Positions 1 through 64,000 of a stretch of 64,000 nt of DNA are shown in pieces. The DNA lies in the NCBI RefSeq assembly GCF_013761175.1, contig NZ_JACDUR010000001.1, forward strand, positions 1,240,001 through 1,304,000, read 5' to 3'. The notes beneath the pieces were generated by a model that was not told the DNA's origin, made no database searches, and saw nothing but the letters and a program-made list of their open reading frames with translations. Within the stretch, counting starts at the first letter, position 1, and each line of letters starts with the position of its first letter. Source of the DNA: Nonomuraea soli. GTDB taxonomy: Bacteria > Actinomycetota > Actinomycetes > Streptosporangiales > Streptosporangiaceae. A program made the position numbers and the translations under genes.

Positions 1-2
1 TG

Positions 3-467
3 GCGGGCGACAGCGCGGGCGGGAACCTGGCCGCGGTCACCTGTCTTCGCGCCCGCGACGAGGGCGGCCCGCCGATCGCCTTCCAGGTGCTCGTCTACCC
101 GGCGACCGACGCGGCCATGGACTCCTCCTCGCACAGGGAGAACGCCGACGGCTACTTCCTGACCGGCGACGCCATGCGCTGGTATTGGAACAACTACATG
201 CCGGATCCGGCCAGGCGGGAGGAGCCGTACTGCTCGCCCATCAACGCCGACCTGCACGACCTGCCGCCGGCGCTGGTGCTCACCGCTCAGTACGACCCGC
301 TGCGCGACGAGGGCGAGGCCTACGGCGCCCGGCTGCGTGAGGCCGGGGTCAGGGCGCGCACCGTGCGCTTCGACGGCATGTTCCACGGTTTCTTCGGCCT
401 CGGTGCGATGCTGCCCGCCGCCAAGGAGGCGATGGCCGTGGTGTGCGAGGCCGTCAGGAGAGTGTGA
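3..467 (+). CDS. Alpha/beta-hydrolase, HSL/acetyl-hydrolase type (C-terminal part)
   Basis: C-terminal part (about 154 residues) of an alpha/beta-hydrolase of the hormone-sensitive-lipase group; the start lies before the window. These enzymes hydrolyse short acyl esters in the cytoplasm. The nucleophile elbow GDSAGG is at the very beginning of the visible part. The acid residue is in the YDPLRDEG segment and the histidine in FHGFF, so the catalytic triad is complete. Only the N-terminal cap and the oxyanion HGG motif are missing. The gene ends at a strong hairpin terminator. Substrate cannot be told from sequence. Confidence 0.88.
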   Translation, partial: AGDSAGGNLAAVTCLRARDEGGPPIAFQVLVYPATDAAMDSSSHRENADGYFLTGDAMRWYWNNYMPDPARREEPYCSPINADLHDLPPALVLTAQYDPLRDEGEAYGARLREAGVRARTVRFDGMFHGFFGLGAMLPAAKEAMAVVCEAVRRV

Positions 468-503
468 GAGCCCGGCGGCGACGCACCGACGCCGCCGGGC
501 TCT
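467..503 (+). terminator. Hairpin terminator after the hydrolase gene
   Basis: A perfect 14-bp inverted repeat (467-480 with 490-503, loop 481-489) starts inside the stop codon of the hydrolase gene. It has no T-tract, as is common for GC-rich actinomycete terminators. It may also stop transcripts arriving from the minus-strand operon on its right. Confidence 0.75.
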
Positions 504-588
504 GAACCCGTGAGCACGTGGGGCGGGGGCCACCGAGGCGCTCACGAGGAACACCGTAGAAGGCCGGACCCCGGCGGCGGATCCGCCG

Positions 589-1182
589 CTAGGGTGATCG
601 CCGATCAGCCCTCCGGCGGACCCGCCTGACCTTGCGGATCGCCCACCAGGCCAGCAGAGCCAGCACGATCAGCGCCAGGATCACCAGCACCGGGGTGAAG
701 ATCGCGATCAGGCTCATGCCCAGCGAGCCCGCGTCCTCGACGGTCGAGACCACCGGAGCGCCGACCCCGGCGGTGCCGGCGTTGACGACCGGCCGCGCCG
801 TCGTCTTCAGGGCGTGGACGGCCAGCGCCACGACGATGCCGAGCAGCCAGCCCATCCACGGGTTCTCCGCCATCCAGGTGGAGTTGTCGAGCTCGGCTGC
901 GGCCGTGGTGGCGCTGAAGACCACCCCGCCCGACGCCGGCCGTACGGCGGTCTGGATGAGGTCGTTGACGCTGTCGACGGCCGGGATCTTGTCGAGCACG
1001 AACTCGGCCGCGAGCAGGACGGCGATGACCGCCAGCACGCCCCAGTTCGACAGCCACGTGTAGCCGTCGGGCAGCTTCACGGCGTCGGTGAAGTTGGCCA
1101 GGATGCCGACGACCAGCAGCGGGATATAGGCGTTCAGACCGGCCGCGGTCGACAGACCCAGGCCGGTGAGAGCAGCGAACAT
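589..1182 (-). CDS. DUF4126 membrane protein
   Basis: A 197-residue integral membrane protein of the DUF4126 family; the molecular function is unknown. At least four hydrophobic segments are visible: one around YIPLLVVGIL near the N-terminus, one around LAVIAVLLAAEFVLD, one around GWLLGIVVALAVHAL, and a long C-terminal one before a very basic RKVRRVRRR tail that should face the cytoplasm. The ATG has a GGAAGG ribosome site. It is the last gene of a minus-strand run with the nitronate monooxygenase-like gene (28-bp gap) and the MgtC-like gene. Confidence 0.85.
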   Translation of the reverse strand: MFAALTGLGLSTAAGLNAYIPLLVVGILANFTDAVKLPDGYTWLSNWGVLAVIAVLLAAEFVLDKIPAVDSVNDLIQTAVRPASGGVVFSATTAAAELDNSTWMAENPWMGWLLGIVVALAVHALKTTARPVVNAGTAGVGAPVVSTVEDAGSLGMSLIAIFTPVLVILALIVLALLAWWAIRKVRRVRRRADRRSP

Positions 1183-1210
1183 GACACCTTCCTACCCGAC
1201 GGGGCCGGGT

Positions 1211-2317
1211 CTAGGGCGCCAGGCGCTCGACCGCCTCGGCATACTCGCTGATCATCTCGTAGACGACCTGCTTGGCGGGCTTGACCTGATCGAGCTGGCC
1301 GACGACCTGGCCGACGAAGTAGTTGGCCAGCTCCACCGCGCCCGGCTCGCCCCGCTCGGCGGCCGGGCCGATCGTGGCCATCGCCCCTTCGGCCAGGAGC
1401 ATCTGCAGCGGCATGCCGAGCGGTCCCGGGCTGTTCTCGCCGTCCCACTCCCTGGTCCAGGCGGAGCTGAGCTGGCGGGCGGGCTTGCCGGTGCGCGAGC
1501 GGGAACGCACGGTGTCGAGCGAGGAGGCGGCCAGGAACTTGCGCTTGACCGCCTGCGGGGTCTCGGCCTCCTCGGTGGTCAGCCAGACCGACCCGCACCA
1601 CACGCCCTGGGCGCCCAGGGCGATCGCCGCGGCCATCTGGCGGCCCGACGCGATGCCGCCGGCGGCCAGCACCGGGATCGGGGCGACGGCGTCGACCACC
1701 TGAGGGACGAGCACCATGGTGGAGATCTCGCCGGTGTGCCCGCCCGCCTCGGTGCCCTGGGCGACGATGATGTCGGCCCCCGCCTCACGCTGGCGCAGCG
1801 CGTGCTCGACGGTGCCGACCAGGGCGGCGACGGGCACGTCCGCCTCTCGGGCCAGCGCCACCATCTCGGGCGGGGGCGGGCCGAGCGCGCTGGCGATCAG
1901 GCCGATGCGGTGCTTCAGCGCGACCTCGATGAGGCCGGTGGCGCCCGACGCGGTGACCCTGCGTGCGACGTCGTCGGCGGCCGAGCCCGCCTGGGAGCCG
2001 GTGGCGCGGGAGGGCGGCGCCATGCCGTACTTGGAGAAGAGCGTGTCGAGGAAGGCGCGGTGCTCCTCGGGGATGAGGTCGGCCACCCGCACGCCGCGCG
2101 CGTCGAGCTTGCCCGGCACGAGCACGTCGACCCCGTACGGCCGGCCGCCGGTCTCGCGGTCGAGCCACGACAGCTCGGTGTCGAGCTGCTCGGCGGAGTA
2201 GGCGACGGCGCCCAGGACGCCGAAGCCGCCCGCGTTGGTGACGGCGGCGACGACGTCGCGGCAGTGGCTGAAGGCGAAGATGGGGACGTCGATGCCCAAG
2301 CGCTCGGTTAACCGCAT
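1211..2317 (-). CDS. Nitronate monooxygenase / 2-nitropropane dioxygenase family protein
   Basis: A 368-residue TIM-barrel flavoprotein related to nitronate monooxygenase, which uses FMN to oxidise alkyl nitronates. Visible family marks are the N-terminal PIFAFSHCRDVVAAV strand, the QGTEAGGHTG segment that carries the conserved histidine region, and the phosphate-binding stretch AAGGIASGRQMAAA followed by LGAQGVWCGS. Length suits the family. It sits 9 bp downstream of the MgtC-like gene, so the two are probably co-transcribed. Family members also include enoyl-reductase-like and other FMN enzymes, so the exact substrate is open. Confidence 0.85.
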   Translation of the reverse strand: MRLTERLGIDVPIFAFSHCRDVVAAVTNAGGFGVLGAVAYSAEQLDTELSWLDRETGGRPYGVDVLVPGKLDARGVRVADLIPEEHRAFLDTLFSKYGMAPPSRATGSQAGSAADDVARRVTASGATGLIEVALKHRIGLIASALGPPPPEMVALAREADVPVAALVGTVEHALRQREAGADIIVAQGTEAGGHTGEISTMVLVPQVVDAVAPIPVLAAGGIASGRQMAAAIALGAQGVWCGSVWLTTEEAETPQAVKRKFLAASSLDTVRSRSRTGKPARQLSSAWTREWDGENSPGPLGMPLQMLLAEGAMATIGPAAERGEPGAVELANYFVGQVVGQLDQVKPAKQVVYEMISEYAEAVERLAP

Positions 2318-2326
2318 GCACCGACT

Positions 2327-3040
2327 TTACGAGTCGTCCTCATCATCGTCATCCCCTTCGACGGTCCAGGTGACCGAGGTGACCGACGGTTCCAGGCTCA
2401 GCCGGCTCGTGGCCCGCTCGAACAGGCCCTCGTCGCGCTTGAGGCTGTCGACCATGGCGTGCACCTCGACCTGGCCGCGCACGTCCGCGTCGTGGCTGTG
2501 CAGGCTGCGCAGGCGCAGCTCGGGGCGGGTGAGTGCGGCGACGATGAGGCTGCGGACGTGCGCCTCGTCCTGCTTGGGGCACAGCACCTCGAAGCGGTAG
2601 CGGGTGCGCTGGCGGGCCCGGCGGCGGTCCAGGAAGCGTCCCAGCGGCCGCATCAGCGTGTTGGCGCCGACGATGAGCAGGGTGCCCGCGGTGGCCAGGA
2701 CGAACATGCCGGCCCCCGCCAGCGATCCGACCGCCGCCGCGCACCACAGGGTGGCGGCGGTGTTCAGGCCGCGGATGTTGAAGCCCTCGCGCAGGATCAC
2801 GCCCGCGCCCAGGAAGCCGATGCCCGAGACGATCTGCGCGGCCACCCTGGTGGGGTCGGCGGTCCCCGCGTCGTTGCTGAAGCCGTAGGCGCTGAGCAGG
2901 ACGAACAGCGCCGATCCGACGGCCACCAGCAGGTTGGTGCGGATGCCCGCCATGCGGGCGCGCCACTGGCGCTCCATGCCGATCACCGCGCCGAGCCCGC
3001 CTGCGACGATCAGGCGCAGCATCAGCTCCAGATCAGCCAT
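2327..3040 (-). CDS. MgtC/SapB family membrane protein
   Basis: A 237-residue protein of the MgtC/SapB family, inner-membrane proteins linked to growth in low magnesium and to ATP-synthase or membrane-potential control. The N-terminal half is hydrophobic and carries family signatures: GGLGAVIGMERQ, GIRTNLLVAVGSALFVL, RVAAQIVSGIGFLGAG and LNTAATLW. The C-terminal part (about residues 150-237) is a soluble ACT-like domain ending in an acidic tail. The start was chosen at ATG 3040 because the family begins just before the first membrane helix; the longer open frame upstream runs antisense through another gene. It heads a probable three-gene operon. Confidence 0.9.
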   Translation of the reverse strand: MADLELMLRLIVAGGLGAVIGMERQWRARMAGIRTNLLVAVGSALFVLLSAYGFSNDAGTADPTRVAAQIVSGIGFLGAGVILREGFNIRGLNTAATLWCAAAVGSLAGAGMFVLATAGTLLIVGANTLMRPLGRFLDRRRARQRTRYRFEVLCPKQDEAHVRSLIVAALTRPELRLRSLHSHDADVRGQVEVHAMVDSLKRDEGLFERATSRLSLEPSVTSVTWTVEGDDDDEDDS

Positions 3041-3067
3041 GTCAGGACATTTCCCCAACTGTGATGG

Positions 3068-3101
3068 CCTCTGGCAGTCGCTGACAGAGGTTTGGCAGAG
3101 G
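3068..3101. promoter_or_regulatory. Candidate operator in the mgtC-like / monooxygenase divergent promoter
   Basis: The 81-bp gap between two divergent genes holds a perfect 6-bp inverted repeat (CCTCTG 3068-3073, CAGAGG 3085-3090, 11-bp spacer) and a third copy of CAGAGG at 3096-3101. This spacing is what a dimeric repressor site could look like. No cognate regulator is evident. Confidence 0.3.
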
Positions 3102-3121
3102 CATGGGCCAGCGTTTGACCC

Positions 3122-4369
3122 ATGACACACGTACTGATCGCCGGCGCCGGGCCGACCGGTCTCACCCTCGCCATCGAGCTGGCCCGCAGGGGCGTCGACC
3201 TCCGCATCGTCGAACGTTCGCCCGAGCACCCGTCCGGCGTGCGCGGCAAGGGGCTGCAACCGCGCACGCTGGAGGTATTCCACGATCTGGGGGTGATCGA
3301 CGAGATCCTCGCCACCGGCTCGGTCTACCCGCCGATCCGCGGCTACCAGGACGGCCGGGTCGTCTGGGAACACCGGATGCACGAGCCGAAGCAGCCCTCG
3401 CGGGCCGTGCCGTACCCGATGGTCGTCATGCAGCCGCAGTGGCGCACCGAGCGCATCCTGCGCGAGCGGCTGGCCGCCCTGGGACACCACGTGGAACTGG
3501 GCACCGAAGTGGTCGCAGCCGAACAGGACGGCGAGGGCGTCACCGTGACGCTCGGCGGCGGCGAGCGGGTGCGCTGCGCCTACCTGGCCGGCGCCGACGG
3601 CGGCAGGAGCACCGTGCGCAAGCTGGCCGGGATCGGCTTCCACGGCGAGACCTTCGAGACCGAGCGCATGACGCTCAAGGACGTCAGGGTCGACGGGCTC
3701 GACCGCGACCACTGGCACATGTGGGGCGACGAGAACGGCTTCGCGGGACTGTGCCCCATGCCGCACAGCGACGTCTTCCAGCTGACCTGCACCCCAGGCG
3801 TCGAGCCGCCCGTCGAGATCCGCGAGGTGCTGTGGGAGTCGGAGTACCGGGTCAACATCCGCATGGCCGAGCGGTTCAGGAACGGCCGGATCTTCCTGGC
3901 CGGCGACGCCGCCCACGTGCACTCGCCCGCCGGTGGACAGGGGCTCAACACCGGCGTCCAGGACGCCTACAACCTGGGATGGAAGCTCGCGCTCGGCCTC
4001 GACCGGGTGATCGACACCTACGAGGCCGAACGGATGCCAGTCGCCGAGCACGTCCTCGGCCTGAGCACCCGGCTGCTGCGCGAGCAGGACCTCAAGCGCG
4101 ACGAGGAGACCCAGCAGCTCAACCTCGGCTACCGGGACAGCCCGCTGTCGGAGGGCGAGCGCGGCGGCGAGCGGCTGCCCGGCCGCCTGGAGGAGCTGCG
4201 CGGCACGCACTTCACGCTCTTCGGGGCGGCCGAGATCGCCGACCCGCGGGTGCGCGTGCATCCGGGGGAGGGGTTCCTGCTGGTGCGCCCCGACGGCTAC
4301 ATCGGCTTCGACGGCGACGACGAGAGCAGGCTGAGGGCGTACCTCTCCGGGCTCGGCATCGTGGCCTGA
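3122..4369 (+). CDS. FAD-dependent aromatic monooxygenase (PheA/TfdB class)
   Basis: A 415-residue class A flavoprotein monooxygenase that would use NAD(P)H, FAD and oxygen to hydroxylate an aromatic substrate. The N-terminal dinucleotide motif GAGPTG is at residues 8-13. The DG motif GADGGRSTVRK lies mid-protein, and the second FAD motif GDAAHVHSPAGGQGLN is near residue 260. The family's C-terminal thioredoxin-like part is short here. Relatives act on phenols, polyketides or rifamycins, so resistance or tailoring roles are both possible. The last 73 bp overlap the end of the opposing SARP gene. Confidence 0.9.
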   Translation: MTHVLIAGAGPTGLTLAIELARRGVDLRIVERSPEHPSGVRGKGLQPRTLEVFHDLGVIDEILATGSVYPPIRGYQDGRVVWEHRMHEPKQPSRAVPYPMVVMQPQWRTERILRERLAALGHHVELGTEVVAAEQDGEGVTVTLGGGERVRCAYLAGADGGRSTVRKLAGIGFHGETFETERMTLKDVRVDGLDRDHWHMWGDENGFAGLCPMPHSDVFQLTCTPGVEPPVEIREVLWESEYRVNIRMAERFRNGRIFLAGDAAHVHSPAGGQGLNTGVQDAYNLGWKLALGLDRVIDTYEAERMPVAEHVLGLSTRLLREQDLKRDEETQQLNLGYRDSPLSEGERGGERLPGRLEELRGTHFTLFGAAEIADPRVRVHPGEGFLLVRPDGYIGFDGDDESRLRAYLSGLGIVA

Positions 4370-6945
4370 CCCGAGCGCAGCGCCCGCGCCGCGTCCAGCA
4401 GCCGCTGCGAGCCGCACCAGGCGGCGGCGTGCTCCAGGACGATCGCCCGCGCCGTGCGGTCCGGGTGCCCGTCCATCAGCTCCAGGGCCCGGCGCAGCGG
4501 CTGCGGCGAGGCCGTCGCGTAGGCCAGCTCCACCTGGACCTGGGCGGCGAACTGGTCAGGCGCCTCCTGCCCCATCAGCAGCCGCAGCGCCTCCTCGGCC
4601 CGCTCGCGGTCGGGCGTGCCGCGCCTGCGGGCCACCTCGGCGCGCGCGTGCGCGATTCTGGCCAGCGCCAGCGGATCGTCGACGTCCAGCGCGTCGAGCG
4701 CCGCGTCGGCCGCCGCGAATTCACCCAGCTCGGCCTGGAGCCGGGCCACGCGCACCCCGAGATGGGCGGGACCGGGAAGCGCCTGCACCCCGCCGATCTC
4801 CGTGGCGGGCTCCACCGAGCGCAGCGCCAGCTCCAGGGCCCCGGCCGGGTCGCCGCGGTTCTCCGCGGCCAGGGAGAGCCAGTACAGCGCCAGGGCCAGC
4901 CCCCAGCGGTCACCGGTGGCGCGGAAGCCGTCGAGCGCCTCAGGCAGCAACCGCTCGGCGCGGGCGGCGTCGCCGTACTCGAACTGCGCGATCCCCGCCA
5001 TCAGGGCGGCCACCGGATCGCCGGGACGCCGGGAGACCTCCCCCTCGGCCAGCTCGATCACGTCACGCGGCGGGGCCAGGCGCACCGAGAGCGCCCACCC
5101 GGCCCTGGCCGCCGGATGGCCGGACTCCGTCAGGCCGGGCGGCAGCTCACCTGTCGCGATCAGCTCGCACAACCCGCGCGCCGCACCCGTGGTGCGATCC
5201 AACAGGGCGGCGGCCCAGGTCTGCGCCTCACGGCGCCTGCCGCGCATCATCCAGAACCAGACCCTGGCCAGGAACGCCCGGTCGGGAGACCAGGCCATGG
5301 CGGCGTCGAGATTGCCCGACTCCGCCTCGAACAGGGCCAGCGCGCCGAGCTGCCGCGCGCCGCTCCTGAGCTCGGGCTCGGCACGTTCGGCCAGCTCGAC
5401 GAAGTAGCGGGCATGGCGTGCCGCGAGCCCGTCGTCGTCCAGATGCTCGGCGGCGAAGCGGCGGACCGTCTCCAGCAGGGCGTAGCGCTCCCCGCGCAGC
5501 TGCACCAGCGACTTGTCGACCAGCGACGCCAGCACCTCGCCCTCGGCCCCGCACACCTCCAGCACCGCCCCGGACGTGGCGCCGCCGGAGAAGACCGACA
5601 TCCGGCTCAGCAGCCGCTGCTCGGCGGGTTCGAGCAGGCGCCAGCTCCACTCGATCACGGCGCGCAGGGTGCGGTGCCGCGGCTGGGCCGTACGGCTGCC
5701 CCTGAGCCCGAGCACGTCGGCCAGCTGCTCCGACACCGTCGAGGCCGGCATGGTGCGCAGCCGGGCGGCGGCCAGCTCGATCGCCAGCGGCAACCCGTCG
5801 AGGCGGCCGACCGGGACCGACTCCACCTGCGCGTCGGCGCGTACGGCCAGGGCCCGCTCGGCGAACAGCCTGGCCGCCTCCCGCTCCGGCAGCGGCGGCA
5901 CCACGTGGACGCTCTCGCCCGTCACGTCGAGCGCCTCCCGGCTGGTGGCCAGGATCCGCAGCCTCGGATGCGCCGACAGCAGCCGCTGCGCCACCGCCGC
6001 CGCCTCGTCGACCACGTGCTCGCAGTTGTCGAGCACCAGCAGCGGCGCGCTGTCCTTGAGCGGAACGACCGCCTCGACCGCGGCCCGCACGTCGGCGGCG
6101 CCCGCGAGCTCCACCAGCCAGGCGCCGTCGGGGACGTCCAGGGCGGCGGCCACCTCCAGGGCCAGCCGCGTCTTGCCGACACCGCCGGGACCGGTGAGCG
6201 TCACCAGCCGGTTCGACCTCACCAGGCCGCGCACCCGCTCCACGTCGGCCTGCCTGCCCACGAACCCGGTCAACGGGGCGGGCAGGTTGCCGCGGCGCCG
6301 CTCACGAAGCGCGTCGAGATGCGCCTGCCGCAGCTCGGGGCCGGGATCGGCGCCCAGCTCCCCGGCCAGTCTCGACCTGATGCGCTCGAAGGCCTCCAGC
6401 GCCTCGCCCCGCCGGTCCGCGCCGGCCAGCGCCCGCACCAGCAGGGCGTGGAAGGGCTCGCGCAGCGGGTGGGCGGTCGTGAGCTCCTCCAGCTCCGGCA
6501 GCACGTCGTGCTCGCCCAGGTCGTCCTCGATGCGGGCGGCCAGCGAGCGCAGGCGCAGCTCCTCCAGGCGCGCGGCGGGAGCCTGGGCGAAGGGCATGCT
6601 CCGGGCGTCGGCCAGGGCCGTACCGCGCCACAGGGCCAGGGCGGCGCGGTGCTCGCCCGCGCGGGCCAGCCGCTCGAAGAGCGCGGCGTCCACCTCGGCG
6701 TCGAGCACGTAGCCGGCCGGATGGGAGGAGATCACGCCGGGCACCTCGCGCCGGGCGCGGGAGACCAGCGACTGCAGCGCCGCCGCGGGATGCTCGGGCG
6801 GCTCCTCCGGCCACAGGTCGTCGATCAGGCGCTCGGAGGTCACGACCCGGCCGGGCTCCAGGGCCAGGCGGATCAGCAGCACCCGCAACCGGCTGCCGCC
6901 GACCCGGCGCCCCGAGATCTCCAGCGGCCCGAGAACGCCGATCAT
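4297..6945 (-). CDS. SARP-type regulator with BTAD, ATPase and TPR regions
   Basis: An 882-residue AfsR/SARP-family transcriptional regulator. In order: an OmpR-like winged helix (about 5-75), a bacterial transcriptional activator domain (about 85-225), an NB-ARC/AAA-like ATPase with P-loop GPGGVGKTRLA near residue 250 and Walker B LLVLDNCEHV near 300, then a helical repeat C-terminus. Such proteins activate secondary-metabolite or stress genes. ATG 6945 (MIGVLGPLEI) was chosen because the family begins at exactly this strand; twelve upstream residues of open frame look non-coding. Its target is not visible nearby. The 3' end overlaps the monooxygenase gene by 73 bp, tail to tail. Confidence 0.92.
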   Translation of the reverse strand: MIGVLGPLEISGRRVGGSRLRVLLIRLALEPGRVVTSERLIDDLWPEEPPEHPAAALQSLVSRARREVPGVISSHPAGYVLDAEVDAALFERLARAGEHRAALALWRGTALADARSMPFAQAPAARLEELRLRSLAARIEDDLGEHDVLPELEELTTAHPLREPFHALLVRALAGADRRGEALEAFERIRSRLAGELGADPGPELRQAHLDALRERRRGNLPAPLTGFVGRQADVERVRGLVRSNRLVTLTGPGGVGKTRLALEVAAALDVPDGAWLVELAGAADVRAAVEAVVPLKDSAPLLVLDNCEHVVDEAAAVAQRLLSAHPRLRILATSREALDVTGESVHVVPPLPEREAARLFAERALAVRADAQVESVPVGRLDGLPLAIELAAARLRTMPASTVSEQLADVLGLRGSRTAQPRHRTLRAVIEWSWRLLEPAEQRLLSRMSVFSGGATSGAVLEVCGAEGEVLASLVDKSLVQLRGERYALLETVRRFAAEHLDDDGLAARHARYFVELAERAEPELRSGARQLGALALFEAESGNLDAAMAWSPDRAFLARVWFWMMRGRRREAQTWAAALLDRTTGAARGLCELIATGELPPGLTESGHPAARAGWALSVRLAPPRDVIELAEGEVSRRPGDPVAALMAGIAQFEYGDAARAERLLPEALDGFRATGDRWGLALALYWLSLAAENRGDPAGALELALRSVEPATEIGGVQALPGPAHLGVRVARLQAELGEFAAADAALDALDVDDPLALARIAHARAEVARRRGTPDRERAEEALRLLMGQEAPDQFAAQVQVELAYATASPQPLRRALELMDGHPDRTARAIVLEHAAAWCGSQRLLDAARALRSGQATMPSPERYALSLLSSSPSKPM

Positions 6946-7014
6946 CGGGCCGGGCTCACGCGGGCGTCCGGCCCGTGGCACACCCGGCGGGCGGGCACGG
7001 GATGGGTACGGGGC

Positions 7015-7653
7015 TCACGCGGGCCGGTCCAGGGCGGCCACGCCCGGCGTACGCCAGCCGTCCTCCGGCGTGTAGGTGCGCACGACCCGCCCCGGCACCC
7101 CGGCGATCACGCTGTGGTCCGGGAACTCCCCGCGCACCACCGCGCCGCCCGCCACCACGCACTGCCGCCCGATCCGCGACCCCGGCAGGATGATCGCCCC
7201 GGTCCCGATCCACGAGCCGCTGCCGATCGACACCGGGTTGTTGCGCGGCCACTGCCGCCCGATCGGCACCTCGGGATCGTCGTAGACGTGGTTCTGGTCG
7301 GTGATGTAGACGTACGGGCCGGTGAAGACGTTGTCGCCGATGTCGATCGACTGGTGGCCGACGATGTGCGAGCCCCGCCCGATCGAGCACGACTCGCCGA
7401 TCCGCACGATGGAGTGCGGCCCCAGATCGGGCCCCGGCATCATGCCGCAGGAGATGGAGACCCGCTCACCGATCAGGGTGCGCGCGCCGATCTCGATCCA
7501 CCGCTCCCCGAAGATCGCTCCTGGCGGGAAGGCGATGCTCACACCCTCGCCGAGACGCCGGAAACGGTACCCGGCCGGGTTGGCGGGGGAAATCGCCCCC
7601 ACTCGGCGGATCATCGCGTATGCGCGGTGAACCAGCGCGCCCACAAATGACAT
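7015..7653 (-). CDS. Hexapeptide-repeat acyltransferase (left-handed beta helix)
   Basis: A 212-residue acyltransferase of the LbetaH superfamily (maltose/galactoside O-acetyltransferase-like). It carries runs of imperfect hexapeptides typical of the triangular beta helix, for example IEIGARTLIGERVSI, IGRGSHIVG and IGDNVFTGPYVYI. A loop TDQNHVYDD holds the likely catalytic histidine, and the C-terminal coil ends with AGVPGRVVR, the usual acyl-CoA-binding end. It probably transfers an acetyl or other acyl group to a sugar. It is divergent from pyrG across a 110-bp gap. Confidence 0.87.
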   Translation of the reverse strand: MSFVGALVHRAYAMIRRVGAISPANPAGYRFRRLGEGVSIAFPPGAIFGERWIEIGARTLIGERVSISCGMMPGPDLGPHSIVRIGESCSIGRGSHIVGHQSIDIGDNVFTGPYVYITDQNHVYDDPEVPIGRQWPRNNPVSIGSGSWIGTGAIILPGSRIGRQCVVAGGAVVRGEFPDHSVIAGVPGRVVRTYTPEDGWRTPGVAALDRPA

Positions 7654-7655
7654 AG

Positions 7656-9997
<2,342 letters not shown>

Positions 9998-10008
9998 AGG
10001 GAGTCCCA

Positions 10009-10905
10009 GTGGAGGCGGTGCTGTCCAGCTACCTCGCCCACCTGGCGGTGGAGGAGGGACTGGCCGCCAACACGCTCGCCGCCTACCGGCGAGACCTGCG
10101 CCGCTACCTCGAACACCTGCGAGACCTGGGACGCAGCAAGATCGACGAGGTGGGCGAGGCCGACGTCCTCGCCTTCCTGTCGGCCCTGCGCCAGGGCGAC
10201 GGCGAGCGCCCCGCCCTGGTCGCCAGCTCCGCCGCCCGCGCCATCTCCGCCGTGCGCGGCCTGCACCGCTTCGCCCTGCGCGAGGGCATGGCCGGCCACG
10301 ACCCGGCCCACGAGGTCAGGCCGCCCAGGCGCCCGCGCCCGCTGCCCAAGGCGATCTCCGTCGCCGAGGTCGAGGCGCTCCTGGCCGCCGCCGGACCCGC
10401 CGACGCGCCCCTCACCCTCCGCAACCGCGCGCTCCTGGAGCTGCTGTACGGCACGGGCGCGCGCATCTCCGAAGCCCTCGCCCTGGCCGTCGACGACCTG
10501 GAGCCCGACCAGGTGCGCCTGCACGGCAAGGGCGGCAACGTCCGCGTCGCCCCCCTCGGCACCTACGCCCGCCAGGCACTCGACGCCTACCTCGTGCGCG
10601 CCAGGCCCCTGCTGACCCCCCGCACGCCCGCCCTCTTCCTCAACGCCCGCGGCGGCCCCCTGACCAGGCAGGGCGCCTGGGAGGTGCTGCAGAACGCGGC
10701 GGAGAGAGCGGGCATCGACGGCGTGTCGCCGCATGTCCTGCGCCATTCGTTCGCAACTCACCTCATTGACGGCGGGGCTGACGTTAGGGTGGTGCAAGAG
10801 TTGCTCGACCACGCCTCGGTGACGACCACTCAGGTCTACACCCTGGTGACGGTCGACAAACTTCGCGAGGTCTACGCCGCGGCGCACCCTCGCGCCCGTC
10901 AGTGA
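10009..10905 (+). CDS. xerD: Site-specific tyrosine recombinase XerD
   Basis: A 298-residue tyrosine recombinase of the XerD family, which with XerC resolves chromosome dimers at dif. The N-terminal core-binding SAM-like domain covers about 1-85. Catalytic residues are all present: Arg in GTGARISE near 151, HxxR in SPHVLRHSF near 242-245, His in LLDHAS, and Tyr in TTQVYTLV near 276. The GTG start has GAAGGGAG just upstream. It is 11 bp after the Nudix gene. The context with ParA and ScpAB indicates the housekeeping recombinase rather than a phage integrase. Confidence 0.95.
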
Positions 10906-10946
10906 TCTATAGTCTTTGCCGACGTGCGGCTATGCGGTGTGTTGCC

Positions 10947-10975
10947 TTGCCGTACAAAAGCTGACGCCATAGTGT
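10947..10975 (+). promoter_or_regulatory. Promoter for the parA-scpA-scpB operon
   Basis: A -35-like TTGCCG (10947-10952) is 17 bp from a -10-like TAGTGT (10970-10975), close to the housekeeping actinomycete consensus. It lies in the 115-bp gap after xerD. Transcription should start near 10981, directly before the hairpin listed next. Confidence 0.55.
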
Positions 10976-10982
10976 CCGTCCG

Positions 10983-11010
10983 GACGGTCCGGTTCGGGAC
11001 CGTCAGGGAG
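10983..11010 (+). promoter_or_regulatory. Leader hairpin and ribosome site of parA
   Basis: A perfect 8-bp inverted repeat (10983-10990 with 10997-11004, 6-nt loop) is followed at once by AGGGAG (11005-11010), the ribosome site for the GTG at 11021. It sits at the 5' end of the predicted transcript and could stabilise the mRNA or tune initiation. There is no T-tract. Confidence 0.4.
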
Positions 11011-11020
11011 GTTCGAGCTG

Positions 11021-11962
11021 GTGACTGTGACCGCCAATGGTTCGACCCCGGGGACCCCCGAGAACCCCTGGGGTGACACGAAGACCGACACCGCCAAACG
11101 CGGCGGGAATCTCGGCCCCACCGGTCGTCCCCGACCGGTGTTCCCGGAACCCGTCCTGCGCGACACGCACGGACCCGCCCGGGTGGTCGCGATGGTCAAC
11201 CAGAAGGGCGGGGTGGGCAAGACCACCACGACCATCAACCTGGGCGCCGCCCTGGCCGAGCTCGGCCTGAAGGTGCTGCTGGTCGACTTCGACCCCCAGG
11301 GCGCCCTGTCGATCGGCCTGGGCATCAACCCGCTGCAGCTCGACCTGACCGTCTACAACCTCCTGATGGACCGCGACGTCTCCGGCGAGGACGTGCTGCT
11401 CGAGACCGGCGTCGACAACCTCGACCTGCTGCCGTGCAACATCGACCTGTCGGCCGCGGAAGTCCAGCTCGTCACCGAGGTCGCCCGCGAGCAGGTGCTC
11501 GGCCGCGTGCTCAAGCCGCTGCTGCCGCACTACGACGTCTGCCTCATCGACTGCCAGCCGTCGCTCGGCCTGCTCACCATCAACGCCCTCACCTGCGCCC
11601 ACGGCGTCATGGTGCCGCTGGAGTGCGAGTTCTTCGCCCTGCGCGGCGTGGCGCTGCTCATGGACACCATCATCAAGGTCCAGGAGCGCCTCAACGACGA
11701 ACTGGTCATCGAGGGCCTGCTGGCCACCATGTACGACGCCCGCACCCTGCACGGCCGCGAGGTCCTCGCCCGCGTCGTGGAGGCCTTCGGCGACAAGGTC
11801 TACCACACGGTGATCAACCGCACCGTGCGCTTCCCCGACGCCACCGTCGCCGGGGAACCGATCACCAGCTTCGACCCCACCTCGCTGGGCGCCAGCGCCT
11901 ACCGCGAACTTGCCCGCGAAGTGCTCTCGCGGTGGCCGGTGCCTGCGACAATCGGTAGGTGA
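11021..11962 (+). CDS. ParA/Soj-family ATPase
   Basis: A 313-residue ParA-type ATPase. The deviant Walker A KGGVGKTTTT is near residue 66 after a disordered, charged N-terminal extension of about 55 residues; Walker A' is VDFDPQG and Walker B is DVCLIDCQPS. It lies directly upstream of scpA and scpB, a conserved actinobacterial arrangement separate from the parAB pair at the origin, so a role in nucleoid organisation with SMC-ScpAB is likely but inferred. The stop overlaps the scpA GTG start. Confidence 0.93.
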   Translation: MTVTANGSTPGTPENPWGDTKTDTAKRGGNLGPTGRPRPVFPEPVLRDTHGPARVVAMVNQKGGVGKTTTTINLGAALAELGLKVLLVDFDPQGALSIGLGINPLQLDLTVYNLLMDRDVSGEDVLLETGVDNLDLLPCNIDLSAAEVQLVTEVAREQVLGRVLKPLLPHYDVCLIDCQPSLGLLTINALTCAHGVMVPLECEFFALRGVALLMDTIIKVQERLNDELVIEGLLATMYDARTLHGREVLARVVEAFGDKVYHTVINRTVRFPDATVAGEPITSFDPTSLGASAYRELAREVLSRWPVPATIGR

Positions 11963-12777
11963 CGTCGGGAGAGGTTGAGCAGCAGCAAGGCTTCCAGGTT
12001 CACCTGGACGTCTTCGAAGGCCCCTTCGACCTGCTGCTCGGCCTCATCTCCAAGCACAAGCTCGACATCACCGAGGTCTCCCTGTCCAAGGTGACCGACG
12101 AGTTCATCTCCTACATCAGGTCACGCGGCCCCGAATGGGACCTCGACCAGACCTCCCACTTCCTGCTCGTCGCCGCCACCCTCCTCGACCTGAAGGCCGC
12201 ACGCCTGCTGCCCTCCGGCGAGGTCGAAGACGAAGAGGACCTGGCCCTGCTGGAGGCCCGCGACCTGCTGTTCGCGCGGCTCCTGCAGTACAAGGCCTAC
12301 AAGGAGGTCGCCTCCGTCTTCTCCGGCCTCATGGCGCGCGAGGCACTGCGCCACCCCCGCATCGTGCCCATGGAGCCCGCCTTCGCCGACCTCCTGCCCG
12401 AACTCGTGCTCGGCATCGGCCCCGACCAGCTCGCCCGCATCGCCGCCCGCGCGTTCACCCCCAAGCTACCGCCGACCGTCAACCTCGGGCACGTTTACCA
12501 ACCGCTCGCCAGCGTGCGCGAGCAGGCCGCTATCCTGGTCGCTCACCTGCGACGCCTGCGGGTGGCCACCTTCCGGCAGCTGACCGCCGACTGCGAGGGC
12601 ACCATCGAGGTCATCGCCCGATTCCTGGCGGTGCTGGAGCTCTTCAGGGAGTCAGCGGTCACCTTCGAGCAGCTCGAACCTCTCGGCGACCTGCACGTGA
12701 CCTGGACCGGCACCGACGACGGCGACGTCGCGGTCGGTGACGACTACGAGGAAGAGAACCGCTCCGACGATGAGTGA
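11959..12777 (+). CDS. scpA: Segregation and condensation protein ScpA
   Basis: A 272-residue ScpA kleisin, the bridge of the SMC-ScpA-ScpB condensin that compacts and separates chromosomes. The N-terminal SMC-neck-binding segment FEGPFDLLLGLISKHKLDI is diagnostic. The central part is helical, and the C-terminal winged helix is about 185-245 (RQLTADCEGTIEVIARFLAVLEL). The GTG start overlaps the parA stop (GTGA), and the 3' end overlaps scpB by 8 bp, so the three genes are translationally linked. Confidence 0.96.
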   Translation: MTSGEVEQQQGFQVHLDVFEGPFDLLLGLISKHKLDITEVSLSKVTDEFISYIRSRGPEWDLDQTSHFLLVAATLLDLKAARLLPSGEVEDEEDLALLEARDLLFARLLQYKAYKEVASVFSGLMAREALRHPRIVPMEPAFADLLPELVLGIGPDQLARIAARAFTPKLPPTVNLGHVYQPLASVREQAAILVAHLRRLRVATFRQLTADCEGTIEVIARFLAVLELFRESAVTFEQLEPLGDLHVTWTGTDDGDVAVGDDYEEENRSDDE

Positions 12778-13474
12778 ACGGCTCGACGATCTCCCCGCGC
12801 CCCGGCGCTCCCTCGAGGGCGAGCACTCCCCGCCCCTCACCGGCGCCGTCCCCGCCCAAACCCCCGCCGACGGTACGGCGGAGCCCGGCACCTCATGGGC
12901 GCCGTCGTCGTCCCCGGACGACGACGAGGCGCCCGCGAGCGGCCCCGGCCTGCACGCCGCCCTCGAAGCCATCCTGCTCGTCGTCGACGAACCGGTGGCC
13001 GAGATCACCCTCGCCCAGGTCCTCGAACGCCCCACCCACGAGGTCGCCGAGGCCCTGCGCGCACTCGCCGCGGAATACACGGAGGCCGGACGGGGTTTTG
13101 ACCTGAGAGAGGTGGCCGGCGGCTGGCGTTTCTACACGCGCGCCGACTGCGCACCCCTCGTCGAACGGTTCGTCCGCGACGGCCAGCAGACCCGGCTGAC
13201 CCAGGCGGCGCTCGAAACCCTCGCAGTCGTGGCCTACCGCCAGCCGGTCAGCCGCGCCCGCGTGGCCGCCGTACGCGGCGTCAACAGCGACGGCGTGATG
13301 CGGACCCTCGTGGCCAGAGGCCTGGTCGAAGAGGCCGGACAGGATCCGGAGAGCCAGGCGGTTCTCTACCGCACAACCGCATATTTCCTGGAACGACTGG
13401 GCCTCAAGGGCCTCGACGAGCTTCCCGAGCTCGCCCCGTTCCTTCCCGACGACATCGACAGTCTCGACTCTTAG
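12770..13474 (+). CDS. scpB: Segregation and condensation protein ScpB
   Basis: A 234-residue ScpB, the winged-helix partner that binds the ScpA linker. About 60 N-terminal residues are Pro/Ser/acid-rich and probably disordered. The two winged-helix domains follow, with the signature LTQAALETLAVVAYRQPVSR and then VRGVNSDGVMRTL. ATG 12770 was chosen because it gives the usual overlapping start with scpA and drops an upstream open stretch lying in the scpA frame shadow. It ends 9 bp before the pseudouridine synthase gene. Confidence 0.95.
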   Translation: MSERLDDLPAPRRSLEGEHSPPLTGAVPAQTPADGTAEPGTSWAPSSSPDDDEAPASGPGLHAALEAILLVVDEPVAEITLAQVLERPTHEVAEALRALAAEYTEAGRGFDLREVAGGWRFYTRADCAPLVERFVRDGQQTRLTQAALETLAVVAYRQPVSRARVAAVRGVNSDGVMRTLVARGLVEEAGQDPESQAVLYRTTAYFLERLGLKGLDELPELAPFLPDDIDSLDS

Positions 13475-13483
13475 GAGAGTTCA

Positions 13484-15601
13484 GTGAACAACAGGCGTAG
13501 CACCCCGTCCGGTGATGGACGCGGTCGTGGACGCAGTGGGCGTCCCGCCTTCGGATCGAACGAGCGCCGCGGAGGGCCGCGCCGCAACGACTCCGGATCC
13601 GGCCGCGACTCGCTGCGCGCCGGACGCGACGGCTCCAGGTCCGGCGGCTCCACCGGCCGCGACGACCGCCGCGGCGGCTCGGGCTCGCGCGACCCGCGCG
13701 ACTCGCGCGGCGGCTCGTACGGCTCCGGCTCGCCCCGCTCGGGTGCCTACGGCTCGGGCTCGTACGGCTCGGGTTCTTCCGGCTCGGGTTCTTCCGGCTC
13801 GGGTTCTTCCGGCTCCGGCTCGTACGGCTCTGGCTCGTACGGCTCCAGCGCGCGCGGTGACTCGCGCGGCGGCTCCTACCGCGACTCCGGCGGCGAGCGC
13901 GGCGGCTACTCGCGCGACTCCCGTGGCGGCGGCCGCGACTCCCGTGACTCGCGCGGCGGCGCCCGCGATTCGCGCGACTTCCGCGGCGGCTCGGGCCGCG
14001 ACTCCCGCGGCGGCGACCGCGGTGGCTTCTCGCGCGATGAGCGTGGCGCTTCGGCCCGTGGTGGCGAGCGCGGCGGTTTCTCTCGCGGCGGTGAGCGCGG
14101 TTTCTCGCGTGACGACCGCGGCGGCGACCGCGGTGGCTTCTCCCGCGATGAGCGCGGCGCTTCGGCTCGTGGTGGCGAGCGCGGCGGCTTCTCCCGTGGC
14201 GGGGAGCGCGGTTTCTCGCGCGATGACCGTGGCGGGGACCGTGGTGGTGAGCGCGGCGGTTTCTCCCGTGGCGGTGGCTACTCCCGCGACGACCGTGGCG
14301 GGTCCTACGGGGCCGGGCGGCCGCGTGGCGGCTCCTACGACGGCGGCTACGAGCCGCGCGACGAGCGTTCGGCTCCGCGAGCCGGGCGTGGCGGTTCCCG
14401 CGTCGACAGCGGTCACGACTTCCGCGACACCTCGGCCGGCGCTGGCACCCGTGGCCGCTACGGACGACGCGACGACTCGTCGCAGGAGCGCGGCTTCGGC
14501 GGCTCCGGCTACGGAACCCGCGACTCCGCCCAGCGCGACAACGCCCCGCGCGACTACGCCTCCCGCGACGACCGCCACGACGGCCGCCGCGACGACCGTG
14601 GCGACCGCCGTGATGACCGGCGCGACGACCGGCGCGACGACCGGCGTGGAGGGTCCACGCGGGAGAGCGTGAGCCGTGACTTCGGCCGCGGCAGCCGCCC
14701 CGGCTCGGGTTCCGCTCGCCCCGGCGTGCAGACCATCGGTGGCGGACGCGCCTCCACCGGCGCGGGCCGTACGGCCGGCGGCGGGCAGCGTGACCGCTTC
14801 AAGAGTGCCCGCCCGGTCAAGGACCGCGACTTCTACGAGCCGTGGGACCAGGAGGAGCGCGACACCACCGAGGTTCCCGACGGCGTGCGGCTGCAGAAGG
14901 TGCTCGCCCAGGCGGGCGTCGCCAGCCGCCGCGCCTGCGAGGAGATGATCGGCGAGGGCCGCGTGACCGTCAACGGCCAGGTCGTGCGCCGTTTCGGTGC
15001 GAAGGTCGACCCTGCCAAGCAGGTCATCCACGTCGACGGCAAGCGCATCCCGACCGCCCCCGACCTGGTGTACTACGCCCTGAACAAGCCCATCGGGGTG
15101 GTCTCCACGATGGAGGACCCGGACGGCCGCCCGTGCCTGGCCGACTACGTGCAGGAGCTGGCGCCGCGCCTGTTCCACGTGGGCCGGCTCGACACCGAGA
15201 CCGAGGGCCTGCTGCTGCTCACCAACGACGGCGAGCTCGCGCACCGGCTGACGCACCCCAGCTACGGCGTGCAGAAGAAGTACTGGGCCAAGGTGCCGGG
15301 CCCGATCCCGCGTGACCTGGCGCGCCGCCTGAAGAAGGGCATCGAGCTCGAGGACGGCATCGTCAAGGCCGACAGTTTCGCGATCGTGCAGGAGCACGGC
15401 CAGCAGGCGCTGGTCGAGATCGTCCTGCACGAGGGCAAGAAGCACGTCGTGCGGCGCATGCTGGAGGAGGCGGGCCACCGCGTGATCGACCTGGCCAGGA
15501 TCGAGTTCGGTCCGGTCAAGCTGGGCCGTACGAAGCCTGGCACGCTGCGGGCGCTGTCCCTGCACGAAGTCGGCGAGCTGTACGCGGCGGTCAAGCTGTA
15601 A
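13484..15601 (+). CDS. rRNA pseudouridine synthase (RluB/RsuA type) with a giant disordered N-terminus
   Basis: A 705-residue protein. The last ~238 residues are a normal RluB/RsuA-family 23S/16S rRNA pseudouridine synthase: an S4 RNA-binding domain from about residue 468 (VRLQKVLAQAGVASRR) and a catalytic domain with the active aspartate in GRLDTETEGLLLLTNDG near 570. The first ~465 residues are low complexity: YGSGS/SSGSGS repeats (nt about 13730-13850), RDSRGG and RGGFSRDERG blocks including a ~37-residue unit present twice, then RDDR repeats. It resembles eukaryotic RGG-box RNA-binding tails. GTG start with an AGGAGAG ribosome site. Last gene before a terminator. Confidence 0.93.
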   Translation: MNNRRSTPSGDGRGRGRSGRPAFGSNERRGGPRRNDSGSGRDSLRAGRDGSRSGGSTGRDDRRGGSGSRDPRDSRGGSYGSGSPRSGAYGSGSYGSGSSGSGSSGSGSSGSGSYGSGSYGSSARGDSRGGSYRDSGGERGGYSRDSRGGGRDSRDSRGGARDSRDFRGGSGRDSRGGDRGGFSRDERGASARGGERGGFSRGGERGFSRDDRGGDRGGFSRDERGASARGGERGGFSRGGERGFSRDDRGGDRGGERGGFSRGGGYSRDDRGGSYGAGRPRGGSYDGGYEPRDERSAPRAGRGGSRVDSGHDFRDTSAGAGTRGRYGRRDDSSQERGFGGSGYGTRDSAQRDNAPRDYASRDDRHDGRRDDRGDRRDDRRDDRRDDRRGGSTRESVSRDFGRGSRPGSGSARPGVQTIGGGRASTGAGRTAGGGQRDRFKSARPVKDRDFYEPWDQEERDTTEVPDGVRLQKVLAQAGVASRRACEEMIGEGRVTVNGQVVRRFGAKVDPAKQVIHVDGKRIPTAPDLVYYALNKPIGVVSTMEDPDGRPCLADYVQELAPRLFHVGRLDTETEGLLLLTNDGELAHRLTHPSYGVQKKYWAKVPGPIPRDLARRLKKGIELEDGIVKADSFAIVQEHGQQALVEIVLHEGKKHVVRRMLEEAGHRVIDLARIEFGPVKLGRTKPGTLRALSLHEVGELYAAVKL
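14020..14245 (+). repeat. Tandem repeat inside the RGG-rich region
   Basis: Two successive imperfect copies of a ~110-bp unit, coding for about 37 residues that run from DRGGFSRDERGASARGG to GERGFSRDDRGG, lie inside the disordered N-terminus of the pseudouridine synthase. Shorter partial copies follow to about 14300. In-frame duplication of this kind is a likely site of length variation between strains. Confidence 0.6.
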
Positions 15602-15616
15602 TCTGTCGGGACATGT

Positions 15617-15652
15617 CGGGGCCCGTGCTGGGCTCCGGCAGCCGTCTTTTTC
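15617..15652 (+). terminator. Intrinsic terminator between the rluB-like gene and aroH
   Basis: An 8-bp stem with one G-T pair (15617-15624 with 15630-15637, 5-nt loop) is followed after 8 bp by a T-run at about 15645-15651. T-runs are rare in this DNA, which supports a real terminator. It lies 16 bp before aroH, so aroH-tyrA either has its own promoter or is fed by read-through. Confidence 0.55.
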
Positions 15653-15667
15653 TAAGGGGCACGACGC

Positions 15668-16027
15668 ATGGTGCGGGCGATCCGCGGAGCGATCCAGGTT
15701 GAGGCCAACGACCGCGACGCGATCATCGGAGGAACGGCGGAGCTCGTCACGACGGTGATGGAGCGCAACGAGCTGTCCACCGACGAGGTGATCAGCGTGT
15801 TGTTCACCGCCACCCCCGACCTGACCGCCGAGTTCCCCGCCCTGGCCGCGCGCAAGCTCGGCTTCCACGAGGTCCCGCTGATCTGCTGCACCGAGATCGA
15901 CGTGCCCGGCGCGCTGCCTCGCGTGGTGCGGCTGATGGCGCACATCGAGACCGACCGGCCGCGCGACCGGATCCAGCACGTCTATCTGCGCGGCGCTGTC
16001 GCGTTGAGGCAGGACATAGCCCAATGA
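15668..16027 (+). CDS. aroH: Monofunctional chorismate mutase, AroH class
   Basis: A 119-residue AroH-type chorismate mutase, converting chorismate to prephenate for tyrosine and phenylalanine. It aligns by eye with the Bacillus subtilis enzyme: VRAIRGA (active-site arginine), SATPDL-like FTATPDL, CTEIDVPGAL (glutamate), VVRLM (arginine) and HVYLRGAVALR (tyrosine). Length is typical of this trimeric class. ATG with AAGGGG about 10 bp upstream. Its stop overlaps the tyrA start (ATGA), joining consecutive pathway steps. Confidence 0.95.
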   Translation: MVRAIRGAIQVEANDRDAIIGGTAELVTTVMERNELSTDEVISVLFTATPDLTAEFPALAARKLGFHEVPLICCTEIDVPGALPRVVRLMAHIETDRPRDRIQHVYLRGAVALRQDIAQ

Positions 16028-17094
16028 GAACCGTTCTGATCCTCGGCACCGGCCTGATCGGCACCTCGATCGGCCTGGCCCTGCGCGGCAAGGGTGTCGA
16101 GGTGCTGCTGGCCGACCGTGATCTGACGTCGGTTCGGCTGGCGCGCGAGCTGGGCGCGGGCGACGAATGGCACTACGACGACAAGGTCGATCTGGCCGTG
16201 GTCGCGGTGCCTCCCGCCCATGTGGCGAGCGAGCTGAGGGGCCTGCAGAGCCGCGGCGTGGCCCGGTTCTACACCGACGTGGCGAGCGTCAAGGCGCAGC
16301 TGATCGACGACGCTCAGGCACGCGGGTGCGACATGTCCACCTACGTGGGTTCTCATCCGCTCGCGGGCCGGGAGAAGTCCGGTCCAGGAGCGGCGCGCGC
16401 CGATCTGTTCCTCGGCCGCCCCTGGGCGTTGTGTCCCACCGGCGAGACCGCGCCCGAGGCCCGTCAGGCCGTGCTCGACCTGATCGGCCTGTGCGGCGCC
16501 AACGCCGTCGAGGTCTCCGCCGAGGAGCACGACCAGGCCGTCGCCGTGGTCTCGCACGCCCCGCACGTGGCCGCGAGCGCCGTGGCCGCCCGCCTGGCCG
16601 ACGCCTCGGACGTGGCGCTCGGCCTGGCAGGCACCGGCGTGCGCGACGTCACGCGGGTGGCCGGCAGCGACCCTGGGCTGTGGCTCGGCATCCTGTCGGG
16701 CAACGCGACCCCGGTCGCCGAGGTGCTGGAGGCGGTCTCGCGCGATCTCGCCGAGGCGGCGGTCGCGCTGCGCGGCCTGGCCTCGGGCGATCCCGCCGCC
16801 GCCGAGGACGTCACCCAGCTGCTGAAGCGCGGCGTCGCCGGGCACGGCCGCATCCCCGGCAAGCACGGCGGTCCCGCCGCGCGCTACGGGGTCGTGCAGG
16901 TCGTCATCGGCGACCGTCCCGGCCAGCTCGCCCGCCTGTTCCAGGTGTGCGACGAGCTCGGCGTCAACGTCGAGGACGTACGGCTGGAGCACGCGCCCGG
17001 GCTGCCGCTGGGCATGGCGGAGCTGTCGGTGCAGCCCGACGCCGTCACCACGCTCACCACCGGGCTGCACGAGCGCGGCTGGCAGGTCCCCTAG
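16024..17094 (+). CDS. tyrA: Prephenate dehydrogenase with C-terminal ACT domain
   Basis: A 356-residue prephenate dehydrogenase, oxidatively decarboxylating prephenate to 4-hydroxyphenylpyruvate on the way to tyrosine. The N-terminal Rossmann motif is LILGTGLIGTSIGLAL. The catalytic region includes VGSHPLAGREKSG, with the conserved histidine. Residues about 285-356 (VVIGDRPGQLARLFQVCDEL) form an ACT domain, the expected tyrosine-feedback site. The 5' end overlaps aroH by 4 bp. In many actinobacteria cmk and der follow closely; here a signalling island comes between. Confidence 0.94.
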   Translation: MRTVLILGTGLIGTSIGLALRGKGVEVLLADRDLTSVRLARELGAGDEWHYDDKVDLAVVAVPPAHVASELRGLQSRGVARFYTDVASVKAQLIDDAQARGCDMSTYVGSHPLAGREKSGPGAARADLFLGRPWALCPTGETAPEARQAVLDLIGLCGANAVEVSAEEHDQAVAVVSHAPHVAASAVAARLADASDVALGLAGTGVRDVTRVAGSDPGLWLGILSGNATPVAEVLEAVSRDLAEAAVALRGLASGDPAAAEDVTQLLKRGVAGHGRIPGKHGGPAARYGVVQVVIGDRPGQLARLFQVCDELGVNVEDVRLEHAPGLPLGMAELSVQPDAVTTLTTGLHERGWQVP

Positions 17095-17114
17095 ACAAGG
17101 GGATCGCGGATCTT

Positions 17115-18893
17115 CTAGAACTCTGGCTCGTCGTCGACGCGCAGCACCAGCAGGGCCGTGTCGTCGCCTCCTCCCTTGGTGGCGAAGCGCCGCAGGTCCT
17201 CGTGGACGGCGTGGATGAGGTCGTCGGCGGTGAAGCCGGGCGCCGCGGCCAGGGCGGTCGACAGGCGCTGCGGCCCGTAGAGGTGGCCGAACTCGTCGCG
17301 GGCCTCGGTGACGCCGTCGGAGTAGACGATGAGCGCCTCGCCGTACGCCAGCTTGATCTCGTAGCGGGAGTAGCTGGCGTCCTCGAACAGGCCCAGCGGC
17401 AGGCCGCCGCCCTCCGCCTGCCGTACGACCCCGTCGGCGCCGCGGACCAGCGCGGGCGGGTGGCCCGCCGACGCCAGGCGCACGGTCATGCCGCCGCTCA
17501 CCTGCTCGACCTGCGCGACGATGGCCGTGACGAACCGTTCGGTGTCGGGGTGGCGGATCAGCGCCTGGTTGATCTCCTGGAGCAGCTGGGCCGGGTCGCC
17601 CGTGCGCCCGGCCAGCACGCGCAGGCCGTTGCGCGCGATCGCGGTGATGGCGGCGGCCTCGTCGCCCTTGCCGCACACGTCACCCAGCACCAGCCCCCAG
17701 CCCGCGCGGCAGGGGAAGACGTCGTAGAAGTCGCCGCCGACCAGCTCGCCCTCACCGGCGGGGGAGTAGAGCGACGACAGCTCGCAGCCGGGCACCTCGG
17801 GCAGGCGGCGCGGCAGCAGGCTGGCCTGCAGGGCATGGGCGGAGCTGGTGCGGGCGCGGCGGACCCGGTCGGCGCGCAGCGCCAGCGCCACATGGCGGCC
17901 GATGCGTTCGGCCAGGCGCAGGTCGTCGGTGTCGAAGCCGGAGCGGTCCGAACGCCGGATGAGGGTCAGCGTGCCCTCCATGCCCGTCTCGTCCCCCACC
18001 GGGACGATGACCGCCGATCCGGCGCGCAGCAGCGTGAGTGCGGGCAGTCCTGACTTGTCGCGCCCCAGGGCCAGCTCGTCGTCGATGGGGTTGAGCAGGG
18101 TGCTGTAGCGGGTCTCCAGCGGCGGCAGGCTTTCGAGCAGACCGATGCTGTCGAGCTCGCCGGGGTCGCCGACCACGGCGGCGCGGTGGCGGGCGCCGTC
18201 GGCCCGGTCCCGGTCGATCACGGCCAGGTCGGCGTAGGCGGCGGTGAGCACCTCGGCCGAGCGGCGCAGCAGCCAGCCCTCGTTGCACTCGCGGTCGGAC
18301 AGCAGCACGGTCGTCAGCTCGGTGATCACGTCGAGCCGCCCGTCGGGCAGGGCCCGGGCGGGCGCGAGGTCGCTGCCCGGCAGGCTCACCGTGACCGCGA
18401 CCTGGTCCTCGACGGGCAGGTTGATCAGGGCGAGGTCAGCCTCGACGGCCTGGCCCCCGAGACACAGGCGGGTGGCCAGCGGAAGCCGGGGCAGGCCGCG
18501 CAGCACGGCGCCGAGGTGGGAGCGGAAGACCGGCCGGTGCGGCAGGTCGACCAGGACCGCGAACGGCTTGCCTTCGAGGGACTGCCGACGGCGTCCGAAG
18601 GGGTGCCCGGCCGACCGGTTGGAGCGCACGATCGTGCCGTTGCGGTCGAGGATGAAGATCGGGAGCGGCAGCTGGTCGAGCAGCGCGCACAACGACCGCC
18701 GGTGGTGGTGTCCGCTCCGGCTGGACGCGGCGATCTCGTCGCGGTAGGTGGTGAGCTCGTCGCTGGCCTGCTCCAGTTCGAGCAGGGCCGCCTGCAGGAG
18801 CTGCGGTGTCTGCGCAGGGTCGAGGTGGGACACGGCCTTGAGAGCGGAGATCCGCTCGCTCAACGTCATCTCGGCGACCCGGGCGCCATCCAT
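17115..18893 (-). CDS. PP2C-type (SpoIIE/RsbU) phosphatase with PAS and GAF domains
   Basis: A 592-residue soluble signalling phosphatase. After a helical N-terminus comes a PAS-like domain (about 65-180, LPLPIFILDRNGTIVRSN), a GAF-like domain (about 205-360) and a C-terminal SpoIIE PP2C domain (about 385-590) with ELVGGDFYDVF, GDVCGKGDEAAAITA and LIVYSDGVTEARD, which supply the metal-binding aspartates. Such enzymes dephosphorylate STAS-domain anti-anti-sigma factors in partner switching. The nearby STAS gene at 21849 is the obvious candidate partner, though see its missing serine. Last gene of the minus-strand cheB-cheR-phosphatase run. Confidence 0.92.
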   Translation of the reverse strand: MDGARVAEMTLSERISALKAVSHLDPAQTPQLLQAALLELEQASDELTTYRDEIAASSRSGHHHRRSLCALLDQLPLPIFILDRNGTIVRSNRSAGHPFGRRRQSLEGKPFAVLVDLPHRPVFRSHLGAVLRGLPRLPLATRLCLGGQAVEADLALINLPVEDQVAVTVSLPGSDLAPARALPDGRLDVITELTTVLLSDRECNEGWLLRRSAEVLTAAYADLAVIDRDRADGARHRAAVVGDPGELDSIGLLESLPPLETRYSTLLNPIDDELALGRDKSGLPALTLLRAGSAVIVPVGDETGMEGTLTLIRRSDRSGFDTDDLRLAERIGRHVALALRADRVRRARTSSAHALQASLLPRRLPEVPGCELSSLYSPAGEGELVGGDFYDVFPCRAGWGLVLGDVCGKGDEAAAITAIARNGLRVLAGRTGDPAQLLQEINQALIRHPDTERFVTAIVAQVEQVSGGMTVRLASAGHPPALVRGADGVVRQAEGGGLPLGLFEDASYSRYEIKLAYGEALIVYSDGVTEARDEFGHLYGPQRLSTALAAAPGFTADDLIHAVHEDLRRFATKGGGDDTALLVLRVDDEPEF

Positions 18894-18935
18894 GGACCGA
18901 GGGTAGCGGACCGTAACTGTGAGCGAGCGGAATTC

Positions 18936-20762
18936 TCAGGAGTTGTCCTCCACATTCATGACCAGGATGACGCCCTGGGGCGATCCGCCCTCCGCGCGCA
19001 GGCCGGTGAGCTGGATCGTCAGCCGGGTGGGCCGGCCGCGGCGGTTGACCGCGTCGACGGTCAGCTCGTCGGAGAGGTCACCGTCGAGATGCGGAGCCAC
19101 CTGCTCGTACGGCAGGCCGATGTCGAGACTGTCCAGAGGCTTGCCCACCGCCTCCTCCGAGCGCAGCCCCCACAGGTCGGCCGCACCCGGGCTCCACACG
19201 AGCACGCGGTGCTCGCCGTCGAGGACCATGACCGCGTCGCCGATGCTGCGCACCAGCGAGCCGAGGAAGTCGTTGGCCAGGTCGAGCTCGATGCTGCGCG
19301 CGTTGAGGGTGTCGTTGATGTGCTGGAGCTCGTCGTTGGTCGACTGCAGCTCCTCGTTCATCGTCTCCAGCTCCTCGTTGGTGGACTGGAGCTCTTCGTT
19401 GGTGGTCTCCAGCTCCTCGTTGGTGGACTGGAGTTCCTCGTTGGTGGTCTCCAGCTCCTCGTTCAGCGACTGGAGCTCCTCGTAGGCGTGCTCCAGCTCC
19501 TTGTTGGCCTGCTCCAGGTCGTCGCGCAGGCGGCGGTAGCGGGTGATGTCGTAGAAGCTGATGCCGACGCCCACCAGCGACGCCTCGGGATCCTGCAGCG
19601 GCGTCACCGAGATGTCGAACACGTTGGCCTCCGCGGCGCCCGGCCGGTGCCAGACGACCTCACGCAGCTCGACCGGCCGCAGCTCCACCTGGACCTGCTC
19701 GATCACCGAGCGCAGCTCCACCGGCCGGTAGGAGACCTCCAGGTCCTGGAAGGGCCGGCCCACGTCGCGCGGGCTCAGGTTGAACAGCACCTCCGCGCGG
19801 GAGTTCACCAGCGCCAGGTGTCCCGACAGGTCGAGGGCGATCTGCGCGACGGGCCCGGCGGCCAGGGCGGCGTGCTCCAGCTCGCTCACGCGGGCGCCGG
19901 GATTCTGGAGCGTGTGCCCGGAGATCCACGGCGAGCGGTGGCCCGTGTCGTTGTGCACCTTCTTGAACAGGCGCATGCGCAGGTCGACGGGTTCGAACTT
20001 GTCGCTGTGGTTGAGCAGCATCTCGGCCTTGCCCAGGAACAGGTAGCCGGGGTTGGCCAGCGCGAAGTGGAAACGCCGCACGATGCTGAGCTGGGTCTCG
20101 GCGTTGAAGTACATCAGCGTGTTGCGCGCCAGCAGCAGGTCGACGCGGGAGTTGGGCGCGTCGCGGGTCAGGTCGTTGCGGCCGAAGATGAGCTGGCGGC
20201 GCAGGTCACGGCGGAAGGCGAACCCCTGGTCGGCGGGCTCGAAGTAGCGTTCGCGCAGTTCGGGAGGCAGCTCCGCGAGCTGCCGCTCGCCGTACGTCGC
20301 GGCCCTGGCGACCTGCAGCGCCTTCTCGTCGAGATCGGTGGCGTAGATCTTGACCCGCTCGCGGAAGGCGTCGTGGCCCAGCTCCTCCGCCAGCGCCATG
20401 GCCAGGCTGTAGGCCTCCTCGCCGGTCGCGCACCCGGCGCTCCACACCCGGACCGCCTTGCCCGACGGCTTGCCCGCCAGCAGGGCGGGGATGATCTGCT
20501 CGCGCAGCGTCTGCCAGGCGGGCGGGTCGCGGAAGAAGCTGGTGACGTTGATGAGCAGGCTGTCGAACAGCCTGCCGAACTCCTCGGGTTCGAGCTCCAG
20601 GTAGTCGCGGTACTCGCCGTAGTCCTGCAGCTTCAGCGACTCGAGGCGCCGGCTGATGCGGCGCATGAGGGTGGTGCGCTTGTAGCCGGTGAAATCGAAA
20701 CCGCGGGTCTCCTTCAGCATGTACAGGAGATCGTCGAATTCCCGGTCGTCTTCCGCCTTCAC
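18936..20762 (-). CDS. CheR-type methyltransferase fused to coiled coil and PAS domains
   Basis: A 608-residue hybrid. An N-terminal CheR helical domain (about 10-60) and a SAM-dependent methyltransferase domain (about 70-265, motif SAGCATGEEAYSLA near 108) are followed by a PAS-like domain (about 300-405). Then comes a heptad coiled coil (about 410-490) built from alternating ELQSTNEE and ELETTNEE units, and a final PAS domain (about 500-605, DAVMVLDGEHRVLVWSPGA). CheR normally methylates chemoreceptor glutamates with SAM. No receptor is encoded here, so the substrate is unknown. GTG start; 30 bp after cheB. Confidence 0.92.
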   Translation of the reverse strand: MKAEDDREFDDLLYMLKETRGFDFTGYKRTTLMRRISRRLESLKLQDYGEYRDYLELEPEEFGRLFDSLLINVTSFFRDPPAWQTLREQIIPALLAGKPSGKAVRVWSAGCATGEEAYSLAMALAEELGHDAFRERVKIYATDLDEKALQVARAATYGERQLAELPPELRERYFEPADQGFAFRRDLRRQLIFGRNDLTRDAPNSRVDLLLARNTLMYFNAETQLSIVRRFHFALANPGYLFLGKAEMLLNHSDKFEPVDLRMRLFKKVHNDTGHRSPWISGHTLQNPGARVSELEHAALAAGPVAQIALDLSGHLALVNSRAEVLFNLSPRDVGRPFQDLEVSYRPVELRSVIEQVQVELRPVELREVVWHRPGAAEANVFDISVTPLQDPEASLVGVGISFYDITRYRRLRDDLEQANKELEHAYEELQSLNEELETTNEELQSTNEELETTNEELQSTNEELETMNEELQSTNDELQHINDTLNARSIELDLANDFLGSLVRSIGDAVMVLDGEHRVLVWSPGAADLWGLRSEEAVGKPLDSLDIGLPYEQVAPHLDGDLSDELTVDAVNRRGRPTRLTIQLTGLRAEGGSPQGVILVMNVEDNS

Positions 20763-20792
20763 AGCAGACCACCCTACGCCTGATCGGCCTGC

Positions 20793-21788
20793 TCAGGAGG
20801 CTGTCGGAGCGCCACCGATCTGTTGCTGGAGTGCCCGTAGCGTCTCGAGTGCCTCCCTGGTGCCGTCACGGTCCTCCTCGAAGCGCCGGGCGGTGTGGTT
20901 CTGGCCGCGGTCGCGGGCCGAACGCACCATGCGGTCGAGGAGCCTGGCACGCTCCTCCAGGCGCAGGATCGCCATCCACAGCGCCCGCTCCACCGACTCG
21001 CCCTGCGATTCGATCATGGACTGCGCCGACCAGGCGTGACCGACCCTGCACTCGTAACGTTCGGGCGGGCCCTCGTAGATCGGGCCGCTGCACTCCGGGC
21101 AGGTGAAGGCCGTCAGGTTGCCCACCGGCGTGCCTATGGCCTCCTGGCGGAGGAGCAGCGCGATCTCCCGTTCGAGCTCCGGGTCCCTTCTCGGCTCGTG
21201 CGTCACTACGGGACTCCTGCTGTGCGTGACGATCCAATCGGCGATCTTCGCCGCGGGCAGCACCTGCGCTCCGGTCGTGGCCGCCAGGGCGGCGCTGGGC
21301 ATGCCGGAGAAGGCGCTCTCGTCGGGATCCTGTACGGCGACGGCCCCGCCGTACCTCTCGATGGCCGCGCTGCCCGTCGCCCCGTCGTCGAGCGTTCCGC
21401 TGAGCACCACGCCGATGGTGCGCGGACCGGCGTCGATGGCCGCGCTCAGGAACAGCGGATCCGCCGCCGGACGCATGCCGTTGTGGCGCGGACCGCGAGA
21501 CAGACGGGCGGTCTGCCGATGCACGAGGAGGTGGTGGTCGGGGCGGGCGACGTAGACCCGGCCGGGCTGGAGCGGTTCACCGTCGCGGGCCGCCGAGCAG
21601 GGCAGTGGTCCGGAACGGTTGAGGATGCCGGACAGCGCGCTGCCTCCGCGCGGTGAGATGTGGACGACGACCAGCAACGCCGCCTGCAGGCGGCTGGGCA
21701 GACGGCCCAGCAGGGTGCGCAGCGGCTCGATGCCACCCGCCGATGCCGCGATGACCACGAGGTCGCGGCCGGGATGCTCGTCCACCAT
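20793..21788 (-). CDS. Stand-alone CheB-type protein-glutamate methylesterase
   Basis: A 331-residue CheB methylesterase without the usual receiver domain. The catalytic triad is visible: Ser16 in IAASAGGIEPL, His43 in VVVHISPRGGS and Asp135 in SGTLDDGATGS. A C-terminal extension (about 200-331) holds a CPEC-type cysteine pair followed by a predicted helix, as in CheB proteins found outside motility operons. Start taken at ATG 21788, where homology begins; the longer open frame runs antisense to the STAS gene. It is the first gene of the cheB-cheR-PP2C operon and is divergent from the STAS gene. Confidence 0.9.
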   Translation of the reverse strand: MVDEHPGRDLVVIAASAGGIEPLRTLLGRLPSRLQAALLVVVHISPRGGSALSGILNRSGPLPCSAARDGEPLQPGRVYVARPDHHLLVHRQTARLSRGPRHNGMRPAADPLFLSAAIDAGPRTIGVVLSGTLDDGATGSAAIERYGGAVAVQDPDESAFSGMPSAALAATTGAQVLPAAKIADWIVTHSRSPVVTHEPRRDPELEREIALLLRQEAIGTPVGNLTAFTCPECSGPIYEGPPERYECRVGHAWSAQSMIESQGESVERALWMAILRLEERARLLDRMVRSARDRGQNHTARRFEEDRDGTREALETLRALQQQIGGAPTAS

Positions 21789-21848
21789 GTGTCCCTGTCC
21801 ACATCTCCACGAACTATGCGCGGTGAGGGGAAAAACGGGTAGGGGACC

Positions 21849-22445
21849 ATGGTGGGGCTGACAGTGGAGTTCGTTCGCCGAGACCGCGACCGGCTCAGCC
21901 TGCGACTGGTGGGCGAGCTGGACATCGCGGCCTCCACCTGGTTGCGCACCGGCCTCGCCGCGCTGCCCGCGCAGGGAGTGCGGCGCCTGGAGGTCAACGT
22001 CGTACGGCTGAGCTTCTGCGACGTCGGCGGGGCGCGGGTGCTCAAGGACGTGCACGAGCACCTCAGGGATCTGGGCGGGGGCCTGGTGCTGGTCGGCGGC
22101 GGCATGGTGCGCCGGGTTCTGGAGCTGGCCTGGCCTCAGGACTACCCGCACGGGCGGGCCGTGGGCCACCCGCTGCGGGTGCGCGGCGGAGCCCGGCCCC
22201 GTACGGCCATGCGACAGCCGGCCGAGCCGGCCCGGCACCCGGCGCTGGAGCGCGCCGAACGGCTCAGGAAGGAGGCGTCGCTGCGGGTCGAGATGGCCCG
22301 GCGGAGCAGCGCGCTGATCTGCCTGCGGCTGGCGCAGATGCACGAGTCGCTGGCCTCGCTGCACGCGGGGCTGGGTTCGCAGGAGAGCTGCCGCCACCTG
22401 GAACTCGCCCGCGGCTACCGCGAAAAGGCCCTCGCCCCCGGCTAA
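21849..22445 (+). CDS. STAS-domain protein (anti-anti-sigma factor like) with helical tail
   Basis: A 198-residue protein. Residues about 1-105 form a STAS domain: VEFVRRDRDRLSLRLVGELDIA, then VNVVRLSFCDVGGARVL. In classical anti-anti-sigma factors the loop after the aspartate carries a phosphorylatable Ser or Thr (D-S-S-G). Here it reads C-D-V-G-G, so the usual phosphosite is absent. The C-terminal 60-80 residues are predicted helical and resemble ANTAR-like or coiled-coil tails only loosely. It is divergent from the cheB-cheR-PP2C operon (60-bp gap), suggesting a joint pathway. ATG with AGGGG upstream. Confidence 0.85.
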   Translation: MVGLTVEFVRRDRDRLSLRLVGELDIAASTWLRTGLAALPAQGVRRLEVNVVRLSFCDVGGARVLKDVHEHLRDLGGGLVLVGGGMVRRVLELAWPQDYPHGRAVGHPLRVRGGARPRTAMRQPAEPARHPALERAERLRKEASLRVEMARRSSALICLRLAQMHESLASLHAGLGSQESCRHLELARGYREKALAPG

Positions 22446-22506
22446 CGGCCCCCGGCTCCGGCCCGCGACCCTGGCTGGGGCGTCTGCCCCGGCCTCCGAC
22501 CCCGGT

Positions 22507-22571
22507 CCTCCGATCACGGCCTCCGATCACGGCCTCCGATCACGGCCTCCGATCACGGCCTCCGATCACGG
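22507..22571. repeat. Five tandem copies of a 13-bp unit (CCTCCGATCACGG)
   Basis: Five exact head-to-tail copies of CCTCCGATCACGG lie in the 371-bp gap between the STAS gene and cmk, flanked by degenerate CGGCCTCC-rich sequence up to about 22700. Each unit contains GATC. The period of 13 is not a multiple of three, which argues against coding use. I see no gene in 22446-22816; the right end should hold the cmk promoter. Confidence 0.9.
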
Positions 22572-22816
22572 CCTCCTTCCTCGGCCTTTGCGCCCGGCCG
22601 CCGGTCCCGTCCCCTTACGGCGTTGCCGGCCGACGCCTCTGCCCGTCCCTTCCCGGCCCTCGCCTCATACCCGGCCTCCCTCTCCGCCCGTGACTCCGTC
22701 CGACCGCGTCCGCCCTCTCCAGTCACTGGTGACCGGTCGAGCGGCCTGAAGGGCGTGGCGAAGCCGGTAACCTTGACAGGTTGATTCCATACCGCGCCTT
22801 GAGCCTGGGGAGAGCC

Positions 22817-23473
22817 GTGTCCGCTCTGGTCATCGCCGTCGACGGACCTTCGGGGTCCGGCAAGTCGAGCGCTTCGCGTGGCGTCGCCCGCGAGCTCGGC
22901 CTGCGCTACCTCGACACCGGTGCGATGTACCGCGCGATGACGTGGTGGATGCTGCACCACGGCGTCGACGTGCACGACTCCGAGGCCGTCGCGGCCAGGG
23001 CCGCGGACCCGGGCATCGTCTCGGGCACCGACCCCGACGGCCCGACGATCCACGTCGACGGCGCCGACGTCTCCGGTCCCATCCGCGAGCAGGAGGTCAC
23101 CGCTGCGGTCTCGGCCGTTTCGGCGGTGCCCGAGGTGCGCAGGCGCCTGGTCGCCCTGCAGCGGGAGATCATCGGCGAGGGTGGCATCGTGGTGGAGGGG
23201 CGCGACATCGGATCCGTCGTCGCCCCTGACGCGCCCGTCAAGGTCTACCTGACGGCCTCGGCCGAGGCTCGCGCGCTGCGCCGTACGGCGGAGCTGGCGG
23301 GCACGACGGTGGAGGCGCAGCAGGCCGCGATGCGGCAGCGTGACACCCTGGACTCAACGCGGAAAACGGATCCGCTCTCGATGGCGGCTGGCGCCGTCGA
23401 GCTCGACACCACGGCGCTCGACCTCGACGAGGTCATCGCGTCGGTGTTGAGACTGGTCAAGGAGCGCGCCTGA
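22817..23473 (+). CDS. cmk: Cytidylate kinase
   Basis: A 218-residue (d)CMP kinase, phosphorylating CMP and dCMP with ATP. The P-loop is AVDGPSGSGKSSASRG at the N-terminus. The CMP-binding insert and the motif GEGGIVVEGRDIGSVVAPDA are typical, followed by the lid residues RALRRTAEL. I start at GTG 22817, which has GGGGAGAG six bases upstream and begins right at the family start; an upstream in-frame TTG at 22781 lacks a good ribosome site. 33 bp before der. Confidence 0.95.
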   Translation: MSALVIAVDGPSGSGKSSASRGVARELGLRYLDTGAMYRAMTWWMLHHGVDVHDSEAVAARAADPGIVSGTDPDGPTIHVDGADVSGPIREQEVTAAVSAVSAVPEVRRRLVALQREIIGEGGIVVEGRDIGSVVAPDAPVKVYLTASAEARALRRTAELAGTTVEAQQAAMRQRDTLDSTRKTDPLSMAAGAVELDTTALDLDEVIASVLRLVKERA

Positions 23474-23506
23474 AGCACAGGTGCGGTACTCAAAGGATGA
23501 AAAATC

Positions 23507-24907
23507 ATGTCAACGGGGGATTCCGGCTGGATCGAGGCCGAGCTCGCCGACCTTGAGGTCGACGCCGAGCACGGCGCGGCCGACGAGGGCCCGCTTCCGG
23601 TCCTGGCCATCGTAGGCCGACCCAACGTGGGCAAGTCCACGCTGGTCAACCGCATCATCGGCCGCCGCGAGGCGGTCGTCGAAGACGTGCCTGGCGTCAC
23701 GCGCGACCGTGTCACCTACGACGCCAACTGGCGCGGCAGGCGCTTCACCGTCGTCGACACGGGCGGCTGGGACCCTGAGGCGACGGGGATGAACCTCCGC
23801 ATCGCCGAGCAGGCTCAGGTCGCCGTCGAGCTGGCCGACGTGATCCTGTTCGTGGTCGACGCCACGGTCGGCATCACCGACGCCGACCAGGAGGTCGGCA
23901 ACGTGCTGCGGCAGTCGGGCAAGCCGGTCATCCTGGCCGCGAACAAGGTCGACAACCAGCAGCTGGAGCTCGAGACCCACGCCATGTGGTCGCTCGGCCT
24001 GGGCGAGCCGTTCCCGGTCAGCGCCCTGCACGGCCGCTCCAGCGGCGACCTGCTCGATGAGGTGCTCGACAAGCTGCCGGAGACGCCCGCCGAGACCTTC
24101 GGCGCCGAGCGCGGCCCGCACCGCGTCGCGCTGCTCGGCAAGCCCAACGTCGGCAAGTCGTCGCTGCTCAACAAGCTCGCCGGCGAGGAGCGGGTGCTGG
24201 TCGACCCGATGGCGGGCACCACCCGCGACCCGGTCGACGAGCTGATCGAGCTGGGCGGCAAGACCTGGCGTTTCGTCGACACCGCCGGCATCCGGCGGCG
24301 CGACCGCGAGCTGCAGGGCGCCGACTTCTACGCCGCGATGCGCACCCGGGCCGCGCTGGAGAAGGCCGAGGTGGCGATCGTGCTGATCGACGCCAGCGAG
24401 CCGCTCACCGAGCAGGACCTGCGCATCATCGGCCTGGTCATCGAGTCGGGCCGGGCCATGGTCGTGGCCTTCAACAAGTGGGACCTGGTCGACGAGGACC
24501 GGCGCTACTACCTGGAGAAGGAGATCGACCGGCAGCTCGTGCGCACCCCGTGGGCGCTGCGTGTCAACATCTCCGCGCTCACCGGCCGCCACGTCGACCG
24601 GCTGGTCCCGGCGATCGAGACCGCCCTCGACTCGTGGGCGACTCGGGTGCCCACCTCCAGGCTCAACGCCTTCCTCACCGAGTTGGTGCAGCAGACGCCG
24701 CCTCCGGTGCGCAGCGGCAAGCAGCCGAAGATCCTTTTCGCCACGCAGGCCTCCACCGAGCCGCCCAAGTTCGTGTTGTTCACCTCGGGCTGGCTGGAGG
24801 AGACCTACCGGCGCTTCATCGAGCGGCGCATCCGTGAGGAGTTCGGCTTCGCCGGCTCTCCGATCGAGGTGACCATGAAGATCAGGGAGAAGCGAAAGAA
24901 GCCCTGA
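23507..24907 (+). CDS. der: Ribosome biogenesis GTPase Der (EngA)
   Basis: A 466-residue double GTPase needed for late 50S subunit assembly. The first G domain (from about 30) has [17 protein letters not shown] and NKVD. The second (from about 200) has [17 protein letters not shown] and NKWDLVD. A KH-like domain forms the C-terminus and ends in a basic KIREKRKKP tail. The first ~30 residues are an acidic extension often seen in actinobacteria. ATG preceded by AAGGATGA. The end overlaps the opposing lipoprotein gene by 26 bp. Confidence 0.96.
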
Positions 24908-25232
24908 GCTCGGGCGGCAGCCTGATCAGCCCACCGTGCGGCAGGCGCACGAGACCGCGGTCGTCGGGGACGACCGTGGTTTCGTGCTCTTCGAGGTAGA
25001 GCATGCCCGCGTAGACGCTGACGAGCATGCAGGCGGGCACGTCCGTCTCGGTGTAGCACACGGTGTAGCAGCGCTCGGAGCAGGTCGCGAGCTCGGCCGT
25101 GGCGGCCGGGACCTCGATCGGCGCGGTGGGCCGGGGCAGCGGTTCCGCGATCGGCCGGGCGTTCACGGGCGCCGGTTGGCACCCCGCCGCCAGCAGGGCC
25201 GCCGCCGCCAGCGCGGCCAGATGTCCTCTCAT
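24882..25232 (-). CDS. Small lipoprotein of unknown function
   Basis: A 116-residue predicted lipoprotein. It has a short basic start (MRGHLA), an Ala/Leu-rich signal and a lipobox LLAAGC, so the cysteine near residue 18 would be lipidated. After a Pro-rich linker the mature part has a cluster of cysteines ([20 protein letters not shown]), perhaps two disulfides outside the membrane. I do not recognise a family. Start chosen at ATG 25232, because the open frame above it is antisense, low-complexity sequence. The 3' end overlaps der tail to tail. Confidence 0.75.
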
Positions 25233-25337
25233 GAGCCCAGGGTCGCGGCAGCGCCAGGGCGGGGCATGAGTATGCCCTACTCCACTCTGGCGATCCCGTC
25301 GGCCGGGGCGCGCTGGGGATCTGGCCGGTCGACGGCG

Positions 25338-25389
25338 CCGGAATCCGGTTCGGCGCCGCCGGAATCCGGTTCGCCGCCGGAATCCGGTT
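25338..25389. repeat. Three copies of the palindrome CCGGAATCCGG before the aspS promoter
   Basis: The 11-bp near-palindrome CCGGAATCCGG (followed by TT each time) occurs at 25338, 25359 and 25377, spaced 21 and 18 bp. The last copy abuts the -35 box of the promoter of the T-box leader. The spacing of about two helical turns suggests several operators on one DNA face. The rest of 25233-25387 shows no credible gene. Confidence 0.55.
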
Positions 25390-25417
25390 GGCCGTCGCCG
25401 GTGGCGGTGGTTATGCT
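25388..25417 (+). promoter_or_regulatory. Promoter of the T-box / aspS transcript
   Basis: TTGGCC (25388-25393), an 18-bp spacer and TATGCT (25412-25417) resemble a housekeeping promoter. Initiation would fall near 25424, just before the first stem of the leader RNA described next, leaving a leader of about 215 nt. Confidence 0.5.
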
Positions 25418-25423
25418 CGTCGG

Positions 25424-25635
25424 CAACGCGCTGAGGGAACCGAGTACCCCGAGGAGCACGCGGGCCGAGAGAGCCGCCGGCAGCTGGGAAGGCGGCCCCG
25501 CGTCCACGGGCGAAGACACTCCCTCGCGACGGCGCGCGCACGGCAAGAGGCCGCCGGTCCGGCGGCGAAGGTGTGGTGGCACCGCGAGTGTCCCTGCTCG
25601 CCCGCACCTCCCAGGGCTCACTCTGAGGAGGTGTG
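25424..25635 (+). promoter_or_regulatory. T-box riboswitch, translational type, upstream of an AspRS gene
   Basis: The leader matches the T-box consensus: 25573-25586 reads GUGGUGGCACCGCG, 12 of 14 positions of AGGGUGGNACCGCG. It forms the full antisequestrator: AGGUGUGG (25569-25576) pairs with CCGCACCU (25602-25609); the 7-nt bulge UGGCACC is 25577-25583; GCGAG (25584-25588) pairs with CUCGC (25597-25601). The competing helix pairs 25603-25611 with 25627-25635 (9 bp), burying the ribosome site GGAGG. Further stems: 25473-25478 with 25491-25496, and 25550-25556 with 25560-25566. A short Stem I candidate (25427-25462) has AAC at 25438-25440 in its loop. UGGC fits an acceptor end GCCA, i.e. 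G73 as in tRNA-Asn and tRNA-Asp. No T-tract is present, so control should be translational. Confidence 0.82.
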
Positions 25636-25638
25636 AAG

Positions 25639-26886
25639 ATGTCACGTGTCCTGTCCGCCGCGCTCACCGAGCACGCGGGACACTCCGTCACGATCGCCGG
25701 CTGGGTCCATCGCCGCCGCCGGTTGAAGTCGGTCTCGTTCCTGATCGTCCGCGACCGCGCCGGGCTCGCCCAGGTGGTCGTCCACGAGGGCGAGCTGCCG
25801 CCCGAGGAGAGCGTCGTCGAGGTCACCGCCACGGTCGTCGCCAGCCCGCAGGCCCCGGGCGGGGTCGAGCTGGTCGAGCCGGAGATCACCGTGTTGTCGG
25901 AGCCGGCCCAGGCGCCGCCGTTCGACCTGTTCCGCCCTGCCGTACCCGCCGCGCTGCCCACGGTCCTCGACCACGCGCCCGTGGCGCTCAGGCATCCGGC
26001 GCTGCGCGCGGTGCTGGAGATCTCCGGCGCGAGCGTGTCGGGTTTCCGCGCGACGCTCGACGGCGCCGGGTTCACCGAGATCCACACGCCCAAGCTCGTC
26101 GCGTCGGCGACGGAGTCGGGCGCGAACGTCTTCCCGGTCGACTACTTCGGCCGCACGGCCTATCTGGCGCAGTCGCCGCAGTTCTTCAAGCAGATGATGG
26201 TCGGCGTGTTCGAGCGCGTCTACGAGGTCGGCCCGGTCTTCCGCGCCGAGCCGCACGACACCGCGCGGCACCTGGCGCAGTACACCTCGCTGGACGTCGA
26301 GCTGGGCTTCGTGCGCGACCACCGCGACGTCATGGCGGTGCTGCGCGAGGTGCTGTCCGGGATGGTCGAGTCGGTACGGCACCGCGGCCACGCCGTCGGG
26401 CTGCCGCACGTGCCGCAGGAGATCCCCGCGCTGCACTTCACCGAGGCCAAGGCGCTTACCGGCGACGACGGCGAGCCCGACCTCTCACCGGCGCAGGAGC
26501 GGGCACTGTCGGAGTGGGCGCTGCGCGAGCACGGCTCGGAGTTCGTCTTCGTCACCGGCTACCCGATGGTCAAGCGGCCGTTCTACACCCATCCCGACCC
26601 GGACAGGCCCGGCTACTCCAACGGCTTCGACCTGCTCTTCCGCGGGATGGAGCTGGTGACGGGCGGCCAGCGGCTGCACCGGTACGCCGACTATCTGGCC
26701 GCTCTGGACGAGCGTGGTGAGCCGGTGGAGCCGTACGAGGGCTACCTGTCGGCCTTCGCCCACGGCATGCCGCCGCACGGCGGCTTCGCCATCGGCCTGG
26801 AGCGGTGGGTGTCGCGGCTGGCGGACCTGCCGAACGTCCGGCAGGCGGCGCTGTTCCCGCGCGACCTGCACCGGCTCTCGCCCTAA
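25639..26886 (+). CDS. aspS: Archaeal-type aspartyl-tRNA synthetase, probably non-discriminating (Asp/Asn)
   Basis: A 415-residue class IIb aminoacyl-tRNA synthetase. An N-terminal OB-fold anticodon domain (about 1-105) precedes a catalytic core with motif 2 FRAEPHDTARHL and motif 3 GMPPHGGFAIGLERWV. It lacks the GAD insertion of bacterial AspRS and has archaeal AspRS marks such as FTEIHTPKL and LAQSPQFFKQMM. Such enzymes commonly charge both tRNA-Asp and tRNA-Asn, feeding the GatCAB amidotransferase. ATG 25639 sits 7 nt after GGAGG; the earlier GTG 25633 is too close. The T-box leader controls that ribosome site. Whether a bacterial AspRS also exists cannot be seen here. Confidence 0.93.
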   Translation: MSRVLSAALTEHAGHSVTIAGWVHRRRRLKSVSFLIVRDRAGLAQVVVHEGELPPEESVVEVTATVVASPQAPGGVELVEPEITVLSEPAQAPPFDLFRPAVPAALPTVLDHAPVALRHPALRAVLEISGASVSGFRATLDGAGFTEIHTPKLVASATESGANVFPVDYFGRTAYLAQSPQFFKQMMVGVFERVYEVGPVFRAEPHDTARHLAQYTSLDVELGFVRDHRDVMAVLREVLSGMVESVRHRGHAVGLPHVPQEIPALHFTEAKALTGDDGEPDLSPAQERALSEWALREHGSEFVFVTGYPMVKRPFYTHPDPDRPGYSNGFDLLFRGMELVTGGQRLHRYADYLAALDERGEPVEPYEGYLSAFAHGMPPHGGFAIGLERWVSRLADLPNVRQAALFPRDLHRLSP

Positions 26887-26902
26887 CCGCAGGGCTCTCC
26901 CA

Positions 26903-26938
26903 GGGCTGATCACTGGGCTGATCACTGGGCTGATCACT
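26903..26938. repeat. Three tandem copies of a 12-bp unit (GGGCTGATCACT)
   Basis: Three exact head-to-tail copies of GGGCTGATCACT, plus a partial fourth, fill most of the 56-bp gap between the convergent aspS and CGNR genes. Each unit contains the palindrome TGATCA. I cannot fold them into a convincing terminator. Confidence 0.85.
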
Positions 26939-26942
26939 GGGC

Positions 26943-27515
26943 TCAGGGCCGCTGCCTTTCGCGGAAGGCGGCGGCCTTGGTGCGGCTGCGGCAGGCAGGG
27001 GAGCAGAAGTGCCGCGCCCCGTTGCGCGAGCCGTCCACGTAGACCCGGTCGCACTCGGCCGCCTGGCAGACGCCGAGCCGCCCGCCCAGGTCGGAGCCGA
27101 TCGCGAGCGCCAGGCTCGCCGCGCAGCCCGCGCTCCACCCCACGGCCACGGTGTCGTCGGGCCCGTGGAAGTGCACCTGCCAGGGCTCGCCCGGCGCCTT
27201 TTCGAGCTGCGGCCGGGCGCCGGTGGCCAGCAGCAGGGTGTTGACCACGGTGGCGGCGGTGTCGAGGTCTCCGGCGTGCGCGGCGTCGAAGACCTTGCGC
27301 ATCTCCAGCGCCGTGCCGACGAACCTCGCGGCCTCCCGGTCGGTCACCGTGGCCCTGGTCGGCAGCGCGGCGCCGATGGCGGCGGGCAGGTCGGGGCCGC
27401 GGGGCGCGGTGTAGGGACGGCCGCGGGCGTGGCCGTCGGTGAGCAGGTTGACCAGGGACACCGAGGCGTCCAGCAGATTCACGATGTGACCATCGAACAG
27501 CATTTGACTGGTCAT
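26943..27515 (-). CDS. CGNR zinc-finger domain protein (probable transcription regulator)
   Basis: About 190 residues. The N-terminal two thirds belong to the actinobacterial ABATE-like region that precedes CGNR fingers. The C-terminal finger is CQAAECDRVYVDGSRNG followed by ARHFCSPACRSRTKAAAFR, a C-x4-C and C-x3-C arrangement seen in stress-related DNA-binding regulators. It is divergent from the MFS gene, and the roughly 50-bp gap suggests that it regulates the pump. Start uncertain: ATG 27515 has GAAGGG adjacent; ATG 27503 and 27530 are alternatives. Confidence 0.85.
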   Translation of the reverse strand: MTSQMLFDGHIVNLLDASVSLVNLLTDGHARGRPYTAPRGPDLPAAIGAALPTRATVTDREAARFVGTALEMRKVFDAAHAGDLDTAATVVNTLLLATGARPQLEKAPGEPWQVHFHGPDDTVAVGWSAGCAASLALAIGSDLGGRLGVCQAAECDRVYVDGSRNGARHFCSPACRSRTKAAAFRERQRP

Positions 27516-27564
27516 CCCTTCGCAAGGCATAGTGACCGGCGAAACACGTTTCGGAGGTCATCCT

Positions 27565-28677
27565 ATGCCGCGTACCGTCTGGCTGCTCATCGGGGCCAGG
27601 GCGATCAACCGCCTCGGCGCGTTCTCGATGACGTTCCTGACCGTGCTGGTCGCCACCGAGTTCGGCGTGCCCGCCACCACGGCGGGGCTGGTCGCGGCGG
27701 CCTTCGGCGTGGCGACGATCCCTTCGCGGCTGCTGGGCGGCTATCTGGCCGACCGTGTCGGGCGGCGCACGACGATCCTGCTGGGGCTGCTCGGCTGTGC
27801 CGTCGCCCAGGCGGGCATCGCGGTGGCGCCCTCGCTCGCCGTGCTGACCGTCTTCGCGGTCCTGCTCGGGCTGGCCTTCGAGCTCTACGAGCCGCCCAGC
27901 CAGGCGATGATCGCCGACGAGGTGCCCGTGGCCCTGCGCACCCGCGCCTACAGCCTGCTCAACGCGGCGATGGCGGCGGCCGGGCTGGGCGCGGGCCTGA
28001 TCGCGGCGGCCGTGGGACGGTGGGATCTGCGCTGGTTGTTCGTCGTGGACGCGGTGACGTGCCTGGCCTGCGCGATCGTCGTGCGCCTGGTGCTGCCCGC
28101 CGACCGTCCCGCCCGCCGCGGCCCCGCCCGGTCCGCCGTGTGGCGCGACCGCGCGCTGCTGGCGATGCTGGGGATCGGCACGGTCTTCGCGACCGTCTAC
28201 ATGACGATCGTCATGGTGCTGCCGCTGACGCTGCCGGTGCCCGCCGACGCGGGCATCCTGTCCACGGTCGCCGCGCTCACGCTCATCGCCGGCCAGCCCT
28301 TCGTGCGCCGCCAGAGCCTGACGCTGGGATTCGTGCTGCTGGCCGCCAACCTCGTCGGGTACGGCTTCGCGGACTCGCTGCCCGAGCTCGTCGCGTTCAC
28401 GGTTCTCGGCGGTGTCGGCGAGCTGTTCCTCATGGGCCGGCTGATGGCGATCGTCGCCGATCTCGCCCCCGACGACGCCCGCGGGCGCTACCTGGCCTTC
28501 TACGGCATCTGCTGGGGCTTCGCGACCGTGATCGCACCGCTGGCGGGCACGTGGCTGCTGGAGTCGGCCGGAGCGCGGGGCCTGTGGCTGACCCTGGCGG
28601 GAGTGACGCTGGCCCTCGCCGCCGGCACGGCGAGGGCCAGGGTGACGCGCGTGGCTCAGCCCAGCGCGTTGAGGTAG
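27565..28677 (+). CDS. MFS transporter, 12-TM efflux type
   Basis: A 370-residue major facilitator protein with about 12 hydrophobic segments. The inter-helix 2-3 motif A reads GGYLADRVGRRTT, typical of proton-coupled drug or metabolite exporters. ATG 27565 was chosen for its GGAGG seven bases upstream; eleven residues of open frame before it lie in the shared promoter. Divergent from the CGNR regulator. The end overlaps the opposing chitinase gene by 22 bp. The substrate is unknown. Confidence 0.88.
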   Translation: MPRTVWLLIGARAINRLGAFSMTFLTVLVATEFGVPATTAGLVAAAFGVATIPSRLLGGYLADRVGRRTTILLGLLGCAVAQAGIAVAPSLAVLTVFAVLLGLAFELYEPPSQAMIADEVPVALRTRAYSLLNAAMAAAGLGAGLIAAAVGRWDLRWLFVVDAVTCLACAIVVRLVLPADRPARRGPARSAVWRDRALLAMLGIGTVFATVYMTIVMVLPLTLPVPADAGILSTVAALTLIAGQPFVRRQSLTLGFVLLAANLVGYGFADSLPELVAFTVLGGVGELFLMGRLMAIVADLAPDDARGRYLAFYGICWGFATVIAPLAGTWLLESAGARGLWLTLAGVTLALAAGTARARVTRVAQPSALR

Positions 28678-30683
28678 GCGCGGTGGCTGCGGGAGAACTC
28701 GAACCCGTTGTACTTGTCCCAGTTGATCGACCAGGTCATCAGGCCGCGCAGGTTCGGGTAGACCCCACGGGGCTTGTACGGCCCGCAGTTGGTGCCCTTG
28801 GCCAGGCAGTCGAAGGCCTTCTGCACCTCGGCCACGGTGGTGAAGCCGTTGCCCGCCCACGGCGCGGCGGGCAGGCCGATGGCCACCTGGTCCTGGCGCA
28901 GCGCGGGGAAGACGTTGTTGACGTCGCCCCTGATGGGGAAGCCCGCGAGCAGCATGTCGGTCATCGCGACGTGGAAGTCGTGGGTGCCCATGGTGTGGTA
29001 CTGGTTGTCGAGGCCCATGATCGGCCCGGAGTTGTAGTCCTGCACGTGCAGCAGGGTCAGGTCGTTCCGCATGGCGTGGATGACCGGCAGGTAGGAGGCG
29101 CTGCGCGAGTCGGCGCCGCCGGTGCCGGGACCGTAGAACTGGTAACCGAGCTGCACGAAGAAGGTCTCCGGCGCCATCGTCAGCACGAACCGCGAGCCGT
29201 ACCTGGACTTCAGGGTGCGCAGCGCGGCGATCAGGTTGACGATCACCGGGGTGGTCGGCGCCGACAGGTTGGTGTCGCCCGCGTTGAGGTAGAGCGAGTG
29301 GCCCTCGAAGTCGATGTCGAGGCCGTCGAGCCCGTACCTGTCGATGATCGCCGACACGCTGGAGACGAACGCGTCACGTGCGGCCGTGGTGGTGAGCTGG
29401 ACCTGGCCGTTCTGGCCGCCGATCGAGATCAGCACCTTCTTGCCGAGCGCCTGCTTGGCGCGGATGCCCGCGATGAAGTCGGCCTCGGACTCGACGTTGG
29501 GGCACTCGGCGACCGGGCACTGGCGGAACCTGATGTCGCCGGAGGTGACCGAGGTCGGCTCGCCGAAGGCCAGGTTGATGACGTCCCACTCGTTGGGCAC
29601 GTCGGCCATGCGGATGTAGCCGGAGCCGTTGGCGAAGGAGGCGTGCAGGTAGCCGACCATCACGCGCTTGGGCAGCGTGCCCGGGTTGCCCGCGACGGTG
29701 ACCGACACCTGGTTGGACGCCGCCGACTCCACGCCGCTCGTGTGGAAGGCCCTGACGTGGTAGGTGTGCGTGCCGGGTCCGGGGGAGTCGGTCGCGGCGG
29801 TGCCGGTGACCGTCGCGACGCGCGTCGTGCCTCGGTAGAGGTGGTAGCCGGTCGCGGTGGGGGCGGCGTTCCAGGACAGCGAGACCGCCGAGCCGCTGAC
29901 CGTGCCGGTCAGGCCGGTGGGCGCGGGCGGCGGCGGGGGCACGTCGTTGCCGACGGTCACCGAGACGGCCGCCGACTGCGCCGACTCGCCGGCGGCGTTG
30001 GTGGCGCTGACCCGGTAGCTGTAGGTGCCGGGGCTGGGGTTGTCGGTGTAGGCCGCCTCCGTGGCCGAGCCGACGCGCGTGCCGTTGCGGAAGATGTTGT
30101 AGCCCGTCGCGCCGGTGACGGCGGTCCAGGTCAGCCGGGCCATGTTCATGCCGCCGGTCCCGGTGAGCCCTGTCGGTACGGCAGGCGGCTGGCCCTGCCC
30201 GGGCGGACCGTCCAGGACGACGTCGTCGGCGTGGTAGGCGCCCTGGCCGTACCAGCCGTTGACGTGGATGGTCACGCTGTTCACCCCGGTGCCGGTGGTG
30301 AACGAGGTGGTCAGCTGCGACCAGGCGGCTCCGGGCGAGCCCCAGGTGCTGGCGTTGATCCCGGTGCCGGTGGCGCCGAGGAAGACGTAGGCGCCGCGCA
30401 CCCAGGCCGACAGCGTGTAGGCCTGGCCGGGCTGGACGGCGAGGGTCTGCTGGCAGCGGGCGGTGTCGCTGCCGGCGGGGGTCGCCTGCAGGGCGCGGGT
30501 GCCGCCGTGCACGGGTGTGGTGACCGCCTGGGCTCCTGAGGTGGCTGAGCAGGTCCAGCCGCTCAACCCGCTCTCGAAGCCGGGGTTCGTCACGATGTTG
30601 GCGGCGTGGGCGGGGGAGGCGGGCGCCAGTAAGGCGCCCAGGAGCAGCGCGGCCAGGGCCGCCGGCTTCCAGGCTCTCATCAT
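28656..30683 (-). CDS. Secreted GH18 chitinase with carbohydrate-binding and fibronectin type III domains
   Basis: A 675-residue extracellular chitinase. It begins with a signal peptide (LAALLLGALLAPASPAHA, cleavage after AHA), followed by a carbohydrate-binding beta-sandwich (about 30-165, IVTNPGFESGLSGW) and two fibronectin type III domains (about 170-250 and 260-340). The GH18 barrel (about 350-675) has the catalytic DxxDxDxE motif in YGLDGLDIDFEGH. It cleaves chitin beta-1,4 bonds outside the cell. Two successive ATGs at the start; the second may be used. A perfect palindrome lies 31 bp upstream. Confidence 0.95.
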   Translation of the reverse strand: MMRAWKPAALAALLLGALLAPASPAHAANIVTNPGFESGLSGWTCSATSGAQAVTTPVHGGTRALQATPAGSDTARCQQTLAVQPGQAYTLSAWVRGAYVFLGATGTGINASTWGSPGAAWSQLTTSFTTGTGVNSVTIHVNGWYGQGAYHADDVVLDGPPGQGQPPAVPTGLTGTGGMNMARLTWTAVTGATGYNIFRNGTRVGSATEAAYTDNPSPGTYSYRVSATNAAGESAQSAAVSVTVGNDVPPPPPAPTGLTGTVSGSAVSLSWNAAPTATGYHLYRGTTRVATVTGTAATDSPGPGTHTYHVRAFHTSGVESAASNQVSVTVAGNPGTLPKRVMVGYLHASFANGSGYIRMADVPNEWDVINLAFGEPTSVTSGDIRFRQCPVAECPNVESEADFIAGIRAKQALGKKVLISIGGQNGQVQLTTTAARDAFVSSVSAIIDRYGLDGLDIDFEGHSLYLNAGDTNLSAPTTPVIVNLIAALRTLKSRYGSRFVLTMAPETFFVQLGYQFYGPGTGGADSRSASYLPVIHAMRNDLTLLHVQDYNSGPIMGLDNQYHTMGTHDFHVAMTDMLLAGFPIRGDVNNVFPALRQDQVAIGLPAAPWAGNGFTTVAEVQKAFDCLAKGTNCGPYKPRGVYPNLRGLMTWSINWDKYNGFEFSRSHRAYLNALG

Positions 30684-30713
30684 GGACCTCGTGGGGGGTG
30701 AGGCGGCTTTCTT

Positions 30714-30730
30714 TTAGGAAAGTTTCCTAA
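30714..30730 (-). promoter_or_regulatory. Palindromic operator TTAGGAAAGTTTCCTAA upstream of the chitinase
   Basis: A 17-bp perfect palindrome (8-bp arms around one central base) in an unusually AT-rich patch between the chitinase start and the end of the DHA2 exporter gene. Its position is right for a repressor or activator site of the chitinase promoter on the minus strand. Similar TTAGGAAA/TTTCCTAA palindromes occur, to my memory, before actinomycete glycosidase genes. Confidence 0.65.
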
Positions 30731-30777
30731 GAGTTGCCGTGATGGTAGTCCCGGCCGACGACGCGGGCAAGGCCCAA

Positions 30778-32274
30778 CTAGCGCTCCCGCATGAAGATCG
30801 CCAGGACCACCCCGAGTACGCACAGCACACCCGTGACGAGGAACATCTCGGTGTACTCCACGTGCAGGGCGGCGTTGATCTTCGCGGCGTACTCGGCCAT
30901 CTGCCTGGCGTAGGTGATCGCGTCGACACCTACCGGGAGCGGGGTATCAAGATCCGCGGTCAGCGACTGGAACCGGTAGAAGCCCCACGACGACACCGCC
31001 GCGACGCCGATCAGCATGCCCATCATGCGGGCCACGACCACCGCGGCCGAGGCGACGCCGTGTTGCTCGGCCGGTGTGGTGCGCAGGACCGCCGAGGAGA
31101 CCGGGGCGATCACCAGGCCGAGGCCGGCGCCCGCGACGATCAGGGCGATGTCGATCGGGTGGTTCTTCAGGTCGAGTGGCCACTGGTACATCAGGACATA
31201 GCCGACGGCGGCCAGCAGCATGCCCGCCACCGTCACCGGCCACTCGCCCGCCCGCCGTGCCAGCCAGCCGCCCAGCAGCGCGGCGACGGGCAGGGCGATG
31301 AGGAAGCGGGCCAGGACGAGCGAGGCCTCCAGCGGCGGCAGGCCCAGCAGCGTCTGGGCGGCCAGCTGGACGAACACCATCGTGACCAGCAGCGCGGCGC
31401 CGGTGGTGAAGCTGACGCCCAGCGTGGCCAGCAACGGCCCCTTGCGGGTGCCCGACAGGTCGAGCACCCGGACGGGGGAGCGGATCTCCCACCAGACGAA
31501 CGCCCCGGCGACGGCCAGGCCGGCGGCGATGAGCGGCAGGCCCCACGGCGGGAGCACGGCCTTGGCGGGGTCGGGGTTGTAGAGGCCGACGACGAGGAGG
31601 GCCAGGCAGGTGGCGAGCAGGAGGCCGCCGGTGAGGTCGATCTTCGGCGCGGGCCGTACGCGGACGTCCTTCCCGTGCGCGGTGCTCGTCGTGGCGAGGG
31701 CCGGGCTCGGCCGGACGCCGCCGGGGACCGTCAGCTGGACGGCGATCGCCGCCAGGGCCACCAGCGGCAGGTTGATCCAGAAGATCGCCTGCCAGCTCCC
31801 GAACGCCAGCGCCAGGAATCCGCCGTACAGCGGCCCGAGCGCGCTGCCCAGTTCCTGGGCCGCCCCCACCGCCCCGAGGGCCACCGGCCGCTCGCGCTCC
31901 TGCCACAGGTCGCCGATGAGCGCCATCGTGATCGGCAGCAGCGCCCCGCCCGCGATCCCCTGCAGCGCACGCCCCGCGACGACGGTCCACAGCCCGGTGC
32001 TGAGCGCGGTGATCAGCGAGCCGATCGCGAAGGCGGCCAGGCACGCGTGGATCAGCGGACGCCTGCCGTACCGGTCGGACAGCTGCCCGAGCAGCGGCAT
32101 CGCCGCGATGTAGCCGAGCAGGAAGCCCGTCACCACCGGCGTGATGCGCTCCAGCCGGTTCACCGGCACGCCGACGGTGTTGGCGATGTCGAGCAGCACC
32201 GTGACGACGACGTACGCGTCGAGCGCGGCGAGCAGGACGACCGCGCCGCCCGCCGCGAGAGCCAGACGCCTCAT
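30778..32274 (-). CDS. DHA2-family MFS exporter (14 TM), P55-like
   Basis: A 498-residue major facilitator with about 14 hydrophobic segments. Motif A is GQLSDRYGRRPLIH, and the antiporter motif C region is around GAVGAAQELGSALGPLYGG. It starts with ATG overlapping the stop of the LprG-like lipoprotein gene (ATGA). In mycobacteria the same lipoprotein-exporter pair (LprG with Rv1410/P55) moves triacylglycerol-type lipids across the envelope and affects drug tolerance; a similar role here is an inference from synteny. Last gene of the marR operon. Confidence 0.9.
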   Translation of the reverse strand: MRRLALAAGGAVVLLAALDAYVVVTVLLDIANTVGVPVNRLERITPVVTGFLLGYIAAMPLLGQLSDRYGRRPLIHACLAAFAIGSLITALSTGLWTVVAGRALQGIAGGALLPITMALIGDLWQERERPVALGAVGAAQELGSALGPLYGGFLALAFGSWQAIFWINLPLVALAAIAVQLTVPGGVRPSPALATTSTAHGKDVRVRPAPKIDLTGGLLLATCLALLVVGLYNPDPAKAVLPPWGLPLIAAGLAVAGAFVWWEIRSPVRVLDLSGTRKGPLLATLGVSFTTGAALLVTMVFVQLAAQTLLGLPPLEASLVLARFLIALPVAALLGGWLARRAGEWPVTVAGMLLAAVGYVLMYQWPLDLKNHPIDIALIVAGAGLGLVIAPVSSAVLRTTPAEQHGVASAAVVVARMMGMLIGVAAVSSWGFYRFQSLTADLDTPLPVGVDAITYARQMAEYAAKINAALHVEYTEMFLVTGVLCVLGVVLAIFMRER

Positions 32275-32927
32275 CCGACCGGCGGCGGGGTGACGGTGAC
32301 GGCGGCGTCGTAGTCGGACAGCGACACGATCACCGAGCCGCCCTGCAGCGGCAGGGTGACCTTGGTCAGTCGCGACGTGGCCTTGTCGACCAGCAGCTGG
32401 GCGCTGACGTCCTGGGTGACGCCGGGCACCAGCGTGGCCAGCTGCGCCTTGGTCAGCGCCGCGGTGACCTTGTACGCGCCGCCCTCCTCGCCGTCGACGG
32501 TGGGGTTCGTGGCGGCGGCCAGCAGCGTGGAGACGCCCTTGTCCGGGCTGAGCACCATGGAGGGGTCGTACTGCAGCAGCTGCATCAGCTGGGCGCGGGG
32601 CATCTTCTGGTAGGAGCCGGTCGGTCCCTTGAAGTAGACCGTGTCGCCCTGCAGCACGAAGTTCATCTCCGTGAGCTGCCCGAACACCTCGACGGAGATC
32701 GTGCCGTCGGCGTCGCCCGCGGACGTGATACGCCCGTCGGCCTTGCGCAGCGGCACCTGCGGGGTGCCTTCTGTGGCTATGGAGAACGAAGCCGACTTGA
32801 CCGCCTTCATCGCGTCGGCCGTCTTCTTCATCAGGTCGGGCCCGGAGGGGAGTGCCGTCTCGCCGCCACCCGCGCATGCGGTGGAAACCATGAGCGCGAC
32901 CAGCAGGAGCAGGAGCCGTTTCACCAT
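32271..32927 (-). CDS. LprG/LppX-family lipoprotein
   Basis: A 218-residue lipoprotein of the LppX_LprAFG family, whose members hold lipids in a hydrophobic half-barrel. Signal and lipobox are LLVALMVSTAC, with cysteine near 18. The mature part starts with the family helix (LMKKTADAMKAVKSASFSI) and continues with beta strands. It is 9 bp downstream of the marR gene and overlaps the exporter gene by 4 bp, matching the mycobacterial lprG-p55 operon. It likely loads or carries lipid for the exporter. Confidence 0.9.
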   Translation of the reverse strand: MVKRLLLLLVALMVSTACAGGGETALPSGPDLMKKTADAMKAVKSASFSIATEGTPQVPLRKADGRITSAGDADGTISVEVFGQLTEMNFVLQGDTVYFKGPTGSYQKMPRAQLMQLLQYDPSMVLSPDKGVSTLLAAATNPTVDGEEGGAYKVTAALTKAQLATLVPGVTQDVSAQLLVDKATSRLTKVTLPLQGGSVIVSLSDYDAAVTVTPPPVG

Positions 32928-32936
32928 GAGGGGAGT

Positions 32937-33398
32937 CTACGAGCGCAGGCTCTTGAGATGTTCCACGATCGGGGCATATGCCCGTTGCATCTCGGTCAGC
33001 TGGTCGGTGCTGAGCCGGTCGACGAAGTGTTCGCGCACCGCCGCGACGTGGTGGGGAGCGACCTCCTTGATCGTGTCCCAGCCGTTGTCGGTGAGCACCG
33101 CGAAGGTGCCGCGCCGGTCGTCGGCGCACTCCTCCCTGGTGACCAGGCCCTTGGCCTCCATGCGGGAGATCTGGTGCGACAGCCTGCTGCGCGACTGGAT
33201 CGTGGCGTCGGCCAGGTCGCTCATGCGCATGCGATGGCCTGGACTCTCGGAGAGGTTCACGAGGATCTCGTAGTCGTTGATCGACAACCCGAACTCGTGC
33301 AGCTCGCGATCGAGTCGGTGCATCAGCAGCTTGTGCACCACCAGATGCGCACGCCAGGCCTGCTGTTCTGCCTGGCTCAACCACCTTGGCGCACTCAT
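32937..33398 (-). CDS. MarR-family transcriptional regulator
   Basis: A 153-residue winged-helix regulator. The helix-turn-helix and wing are visible as MRMSDLADATIQSRSRLSHQ followed by RMEAKGLVTREECADDRRG, the standard MarR pattern, including the wing DxR..D-R. It probably represses its own operon (lipoprotein and exporter) until a small ligand binds. Start chosen at ATG 33398, since the upstream open frame is antisense to the CDF gene. It is divergent from the metal transporter over 51 bp, so it may act on both sides. Confidence 0.92.
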   Translation of the reverse strand: MSAPRWLSQAEQQAWRAHLVVHKLLMHRLDRELHEFGLSINDYEILVNLSESPGHRMRMSDLADATIQSRSRLSHQISRMEAKGLVTREECADDRRGTFAVLTDNGWDTIKEVAPHHVAAVREHFVDRLSTDQLTEMQRAYAPIVEHLKSLRS

Positions 33399-33449
33399 GA
33401 TCTGAATGTACCGCAAGGTGGGATAACCGGATGCGTACGATGATCTACC

Positions 33450-34373
33450 ATGAGTGACAGCTCGGGAGAAAGCCTGATCACGGTCGTCGTGGCGGGCCTG
33501 GCCAACCTGGCCATCGCCGTGGCCAAGCTGGTCGCGGGCCTGATCAGCGGCTCGGCGGCGATGTTGTCGGAGGCCGCGCACTCCTTCGCCGACACCGTGA
33601 CCGAGGTCCTGCTCGTGGTGGCGGTGCGCTCGGGCGCCAAGCCCGCCGACCGGCGCCATCCGTTCGGGCACGGCCCCGCGGGCTACTTCTGGGCGCTGCT
33701 GGCGGCGGGCGCCACCCTGGTCGGGGGGGCGGGCTTCTCGATCACGCACGGCCTGCACACCATCTCCCACGGCGAGGACCTGTCCGACCTCACCCTGTCC
33801 TACATCGTGCTGGCCGTGTCGTTCGTGATCGAGAGCGTCTCGTTCCTGCGCGGGCTGTCGCAGGTGCGCGGCGAGGCCCGCAAGTGGAACGTCAGCTCGT
33901 TCCGGCTCGTGCGCGCCACGCCCGACACCGCGCTCAAGGCGGTCATGCTGGAGGACACGGCGGCGCTGATCGGTCTGGTGCTGGCGGCGCTGGGCCTGCT
34001 GGGCAGCCAGCTCACCGGCTCGGCGCTCTGGGACGGCCTGGCCTCGGTGGCCATCGGCGTGCTGCTGCTGGCGGTGGCGCTGAGCCTGATCGTCGCCAAC
34101 GCCTCGCTGCTGATCGGCCGGTCGGCGCCGCGCACGATCGAGGGGCTGATCCGCACGGTGCTGATGGAGCAGCCCGAGGTCGAGGACGTGGTCGAGCTGC
34201 TCACCATGATCCTCGGGCCGAACGAGGTGCTGGTCGCCGCCAAGGTCGACTTCACCGACGAGGCCAGCGCGGCCGGGGTGGAACGTGCCTGCGAGGAGGT
34301 CGACCAGCGGCTGCGCGCCCGGGTGCCGGGCGTCGCGCACGTCTTCCTGGATCCGACTCCGAGCAGGCGTTAG
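33450..34373 (+). CDS. Cation diffusion facilitator (CDF) metal transporter
   Basis: A 307-residue CDF-family exporter for divalent metals such as zinc, iron or manganese, working against protons in the cell membrane. Six hydrophobic segments are expected. Metal-site motifs are SEAAHSFADTVTE (H-x3-D) and RHPFGHGPAGYFWALL. The cytoplasmic C-terminal domain (about 205-307) is the usual ferredoxin-like regulatory part (EDVVELLTMILGPNEVLVAAKVDF). Metal specificity cannot be fixed by eye. Divergent from the marR operon. Confidence 0.9.
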   Translation: MSDSSGESLITVVVAGLANLAIAVAKLVAGLISGSAAMLSEAAHSFADTVTEVLLVVAVRSGAKPADRRHPFGHGPAGYFWALLAAGATLVGGAGFSITHGLHTISHGEDLSDLTLSYIVLAVSFVIESVSFLRGLSQVRGEARKWNVSSFRLVRATPDTALKAVMLEDTAALIGLVLAALGLLGSQLTGSALWDGLASVAIGVLLLAVALSLIVANASLLIGRSAPRTIEGLIRTVLMEQPEVEDVVELLTMILGPNEVLVAAKVDFTDEASAAGVERACEEVDQRLRARVPGVAHVFLDPTPSRR

Positions 34374-34579
34374 ACGTCGAGGGCCATGACGATCGCGATG
34401 CCGACGACGTGCATGACGACGACGATCGTGATCAGGGAGATGAACACGAACTTGGCCGGACCGTGCTCGAAGGTCTTGCCCTCTTCGAGCGGCTTGCGCT
34501 TGGCCACCCGCTCGGCGATCCGCTCTTCGATGGGCTTCTTGTAGAACACCCCCTCAGCGTATCCGCAGAGGTGGGGCAT
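34370..34579 (-). CDS. Small membrane protein, unknown
   Basis: Up to 69 residues. A charged segment (KKPIEERIAERVAKRKPLEE) precedes one membrane helix near the C-terminus (FVFISLITIVVVMHVVGIAIV). I do not recognise a family. A GTG at 34549 (start VFYKKPIEE, with GAGGGG directly before it) would give a 59-residue version that no longer overlaps the phosphopantetheinyl transferase gene. The stop overlaps the CDF gene by 4 bp, convergent. Confidence 0.6.
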   Translation of the reverse strand: MPHLCGYAEGVFYKKPIEERIAERVAKRKPLEEGKTFEHGPAKFVFISLITIVVVMHVVGIAIVMALDV

Positions 34580-35141
34580 CGGTAATCGAGGCGGCCATCA
34601 CCCCGTCGGGCTCCTCCCACTCCAGCAGGTGCCCGGTCGGGCTCCAGGGCATCGAGGAGAGCGAGTCGAGAGTGAGTTCACCCCGTTTGACCAGGGCTTC
34701 CTTGCGGGTCCACAACCTGATCAGCTCCCGGTTGTCGGACACGTGCTCGCCGGGGGCGCACAGTTGTGTGACCAACACCTCCACCAGCGGCCCGTCGGGC
34801 ACCCGCTCGGCGTCGACGCCGACCCGGCCGGGGCCGACGGCGGCGCACACGTAGCCGCGCGTGTGGCTGAGGCTGACGCCGAGCTCGGGGGCCTGCTCCA
34901 GGTACGGCACGCCGTGACCGGGGCCGTGCACGGGGCAGTGCTGCAGCAGCGTCACCGTGGCGGGATCGAGGCCTAGGTAGTGGGCGGCGCACTGCCGTAC
35001 GAGCAGGTGGGCCGCCACGAACGTGACGCGGTCGTCGTCGCGCAGGAACCGCTCGGCCCGTTCGCGCTCGGCCTCGGTCAGCCAGTCCATCGATCCGCCG
35101 ACGTCGCCCGACCGCGCCGCCATGATCACCGCCTGCTCCAT
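34554..35141 (-). CDS. 4'-phosphopantetheinyl transferase (Sfp type)
   Basis: A 195-residue Sfp-type transferase that attaches the phosphopantetheine arm of CoA to carrier proteins of polyketide, peptide or fatty-acid synthases. The two magnesium-binding motifs are VGVDAERV and LIRLWTRKEALVK, with the substrate-side VSLSHTRGYVCAAV. Length is somewhat short for Sfp but usual for actinomycete stand-alone enzymes. No carrier-protein gene is nearby, so it may serve clusters elsewhere. The 3' end meets the small membrane protein gene. Confidence 0.9.
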   Translation of the reverse strand: MEQAVIMAARSGDVGGSMDWLTEAERERAERFLRDDDRVTFVAAHLLVRQCAAHYLGLDPATVTLLQHCPVHGPGHGVPYLEQAPELGVSLSHTRGYVCAAVGPGRVGVDAERVPDGPLVEVLVTQLCAPGEHVSDNRELIRLWTRKEALVKRGELTLDSLSSMPWSPTGHLLEWEEPDGVMAASITDAPPLRIR

Positions 35142-35171
35142 CGGGCCAGCCTAGCCTCCGACGGAAGGGTG

Positions 35172-35204
35172 ATTTGTCATTACAAATGCTAGTAAATCTT
35201 GTAA
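35172..35204. promoter_or_regulatory. AT-rich palindromes upstream of the secreted protease
   Basis: In the 187-bp gap before the protease gene, ATTTGT (35172-35177) and ACAAAT (35182-35187) form an inverted repeat with a 4-bp spacer. TTACAA (35180-35185) and TTGTAA (35199-35204) form an overlapping one with a 13-bp spacer. Such AT-rich symmetric sequence stands out in this genome and may be an operator. Confidence 0.4.
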
Positions 35205-35328
35205 ATGGGCCTTGTGTAACCACTTGAGGTTATTCATATTGGGGCGGTACCCGGGAGAGGCGCCCTCCCGACCTACCCCCCGAGGCCAGCCGACGGGGCT
35301 GGCCGGCATCCCCCAGGAGGCTCCGCAC

Positions 35329-36432
35329 ATGAGCATCCGTCCCCCGCGAGCAGGGCTGATCGTCACCGCGGCCGCTCTGCTCACCGGATCCCTCATCCTC
35401 TCGCCGACGGCGCAGGCGACCCCGCCGACGCCGGAGGCGGCCGACCCGGCGGCCCTGGCCGCCACCACGCTCGACGCGCAGCTGGGCGTGCGTGACGCCG
35501 GCTCGTACTTCGATCACGCGCAGGGCAAACTCGTCGTCACGATCACCGACGACGCCGACGCGCAGGCCGTCCTGGCCGCCGGAGCGATCCCGAAGAAGGT
35601 GGTCCGCAGCTCCGACGACTTCGACAAGATCATGCGCAGGCTCGACCGCGCCGCCCGCGTCGTCGGTACGGCATGGGCCGTCGACCCGGCCACCAACCAG
35701 GTCGTCGTCTGGTTCGACGAGTCCGTCGACGCCGGCCAGCGCCAGCGTGTCGAGGCCATCGTCAAGCAGCTCAACGACGAGGAGGCGGCCAAGAGCGTCG
35801 AGCGCGCCGCGGCCGGACCCGCCGTGCGCACCGAGAACCAGGCGGGCACATTCGACCTGTTCATCCAGGGCGGCGACGCCATCTACACCGGATCCTCCCG
35901 CTGCTCGCTCGGCTTCAACGTGCGCAGCGGATCGACGACGTACTTCCTGACCGCGGGCCACTGCACCAACATCGGCTCGACGTGGTACGCCAACTCCTCG
36001 CGCACCACGGTCCTGGGCACCAGGACGGGCAGCAGCTTCCCGGGCAACGACTACGGCATCGTGCGCTACACCAACACGAGCATCGCCAAGCCGGGCAGCG
36101 TCAACCTCTACAACGGCAGCTCGCGTGACATCACCGGCGCGGGCAACGCCTACGTCGGCCAGTCCGTGCAGCGCAGCGGCAGCACGACCGGCCTGCGCAG
36201 CGGCACCGTCACCGCGCTCAACGCCACCGTCAACTACGCCCAGGGCAGCGTCTACCAGATGATCAGGACCACCGTCTGCGCCCAGGGCGGCGACAGCGGC
36301 GGACCCCTGTTCTCCGGCGGCACCGCGCTCGGCCTGACCTCGGGCGGCAGCGGTAACTGCACGACCGGCGGCACGACCTTCTTCCAGCCGGTCATCGAGG
36401 CGCTCAACGCCTACGGCGTGGCCGTCTACTAG
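35329..36432 (+). CDS. Secreted S1 serine protease, streptogrisin / alpha-lytic type, with prodomain
   Basis: A 367-residue pre-pro-protease. A signal peptide (about 1-32, ending TAQA) and an alpha-lytic-type prodomain (about 33-180), which folds the enzyme and is then removed, precede a mature domain of about 185 residues. The triad is His in FLTAGHCTN, Asp in GNDYGIV and Ser in [15 protein letters not shown]; disulfide cysteines flank the His and Ser as in streptogrisins. It should be extracellular and chymotrypsin-like. ATG 35329 has CAGGAGG nine bases upstream; the longer open frame lies in the promoter. Confidence 0.95.
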
Positions 36433-37241
36433 TCCTTCTTCGAAGGTTCGGGGCTCGGCGTGGTCTTCTGCGGGTCGCCCAGCGGCGTCTCCTGCTCCTT
36501 GGCCGCGCCGAGCACCGTCACCTCCTGGACCTTCCAGCCGTCGGGCTCCTTGATCATCAGGAGCTTCAGGTGGGAGTCGCTCACCACCCGCATCGCCTGC
36601 TCGGACTTGACCTGGGAGTCGACCACCACGATGGCCCTGGCCGTGGTCTCGCTGACGTCGGCGAGGTAGACCTCGCGGGAGGTCGCCTGGGAGACGGCCT
36701 TCAGCTTGATGATGACCTGCTCCATCGCGCCGCCGAACTCCTGGTCGTACAGGGTCTGGAAGTCGCCGGTGGCCAGGTCGCGCAGCTTGGCCCTGGCGGA
36801 GGGCAGATCCTGGTAGTCGTAGGTGAGCAGGGCCTGGGCGAAGTTGTGGGCGGCCTCGGAGACCTCCAGCCGCAGGGTGCGGTCGGCCTCCAGGCGGGCC
36901 TGGGCGTCGCGGGCCTGGCCGGCGCCGATCCACTGGATGAGGGCGAATCCGGTCAGCGCCAGCACCGCCACGACGGCTACGGCGGCCGTGATCCACCGCG
37001 TCCACGAGACACCGTTGGCCGGTGGGACGCTGGACGGTGCGGCGGTGGACGGCGCACCACCCTCGGCGGCCTGCTCGCTCGCGCCATCATCCGCCGTCTC
37101 GTCCGTGGCCGTGTCCGTGTCCGTGGCCTCGTCCGCTACCTCGTCTGCGGGTTCGCTCAGCGGGAGAGGCTTGGGCGTGATGCGCCAGGCTCGCCGGACC
37201 GCGGGCTTCTGGCCGACGGCAACGTCCTGCTCGGAAGGCAT
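36429..37241 (-). CDS. Mce-associated membrane protein
   Basis: A 270-residue protein at the end of the mce operon. The N-terminal ~75 residues are acidic, Ala/Thr-rich and probably cytoplasmic. One membrane helix follows (about 82-104, [23 protein letters not shown]), then an outer NTF2-like domain (about 120-250) typical of Mce-associated (Mam/Mas) proteins that stabilise the Mce complex. Start taken at ATG 37241; the upstream extension overlaps the neighbouring Mce gene. The stop overlaps the protease stop by 4 bp, tail to tail. Confidence 0.88.
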
Positions 37242-37245
37242 ACTG

Positions 37246-38586
37246 CTACTCCGTTCCACGGCGGCGGGCCGCCCGGCCCACGGCGATCCAGCCCACGATG
37301 CCACCGCTTGCCGCGACTGCGAGGAAAATCGCCACAATCAGCGGAGTGGTGTCCAGCGGGGCGGGGGCGGCCACCTTCTTGGGGCTGCTGGATGTGGTTT
37401 CCAGGGGCTCGAGCGTCGGCTCGGGCTCGGTCGTCTCGTCCTGCGTGGGCGCGGCCCGCCGTACCTGCCGCTCCTGCGGCTCCTCCCGCTCGCGCTCGCC
37501 GCCGGGCACGGCGGCGTCGGGGTGGGAGTGCTCGGCGGCCACGGCTTTGGGGCACGAGCGCACGCCGGGCACCGCCGGCGGGCCCAGCGGGTCGGCGTAC
37601 TCGTAGGCGGGCGTCGGGCCGCCCGGCACGCTGAAGATGAACGTGTTGCGCCCGTACGTCGTGTTGCCCTGCCGGTCGCTGATGTCGTCGGCCAGGGCGA
37701 GCGTGGTGGGTACCAGCCCGAGCAGATGGTGGGCGTAACGCTCGGACTCGGCGGAGAAGGCCGGCCGGTGCGGCAGCCCCGCGGCGGTCAGCGCGCACGA
37801 GAAGCCGGGCCTGGCCTTCAGCATGAGCTCGTGGAGCTGGGCGAACACGCCGGGTCCCTGGTCCAGGAAGGCGTACAGGTCGGTGCGCGCGTCGACGACG
37901 GAGTCGGTGACCAGGCCGGTGTCGCGGATGGCCGAGGAGATCTTGTGCCGTTCGCCCGCCAGCGTGTGGGTGAGCCTGGTCAGCTCCACGGCCAGCTCGT
38001 CGAGCACCTTGGAGTTGTCGGCCAGGGTGTCGGTGACGTCGTGCGCGTCGTCGATGATGGCGCGGATGTCGGGCGCCCGCCCCTCCAGGGCGACGGCCAG
38101 CTCGTGGGTGATGGTCCGCGCGTCCTCGGGCGGCACGGCGTTGAGCAGCCTGCCGACCCCCTGGAACAGCTTGCGGTAGTCGAGCGGCACGGAGGTCCTG
38201 GCCAGCGGGATGAGGTCGCCGGCGGCCAGCACCGGTCCGCCCGCGCCGGTCTTGGGCGGGGTCAGCTCCACGTACGGCTCGCCGATCGCCGACTTGCGGC
38301 GCACCTCCGCGGTGACCGACCTGGGCAGCCTGATCTCCTTGTCGATGTCGAGTCCCACGACGATCTTGCCGGGCGCGAGCCGTACGTCGCCGATCCTGCC
38401 GACACGCACGCCGAGGTAGGCGACGTCGAAGCCGTGCACCAGGCCGGGGGAGGAGGCGAACTCGGCCTCGACCCGGTAGGGCCGCTCGATCACGTCGAGC
38501 TTGATGATCGTGCTGAACGCCCAGACGGTCATCACGATGCCGAGGATCGCGAAGACGGCGAGGTTGAGGTAGACCCGGTTCCTCAT
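37246..38586 (-). CDS. MCE-family protein, MceF position, with C-terminal membrane helix
   Basis: A 446-residue MCE protein, sixth of the operon. An N-terminal helix (about 6-28) anchors it; the MlaD/MCE domain is about 38-115 (VRVGRIGDVRLAPGKIVV), then a helical region that would extend the lipid-conducting tube. Unlike the other five it has a Pro/Glu/Thr-rich linker and a second hydrophobic helix near the C-terminus (PLIVAIFLAVAASGGIVGWI) ending in basic residues, so both ends may be in the membrane. ATG overlaps the preceding stop by 4 bp. Confidence 0.88.
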   Translation of the reverse strand: MRNRVYLNLAVFAILGIVMTVWAFSTIIKLDVIERPYRVEAEFASSPGLVHGFDVAYLGVRVGRIGDVRLAPGKIVVGLDIDKEIRLPRSVTAEVRRKSAIGEPYVELTPPKTGAGGPVLAAGDLIPLARTSVPLDYRKLFQGVGRLLNAVPPEDARTITHELAVALEGRAPDIRAIIDDAHDVTDTLADNSKVLDELAVELTRLTHTLAGERHKISSAIRDTGLVTDSVVDARTDLYAFLDQGPGVFAQLHELMLKARPGFSCALTAAGLPHRPAFSAESERYAHHLLGLVPTTLALADDISDRQGNTTYGRNTFIFSVPGGPTPAYEYADPLGPPAVPGVRSCPKAVAAEHSHPDAAVPGGEREREEPQERQVRRAAPTQDETTEPEPTLEPLETTSSSPKKVAAPAPLDTTPLIVAIFLAVAASGGIVGWIAVGRAARRRGTE

Positions 38587-39599
38587 CGCGGCGGCTCCAT
38601 CAGCAGGCGGAAGTCCTCGGCCCGGTTGGGTTCCGGGCCGCGGGTGACCTTGGGGTCGTTGGGGACGGTCTGGCCGCCCGGCAGGATGAGCCCCTTCAGC
38701 CACACGTAGATGAGCACCTGCCCGTTGACGGTGATGGGCGGCGCGTCGATGAACTTCTGCATGCGGTCCACCAGCGTCTTGAGGTCCTCCTTGCCGCGCA
38801 CCATCGCCGAGGTGATGCCGTCGAGCTCGCGCAGCAGCTCTCGCAGGCGGGCGGCGTGGCGCGGGTACACGGTCGTGTTGGCCTCCTCGGCCAGCTCCGT
38901 CAGCGCGGCGAGGGCCTGCTTGATGTGCTTGCGCCCGTGGTGCACGCGCTCGGTGGCGCGGGCCAGCTCGCCGGGCAGCCTGTCGAGATCCTTGCTGCCC
39001 TTGGCCAGGTCGTCGCCCAGTTTGGCCAGGGCGTCGACGGTGGTGGCGATGTCCTGGCGCGCGGCGGCGTAGGCGTCGGTCACCAGCGCCGTCTGCTTGA
39101 TCAGCTTGTTGACGTCGTCGCCCTTGCCCGACAACGCCGTCGAGGCGGCGTCGAGGATGGCGTTGACGTCCTGCGCGCCGAGCGCCTCGATGAGCGGCCC
39201 CGCCCGCTCGGTGACCTGCTCGATGTCGGGTTCGACGCTGGTGTCGGTGATGGTCGAGCCGCTTTTCAGGTACGGCCCCGCGTCGAGGGCCCCGGGCGGC
39301 ACGAGCTGCACGTAGTTCTCGCCGAGGATCGAGGTCTTGGCGACGGTGGCGGTGGTGCCGACCGGCACCTGGTCCACCGACTCGATCGACATCGTCACCT
39401 TGGCCTGGTAGCCCTCCAGCGCGACCGCGGTCACGGTGCCGACCCTCACGTCGGCGATCTGCACGCTGTGCCCGGCGACCAGGCTCTGCACGTCGGTGAA
39501 GACCGCCGACAGGGTGTAGCCGCCGCCCCCGGCGCCGAGCGTCTGGATCGAGCAACCCCCGGCGGCCAGGAGCGCGAGGATCGCGACGGCCCTTCTCAT
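38583..39599 (-). CDS. MCE-family lipoprotein, MceE position
   Basis: A 338-residue MCE protein with a lipoprotein signal (MRRAVAILALLAAGGC), so Cys16 should be lipidated, as in mycobacterial MceE/LprK. The MCE domain is about 25-110 (VQIADVRVGTVTAVALEGYQ), followed by a long helical region (about 125-290). It is part of the hexamer proposed to carry lipids across the envelope. Start set at ATG 39599, overlapping the stop of the gene before it; open frame upstream of this is a shadow. Confidence 0.9.
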   Translation of the reverse strand: MRRAVAILALLAAGGCSIQTLGAGGGGYTLSAVFTDVQSLVAGHSVQIADVRVGTVTAVALEGYQAKVTMSIESVDQVPVGTTATVAKTSILGENYVQLVPPGALDAGPYLKSGSTITDTSVEPDIEQVTERAGPLIEALGAQDVNAILDAASTALSGKGDDVNKLIKQTALVTDAYAAARQDIATTVDALAKLGDDLAKGSKDLDRLPGELARATERVHHGRKHIKQALAALTELAEEANTTVYPRHAARLRELLRELDGITSAMVRGKEDLKTLVDRMQKFIDAPPITVNGQVLIYVWLKGLILPGGQTVPNDPKVTRGPEPNRAEDFRLLMEPPR

Positions 39600-40633
39600 C
39601 GGCTTCTCGCACAGTTGCTCAGCCCGCCCGGCAGGCACGGCACCCGGCCCAGGTTGAGCGCCTCGAACAGCGGCGTCAGCCAGGCCCTGGTCATGGCGTT
39701 GAGCACCACGCGGATCTTCAGCAGGTGGTTCTCCCTGTCCCACGCCTCGACCAGCACGTCGGCGAAGTCGGCCGAGCCCTTGATCGCCTTGGCCATCGAG
39801 TCGCTGTTGGCGCGGACCACCAGCACCAGCTCGGCCAGGGTGCCAGCGGCCTGCGGCAGCCGCTCGCTGTAGGCCTCGATCAGCACGTCGCCGCGCCGGA
39901 CGAAGCCCGCCATGCCCTCGATGAAGCCCTTGAGCCGCTGCCGTTCCTCGGCGAGGATCGCGCTGGCGTCGGCGAAGGCGTCGATGGTGGACTTCACCTG
40001 CCGCTCGCGGCTGTTGAGGTTGGCGGCCAGCCGGTTGAGGCCCTTGGCCAGGTCGATGAGCTGCTGGTCCTGCTTGGCCAGGGTGCCGGTGAGCTTGGCG
40101 GTGTCGTCGAGCGCGTTGTTGATCGCCTTGCCGCGGCCGTCGATGCCGTCGGCGAAGTCGCTCGTCACGTCGCCGACCTTGTCGGCGTCCAGGGCCTCGG
40201 TGAGCCTGGTGAAGGCGTCGAGCGCGTCGTCGATCTCCACCGGCAGGTCGGTGCGGTCGAGGGGGATGGTGGCGCCCGCCTGGATCCGCTGGTCGCCAGG
40301 CTTCCACGGCGGGTGGAGCACGACGTTGCGCTCCCCCAGGGTGTTCTGCGGGGCGACGACCGCCTTGACGTCCGAGGGGAGCGGGATCCGCGGGTCGATC
40401 GAGAGCACCACGCGCACCCTGTCGCCCTCGATGGCGATGCGCTCGACGTATCCGGCGTCCAGGCCCATCACCTTGACCCTGGCCTGCTCGTAGAGCGAGG
40501 GCGCGGAGGAGAAGATCGCGGTCAGCCGGAGCGGCTGGGGGCCGAACAGGGTGCAGCCGCCGCCGGTGAGCAGGAGCAGGAGAGCGGCAGCCACGGCTGT
40601 CAGCCGTCTGCCCGCCGTACGAGGGAAGCTCAT
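39596..40633 (-). CDS. MCE-family protein, MceD position, also with a lipobox
   Basis: A 345-residue MCE protein. Its N-terminus reads as a lipoprotein signal (AALLLLLTGGGC, cysteine near 27), which is unusual for the MceD position. The MCE domain is about 35-120 (VKVMGLDAGYVERIAIEGD) and the helical region 130-300 follows. The end carries two cysteines (RVPCLPGGLSNC), as do the next two upstream Mce proteins in similar places. ATG start overlaps the previous stop by 4 bp. Confidence 0.88.
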   Translation of the reverse strand: MSFPRTAGRRLTAVAAALLLLLTGGGCTLFGPQPLRLTAIFSSAPSLYEQARVKVMGLDAGYVERIAIEGDRVRVVLSIDPRIPLPSDVKAVVAPQNTLGERNVVLHPPWKPGDQRIQAGATIPLDRTDLPVEIDDALDAFTRLTEALDADKVGDVTSDFADGIDGRGKAINNALDDTAKLTGTLAKQDQQLIDLAKGLNRLAANLNSRERQVKSTIDAFADASAILAEERQRLKGFIEGMAGFVRRGDVLIEAYSERLPQAAGTLAELVLVVRANSDSMAKAIKGSADFADVLVEAWDRENHLLKIRVVLNAMTRAWLTPLFEALNLGRVPCLPGGLSNCARSR

Positions 40634-41655
40634 CGGGCGTCACTCCGATCCCTGGCGATGGCGCCGATCACCTCGGGGTTGATCGGCCCGAGCCCGGCGG
40701 CGATCGCCTCGATCCACGGGCCCTGGCCGCCCATCGTGGCCAGGCCGGAGAAGGTCGGCCCGACCCAGGCGAGAACGCCGTTGAACTGGGCCTTGGTGGC
40801 GGCCAGCCGGGTGGTGATGGCGCGGTTGTCGTCGAGCACCTGAATGAGGCTCTTCTCGTGCTCGCTGATCAGCCGGGTGGTGCTGGTGACCAGCTCGCTG
40901 CCGGAGCCGAGGAGCAGGCGCAGCTCGTCGCGGCGCGAGCGCAGCTCGGCCAGCATGACGTCGAAGGCGTCGATGAGCCGGTTGATCTCCTTGTCCTTCT
41001 TCTCCAGCACGTCGATGATGCGGTTGCCGTTGTCGAGGAGCTTCTGCAGCTGCGGCTCGCTCTGGCTGATGGTGTCGGACAGGTCGCCGATGTTCTTCAG
41101 CAGCCGGGTGATGCGCCCGCGCCTGCTCGTGTCGATCTTGCCGAGCTCGGTGAGCAGGTCGTCGACCGCCTCGGTGTCGAGCCGCTGGACCAGCCGGGTG
41201 GCGTCCTTCAACGCGTCGTTGATGAGCGTGGGCACGCCGGTGCGGTCGGCGGGGATCACCCGCTGCGCTTCCGGCAGCTGGTCGATGTAGGGCTCGGAGA
41301 CGGCGCCGGTGAGCTTGACGTAGCGGCCGCCGAGCAGGTTGGAGAGCGTGACGTCCGCGCGGGTCTGGCGGCCGAGCCGGACGTCGGCGTCGACCCGCCA
41401 GGTGACCACCACGTGGCCCTGGGTGTAGTCGGCGCGCACCTCGGTGACCTCGCCCACCCGCACGCCCGCCACGCGCACGTCGTTGCCGGACTTGAGCCCG
41501 CCGGAGTCGGCGAAGATCCCCGACATGGTGTAGCCGCCCTCGAAGACGCCGAGCGTGCCGACGAGGAAGGTGCCGACCAGGATTGCGGACAGGACGGCCA
41601 GCGAGACCAGGCCGACCAGGACGCGGTTGCGGTCGCGGAACGACTTCGGCGCCAT
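40630..41655 (-). CDS. MCE-family protein, MceC position
   Basis: A 341-residue MCE protein with an N-terminal membrane anchor (about 12-35, VLVGLVSLAVLSAILVGTFL). The MCE domain is about 40-120 (NDVRVAGVRVGEVTEVRADY), with a helical tube-forming region (about 140-300) rich in heptads such as RIIDVLEKKDKEINRLIDAF. Start chosen at ATG 41655, 2 bp after the previous stop, where the basic MAPKSFRDRNR leader begins. It should be surface-exposed and take part in lipid import with the two YrbE permeases. Confidence 0.9.
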   Translation of the reverse strand: MAPKSFRDRNRVLVGLVSLAVLSAILVGTFLVGTLGVFEGGYTMSGIFADSGGLKSGNDVRVAGVRVGEVTEVRADYTQGHVVVTWRVDADVRLGRQTRADVTLSNLLGGRYVKLTGAVSEPYIDQLPEAQRVIPADRTGVPTLINDALKDATRLVQRLDTEAVDDLLTELGKIDTSRRGRITRLLKNIGDLSDTISQSEPQLQKLLDNGNRIIDVLEKKDKEINRLIDAFDVMLAELRSRRDELRLLLGSGSELVTSTTRLISEHEKSLIQVLDDNRAITTRLAATKAQFNGVLAWVGPTFSGLATMGGQGPWIEAIAAGLGPINPEVIGAIARDRSDAR

Positions 41656-41657
41656 CG

Positions 41658-42701
41658 TCAGCCCCCCACCAGCAGCCGCCGCAGGTCCTTGGCGGTGGAG
41701 ACCCGGTAGCTGTCGCGCAGCGGAGGCGGCGTGTTCATGGCGTAGGGGCACGGCGAGGGGCCGAGCGCCAGGCAGGGCACCGCCGAGACGAAGTAGTGGC
41801 CCCGGTTGACGCTGCTGAAGGCCCGTTCGAACAGCGGCTGGATGGTGGTGATCGTGCGCTCGATGCGGCCGACGTTGCGCCGGATGCCGCCGGTCAGGCC
41901 GGTGAGGTGGTCGGTGAGCAGGCCGAGCTCGCGGGCGTTGCGGCCGAGCACCTGGTTGGCGGTGTCGAACTCGGCCGACAGCTGCACGATCGAGTCGTCG
42001 ACGAGCCTGCGGTTGCGGGCGAAACCCTCCGACAGCAGGACGAGGTTGTCGACCAGCCGGGCGATCTGCTTGTGGCGCTTGGCCACCACCTCGGTGACGG
42101 TGGCGTAGTCCTTCAGCAGTTCCTTGATGGTTTCCTTGCGCTGGGCGACCGTGCCGGTGATGTCGTTGACGTTGTCGAGCAGGCGCGGCAGGTTCCTGTC
42201 GTTGCCGTGCAGCGCCTTGGCCGCCGCGGTGAGCAGCTGGTTGATCTGCTCGGGGTCGAGGCTCCTGGTCAGCGGGCCGAGGTCGCTGACCAGCTCGCCG
42301 ATGTCGACGACCGAGGAGGTGCGGGTGATCCGCGAACCCGCGGCCAGCCTGCCGGGCGCGGTGCCGGGCACCAGGTAGACCACACGCTGGCCGATGGCGT
42401 TGCGCCAGCGCACGGCGGCCTCGGTGTCGGCGGGCACCCTCACCTTCTCGTCGACCTCGAGCACCACCTCGGCGCGGCCGCCGACGACGCGGATCGATCT
42501 GACCTGGCCGACCGGCGCTCCGGCGATCTTCACCTGGTCGCCTTCGAGCAGGCCGGAGACGTCGTCGAAGACGGCGGTCAGGGTGTAGCCGCCGCCCGTG
42601 CTGACCCGCGCGATCTGGATCGTGATCACCACGATCAGGCTGAGCGTCACACCCAGGAACAGCAGGAAGCGCGCCATCAGCCAGAGGCGGGAGGACCTCA
42701 T
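41658..42701 (-). CDS. MCE-family protein, MceB position
   Basis: A 347-residue MCE protein: N-terminal anchor (about 8-32), MCE domain (about 38-120, DQVKIAGAPVGQVRSIRVV) and a long helical region. The C-terminal part has a cysteine pair (AVPCLALGPSPCPYAMN) like that of mycobacterial MceB. ATG 42701 overlaps the preceding stop (ATGA). A later in-frame ATG (MARFLLF) is a less likely start because it would lose the basic leader. Confidence 0.9.
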   Translation of the reverse strand: MRSSRLWLMARFLLFLGVTLSLIVVITIQIARVSTGGGYTLTAVFDDVSGLLEGDQVKIAGAPVGQVRSIRVVGGRAEVVLEVDEKVRVPADTEAAVRWRNAIGQRVVYLVPGTAPGRLAAGSRITRTSSVVDIGELVSDLGPLTRSLDPEQINQLLTAAAKALHGNDRNLPRLLDNVNDITGTVAQRKETIKELLKDYATVTEVVAKRHKQIARLVDNLVLLSEGFARNRRLVDDSIVQLSAEFDTANQVLGRNARELGLLTDHLTGLTGGIRRNVGRIERTITTIQPLFERAFSSVNRGHYFVSAVPCLALGPSPCPYAMNTPPPLRDSYRVSTAKDLRRLLVGG

Positions 42702-43711
42702 CGTTTCCTCCCGTCGGTGGGGCCGCAGGAGCCGACGATGAGCTGGCAGACGTCGCCGAGCAGGAAGGAGACGGTCTGCAGCTGGTGGGCCTGGCCGGGA
42801 CCCGGCGCCTCGATGAGCTCGTTGAGCAGGTCGACCAGCGTGGTCAGCCCGCGCACGCCGTCGCCTGCCAGGCCGAGCTGGGCGTAGACGAGGGAGGCGA
42901 CCCGCTCGCCCGAGTGCACGCCCGCGCGCAGGTTTCCGCGGTGCTTGCGCAGGCCGTGGGCGCCCAGCTCGGAGACGGAGGCGATCTCCTTGAGCAGGAC
43001 GCGCACCTTGTCGGCGCGCTGGAGCAGCTCGGGGGTGAGGGTGTTGATGTCGCGGGCGATGAGGACCAGGTCGTCGCCCTTGTCCTGCAAGGTGCCCGAC
43101 AGCAGGGCGCTGTCGCTGAGGAACCGCCTGGCCCGGTCACGGTGACGGTAGGCGACCTCGATCACGGTGCCGGAGTCGTCGATGAGCTCGCGCAGCGGCC
43201 TGCCCTTGCCCTCCAGGCCCTTGGCCAGCGTGTGCACGATGACGGTGACCTCGCGCGGGTCGACCGCGTCGACGCCCCGGTACAGGTCGCCCAGGGAGTC
43301 GGACAGGTCCACCGGCTCCTCGCCGTCGCGGATGACCGCGCCGGAGGCCAGGTAGGGGCCGGTGCTCTCGCCCGAGCCGAGCTTGAGGTCGACGAACTTG
43401 GGGCCGAAGACCGAGCTGGGCTCGATCGCCGCCGTGGTCGTCTGCGGAAGCCGTACGGCAGGCTCGATGTGCATGGTGACCACGGCCCTGCCCTGCGGAT
43501 CGAGCGTCACGGCCGTCACGTCGCCGACGGTGATGCCGCGCACCTTGACCGGCGAGTTGGCGTCCAGTCCCTGGCCGGCCCGGTCGAAGATGGCCACGAT
43601 CCGGGTGCCGGCCACCTCGGTGACGCCGCGCACCACGAAGAAGGTTCCGGCGGCCAGCGCGGCCACGACGGCCACGGCGACGGCCAGTCTCAGCGGCAAC
43701 GAGTGGTTCAC
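42698..43711 (-). CDS. MCE-family protein, MceA position
   Basis: A 337-residue MCE protein, the first of six. N-terminal anchor about 6-30; MCE domain about 38-120 (SPVKVRGITVGDVTAVTLDP); helical region about 135-300. A pair of cysteines near the C-terminus (GDVCQLIVGSCG) again fits the set. GTG start at 43711, four bases after the YrbE stop, with GAGGG upstream. MceA-type proteins bind sterols or fatty acids in mycobacteria; the lipid here is unknown. Confidence 0.9.
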   Translation of the reverse strand: MNHSLPLRLAVAVAVVAALAAGTFFVVRGVTEVAGTRIVAIFDRAGQGLDANSPVKVRGITVGDVTAVTLDPQGRAVVTMHIEPAVRLPQTTTAAIEPSSVFGPKFVDLKLGSGESTGPYLASGAVIRDGEEPVDLSDSLGDLYRGVDAVDPREVTVIVHTLAKGLEGKGRPLRELIDDSGTVIEVAYRHRDRARRFLSDSALLSGTLQDKGDDLVLIARDINTLTPELLQRADKVRVLLKEIASVSELGAHGLRKHRGNLRAGVHSGERVASLVYAQLGLAGDGVRGLTTLVDLLNELIEAPGPGQAHQLQTVSFLLGDVCQLIVGSCGPTDGRKR

Positions 43712-43715
43712 GCCC

Positions 43716-44570
43716 TCACCCCGTCAGCTTCAGGCTTCCGCCGCCGCCCCAGAAGAGCCACGACAGCAGCAGGTTGAGCAGGACGATGGTGACGATCGAC
43801 TGGCGGATCGCCCGGCCCGCGGCCACCCCGACGCCGACGGGGCCGCCGGTGGCGTAGAAACCGTGGTAGCAGTGGATGACGATCACCGTGAAGGCGAAGA
43901 CGCCGACCTTGACGACGCTGAAGACTATGTCGCTGACCGGCAGCCCGATGTAGAAGTAGTAGTCGTAGACGCCCGGCGCCATGCCGAACAGCACCGTGCA
44001 CATCAGGCGGGTGGCGAAGAAGCTGGCGAACAGAGCGATCAGGTAGATCGGCATCAGCGCCACGAGCGCGGCGACCACGCGGGTGCAGATGAGATAGGTG
44101 AAGGCGTTGATGCCCATCACCTCCAGCGCGTCGATCTCCTCGGAGATGCGCATCGCGCCCAGCTCCGCGGTGAAGGCCGAGCCCACCTGCGCGGCCAGGG
44201 CGGTGGCGGCGATGATCGGGGTGATCTCGCGCACGTTGGCGAAGCTGCCGACCAGGCCCATGAACGACTCGGCGCCGATCGAGGCCAGGCCCTGGTAGCC
44301 CTGCAGCCCCACGGTGGCGCCGACGACGAAGGCCATGGTGAAGACGACGAAGATCATGCCGCCGCCGATGACGGTCGCGCCGACACCCACGACCACGTCG
44401 CTGATCTGGCGTAGGACGACCTTGAAGTACTTCAGCCGCAGGACGACGTCGCGGACGGCGTAGAACAGCACCTTCCACACGAACAGCGGCCAGTCGCCGA
44501 GCTGGGCGAACCGCTCGGCCAGGTCGCGGCCCTTCAGCGCGGCCCTGGCGCCCGCCGTCCTGGCGACCAT
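43716..44570 (-). CDS. YrbE/MlaE-family permease, second copy
   Basis: A 284-residue ABC permease of the MlaE family that forms the membrane channel of the Mce lipid importer with the other YrbE. It has five to six hydrophobic segments and the MlaE signature around EITPIIAATALAAQVGSAFT and ELGAMRISEEIDALEVMGI, the EExDAL loop that docks the ATPase. The ATPase (MceG/MlaF type) is not in this window. ATG 44570 shares one base with the stop of the upstream yrbE gene. Confidence 0.93.
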   Translation of the reverse strand: MVARTAGARAALKGRDLAERFAQLGDWPLFVWKVLFYAVRDVVLRLKYFKVVLRQISDVVVGVGATVIGGGMIFVVFTMAFVVGATVGLQGYQGLASIGAESFMGLVGSFANVREITPIIAATALAAQVGSAFTAELGAMRISEEIDALEVMGINAFTYLICTRVVAALVALMPIYLIALFASFFATRLMCTVLFGMAPGVYDYYFYIGLPVSDIVFSVVKVGVFAFTVIVIHCYHGFYATGGPVGVGVAAGRAIRQSIVTIVLLNLLLSWLFWGGGGSLKLTG

Positions 44571-45361
44571 CAGAAGGCCTTGGGCGGGTAGGCGAGGAAG
44601 TACACGGCCGAGATCACGTAGTTAAAGGCGAAGACCAGCATGAAGGTCACGACCGTCGACTGGTTGACCGCCCTGCCCACGCCCACCGGGCTGGTCTGGC
44701 AGGTCATGCCCTTGTAGCAGGCGACCGCGGCGGCGATGAAGCCGAACACCCAGGCCTTGAAGAGGGTGACGTACAGGTCGCTGCCGACGACCAGGCTGAG
44801 CGCGCCGTCGAAGTAGGCGCCGGGCGTGACACCCTGGACGACGACGTTGAAGAAGTAGCCACCGGTCGCGCCCGCCAGGATGACCAGCGGGCACAGGCAC
44901 ACCGCGACCGTCGAGGCCGCCCACATGCGCGGGGTGACCAGGCGGTGGATCGGGTTGACCGCCATGACCTCCATCGCGGCCAGCTCGTCGCGGATGTTGC
45001 GGGCGCCGATGTCGGAGGTCATCGCGCTGCCACCGGCCCCGGCGATGAGCAGCGCGCTGGCCAGCGGCGCGACCTCGCGGATGAGGCCGACGAAGACCGC
45101 GCTGCCGGTGGCGCTGGCCGCGCCCAGCTGCCAGGCCAGCTCGCCCACCTGTAAGGCCACCGTCGCGCCCAGCGGCAGGCTGACCAGCAGGACCGGGACG
45201 CTGGTGATGCGGGCCAGGAACCAGCACTGCGCGACGAACTCCCAGAACCAGTTCCGCACGTCCCACGTGCGGCGCAGGCCCTCCAGGACGATCACGAACA
45301 GCTCGCCCACCTGGCCCAGCGCGGACCCGGCCTTCCGGCCGACGAAACCGGTCAGGGCCAT
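44570..45361 (-). CDS. YrbE/MlaE-family permease, first gene of the mce operon
   Basis: A 263-residue MlaE-family permease. Signature region: EVAPLASALLIAGAGGSAMT and DIGARNIRDELAAMEVMAV, followed by hydrophobic helices. It heads a nine-gene operon (two yrbE, six mce, one associated protein) with overlaps or gaps of a few bases throughout. Start chosen at ATG 45361, which has GAGGT a few bases upstream; a GTG two codons earlier is possible. The promoter should lie in the 134-bp gap on its right. Confidence 0.92.
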   Translation of the reverse strand: MALTGFVGRKAGSALGQVGELFVIVLEGLRRTWDVRNWFWEFVAQCWFLARITSVPVLLVSLPLGATVALQVGELAWQLGAASATGSAVFVGLIREVAPLASALLIAGAGGSAMTSDIGARNIRDELAAMEVMAVNPIHRLVTPRMWAASTVAVCLCPLVILAGATGGYFFNVVVQGVTPGAYFDGALSLVVGSDLYVTLFKAWVFGFIAAAVACYKGMTCQTSPVGVGRAVNQSTVVTFMLVFAFNYVISAVYFLAYPPKAF

Positions 45362-45399
45362 CGGCACCTCGACATCGTGGGGGGCTACGGATCAGCAAC

Positions 45400-45423
45400 C
45401 TTACTGACGGGTTGTCCAGTAAG
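45400..45423 (-). promoter_or_regulatory. Inverted repeat in the mce operon promoter region
   Basis: CTTACTG (45400-45406) and CAGTAAG (45417-45423) form a perfect 7-bp inverted repeat with a 10-bp spacer, about 40 bp before the first yrbE gene in an AT-richer stretch. This is a good candidate for a TetR/GntR-type operator controlling the operon. Confidence 0.5.
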
Positions 45424-45495
45424 TCGATGATTTGGCGGTAATTTGCGGTTTCCGTATGACTGCAGGCCAGGCGATTGTCGGAGGCGGATAATCCC

Positions 45496-46956
45496 CTACG
45501 AACGCGCCCCCGGAAGCCACACCGTGAACACCGTGTCACCCGGGACGCTGGAGACCTCGACCCTGCCCCCGTGAGCCGCGGTGACCGCCGCCACGATGGC
45601 CAGGCCCAGCCCGGTGCCGCCCACCTGCCGGGAGCGGCCCGCGTCCCCACGCGTGAACCGGTCGAACAGGTCGGGCAGCACCTCGGCGGCGATGCCGGGG
45701 CCGTCGTCGCGCACCCGCAACGCCAGCCATCCCGACTCGACCGTGAGGGTCGTGGTGACCGTGGTGCCGGGCGGGGTGTGGGAACGGGCGTTGGCCAGCA
45801 GATTCGTCACCACCTGGTAGAGGCGGTCGGCATCGCCGACCACGCACAGCTCGTCGTCGGCCAGCGCCCCCGGCTCGGTGGCGTCTGGCTCGGTGGCGTC
45901 CGGCTCGTCGTCGCCGGGGCCCGGCTCGGGGCCGGCGCCGGGAAAGTCGACCAGCCACCTGTGCTCGCGCGAGGCCGCGTACGCGTCGCTCACCGCGTTG
46001 ACCAGCAGCGGCCGCAGATCCAGCTCCTCGCGGGCGAGCGGCCGCCCCGCGTCTAGCTTGGCCAGCAACAGCAGATCCTCCACCAGCGCCGTCATCCGTG
46101 TCGTCTCCGAGCGGATGCGCCGCAGCGAGTGCTCGTGGGTGCCGGGGTCGCGGGCGGCCAGCTCGGCATAGCCGGCGATCGAGGCCAGCGGGGTGCGCAA
46201 CTCGTGGCTGGCGTCGGCGACGAACTTGCGCAGCCGTACCTCTCCCGCGTGCCGGGCGGCCAGCGACTCCTCGATGTGCCCGAGCATCTGGTTGAGCGCG
46301 ACGCCCACCTGACCCACCTCGGTGCCGGGATGGGAGTAGGCGTCCGGCACGCGTGCCAGCCGTACCACGTCACCACGGTCCAGCGGCTGCTCCGAGACGC
46401 GGGTGGCGGTGGCGGCCAGGCGGTGCAACGGGCGCATCGCGCGCCGCACCATGGCCGTGCCCAGCAGGGCGGCCAGCACGACGGCGGTCAGCGCGACGAC
46501 GGCCTCCATCGCGATGAAGCGGCTGATCGTGGCGTTCATCGGCGCTTCCGGCAGGCCCGTGACGATCACGTCGCCGGTGCGGCCGCGCTCGGCCACCATG
46601 CGGTAGTCGCCCAGCTCGTCGCCCAGCGACACGGTCACCGGCCGGCGGCCGACGCCGAGAAGCGCCGGCGGCGCGTCGACCGTGTCGATCGCGGTCTCCG
46701 ACGACAACACGGTCGCCTCCGCCACCGCGCCGTCGCGCAGCCGCGCGCCGAACGTGCCGATGCTCTGGCCGGGCACGAACAGGTAGTCGGCGGGCGCGTC
46801 GCCCGGGATGCGCGAGGCGGCCATCACCGCGCGCCTGGCCGCGTCACGGACCCGGTCGTCGAGCTGGGCACGCTGCGAGGCGTGCAGCTGCAGGGTCGTG
46901 GCGGTCGCGATGACCAGCGTCAGCGCCGTCAGCAGGACGATCGCGACCGCGACCAC
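45496..46956 (-). CDS. Sensor histidine kinase
   Basis: About 486 residues. One membrane helix at the N-terminus and a second near 150-180 enclose an extracellular sensor of about 130 residues. A HAMP region follows, then HisKA with the phospho-acceptor histidine in FVADASHELRTPLASI, and the ATPase domain with N-box NLLANARSHTPPG and G-boxes DDGPGIA and GGTGLGLAIV. A Glu/Asp/Pro-rich insert (DATEPDATEPGALADDE) interrupts the linker before the N-box. It pairs with the response regulator gene 8 bp upstream. The start is uncertain; GTG 46956 is the first plausible codon. Confidence 0.9.
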   Translation of the reverse strand: MVAVAIVLLTALTLVIATATTLQLHASQRAQLDDRVRDAARRAVMAASRIPGDAPADYLFVPGQSIGTFGARLRDGAVAEATVLSSETAIDTVDAPPALLGVGRRPVTVSLGDELGDYRMVAERGRTGDVIVTGLPEAPMNATISRFIAMEAVVALTAVVLAALLGTAMVRRAMRPLHRLAATATRVSEQPLDRGDVVRLARVPDAYSHPGTEVGQVGVALNQMLGHIEESLAARHAGEVRLRKFVADASHELRTPLASIAGYAELAARDPGTHEHSLRRIRSETTRMTALVEDLLLLAKLDAGRPLAREELDLRPLLVNAVSDAYAASREHRWLVDFPGAGPEPGPGDDEPDATEPDATEPGALADDELCVVGDADRLYQVVTNLLANARSHTPPGTTVTTTLTVESGWLALRVRDDGPGIAAEVLPDLFDRFTRGDAGRSRQVGGTGLGLAIVAAVTAAHGGRVEVSSVPGDTVFTVWLPGARS

Positions 46957-46964
46957 CCGGCTCG

Positions 46965-47651
46965 TCAGCGAGGCGGTTTGACGACGTAGCCAGCCCCGCG
47001 GACCGTGTGGATCAGCTGCACGCCCAGCTTGCGGCGCAGGTACGACACGTACAGTTCCACCACGTTGCTGTTGCCGCCGAAGTCGTATCCCCACACGTGC
47101 TCCAGGATCTGGGTCTTGCTCAGCACCCGCCGGGGGTTGTTCAGCAGGAAGCGGAGCAGCTCGAACTCGGTGGGGGTGAGCTGGACCGGCTTGCCCGCCC
47201 GCCACACCTCGTGGGTGTCCTGGTCCATGACCAGGTCACCGAGCGTCAGCCGCGAGTCGGGCGGCGCCTGGGCGGCCCCCGAGCGGCGCAGGAGGCCGCG
47301 CATCCGCACGATGATCTCCTCCAGGCTGAACGGCTTGGTGACGTAGTCGTCCGCGCCGGCCGTCAGCCCTGCGATCCGGTCGGCGACCTCGTCCTTGGCC
47401 GTCAGCATCAGCACCGGCAACGTCGGGCTGAGCGCCCGCAGCCGCTGCAGGACCTGCAAGCCGTCCATGTCGGGCAGCATCCAGTCGAGGACGACCGCGT
47501 CGGGCAGTACGGCACGCGCCTGCTTGACGGCACTCTCCCCGTCGTGCGCGGGCAGCGCCTCCCAGCCGGCCAGCCGCATCGCCATCGTGAGCAGCTCGGT
47601 CAGCGGAGGCTCGTCGTCCACCACGAGGATGTGGATCCGCCTGTCGTTCAT
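46965..47651 (-). CDS. OmpR/PhoB-family response regulator
   Basis: A 228-residue response regulator. The receiver domain (about 1-120) has the acidic pair VVDDEPP, phospho-acceptor Asp in VVLDWMLPD, and the conserved threonine/lysine in MLTAKD and YVTKPF. The C-terminal winged helix (about 135-228) ends with VRGAGYVVKPPR, as in the OmpR family. Start at ATG 47651 (MNDRRIH); a TTG three codons earlier is possible. It lies between the adaptor-protein gene and its kinase, so it may control the efflux genes around it. Confidence 0.94.
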   Translation of the reverse strand: MNDRRIHILVVDDEPPLTELLTMAMRLAGWEALPAHDGESAVKQARAVLPDAVVLDWMLPDMDGLQVLQRLRALSPTLPVLMLTAKDEVADRIAGLTAGADDYVTKPFSLEEIIVRMRGLLRRSGAAQAPPDSRLTLGDLVMDQDTHEVWRAGKPVQLTPTEFELLRFLLNNPRRVLSKTQILEHVWGYDFGGNSNVVELYVSYLRRKLGVQLIHTVRGAGYVVKPPR

Positions 47652-47687
47652 GGATTCCAAGGAAACGCGCCCAACGTGAGAAAAGGG

Positions 47688-49412
47688 TTAGAACCCTTCC
47701 GGCCAGCTGCTGTCGGGGAACCCGCCCGCCGACGCGTCGGGCAGCACCACCTGATCCTTCTCACCCAGCCCTGAGACGATCTGCACGTACTGGTCGCCGC
47801 GCACGCCGACCTCCACGAGCCTCTGGCCGTCGCGGGTGGTGACCACCGAGGTGCCGTCGGGGCGGGTGGTGACCGCCTGAACCGGCACGTAGACGGCGGC
47901 GTCCGCCTGGTCGAGGGTGAGCACCACGCTCGCCGTCTGGCCGATCATCAGGCCGGGCGGCGGCTCGTCGAAGGCGACCGTGACCGCGTAGCGCACCAGG
48001 CTGTTGCTCGTCGTCGCGGTGGGGGAGATGTGGGTGACCGTGCCGGTGAGCCTGCTCTCCGGGGCGTTCGCCAGGGTCACCGCGGTCTCCTGGCCGATCT
48101 TGACCTGGGCGATGTCGCTCTCGGTGAACAGGGCCTGGACCTGGAGCTCGTCGAGGTCGCCGAGGGTGACGAAGGCGCCGGAGCCGGAGCTCTCGCCCAC
48201 CTGGCCGGCGACGGCCAGCACGGTGCCGGCGGCGGGGGCGACGATCTTCGTGCCGGTGAGCTGCTCCCTGGCCTTCTCCAGGGCGGCTTCGGCCTGCTGC
48301 AGCTGAGCTTCGGCCCTGTCTCCGGTGGAGCTCCCCGTGGTCGCGGAGCCGCCGGTGGTCGCGGAGCCGCCGGTCGTGGAGCCGCCGGTGGCCGAGGTGG
48401 TCCGGGTGCCGCCGGTGGGGGTGGTGCAGGCGCCTGGCTTGGTGGTGTCCTTGGCGCTCGTGGTGGGGCGGGCCGACGCGTTCCCGGACGGCCTCGTGGA
48501 CGGGCTGACGGACGGGCCGGCGGTCGGGCCGGCGGTCGGCTTGGCCGATGGCTTGGGCGTGGTCTCCCCGCTGGCCGGCGGTGAGGTGGCCGGGGAGGCG
48601 CTCCTGCTCGGGGCGGCGCTGCTCGGGGCCGGGGTGCCGGGTGCCGGGGTACTGGGGCCGGTGGTCGGGGTCACCGTGACCGTCGCGGTGGCCGTGACCG
48701 TCGCGGTGGCCGTGACCGTGGCTGTGACCGTGGCCGTCGCGGTGACCGTCACGGTGACGGCGGGCTCGGGCTCGGGTGAGTGCTCGCCGGTGGGCCGCGG
48801 GTCCGGCTCGGGCTTCTCCCCGGTCGCCGAGGGGGACGGCGTGGCCGGGCCGAGCTCCAGGGCCGCGGGCCGTACGGCGGCGCGCGTTCCGTCGATGCTC
48901 CCCGGCGTGGCGGCGTCCCCTGACGTCGATGCGGTCACGCTCGCCGATGCCCTGGGCGACGCCGAAGTGCTGGGTGACGACGACGGTTGCGTGCCCGCCG
49001 TACAGGGCGCCGGCGACCCCTTGCCCGTCGAAGCCTCCGAGGCGTTCGAAGACGACGAATCCTCCACCGCCTCCTTCGCGGCGGCCAGATCCGCCTTCGC
49101 CTGGACGTAGGCCTCCTGGGCGGCGGTCGCGTCGATGCGCGCCAGCACCTGCCCCTTCTTCACCCGGTCACCCACCTTGACGCTCAGCCGGGTGACCGTG
49201 CCCGAGGTGGAGAAGGCCAGGTCCCGGCTGTCGCCCGCGGCCGTGTTGCCCGGAGCGGAGATCACGGACGTCACCGTCCCGCGCTCGGCGGAGGCCAGCC
49301 GTACCCCTACCGCCTCCGGAGCATCGTCACGGAGAGTGAGGTAGCTCGCGCCGGCAACGGTGAGGGCCACCGCAGCCGCCAAGGCGCCGATCCGCACCCT
49401 TTTTGCACTCAT
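47688..49412 (-). CDS. Efflux periplasmic adaptor (HlyD/MacA type) with long low-complexity insert
   Basis: A 574-residue membrane-anchored adaptor of the RND/MacA family. N-terminal helix (about 8-27), biotinyl-lipoyl half (STSGTVTRLSVKVGDRVKKG), then the start of the helical hairpin. This is interrupted by about 250 residues of Ser/Thr/Pro/Ala-rich sequence, including a block of alternating TV and TA (nt 48672-48760). The second lipoyl half (KIVAPAAGTVLAVAGQVGES) and beta-barrel follow normally. Its usual partner would be an ABC or MFS efflux protein; the divergent operon supplies one. Confidence 0.87.
   Translation of the reverse strand: MSAKRVRIGALAAAVALTVAGASYLTLRDDAPEAVGVRLASAERGTVTSVISAPGNTAAGDSRDLAFSTSGTVTRLSVKVGDRVKKGQVLARIDATAAQEAYVQAKADLAAAKEAVEDSSSSNASEASTGKGSPAPCTAGTQPSSSPSTSASPRASASVTASTSGDAATPGSIDGTRAAVRPAALELGPATPSPSATGEKPEPDPRPTGEHSPEPEPAVTVTVTATATVTATVTATATVTATATVTVTPTTGPSTPAPGTPAPSSAAPSRSASPATSPPASGETTPKPSAKPTAGPTAGPSVSPSTRPSGNASARPTTSAKDTTKPGACTTPTGGTRTTSATGGSTTGGSATTGGSATTGSSTGDRAEAQLQQAEAALEKAREQLTGTKIVAPAAGTVLAVAGQVGESSGSGAFVTLGDLDELQVQALFTESDIAQVKIGQETAVTLANAPESRLTGTVTHISPTATTSNSLVRYAVTVAFDEPPPGLMIGQTASVVLTLDQADAAVYVPVQAVTTRPDGTSVVTTRDGQRLVEVGVRGDQYVQIVSGLGEKDQVVLPDASAGGFPDSSWPEGF
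48672..48760 (-). repeat. Degenerate GTGACC/GCGGTG repeat coding for alternating Val/Thr/Ala
   Basis: A run of hexanucleotide-like units (GTGACC, GTCGCG, GTGGCC in varying order) encodes TVTATATVTATVTATATVT-like sequence on the minus strand, in the middle of the adaptor protein insert. Alternating beta-branched and small residues are unusual for a disordered linker and could form a beta strand or an O-glycosylated stalk. Confidence 0.6.
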
Positions 49413-49556
49413 GGGCGGCCATCATGGCTGGTAGATATGGGAATTTGCTAGGCGCGGCCTGTGTCTTTCCTATGGTTGCCTGTGCGGTTCCTTTCTCATC
49501 AGATTTTAAGGAAAACGCAGAAAAATCCACATCTGAGCGTGCCACGGTCACGCAGT

Positions 49557-50692
49557 GTGAAGTTCAGACGCAGAGGCCTGCTGATCAACGGGGCACTCGG
49601 AATCCTCCTGCTGGGTGGCGCGGGCGCGATCTACAACGCGCTCGGCCTCGGCGGGGCCACGCAAGAGGCCGCCGTGCGCACGGTCGCCGCCTCCCGCGGC
49701 ACCGTCGTCGCCTCGGTCTCCGCCTCCGGCTCCGTCGAGAGCGCGCAGACCCGCTCGCTGTCCTTCGACACCAGCGGGACGGTCGAGAAGATCTACGTGC
49801 AGGTCGGCGACAAGGTGAGCAAGGGGCAGATCCTGGCCCGCCTCGACGACGACAGCGCGCGCGAGGGCCTGGAGGCGGCGCTGGCCGACTACCAGGCCGC
49901 GGCCGAGGACTCCGGCTCCTCCGCCGCCGCCTACGCCTCCTATGTGAAGGCGCGCATCGCCTACCGCGAGGCGCAGCGTGAGGTGGCGGGGACCGTGCTC
50001 AAGGCGCCCTTCGGCGGCACGATCACCGCACTCAACGGCACCGTCGGAGGCTCGTCCTCGGGCGGCTCCGTGGCGAGCACCACAGCCGGCTCCGGCGCGA
50101 GCACCTCAGGCGGCTCCGGCGCGAGCACCGGCGGGTCGACGGGCTTCCTGACCGTGACCAACACCGCCAAGCTGCAGCTCACCGGCAACTTCACCGAGAC
50201 GGACGTGGCCAGGCTCAAGGTCGGACAGGAGGCCACGGTCACCTTCGACGCGCTCTCGGGCGTATCGGGCAAGGGCGAGATCACCCAGATCGAGCCCGTC
50301 TCGGCCACGAGCAACAACGTCGTGCAGTACCCGGTGACCGTGGCGTTCACCGAGGTGCCCAAGCAGGTCAAGCTCGGCCAGACCGCCACGGTCAGCGTCG
50401 AGGTGGGCCGCGCCGCCGACGTGATCGCCCTGGCCTCCAGCGCGATCACCACCGCCGGCGGCCAGAGCACGGTCACCCTGCTCAAGAACGGCCGGCAGGT
50501 GCGCACCCCGGTCACCCTCGGCGTCAAGGGCACGGTGACGACCGAGATCAGGTCCGGCCTGTCGGAGGGCGACCAGGTCGTCCCGCCCGCCACCACGACC
50601 ACCACCGGCCAGCAGGGCAACCAGATGCGCGGATTCGGCGGCGGCGGTGGCTTCACCGGCGGCGGCGGCCAGCCCCCGGGCGGTGGCGGCCG

Positions 50693-50696
<4 letters not shown>
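49557..50696 (+). CDS. Efflux periplasmic adaptor (HlyD/MacA type)
   Basis: A 379-residue MacA-like adaptor: N-terminal helix (about 7-28), lipoyl half TSGTVEKIYVQVGDKVSKG, a short hairpin (about 95-130), second lipoyl half VLKAPFGGTITALNGTV and a beta-barrel (about 185-330). A Gly/Ser-rich linker (SGASTSGGSGASTGGS) and a Gly-rich end (GGGGGFTGGGGQ) are present. Directly followed, with 4-bp overlap, by the ABC ATPase gene, so it is the adaptor of a MacB-type efflux system. GTG 49557 (VKFRRRG) is the likely start; GTG 49539 is possible. Confidence 0.88.
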
Positions 50697-51522
<826 letters not shown>

Positions 51523-51526
<4 letters not shown>

Positions 51527-52770
51527 ACCCGCTGGAGATCCTGCGCTTCGCGCTCAAGGGCCTGGTGGCCAACAAGCTGCGCAGCGCGCTGACCACGCTC
51601 GGCATCCTCATCGGCGTCGCCGCCGTGATCCTGCTGGTCGCGGTCGGCGAGGGCTCGTCGCAGTCGATCACGCAGAACATCCAGCGGCTCGGCGCCAACA
51701 CGCTGACGATCTCCTCCTCCACCACAGGAGGCGGCGGCTTCCCCGGCGGTGGAGCGGGCCGGTCCAACAGCGGCCCGCGCACCCAGGCACGCCAGCTCAC
51801 CCTGGCCGACGCCAAGGCCCTGACCGACCGGGCGCAGCTGCCCTCGGTCACGACCGTCTCGCCGATCGTCACCGCGAGCTCGGCCACCGCGACCTTCGAG
51901 GGCGCCAGCCACTCGATCGCGCAGCTCGTGGGCACCTATCCCAGCTACTTCGAGGCCGCCAACAAGCCGGTGGCCCAGGGGCAGTACTTCGTCAACGCCG
52001 ACGTCAGCGCCGCGCGCAAGATCGTGGTGATCGGGCGGACCGTGGCGGAGAACCTGTTCGGCGCCCAGGATCCGATCGGCAAGGCCGTCACGATCTCCGG
52101 CGTGCCGTTCACGGTGGTCGGCGTGCTCAAGGAGAGCGGCTCCAGCGGTATGCAGGACGCCGACGACGTGGCCATCGCGCCGCTGCCCGCCGTACAGCAG
52201 TCGCTGACCGGCTTCGGGTCGCTCAGCCAGATCCTCGTCCAGGCCACCTCCGCGGAGGCGGCGACCACGGCGCAGGCCGAGATCACCGCGGTGCTCAACC
52301 AGCTCCACGGCATCCCGGCCACCGGAACCGCCGACTTCCGCATCCTCAACCAGGCCACCCTCCAGGAGACCGTCAGCGCGGCCACCGGCACCTTCACCGT
52401 GCTGCTCGGCGCGGTGGCGGCCATCTCGCTGCTGGTCGGCGGCATCGGCATCACCAACATCATGCTGGTCACCGTCACCGAGCGGACCAGGGAGATCGGC
52501 ATCCGCAAGGCCATCGGCGCGCCCAGAGGGGCGATACTCGGCCAGTTCCTGCTGGAGGCGACGCTGCTCTCGCTCGTCGGCGGCCTGTCGGGGGTGGCGA
52601 TCGCGGTGATCGGGGCGCAGTTCACCATCGCCGGGATCGAACCGGTGATCGTGCCCTCCTCCATCGTCCTGGCCCTGGGCGTCTCGGTCGGCATCGGGCT
52701 GTTCTTCGGCAGCTATCCGGCCAACCGGGCCGCCAAGCTCCGCCCCATCCAGGCACTCCGGCACGAATAG
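51523..52770 (+). CDS. MacB/FtsX-type ABC transporter permease
   Basis: A 415-residue permease of the MacB family: one N-terminal helix (about 20-42), a large extracellular MacB core domain (about 45-270), then three helices at the C-terminus (about 290-410) with the typical GGIGITNIMLVTVTERTREI and GIRKAIGAPRG segments. It transmits ATP-driven motion to the adaptor and does not itself form a pore. The substrate may be a peptide, antibiotic or lipoprotein. GTG 51523 overlaps the ATPase stop. Confidence 0.94.
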
Positions 52771-52776
52771 AGGTTC

Positions 52777-53313
52777 ATGATCATGAAGGACACGCTGGAG
52801 AGCTCGCCGTTCGACGGCGATCTCGAGGCCGAGCTGCGGGCCGCGCCGAAGAAGGGGGTGGGCAGGCTCACCGTGGTGCTGGGCGCGTGCGTGGTGCTGG
52901 CCGGCGGGGTGCTGCTGGGCATCCAGGCGCAGAAGGCCTTCGGATCGTCCAGTGCCTCGTCCGGTACGGCCCAGCAGGCCGGCGTACGGCCCGGCGGCAT
53001 GGGCCAGATGGGCCAGATGGGCCAGAACGGCGGCATGGGCCAGAACGGCGGCCGCCAGATGGGCGGCTTCGGAGGCCAGGCGACCGTGGGCACCGTGACG
53101 AAGGTCGACGGCGACACGCTCACGCTCAGAACCCAGGACGGCACGGAGATCACGGTCACCACGACCGACGAGACCGCCGTGCTGGTCACGGGGAAGCTCT
53201 CGGAGCTGAAGAAGGGCGGCACGGTCACCGTCCAGGGCGCCACGGGCGACGACGGATCGGTCAGCGCCACGACGATCAGGGAGGGCGCCGCCGCGACCCG
53301 GCCGTCGCGGTGA
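52777..53313 (+). CDS. Membrane-anchored protein with a DUF5666-like domain
   Basis: A 178-residue protein: a basic and acidic cytoplasmic start, one helix (about 30-48, LTVVLGACVVLAGGVLLGI), a Gly/Met/Gln-rich linker with MGQMGQMGQNGGMGQNGG repeats, and an outer beta-rich domain (about 100-170, VGTVTKVDGDTLTLRTQDG). The last resembles the small OB-like DUF5666 domains. Co-transcribed with the MacB-type genes (6-bp gap), so it is probably an accessory of that exporter. ATG 52783 is an alternative start. Confidence 0.78.
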   Translation: MIMKDTLESSPFDGDLEAELRAAPKKGVGRLTVVLGACVVLAGGVLLGIQAQKAFGSSSASSGTAQQAGVRPGGMGQMGQMGQNGGMGQNGGRQMGGFGGQATVGTVTKVDGDTLTLRTQDGTEITVTTTDETAVLVTGKLSELKKGGTVTVQGATGDDGSVSATTIREGAAATRPSR

Positions 53314-53344
53314 GTCCTCGATCCCCTCGAACAAGGACAGTCCA

Positions 53345-53767
53345 GTGAAGATGCGTATCGTTCTGGCCACCGGCGGCCTGCTGCTCGCGGCCCTGACCGC
53401 GTGCGGTTCCGGCGAGGAGACCACGACGGCCACGGCCGGGGACTTCGCGACATACCAGGAATGCCTGAAGGAACAGGGCGTCGAGCTGCCCCGGGGGCGG
53501 GGCGGCCAGGGACGCCCCAGCGGCCGGCCCTCCGGCGACCCCGGCGCCGGCCCCTCCGGTCAGCCCAGGACCAGGCCCTCCGGGCAGCCGAGTGGCCGGC
53601 CGTCGATGTCGGCCGAGATGCGCAAGGCCATGGAGGCCTGCGCCCGGTATCGACCGGAGGGCGGCGGCTTCCCCGGCGGTGGCCAGGGCGGTCAAGGAGG
53701 TCAGGGCGGCCAGGGCGGCCAAGGCGGCCAGGAGCGGCCCGCAGCCGAGCCCACCGGCGATTCCTGA
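53345..53767 (+). CDS. Gly/Pro-rich lipoprotein, unknown
   Basis: A 140-residue predicted lipoprotein (signal with lipobox LAALTAC, cysteine near 20). The mature chain has two short cysteine-bearing segments (YQECLKEQGVELP and KAMEACARYRPEGGG) separated by a Pro/Ser/Arg-rich linker, and ends with GGQGGQGGQGG repeats. The two segments look like halves of one small domain that could be joined by a disulfide. No family recognised. Last gene of the adaptor-ABC-permease operon; a strong terminator follows. GTG 53345 or ATG 53351 may be the start. Confidence 0.75.
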   Translation: MKMRIVLATGGLLLAALTACGSGEETTTATAGDFATYQECLKEQGVELPRGRGGQGRPSGRPSGDPGAGPSGQPRTRPSGQPSGRPSMSAEMRKAMEACARYRPEGGGFPGGGQGGQGGQGGQGGQGGQERPAAEPTGDS

Positions 53768-53780
53768 CCATTGCAGGAGC

Positions 53781-53815
53781 GCAGGCCCGGCCGTTCACTC
53801 CACGGCCGGGCCTGC
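53781..53815 (+). terminator. Terminator of the MacB-type operon
   Basis: A perfect 14-bp stem (53781-53794 with 53802-53815) with a 7-nt loop, starting 13 bp after the lipoprotein stop codon. There is no long T-tract, but this is by far the strongest hairpin in the area. Confidence 0.8.
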
Positions 53816-53911
53816 GCCTTTCACCGGCCTGTGTATCAGCTGTGAACGCCCATAACCCACGCACAGGTTCATTTCATCTTCCTTCAATGTTCACCTGGTG
53901 TTCTACCGGTC

Positions 53912-54700
53912 ATGGAGATGAAGGACGCCGGTCACGCGCTCCGGGCGCCCAGCAGGCTGCACGCCTTCAACCGGTACGAAATCAAGTATCTGGTCGACCA
54001 GTCGGTGGTGCCCGCGCTGCGCGAGGATTTCGCACGACGGCTCGACGAGGACGAATACTCGGGATACGGCGGCTATGCCGTCGAGAGCGTCTATTACGAC
54101 ACCCCCGCGCTGCGTTTCTACTGGGAGAAGATCGAGGGCCTGCGTTTTCGCCGGAAACTGCGCGTGCGGCATTACGGCGACAGCGCCGGGCTCACCGATG
54201 AGACGCCCGTTTTCGTGGAGATCAAGCAGCGGGTCAACCGGGTGACGCAGAAACGCCGCATCCGCGTGCCGTACGGCATGGCCAGGAGGTTGTGCGACAA
54301 GCGCGAGATGATCCCGCACCACGAGTCCCAGCGAGGCTTCGTCGAGGAGGTGCTCGGGCTCGTCGGCACGCTGGACCTGCGGGCGGTGGCCACCACCGGC
54401 TACCAGCGGGAGGCGTTCAAGGGCCGCGACGCCGACGTGGGGTTGCGCGTCACGATGGACCACCGGGTGCGCGGCAGGGACCGGGACTTCGAGCTCGGCG
54501 CCGCGGCGACCAACCGGTTCACCGTCGCGCCCCACCTGGCGGTGCTCGAGGTCAAGGCCAACGAGCGCGTGCCGTACTGGATGACCGATCTCACCGCCCG
54601 CCACGGCCTGCAGGTCGTGCGCATCTCCAAGTACTGCCAGAGCATCGAGGCGTTCGGTCTGGCGCCCCGATCCGTTTTCCACGTCCCCGAGGAGCTGTAA
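53912..54700 (+). CDS. VTC-domain protein (polyphosphate-polymerase-like)
   Basis: A 262-residue protein of the VTC/CYTH-like tunnel fold. In yeast, VTC4 makes polyphosphate from ATP inside such a tunnel. Visible features are a basic N-terminal motif FNRYEIKYLV, VYYDTP, RRKLRVRHYG, PVFVEIKQR, QKRRIRVPYG and VLEVKANERVPYW; these basic and acidic strands line the tunnel and metal site. Bacterial relatives usually sit with DUF4956 and CotH genes, as here, and their product is unproven. GTG start of the next gene directly abuts. Confidence 0.88.
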   Translation: MEMKDAGHALRAPSRLHAFNRYEIKYLVDQSVVPALREDFARRLDEDEYSGYGGYAVESVYYDTPALRFYWEKIEGLRFRRKLRVRHYGDSAGLTDETPVFVEIKQRVNRVTQKRRIRVPYGMARRLCDKREMIPHHESQRGFVEEVLGLVGTLDLRAVATTGYQREAFKGRDADVGLRVTMDHRVRGRDRDFELGAAATNRFTVAPHLAVLEVKANERVPYWMTDLTARHGLQVVRISKYCQSIEAFGLAPRSVFHVPEEL

Positions 54701-55378
54701 GTGGACTTCAGTTTTCAGGACCTGTCCGGCACGTTCAGCGTGGCGGACATCGCGATCTCGCTCGCGCTGTCACTCGTGCTGAGCATGATGATCGGCTGGG
54801 TCTACCGCGCCACGCACCGGCACGTCTCCTACAGCCAGTCCTACGTGCACACCCTGGTCATCCTCGGCATGCTGGTCTCGGTCATCATGCTCGTCGTCGG
54901 CTCGAACATCGCCCGCGCCTTCGCGCTGGTCGGCGCGCTGTCGGTGGTGCGCTTCCGCAACGCCATCAAGGAGACCCGCGACGTCGGCTTCATCTTCCTG
55001 GTGATGGCGATCGGCATGGCCGTCGGCACCCGCTTCTACGCGCTGGCCGCCATCGCCGCCGTGACGATCTGCCTCGTGGTGCTGGTGCTGCAGCGTTTCA
55101 ACCTGTTCGCCCTCAACGTCCAGCGCCAGGTCGTCAAGGTCCAGGTGCCCGCCGACGAGGACCACACCGGCGCCATCCAGGACGCGCTGATCGCCCACAC
55201 CGACGAGTTCGAGCTGGTCAGCCTGGAATCGATCAGGGGCGGCGCGCTGACGGAGCTGATGTACACGGTCAAGCTCAAGAAGGGCAAGGAGCCCGGCGAG
55301 CTCATCAGCGTGCTGCGCCAGCGCACCTCGGGGCAGCGGGTGACCATCCTGACCGGGTACGACCAGACGGACCTGTGA
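54701..55378 (+). CDS. DUF4956 membrane protein
   Basis: A 225-residue protein with four hydrophobic helices in the first 135 residues (around ISLALSLVLSMMIGWVY, YVHTLVILGMLVSVIMLVVG, FIFLVMAIGMAVGT and ALAAIAAVTICLVVLVL). The conserved cytoplasmic loop is RAFALVGALSVVRFRNAIKE, and a soluble C-terminal domain of about 85 residues follows. The family is typically coupled to VTC-domain proteins and may supply their membrane partner. GTG start immediately after the VTC stop; its own stop shares a base with the CotH start. Confidence 0.88.
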   Translation: MDFSFQDLSGTFSVADIAISLALSLVLSMMIGWVYRATHRHVSYSQSYVHTLVILGMLVSVIMLVVGSNIARAFALVGALSVVRFRNAIKETRDVGFIFLVMAIGMAVGTRFYALAAIAAVTICLVVLVLQRFNLFALNVQRQVVKVQVPADEDHTGAIQDALIAHTDEFELVSLESIRGGALTELMYTVKLKKGKEPGELISVLRQRTSGQRVTILTGYDQTDL

Positions 55379-56856
55379 TGAGGCGGCTCCTGCATCGGCT
55401 TCCGGTACGGCTGCGCCACCACTGGAAGCTGCCCGCCGCCTTCGCCGCGTTCCTCCTCGTCCTCGGCCTGGTCGCCGGGACCGTACGGATCACGCCGATC
55501 GTCGCCTCGGGCGGCAGCGAGGTCGAGGCCGCCGTGGCGCAGGACGTGGCGGGGCGGGAGGACCTCTGGGACGCCTCCGCCCCCCACACGATCTCGGTCA
55601 GCTACGACGCCACCGCCTACGACGAGATGCTCGACGACTATTTCGACGACGACGAGAAGACCTGGATCAAGGCGGACGTCGTCATCGACGGCACCACGAT
55701 CCAGAACGCCGGCCTGAGGCTGAAGGGCAACTCGACGCTGCGCGGGCTGAAGGACGCCCGCCCCGGCGCCAAGACGACGACGCGGCAGCAGGGTCCCGGC
55801 GGCCGGGGCGGGTTCGGCGGCATGACGAACCTGTCCACGGACAAGCCCGCCGACCTGCCCTGGCTCATCGACTTCGGCAAGTACGAGGAGGGCCGCACCT
55901 ACCAGGGCCTGGAGCAGCTGTCGGTGCGTCCCGCCGCGCAGGGGTCGGAGCTGAGCGTCAACGAGGCGCTCGCGCTCTCGCTGGTCGCCGAGTCGGGCGA
56001 GCCGTCACAGAGGTACGCCTACTCGTCGTTCACCGTCAACGGCGGCCGGGCGGCCACCCGCCTGGTGGTGCAGCACCCCGACGAGGAGTACGCCTCCTCG
56101 CTCGGCGACGGCGTGCTCTACAAGGCGCTGGCCACGGGCGCCTTCTCCTACCAGGGTGACGACCTGACCGAGTACACCGACGACTTCAAGCAGATCAACA
56201 AGACCGGCTCGCAGGATCTCACGCCGGTCATCAGGTTCCTGAAGTGGCTGGACTCGGCGTCGGACGAGGAGTTCGCGGCGCACCTGGCCGACCACGTGGA
56301 CGTGGAGTCGTTCGCGAAGTACGCGGCGCTGCAGAACCTGCTGCTGAACTTCGACGACATGGCCGGGCCGGGCAAGAACTTCTACCTCTGGTACGACCTG
56401 GGCAGCGGCAAGCTCAGGGTCATCACCTGGGACCTCAACTTCGCCTTCTCGGGCGACACGGCGCTCAAGCCGGGGGAGACGGCGAGCATGGGCGGCGGCA
56501 TGATGCGCCCCGGCGGCCAGCAGGGCCAGCAGGATCAGCAGGGCCAGCGCCCGGAGATGCCGGAAGGCGGCCCACCCGAGGGCTTCCCCCAGCAGGGCGG
56601 CCAGGAGGGGCGAGGCGGCGGGATGCGGATGGGCAACACGCTCAAGACGAAGTTCCTGGCCGCGGAGGCGTTCAAGGACGACTACGAGCAGGCGTATCGC
56701 GAGCTGTACCGGACCCTCTACGCGGACGGGGCCGCCACAACCGTCCTCGACGCGCTGGAGAAGGTCGTCGGCGCCGGCCAGGTGACCCGGCTGCGCGAGA
56801 CCGTCGAGGCCCGCACCAAGGCTCTCGCCTCGGACCCGGTCATCACGGGCGGCTGA
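55378..56856 (+). CDS. CotH-family kinase-like protein, membrane-anchored
   Basis: A 492-residue CotH-domain protein. The N-terminus has a basic patch and one helix (about 18-38), so the body should be outside. The CotH part (about 60-400) shows the family's atypical kinase features: LRLKGNSTLRG, LEQLSVRP, NFDDMAGPGKNFYLWYD and RVITWDLNFAFSG, which carries the metal-binding WDLN/D motif. Bacterial CotH phosphorylates spore-coat proteins; here the substrate is unknown. A Gln/Gly/Met-rich insert (PGGQQGQQDQQGQRPEMP) lies near 385-430. It completes the VTC-DUF4956-CotH operon. Confidence 0.9.
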   Translation: MRRLLHRLPVRLRHHWKLPAAFAAFLLVLGLVAGTVRITPIVASGGSEVEAAVAQDVAGREDLWDASAPHTISVSYDATAYDEMLDDYFDDDEKTWIKADVVIDGTTIQNAGLRLKGNSTLRGLKDARPGAKTTTRQQGPGGRGGFGGMTNLSTDKPADLPWLIDFGKYEEGRTYQGLEQLSVRPAAQGSELSVNEALALSLVAESGEPSQRYAYSSFTVNGGRAATRLVVQHPDEEYASSLGDGVLYKALATGAFSYQGDDLTEYTDDFKQINKTGSQDLTPVIRFLKWLDSASDEEFAAHLADHVDVESFAKYAALQNLLLNFDDMAGPGKNFYLWYDLGSGKLRVITWDLNFAFSGDTALKPGETASMGGGMMRPGGQQGQQDQQGQRPEMPEGGPPEGFPQQGGQEGRGGGMRMGNTLKTKFLAAEAFKDDYEQAYRELYRTLYADGAATTVLDALEKVVGAGQVTRLRETVEARTKALASDPVITGG

Positions 56857-56898
56857 GCCGATGCGTCAGGCCATGGCCACCCCACGTAGCCTTCCCGA

Positions 56899-57405
56899 GT
56901 GTTGATCCTGGTACGGCATGCGATGCCCGCTTTCACCCCCGACGTTGCGCCCCACGAGTGGGAGCTGAGCGACGAGGGCCGGGAGCGGGCACGCGAGCTT
57001 ATGGCACGCCTGCCCGCCCCCGCGCACCTCGTCTCCAGCGCCGAGCCGAAGGCCTGGCAGACCGTGGGCGGGTCCGCGGCTCGTGACGGGCGGTTCAACG
57101 AGGTCGGCCGGGACGAACCGTGGGGCGGTGACTTCCGCGAGCGGCGCCTGGCCTACGTCAGCGGCGCCGATCACCCCGGCTGGGAGCCCCGGCAGGAGGT
57201 GGCCGGAAGGTTCGACGCCGGGATCCGTGAGCACCTGGAGGCGGCCGGCGGCGGGCCCGTGGTGGTGGCGACCCACGGCATGGCGATGACCGTCTGGCTG
57301 GCCGCCCGCATCGGCCTGCCCGACCCCGGCGAATTCTGGAGCGGGCTGCGGTTCCCTGACGCCCACGTGGTCGACCTCGACGCGGGCGTCGCCCGGCGGG
57401 TGTGA
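56899..57405 (+). CDS. Histidine phosphatase family protein
   Basis: A 168-residue phosphoglycerate-mutase-like phosphatase. The catalytic histidine is in ILVRHAMP at the N-terminus, arginine in the same motif, a second arginine/glutamate further on, and the final histidine in VVVATHGMAMTVWLA. Proteins of this size hydrolyse small phosphate esters or nucleotide phosphates in the cytoplasm; the substrate cannot be predicted. GTG start. Convergent with the aminopeptidase gene over a hairpin. Confidence 0.88.
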   Translation: MLILVRHAMPAFTPDVAPHEWELSDEGRERARELMARLPAPAHLVSSAEPKAWQTVGGSAARDGRFNEVGRDEPWGGDFRERRLAYVSGADHPGWEPRQEVAGRFDAGIREHLEAAGGGPVVVATHGMAMTVWLAARIGLPDPGEFWSGLRFPDAHVVDLDAGVARRV

Positions 57406-57434
57406 GTGCGCCACGGGCGGACCGCGTGGCGCAC
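57406..57434. terminator. Bidirectional hairpin between convergent genes
   Basis: A perfect 10-bp inverted repeat (57406-57415 with 57425-57434, 9-nt loop) fills most of the 37 bp between the stop codons of the histidine phosphatase and the aminopeptidase. It probably ends transcription from both sides. Confidence 0.7.
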
Positions 57435-57442
57435 GGCGACGA

Positions 57443-58837
57443 TCAGTCCAGGAGCGTCGCCATCCACCCCTCGACCTCGTCGGGGTGGCGCGGCAGCCCC
57501 GCTGACATGAGCCGGGCGCCGTCGGAGGTGATGACCAGGTCGTCCTCGATCCGCACCCCGATCCCCCTGAACTCCTCCGGCAGCGTGAGGTCGTCCGCCT
57601 GCAGGTAGAGGCCGGGCTCGACGGTGAGGACCTGGCCCTCCTCCAGCACCCCGTCGAGGTACACCTCCGCCCGCGCCCTGGCGCAGTCGTGCACGTCGAG
57701 GCCGAGCATGTGCCCGCTGCTGCACAGCGTGTAGCGGCGGTAGAGGCCGGATTCCATCAGCGCGTCGACGCTGCCGTCCAGGAGTCCCCACGAGGTGAGG
57801 CCCTCGCAGATGACCCGCATGGCCGCCTGGTGGAAGTCGCGGAAGCGGGCGCCGGGCTTGAGGGCGGCGATGCCGGCGTTCTGGGCCTCGTAGACGAGGG
57901 AGTACACCTGCCGTTGCACGGGGGAGAAGGTCCCGGACAGGGGGAGGGTACGGGTGATGTCGGCGGTGTAGAGGGTGTCGGTCTCGACGCCCGCGTCGAG
58001 CAGCAGGAGCTCGTCGCGTGACAGCCGGCCGTCGTTGCGGATCCAGTGCAGGACGCAGGCGTGCGCTCCAGAGGCGACGATGCTGTCGTAGCCGACCGCG
58101 TTGCCCTCCAGGCGCGAGCGCAGGCCGAAGACGCCTTCCAGGTAGCGCTCGCCGCGTGCCTCGCGCAGGGCGGCGGGGAAGGCGCGGACGACGTCCTCGA
58201 AGCCGCGGGTGGTGGCGTCGACGGCGTGCTGCAGCTCGCCGACCTCCCACTCGTCCTTGACCAGGCGCATCTCCGACAGGAACGAGGCGAGCTCGGTGTC
58301 GCCGTCGCCCGAGGGCAGGGCGGCGTCGACGGCGGGGTCGACGCCGCGCAGCACCCGGGCCGGGCCGGACAGGGACAGGTCGCGGATGTGGGCGGTGGTC
58401 ACGCCGTACAGGTCGGAGGCTTCGCGCAGGTCGGGGCGGCGGCCCACCCAGAACTCGCCGTAGCGGCGGTCGCGGTAGAACTCCTCGCCCGACGAGCGCG
58501 GGGAGCGGGGACGCAGGTACAGGACGGCCTCGCCGGAGGGTTCGACGACGAGCACGTCGTCGGGTTCGCCGTGGCCGGTGAGGTAGGAGAAGGCGCTGTG
58601 CGGCCGGAAGCGGAAGTCGCTGTCGTTGCTGCGTACCTTGAGCGTGCCCGAGGGGATGATCAGCCGCTCGCCCGGGAACCGTCCGGCCAGGACGGCGCGC
58701 CGCTTGGCGGCCCAGGGGGCGATGGGCAGCGCGGCCAGGTCGGTGCGGGCGGTGTCGGCCCAGCCGGTGGCCATGAAGGCGCTGAGTGCCTCGGTGACCG
58801 GGAGGTCGTGGCTCCCGGTGTTCAGCTGCTCGGTCAC
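57443..58837 (-). CDS. Aminopeptidase P family (Xaa-Pro aminopeptidase)
   Basis: A 464-residue M24B peptidase that removes an N-terminal residue before proline. The N-terminal creatinase-like domain is about 35-185 and the pita-bread catalytic domain about 200-460. Dinuclear metal ligands are visible: Asp in LLLLDAGVET, Asp in YTADITRTL, His in SSGHMLGLDVHD, Glu in LTVEPGLY and Glu in GVRIEDDLV. Length matches bacterial PepP. GTG start. Divergent from the CBS-domain gene with an AT-rich gap of about 140 bp. Confidence 0.94.
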   Translation of the reverse strand: MTEQLNTGSHDLPVTEALSAFMATGWADTARTDLAALPIAPWAAKRRAVLAGRFPGERLIIPSGTLKVRSNDSDFRFRPHSAFSYLTGHGEPDDVLVVEPSGEAVLYLRPRSPRSSGEEFYRDRRYGEFWVGRRPDLREASDLYGVTTAHIRDLSLSGPARVLRGVDPAVDAALPSGDGDTELASFLSEMRLVKDEWEVGELQHAVDATTRGFEDVVRAFPAALREARGERYLEGVFGLRSRLEGNAVGYDSIVASGAHACVLHWIRNDGRLSRDELLLLDAGVETDTLYTADITRTLPLSGTFSPVQRQVYSLVYEAQNAGIAALKPGARFRDFHQAAMRVICEGLTSWGLLDGSVDALMESGLYRRYTLCSSGHMLGLDVHDCARARAEVYLDGVLEEGQVLTVEPGLYLQADDLTLPEEFRGIGVRIEDDLVITSDGARLMSAGLPRHPDEVEGWMATLLD

Positions 58838-58979
58838 GGTGGAGGATCCCCTTCAGGCAAACTTAGTGGTATTTCACATACTAATCAGGAAAACGTGCTC
58901 TAGGTGTTTGCCCGATCCTGCGCTTAGTCTGGTGCCTCCAAGGGGAATGTCCCTCCTATCGGCCGCCGAGGAGGTACAC

Positions 58980-59408
58980 ATGCTGATCGGATCGATCCTG
59001 CGTGCCAAGGGCAGCGAGGTCATGACCGTGTCGCCGGATGCCACCGTACGTGAACTGCTCGCCCAGCTGGCAGAGCACAACATCGGTGCCGTGGTGGTGT
59101 CGTCGGACGGCACGACGATCGCCGGCATCGTGTCCGAGCGTGACGTGGTGCGCAGGCTGCACGACCGGGGTCCGGAGGTGCTCGACGCCACCGTCTCCTC
59201 GATCATGACGACGGAGGTGCGGACCGTGGGTCCCAACGCCAACGTCGACGATCTGCGCCGCACGATGACCACGCACCGTTTCCGCCACGTGCCCGTGGTC
59301 GACGCGGGGCGCCTGGTCGGCATCGTCAGCATCGGCGACGTGGTCAAGAGCGCCATCGAGGAGCTCGAGACCGAGCGCGCTTCGCTGGTCGACTACCTGC
59401 ACCGCTGA
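58980..59408 (+). CDS. CBS-domain pair protein
   Basis: A 142-residue protein made of two CBS domains (about 10-65 and 78-135), which together usually bind AMP, ATP or a related nucleotide. Typical segments are VMTVSPDATVRELLAQL and GIVSERDVVRRL in the first, and VRTVGPNANVDDLRRTM and GIVSIGDVVKSAI in the second. No effector domain is attached. ATG 58980 was chosen for its GAGGAGG with a 5-bp spacer; a longer in-frame reading upstream crosses the promoter. Its target is unknown. Confidence 0.92.
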   Translation: MLIGSILRAKGSEVMTVSPDATVRELLAQLAEHNIGAVVVSSDGTTIAGIVSERDVVRRLHDRGPEVLDATVSSIMTTEVRTVGPNANVDDLRRTMTTHRFRHVPVVDAGRLVGIVSIGDVVKSAIEELETERASLVDYLHR

Positions 59409-59411
59409 CCG

Positions 59412-60041
59412 CTACCCGTGGAGGGGGCGGGTCTCGTCGGCCCAGCGCCTCAGCAGCACGTCGTCATGGCTGATCGCCAGGACGCCGGCCCCGCTCTCCT
59501 CCCGGTACTGCCGCACCACCCCCACCAGCAGCGCCTGCGTCGAGGCGTCGAGCATGCTCGTCATCTCGTCGCACAGCAGGTAGCGCGGCCGCATCGCCAG
59601 GGCGCGTGCCAGGCAGGCCCGCTGCAGCTGCCCGTCGGACACCTCGTGCGGCCGTCGCGTGAGCAGGTCCGCGGTCAGCCCGACGCGGTCGAACACGCCG
59701 TCGTCGAGCGTCACCCGGTTGGCCGCGCACGGCTCCGCGACGATCGCGCGCAGCGTCAGCCGCGGGTCGACCGCCAGCCGCGGCTGCTGGTAGAGCAGGG
59801 CGACGCCGGTGCGCAGCGCGCGCGGCGCCCGCTGACGCCAGCCGCGCACCGCCGTGCCGTCCACGCTCACCGTTCCCGACGCGGGCTTCAGCATGAGCGC
59901 CAGCACACGGGCCAGCGTCGACTTGCCGCATCCGCTCGGCCCGGCCAGCCCGACGATCGCGCCGGGCTCCAGCTCGAAGGCGAGCCCGTCGAGGACGGTC
60001 CGCCTGCCGTACCTAACCGTGATGCCGTCAGCTCGCAACAT
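59412..60041 (-). CDS. ABC transporter ATP-binding protein, DppF/NikE type
   Basis: A 209-residue ABC ATPase: Walker A GPSGCGKSTLARVL, Q-loop LLYQQPRLAVDP, signature region EVSDGQLQRACLARAL, Walker B YLLCDEMTSMLD and H-loop AISHDD. The signature reads VSDGQ instead of LSGGQ, as is usual for this subfamily. It lacks the C-terminal extension of full-length DppF. Its start overlaps the end of the other ATPase gene by 14 bp. It is the last gene of a five-gene peptide/nickel-type import operon. Confidence 0.92.
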   Translation of the reverse strand: MLRADGITVRYGRRTVLDGLAFELEPGAIVGLAGPSGCGKSTLARVLALMLKPASGTVSVDGTAVRGWRQRAPRALRTGVALLYQQPRLAVDPRLTLRAIVAEPCAANRVTLDDGVFDRVGLTADLLTRRPHEVSDGQLQRACLARALAMRPRYLLCDEMTSMLDASTQALLVGVVRQYREESGAGVLAISHDDVLLRRWADETRPLHG

Positions 60042-60915
60042 GGCAGGCCACCCCGTTGTCGAAGGCCGGTACGGCGGAGCAGGCCGGCACCGCCGAGGCG
60101 CAGCGCGGCTCGAACGCGCACCCGGAGGGCAGGCGGGTGAGCTCGGGCGGCGTCCCGGGGATGGGGACGAACGCCCGGTCGGGCTGCGCGTCGACCAGGC
60201 CGCGCGCGTAGGGGTGGCGGGGCGCCTCCAGGGAGCCGATCTCGACGACGCGCGAGGCGTACATGATCGCGAACTCGTCGGCGATGCGTTCCGCCGCCCG
60301 CAGGTCGTGGGTGATGAGCAGGACGGCCCTGCCCTCGTCGCAGAGCGAGCGCAGCTCGTCCATGGTGCGCTCGACGAGCGGCCGGTCCAGGCCCGAGGTG
60401 GGCTCGTCGGCGACGAGCAGCCCGGGATCCCCGGCCAGCGCGATCGCGTTGGCCACACGCTGCGCCATGCCGCCCGACAGCTCGTGCGGGTAGCGGTCGA
60501 GGTCGCCGGGCCGCAGCCCGAACCGCTCGGCCAGCGACGAGGCGTCGCAGGTCGATCCGAGCTCGCGCAACGCCTCCTCCAGCTGGGCGCGGGCGGTGCG
60601 GACCGGGGTCAGGTGGGTGGCGGGACTCTGCGGGATGAGCCCGACCCTGCGGCCGCGCACCCGCCGCGCCATGACCGGCGGCGGCGCCGAGACCAGGTCG
60701 AGCTCCCCGTCCAGTACGGCCGAGCCCGACACGGAGGCGTTGCCCGGCAGCAGCCCCAGCAGGGCGTGGGCGAGCACGGACTTGCCGCATCCCGACTCGC
60801 CCACCAGCGCCAGGCAGCTGCCCGGCCGTACCTGGAAGGAGACCTCGGAGACGGCCCGCACCACCCCGCCGGGGATGCGGAAGGTCACGGTCAGCCCTTG
60901 GACGTCGAGCTTCAC
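60028..60915 (-). CDS. ABC transporter ATP-binding protein, DppD/NikD type
   Basis: A 295-residue ABC ATPase: Walker A GESGCGKSVLAHALLG, Q-loop LIPQSPATHLTP, signature ELSGGMAQRVANAIAL, Walker B LLVADEPTSGLD and H-loop LITHDLR. The C-terminal ~50 residues have the peptide-transporter extension with four cysteines (GCAFEPRCASAVPACSAV then VACHVAS), which in DppD/OppF proteins binds an iron-sulfur cluster. GTG 60915 overlaps the permease stop (GTGA). Confidence 0.93.
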   Translation of the reverse strand: MKLDVQGLTVTFRIPGGVVRAVSEVSFQVRPGSCLALVGESGCGKSVLAHALLGLLPGNASVSGSAVLDGELDLVSAPPPVMARRVRGRRVGLIPQSPATHLTPVRTARAQLEEALRELGSTCDASSLAERFGLRPGDLDRYPHELSGGMAQRVANAIALAGDPGLLVADEPTSGLDRPLVERTMDELRSLCDEGRAVLLITHDLRAAERIADEFAIMYASRVVEIGSLEAPRHPYARGLVDAQPDRAFVPIPGTPPELTRLPSGCAFEPRCASAVPACSAVPAFDNGVACHVAS

Positions 60916-61721
60916 AGCGCCAGCTCCGATCGCATGCGGGGGTTGAGGCGGTCGCGACCGCGTTGCGCCAGCACCGAGACCGCCAGCGTCGGCGCCAGGA
61001 TGAACAGGCCGGGCGCCAGGCTGGACCACCAGTCGCCCGCCAGCAGCGAGCGCTGCCCGTCGTTGATCATGTTGCCCAGCGAGGCCAGGTGCGGCGGCAG
61101 GCCCAGGCCCAGGAAGCTGAGCGCGGTCTCGTGCCAGATCGCGTGCGGCACCATGAGCACCATCGCCAGCAGCAGATGGGGCAGCAGGTGCGGCAGCAGG
61201 TGCCTGGTCAGCAGCCGGCGGCGGCTCGCGCCTGCGGAGATGGCGGCCTCGACGAAGGGCCGCTCGCGCAGCGACAGCACCTCCGAGCGCACGATGCGCG
61301 CCGCGGTGGTCCAGTGGGTGACGCCCACCGAGACGATCACCGCGTACGGGCTGGGCGCGAACATCGCCACGATGAATATGCCCAGCAGCAGGTGCGGCAG
61401 GGAGGAGAAGCCGTCGACGCAGCGCATGAGCAGGCGGTCGGGCAGGCCCCCGAGGCTGCCCGCCACCAGGCCCACGGTGCCGCCGATGATCATGCTGACC
61501 AGGGCGGCGACGAGGCCCACCATGAACGACACGCGCAGGCCGTACACGCAGCGCAGCAGCACGTCGCGGCCGACCTCGTCGGTGCCGAGCGGGTGGGCGG
61601 GTGAAGGCGGCAGACCCGCCTGGGACAGGTCGACCAGGTGCTGGTCGAGCTGGACGATCGGCGGGACCAGCAGCACGGCCAGGCCGAGGACGACAAGGGT
61701 GAGAGCGGCGAACCTGGTCAT
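60912..61721 (-). CDS. ABC transporter permease, DppC/NikC type
   Basis: A 269-residue permease with about six hydrophobic helices. An N-terminal segment ends in PAHPLGTDEVGRDVLLRCVYG, the classic DppC motif, and the ATPase-docking loop is VRSEVLSLRERPFVEAAISAGAS. The helices LLLAMVLMVPHAIWHETALSF follow. The C-terminus is cytoplasmic. Start chosen at ATG 61721, overlapping the stop of the DppB-type gene by 4 bp. Confidence 0.94.
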   Translation of the reverse strand: MTRFAALTLVVLGLAVLLVPPIVQLDQHLVDLSQAGLPPSPAHPLGTDEVGRDVLLRCVYGLRVSFMVGLVAALVSMIIGGTVGLVAGSLGGLPDRLLMRCVDGFSSLPHLLLGIFIVAMFAPSPYAVIVSVGVTHWTTAARIVRSEVLSLRERPFVEAAISAGASRRRLLTRHLLPHLLPHLLLAMVLMVPHAIWHETALSFLGLGLPPHLASLGNMINDGQRSLLAGDWWSSLAPGLFILAPTLAVSVLAQRGRDRLNPRMRSELAL

Positions 61722-62686
61722 ACGGCGACCGTCCTGGTGCGGGGGTCGGCGACCCGGTAGGCGAGGTCGGCCAGCAGGTTCCCGGCCACGACCGCGATCG
61801 TGCCCATGAGGGTCAGGACGGCCAGCAGCGGGAAGTCCACGGCGAGCGCTGCCTGCACGGAGGTGGAGGCGACGCCCGGCCAGGAGAAGACGGTCTCCAC
61901 CAGGATGGCGCCGGTGACCAGCTCGGGCACGCGGGCGCCGAGGATGGTCAGGAACGGCAGCAGCGCCGAGCGCAGCGCGTGCCGTACGAGCACGGTCCGC
62001 TCGCGCAGGCCGCGGGCGCGGGCTCCGATCACGTAGTCCTCGCGCAGTGTCCCGATCACCGACTCGCGCACGTACAGCACCAGCCACGACGACTGCGAGA
62101 TCGCCAGCACGACGACCGGCAGGACCAGGTGGTGGGCGACGTCCAGCGGCTCCAGCGTGCTGGAGGACGCGTCGCTCAGCCCGCCCGCGGGCAGCCAGCC
62201 GAGCTTGAGCGCGAACACGTAGATCGACAGCAGCGCCAGCCAGAACACCGGCACCGACTCGTTGGCGAACGCGCCCCCGGTGATCACCCGGTCCAGGAGC
62301 GAGCCCTTGCGCCAGGCCGCGAGCGTGCCGGCGACCAGGCTGCCGGCCAGCATGAGCACGATGGCGCCACTCGTGGCCATCAGGGTCCAGGGCAGCCGCT
62401 CCGCGACGATCTCGGCCACCGGGCGGTGGAAGGAACGGGACTCGCCGAGGTCACCGGTGACCAGGTTGCCCAGCCAGGTGGCGTACTGCTCCAGGAAGGG
62501 CCGGTCCAGGCCCCAGTTGGCGCGGATCTGCTCGACGACGGCCGGATCGGTCACCATCGCGCGGTCGCCCAGATACTGCCTGACCGGGTCGAAGGGGGAG
62601 GCCTGGGCCAGGGCGAACATGCCCGCCGTCACCCCGACCAGCAACGGCAGGGCGAAGGCCGCCCGCCAGGCGATCACTTTGATCAT
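61718..62686 (-). CDS. ABC transporter permease, DppB/NikB type
   Basis: A 322-residue permease: N-terminal helix, a large outer loop with the family pattern DPVRQYLGDRAMVT and NWGLDRPFLEQYATWL, then five helices and the docking loop YVRESVIGTLREDYVIGARA. It pairs with the DppC-type protein as the translocation channel. ATG overlaps the stop of the solute-binding protein gene by 4 bp, so the whole set is one operon. Confidence 0.94.
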   Translation of the reverse strand: MIKVIAWRAAFALPLLVGVTAGMFALAQASPFDPVRQYLGDRAMVTDPAVVEQIRANWGLDRPFLEQYATWLGNLVTGDLGESRSFHRPVAEIVAERLPWTLMATSGAIVLMLAGSLVAGTLAAWRKGSLLDRVITGGAFANESVPVFWLALLSIYVFALKLGWLPAGGLSDASSSTLEPLDVAHHLVLPVVVLAISQSSWLVLYVRESVIGTLREDYVIGARARGLRERTVLVRHALRSALLPFLTILGARVPELVTGAILVETVFSWPGVASTSVQAALAVDFPLLAVLTLMGTIAVVAGNLLADLAYRVADPRTRTVAV

Positions 62687-63999
62687 GCCGCGCGCTTCCA
62701 GGTGTGCAGGTCGCGGAAGAGGCCGCCGGTGGCGTGCTCGTGGGCGTCGACGCCCGGCCGCACACCCTCCACCTGGCCGCGGATCACGTAGACGTGCTTG
62801 AGGAAGACCAGGTGGACCCAGGGCTGGTCGTCGTGGACGAGCTGCTGGAAGCGGGAGTAGGCCTGCTTGCGCTCGGCCTCGTCGCCGGAGGCGCGTCCCT
62901 TCTCCAGCGCCGCGTCGACCTCGGGGTTGTCGTAGTGGCCCGGGTTGAAGAAGCCCTTGCCCGCGTAGGCGGAGTGGTAGAGCTCGTAGTTGACGTAGTC
63001 GGGGTCGTACGGCGAGCCGTACCCCATGATCAGCGCGTCCTTCGCCATGCGGGGCTCGATGGCGTCCCAGTCGAGGCCCTCGGGCGTGACCTCCAGGCCG
63101 ATCTTCTTGGCGTCGGAGGCGGCGGCCAGGGCCAGCTCCTTGCGCAGGGAGTCGCCGGCCGGGTACATGAGCGTGAAGGCCGCCCTGACACCGTCCTTGG
63201 CGCGCACGCCGTCGTCGCCCTGCTTCCAGCCGGCGCCGTCGAGCAGGGCGGCCGCGGCGGCCTGGTCGGGCTTGGGCGATCCGGTCGCCGCCGGGTCGTA
63301 CCAGGCGATGTCGGGGGAGATCGGCCCGAAGGCGGGCTTGCCCGCGCCGGCCAGGATGGTGTCGACCATGGCCTGCCGGTCGACGGCCAGTCCGAAGGCC
63401 TTGCGCACGGACACGTCGGCGGTCACGGGGTTCTTGAAGGGGAACATGACGCCCCGGTAGTCGGCGCTGTCGACCTGGTGGACGGTGGTGCCCTGCTGGT
63501 TCTCGAAACGCCTGGCCGCCTTGGGCGGCAGCACCGTGGCGTCGAACTCCCCGGCCGCGAGGCGGGTGGCGCGCACGTTGTCGTCTTCGGCGAAGGCCAG
63601 CACCACCCGCTTGATCGAGGGCGCTCCGCCGAAGTAGGCGTCGTTCGATTTGAGCGTGATCTTGTCGCCCGGAGTCCAGGAGACGAAGGAGTAGGGCCCG
63701 GTGCCGACCGGCTTGGCGGGGTCGGTGACGCCGCCGGGCACGATGCCGAGCGTGGTGCGCTGCACGAAGGGCGCGTAGGGGTACTTCAGCCGGAACTCCA
63801 CCGTGCGCGGGTCCTTGGCGGCGACGCTCTCGACGGCGGCGAAGTCGCCGCTGATGGGGGAGTTGGTCTTCGGGTCCAGCACGCTGCGGTAGGTGGCCAC
63901 GACGTCCTCGGCGCCGAGCGCCCGGCCGTCGTGGAAGGTGACGCCCTGGCGCAGGGTGAAGGTCACGGTCCTGCCGTCGGGCGCGGTCACCGGCGCGGC
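62683..63999 (-). CDS. Extracellular solute-binding protein family 5 (DppA/NikA type), C-terminal part
   Basis: About 438 residues of a family 5 solute-binding protein; the signal peptide and first part lie beyond the window. Family marks include TLRQGVTFHDGRALGAEDVV, PVGTGPYSFVSWTPGDKITL, VRKAFGLAVDRQAMVDTILA and FNPGHYDNPEVDAALEKG. It captures the ligand outside the membrane and delivers it to the two permeases. Whether the ligand is a peptide, nickel chelate or something else cannot be decided here. First visible gene of the operon. Confidence 0.93.
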   Translation of the reverse strand, partial: AAPVTAPDGRTVTFTLRQGVTFHDGRALGAEDVVATYRSVLDPKTNSPISGDFAAVESVAAKDPRTVEFRLKYPYAPFVQRTTLGIVPGGVTDPAKPVGTGPYSFVSWTPGDKITLKSNDAYFGGAPSIKRVVLAFAEDDNVRATRLAAGEFDATVLPPKAARRFENQQGTTVHQVDSADYRGVMFPFKNPVTADVSVRKAFGLAVDRQAMVDTILAGAGKPAFGPISPDIAWYDPAATGSPKPDQAAAAALLDGAGWKQGDDGVRAKDGVRAAFTLMYPAGDSLRKELALAAASDAKKIGLEVTPEGLDWDAIEPRMAKDALIMGYGSPYDPDYVNYELYHSAYAGKGFFNPGHYDNPEVDAALEKGRASGDEAERKQAYSRFQQLVHDDQPWVHLVFLKHVYVIRGQVEGVRPGVDAHEHATGGLFRDLHTWKRAA

Positions 64000-64000
64000 G

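Follow-up and report, generated by a model that had tools for sequence, protein, structure and literature searches.

What controls the archaeal-type aspartyl-tRNA synthetase (AspRS) gene at 25639-26886 of the window (the whole stretch of 64,000 nucleotides of Nonomuraea soli DNA that was analysed), and which tRNA is read by the leader in front of it? The host is a Nonomuraea-type soil actinomycete, and the leader lies on the mRNA for a second, archaeal-style AspRS. The original prediction of a T-box upstream of this gene was confirmed for positions 25428-25638, with support from Infernal, from covariation in homologous aspS leaders, and from a conserved UGGN bulge; the three points named beforehand as able to refute it all spoke for it. 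The leader is very probably a tRNA-Asp-specific T-box through which uncharged tRNA-Asp would turn on translation of the second AspRS. The parts of the leader and the gene are as follows:

25428-25527, + strand: T-box stem I (cmscan, RF00230 model 7-103, 17.9 bits; its helices covary in 38 leaders)
25443-25446, + strand: AGUA, the 5' strand of the specifier loop (loop E), from the RF00230 alignment and conserved in the 38-leader alignment
25468-25472, + strand: AGAGA, the distal stem I motif, aligned to the AGAGA of RF00230 and present in 78/81 leaders
25512-25514, + strand: GAA preceding the specifier (GAA-GAC is 25512-25517 in the RF00230 alignment)
25515-25517, + strand: specifier GAC (aspartate), from the RF00230 alignment
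25549-25566, + strand: stem III, from the RF00230 alignment, MFE folding, and a covarying helix
25569-25576, + strand: 5' arm AGGUGUGG of antisequestrator helix A1, pairing with 25602-25609, with covariation
25577-25583, + strand: T-box bulge UGGCACC, from the sequence and the RF00230 alignment; its UGGC fits the tRNA-Asp 3' end GCCA (G73)
25584-25588, + strand: 5' arm GCGAG of antisequestrator helix A2, pairing with 25597-25601, with covariation
25592-25596, + strand: 5' arm CCCUG of helix S1, in the A2 apical loop, pairing with 25612-25616 and covarying in 74 leaders
25597-25601, + strand: 3' arm CUCGC of A2, with covariation
25602-25609, + strand: 3' arm CCGCACCU of A1, pairing with 25569-25576, with covariation
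25603-25611, + strand: anti-Shine-Dalgarno arm CGCACCUCC of helix S2, pairing with 25627-25635 and overlapping the A1 3' arm
25612-25616, + strand: 3' arm CAGGG of S1, 4 nt after the sixth A1 pair, with covariation
25627-25635, + strand: 3' arm GGAGGUGUG of S2, with the Shine-Dalgarno GGAGG at 25627-25631 (S2 duplex -16.9 kcal/mol)
25639-26886, + strand: archaeal-type aspartyl-tRNA synthetase, 415 aa (NF003483, TIGR00458, 1n9w)

Analysis with cmscan showed RF00230 as the best Rfam match to the window leader, in two collinear pieces. The match at 25545-25605 (model 159-216) scored 24.8 bits (E 0.0025 in 901 nt and 0.00066 in 237 nt), and the stem I match had an E of 0.15 in 901 nt and 0.04 in 237 nt. 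The gathering score of RF00230 is 93, and at that score no RF00230 match was obtained in the window, in 20 loci, or in 101 genomes. Failing the gathering threshold is a sensitivity limit, because the 28 ileS-type T-boxes of the order fail as well (the gene was verified as ileS for L006 only; the others are ileS-type by layout). Full-length matches, also below the gathering score, were obtained in 6/6 homologous aspS leaders (51.4-63.3 bits). The best score seen among the aspS leaders was that of L106 (77.8 bits), L128 scored 54.2 bits, and L104, L109, L129, L130, and L131 gave no RF00230 match at E <= 0.1. The host genome contained three matches at E <= 10, at two places, which were the window leader and a site upstream of ileS. 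Since the Rfam threshold misses the whole examined set, genome annotation probably does too. The stability of the whole leader was not unusual for its composition (z -0.84).

A scan for relatives, with one genome per species, found 254, and all leader counts rest on the best 80 of these 254, which with the window make 81 leaders. The relatives came from Nonomuraea, Streptosporangium, Planomonospora, Sphaerisporangium, Microbispora, Amycolatopsis, Kutzneria, Kitasatospora, Streptomyces, Catellatospora, Microlunatus, Rhodococcus, and others. The strict motif GGYGGHACC lay at most 260 nt from the match start in 77 of these 80, and in 80/80 when ACA was allowed; the UGGN bulge was kept. A pattern preferring GAC found AGAGA and GAA-GAC in 78 leaders including the window, the three exceptions being Catellatospora leaders (L104, L107, and L116) without the long stem I. 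From the 78, 38 leaders at no more than 90% identity were drawn and aligned with plain MAFFT and no GAC preference (alignment A2), and GAAGAC was invariant in 38/38 of these non-redundant rows. From the 38 leaders RNAalifold predicted 47 pairs, spread over stem I, II, III, and the antisequestrator; at least one two-sided change was seen in 22 of them. The antisequestrator had been proposed as an 8-bp A1, the bulge UGGCACC, and a 5-bp A2, and all of its pairs were found at the coordinates listed above; in 74 distinct homologous switch regions it showed 60 two-sided cells (0/500 shuffles). Chance pairing in GC-rich sequence was ruled out by the collinear RF00230 matches, this covariation, and the gene linkage. 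The output of RNAalifold is nested and cannot show the pairing of the A2 loop (S1); its pairing of three C of IIA/B with the GGG of an S1 arm (columns 195-197/355-357) had no two-sided change and was rejected.

The specifier GAC narrows the specificity to Asp. The host tRNA-Asp (anticodon GUC), located via RF00005 (61 tRNA matches) and ARAGORN (run on five regions), carries G at position 73, and its CCA end is not encoded. UGGC is complementary to GCCA, and the N of UGGN fits discriminator G73 of tRNA-Asp. Several Amycolatopsis, Catenulispora, and Streptomyces relatives carry the bulge UGGU, a G.U wobble. By its match to the RF00230 motif, the distal AGAGA is a putative tRNA elbow motif. A search for tRNA-Asp by a typed anticodon-arm pattern stayed at noise level (47 matches against 54 in the reversed control), a second pattern gave none, and both were discarded.

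The product of the gene matched NF003483 (aspartate--tRNA(Asn) ligase) at 523.7 bits, with a cut-off of 353, and TIGR00458 at 338.8 bits, under its cut-off of 368.4, and the closest solved chain was Thermus AspRS2 1n9w (E 2.6e-112). Its GWVH and APGG align with the H and P of 1n9w and 1wyd; 1b8a has GWVW and AKLG. We take these two positions to separate discriminating from non-discriminating archaeal-type AspRS, with H and P marking the non-discriminating type. Judged by these residues and the family match, the enzyme appears to be of the archaeal-type non-discriminating AspRS type; it has no bacterial GAD insertion. The other AspRS of the host genome is bacterial-type and has 576 aa against 415 aa, behind a HisRS-like frame, and a match at G000:C3 is presumably LysRS. 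That the leader senses tRNA-Asn, the enzyme being of the non-discriminating aspartate--tRNA(Asn) ligase type, would agree with the NF003483 match and with a reference title stating that a Clostridium acetobutylicum T-box controls tRNA-dependent amidation, but it is extremely improbable: the specifier is GAC, not AAC, in all 38 rows, on which ground Asn specificity was rejected. The Asp/Asn-type target of the original prediction thus stood for Asp and fell for Asn.

Of 200 genomes searched in the order, 61 had the synthetase at E <= 1e-60. R1, a covariance model built on the switch region, gave strong matches (E <= 1.5e-12) in 59 of the same 200 genomes, and 58 of these were within the 61, by coordinates on the same strand and just upstream of the gene; this linkage is not an independent test, because R1 was built from leaders including some from the same species. 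The 59th genome, G153, contained a complete Asp T-box leader (L197, G153:C1:428100-431500) whose synthetase frame, by eye, stops matching at ~90 codons; the locus adjoins MFS-like sequence. The synthetases of G096, G144, and G197 (41-44% identity) had no R1 match and no motif in their upstream DNA, and those of G144 and G197 may belong to a different pathway. Weak R1 matches were obtained in G061, G069, G077, G087, G028, G036, G066, and G125, and no T-box layout was seen by eye at the weak matches in the first four. Across the phylum the gene was rare (5/396 genomes). The protein tree mixes families and places Streptosporangiaceae in several positions, and for this reason the gene and its leader probably moved together. 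The neighbours at nine loci, taken from crude gene calls, were MFS, YflT, glycosyltransferase-like, no family, ABC transporter, HTH_67, lipoyl ligase, and globin-type, and a gene-cluster role was rejected as nothing was shared beyond MFS in two close relatives.

Beyond the original prediction, the analysis added stem I, the specifier, the full stem II and IIA/B that relatives have and the window copy has lost, and a third helix. This helix, S1, joins the apical loop of A2 to 5 nt lying exactly 4 nt past A1. Over 74 distinct leaders, 99.5% of its cells pair, 3 of its 5 pairs have two-sided changes, and there were 12 two-sided cells (0/500 shuffles). With the position fixed at 4 nt beyond the sixth A1 pair, 5/5 pairs formed in 79 of the 81 leaders and 4 in L097 and L111; this register held although the spacer occurs in ten sequences and the loop varies from 6 to 13 nt. 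The same measure in the 28 ileS-type T-boxes gave 0 to 4 pairs, never 5. At the last S1 pair, 69 leaders carry U-A, 6 carry G-C, and 3 carry A-U, a distribution that requires a minimum of 6 changes on the protein tree. The G-C form was seen in two places, in the window with Thermoactinospora and in a Microbispora/Sphaerisporangium clade apart from them. By A-form estimates the span over 11 bp is ~31.5 Å and the reach of 4 nt is 30-35 Å, and S1 together with complete A1 and A2 would be feasible but tight. In view of the fixed 4-nt spacer, S1 probably belongs to the ON state and would form on A1/A2 while uncharged tRNA-Asp keeps these in place.

How the start site is masked had been ascribed to a 9-bp helix over GGAGG. 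This helix, S2, is present in the window and shares 25603-25609 with A1, so that it and the antisequestrator exclude each other; the predicted openness of the Shine-Dalgarno in the window was 0.22 with A1/A2 and 0.00 without. The claim held for the window and Thermoactinospora (L049), where S2 is strong, and failed for most relatives, which have a different predicted start-site hairpin. S2 showed no excess covariation in the alignment register and was not upheld there as a universal sequestrator. The comparison of matched with permuted S2 arms gave 2/2000 over 57 combinations and 0.11 with one row per arm. In nested folding, the mean Shine-Dalgarno openness over the 81 leaders was 0.343 and 0.302, with a gain above 0.1 from A1/A2 in only 11/81 and a drop in 2. 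The equal openness with and without A1 in most relatives therefore argues against a simple strand-swap switch in them.

A predicted hairpin closing over the Shine-Dalgarno was found in 76/81 leaders, and in 75/81 at least 2 S1-arm bases pair within it at or beyond the start codon. Its mean z was -2.5 against mononucleotide shuffles (z < -2 in 59/81), and its matched against permuted arms gave 7/2000, or 0.024 with one row per cluster. RNA structure also seems to constrain the opening codons. The six leaders lacking the S1-arm overlap were the window, L049, L093, L095, L097, and L100; the window is without the start-site hairpin, and the A1 3' arm masks GGAGG there instead. In the other 75 the S1 3' arm is part of the predicted start-site hairpin, and S1 and the hairpin therefore compete for the same bases. 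Apart from S1, no pairing was found through which A1/A2 could be linked to this hairpin, and on these folding models S1 may couple sensing to start exposure.

From this layout we infer both tRNA binding and its consequences at the start site. Stem I would recognise tRNA-Asp through GAC and the anticodon GUC, plus the distal AGAGA. With uncharged tRNA, the 3' end GCCA would pair with the bulge UGGC and fix A1 and A2, which would keep the A1 3' arm off the Shine-Dalgarno so that the ribosome could start. With charged tRNA, A1 would be lost and its 3' arm would pair with GGAGGUGUG, masking the start. The A2 apical loop would pair with the segment just downstream (S1), which is the 5' arm of the hairpin in most relatives, and S1 would then open the hairpin. 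The cell would thereby produce its spare AspRS at times when charged tRNA-Asp is scarce. An on-demand copy for such a shortage, for example under an AspRS inhibitor, could be the reason for the second AspRS in many actinomycetes, and S1 offers a testable new coupling of tRNA sensing to start-site exposure.

The part played by S1 can be read in two ways. Tentatively, and at somewhat less than an even chance, the antisequestrator would be pseudoknotted: the A2 loop, presented only with uncharged tRNA-Asp on A1/A2, would capture the 5' arm of a separate start-masking hairpin, and the sensing and masking helices would share no strand and be coupled only via S1, unlike in classical strand competition. 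It is also conceivable, although doubtful, that S1 belongs to the OFF state, where, combined with S2 (the A1 3' arm on the Shine-Dalgarno), it would form a start-masking H-type pseudoknot. The excess of matched over permuted S2 arms over the 57 combinations points this way, as does the classical pseudoknot layout of the window, in which S1 and S2 abut without a gap (25611/25612) and leave loops of 6 nt and 10 nt; by most A-form estimates, moreover, S1 is barely compatible with complete A1 and A2. However, many relatives with a perfect S1 have a weak or broken S2, and the S1-A1 spacing is the same in 79/81 leaders despite the variable spacer and loop, which suggests that S1 is read with A1.

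Translational control had been proposed, and it fits the U runs between A2 and the start, the longest of which was 1-3 in 81/81 leaders. With no U run above 3, an intrinsic terminator was ruled out, and in 75/81 the hairpin predicted downstream extends to the start codon or past it. Regulation by transcription termination in the Firmicutes style is accordingly quite unlikely, although passages of PMC7583486 and PMC7778990 describe transcriptional T-boxes as having this type of stem I, long and with AGAGA.

Turning to the reduced architecture of the window copy, stem II and IIA/B are absent there and kept in most relatives, and the specifier-to-T-box distance is 63 nt, where the other 77 leaders have 71-190 nt. 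GAG after CUCC, which we take to be the K-turn 3' side, was present in the other 37 rows of alignment A2 and replaced in the window, and MFE folding gave a plain helix at the base of the window stem I, with the K-turn 3' side gone. These losses would suit a decaying relic with no useful tRNA binding, and so would a passage of PMC7583486 in which IIA/B is needed for tRNA binding in the ileS T-box and its deletion weakens binding ~1,200-fold. A relic is nevertheless unlikely, as the specifier, AGUA, AGAGA, stem III, the bulge, A1 (8 bp), A2, S1, and S2 are intact, and the interval is also short (71 nt) in L106 of Microlunatus endophyticus (2752-2943), which has the best score given above. A further passage of PMC7583486 describes stem II as optional overall, with glycine T-boxes lacking it, and the absence of stem II and IIA/B in the window therefore does not exclude a T-box. 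Read as a tRNA-Asp T-box, the window copy offers a naturally occurring deletion in which the roles of stem II, IIA/B, and the K-turn side could be studied.

Among known systems, the aspS leaders resemble the actinobacterial translational ileS T-box (Nocardia farcinica and Mycobacterium; passages of PMC1262725, PMC7583486, and PMC10651847) in being T-boxes that precede a synthetase gene within this phylum, and an ileS T-box is present in the host genome itself (L006). Both have a UGGN-bulge antisequestrator and no U run, and at several ileS loci the A1 3' arm is by eye complementary to the Shine-Dalgarno region, as in the window. In contrast to the ileS-type T-boxes, in which the bulge was UGGU in 28/28 and S1 reached a maximum of 4 pairs, the aspS leaders have a GAC specifier, UGGC or UGGU, 5/5 S1 pairs in nearly every leader, a long stem I with AGAGA, and, in most, a start-site hairpin in place of a simple A1-arm sequestrator. 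With the class I T-box RF00230 (mainly Firmicutes) they share AGUA, the GAA-specifier, AGAGA, stem III, and an antiterminator-like A1/A2, and, in relatives only, stem II and IIA/B with CCGUCA. They differ from RF00230 in their scores (24.8 to 77.8 bits against 93) and in having start-site masking and no terminator.

The archaeal-type AspRS2 of Thermus thermophilus (1n9w, 3kfu), the closest solved chain, is named non-discriminating, and the literature searched yielded nothing on how it is regulated. T-boxes of aspS/GatCAB in Clostridium acetobutylicum were reportedly described by Saad in 2012 and 2013, a T-box there being said to control tRNA-dependent amidation and the T-box codons being said to be Asn and Glu. 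The present leader is likewise a T-box in front of an extra AspRS of a kind connected with tRNA-dependent amidation, whereas its specifier, unlike in that Firmicute, is Asp and its gene stands alone. One of three aspS genes of C. acetobutylicum is mentioned in a passage of PMC2494555. The actinobacterial T-boxes are placed on ileS in passages of PMC2494555, PMC1262725, PMC7583486, PMC10651847, PMC9437257, PMC7778990, and PMC4206432; his genes are mentioned in a listing, and TBDB pools the Asp specifiers (GAC 0.94) with no phylum named for them. Extra AspRS genes outside Deinococcus-Thermus are placed mainly in Actinomycetales without AsnRS in a passage of PMC4206432. No report of an aspS T-box in Actinobacteria was found in the literature searched, which was covered in part, and the leader would add an Asp-reading T-box to a phylum whose described T-boxes, in the passages cited, sit on ileS.

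A few minor observations were also made. L240 (G506:C2:289103-289200), from another family of the class, matched R1 at 30.2 bits (E 5.2e-6), with no synthetase at E <= 1e-60 reported for G506. At L199 and L200, the loci of G144 and G197, the synthetases (43-44% identical) lie behind a frame that looks, by eye, like a radical SAM protein. The three Catellatospora leaders (~2790-3009 of each locus) have the same antisequestrator, with CCCAA/UUGGG as S1, and their start-site hairpin reaches into codons 2-5. Many relatives begin with ATGATC, which is complementary to GATCA upstream of the Shine-Dalgarno (25639-25660 in the window and the same place in the others).
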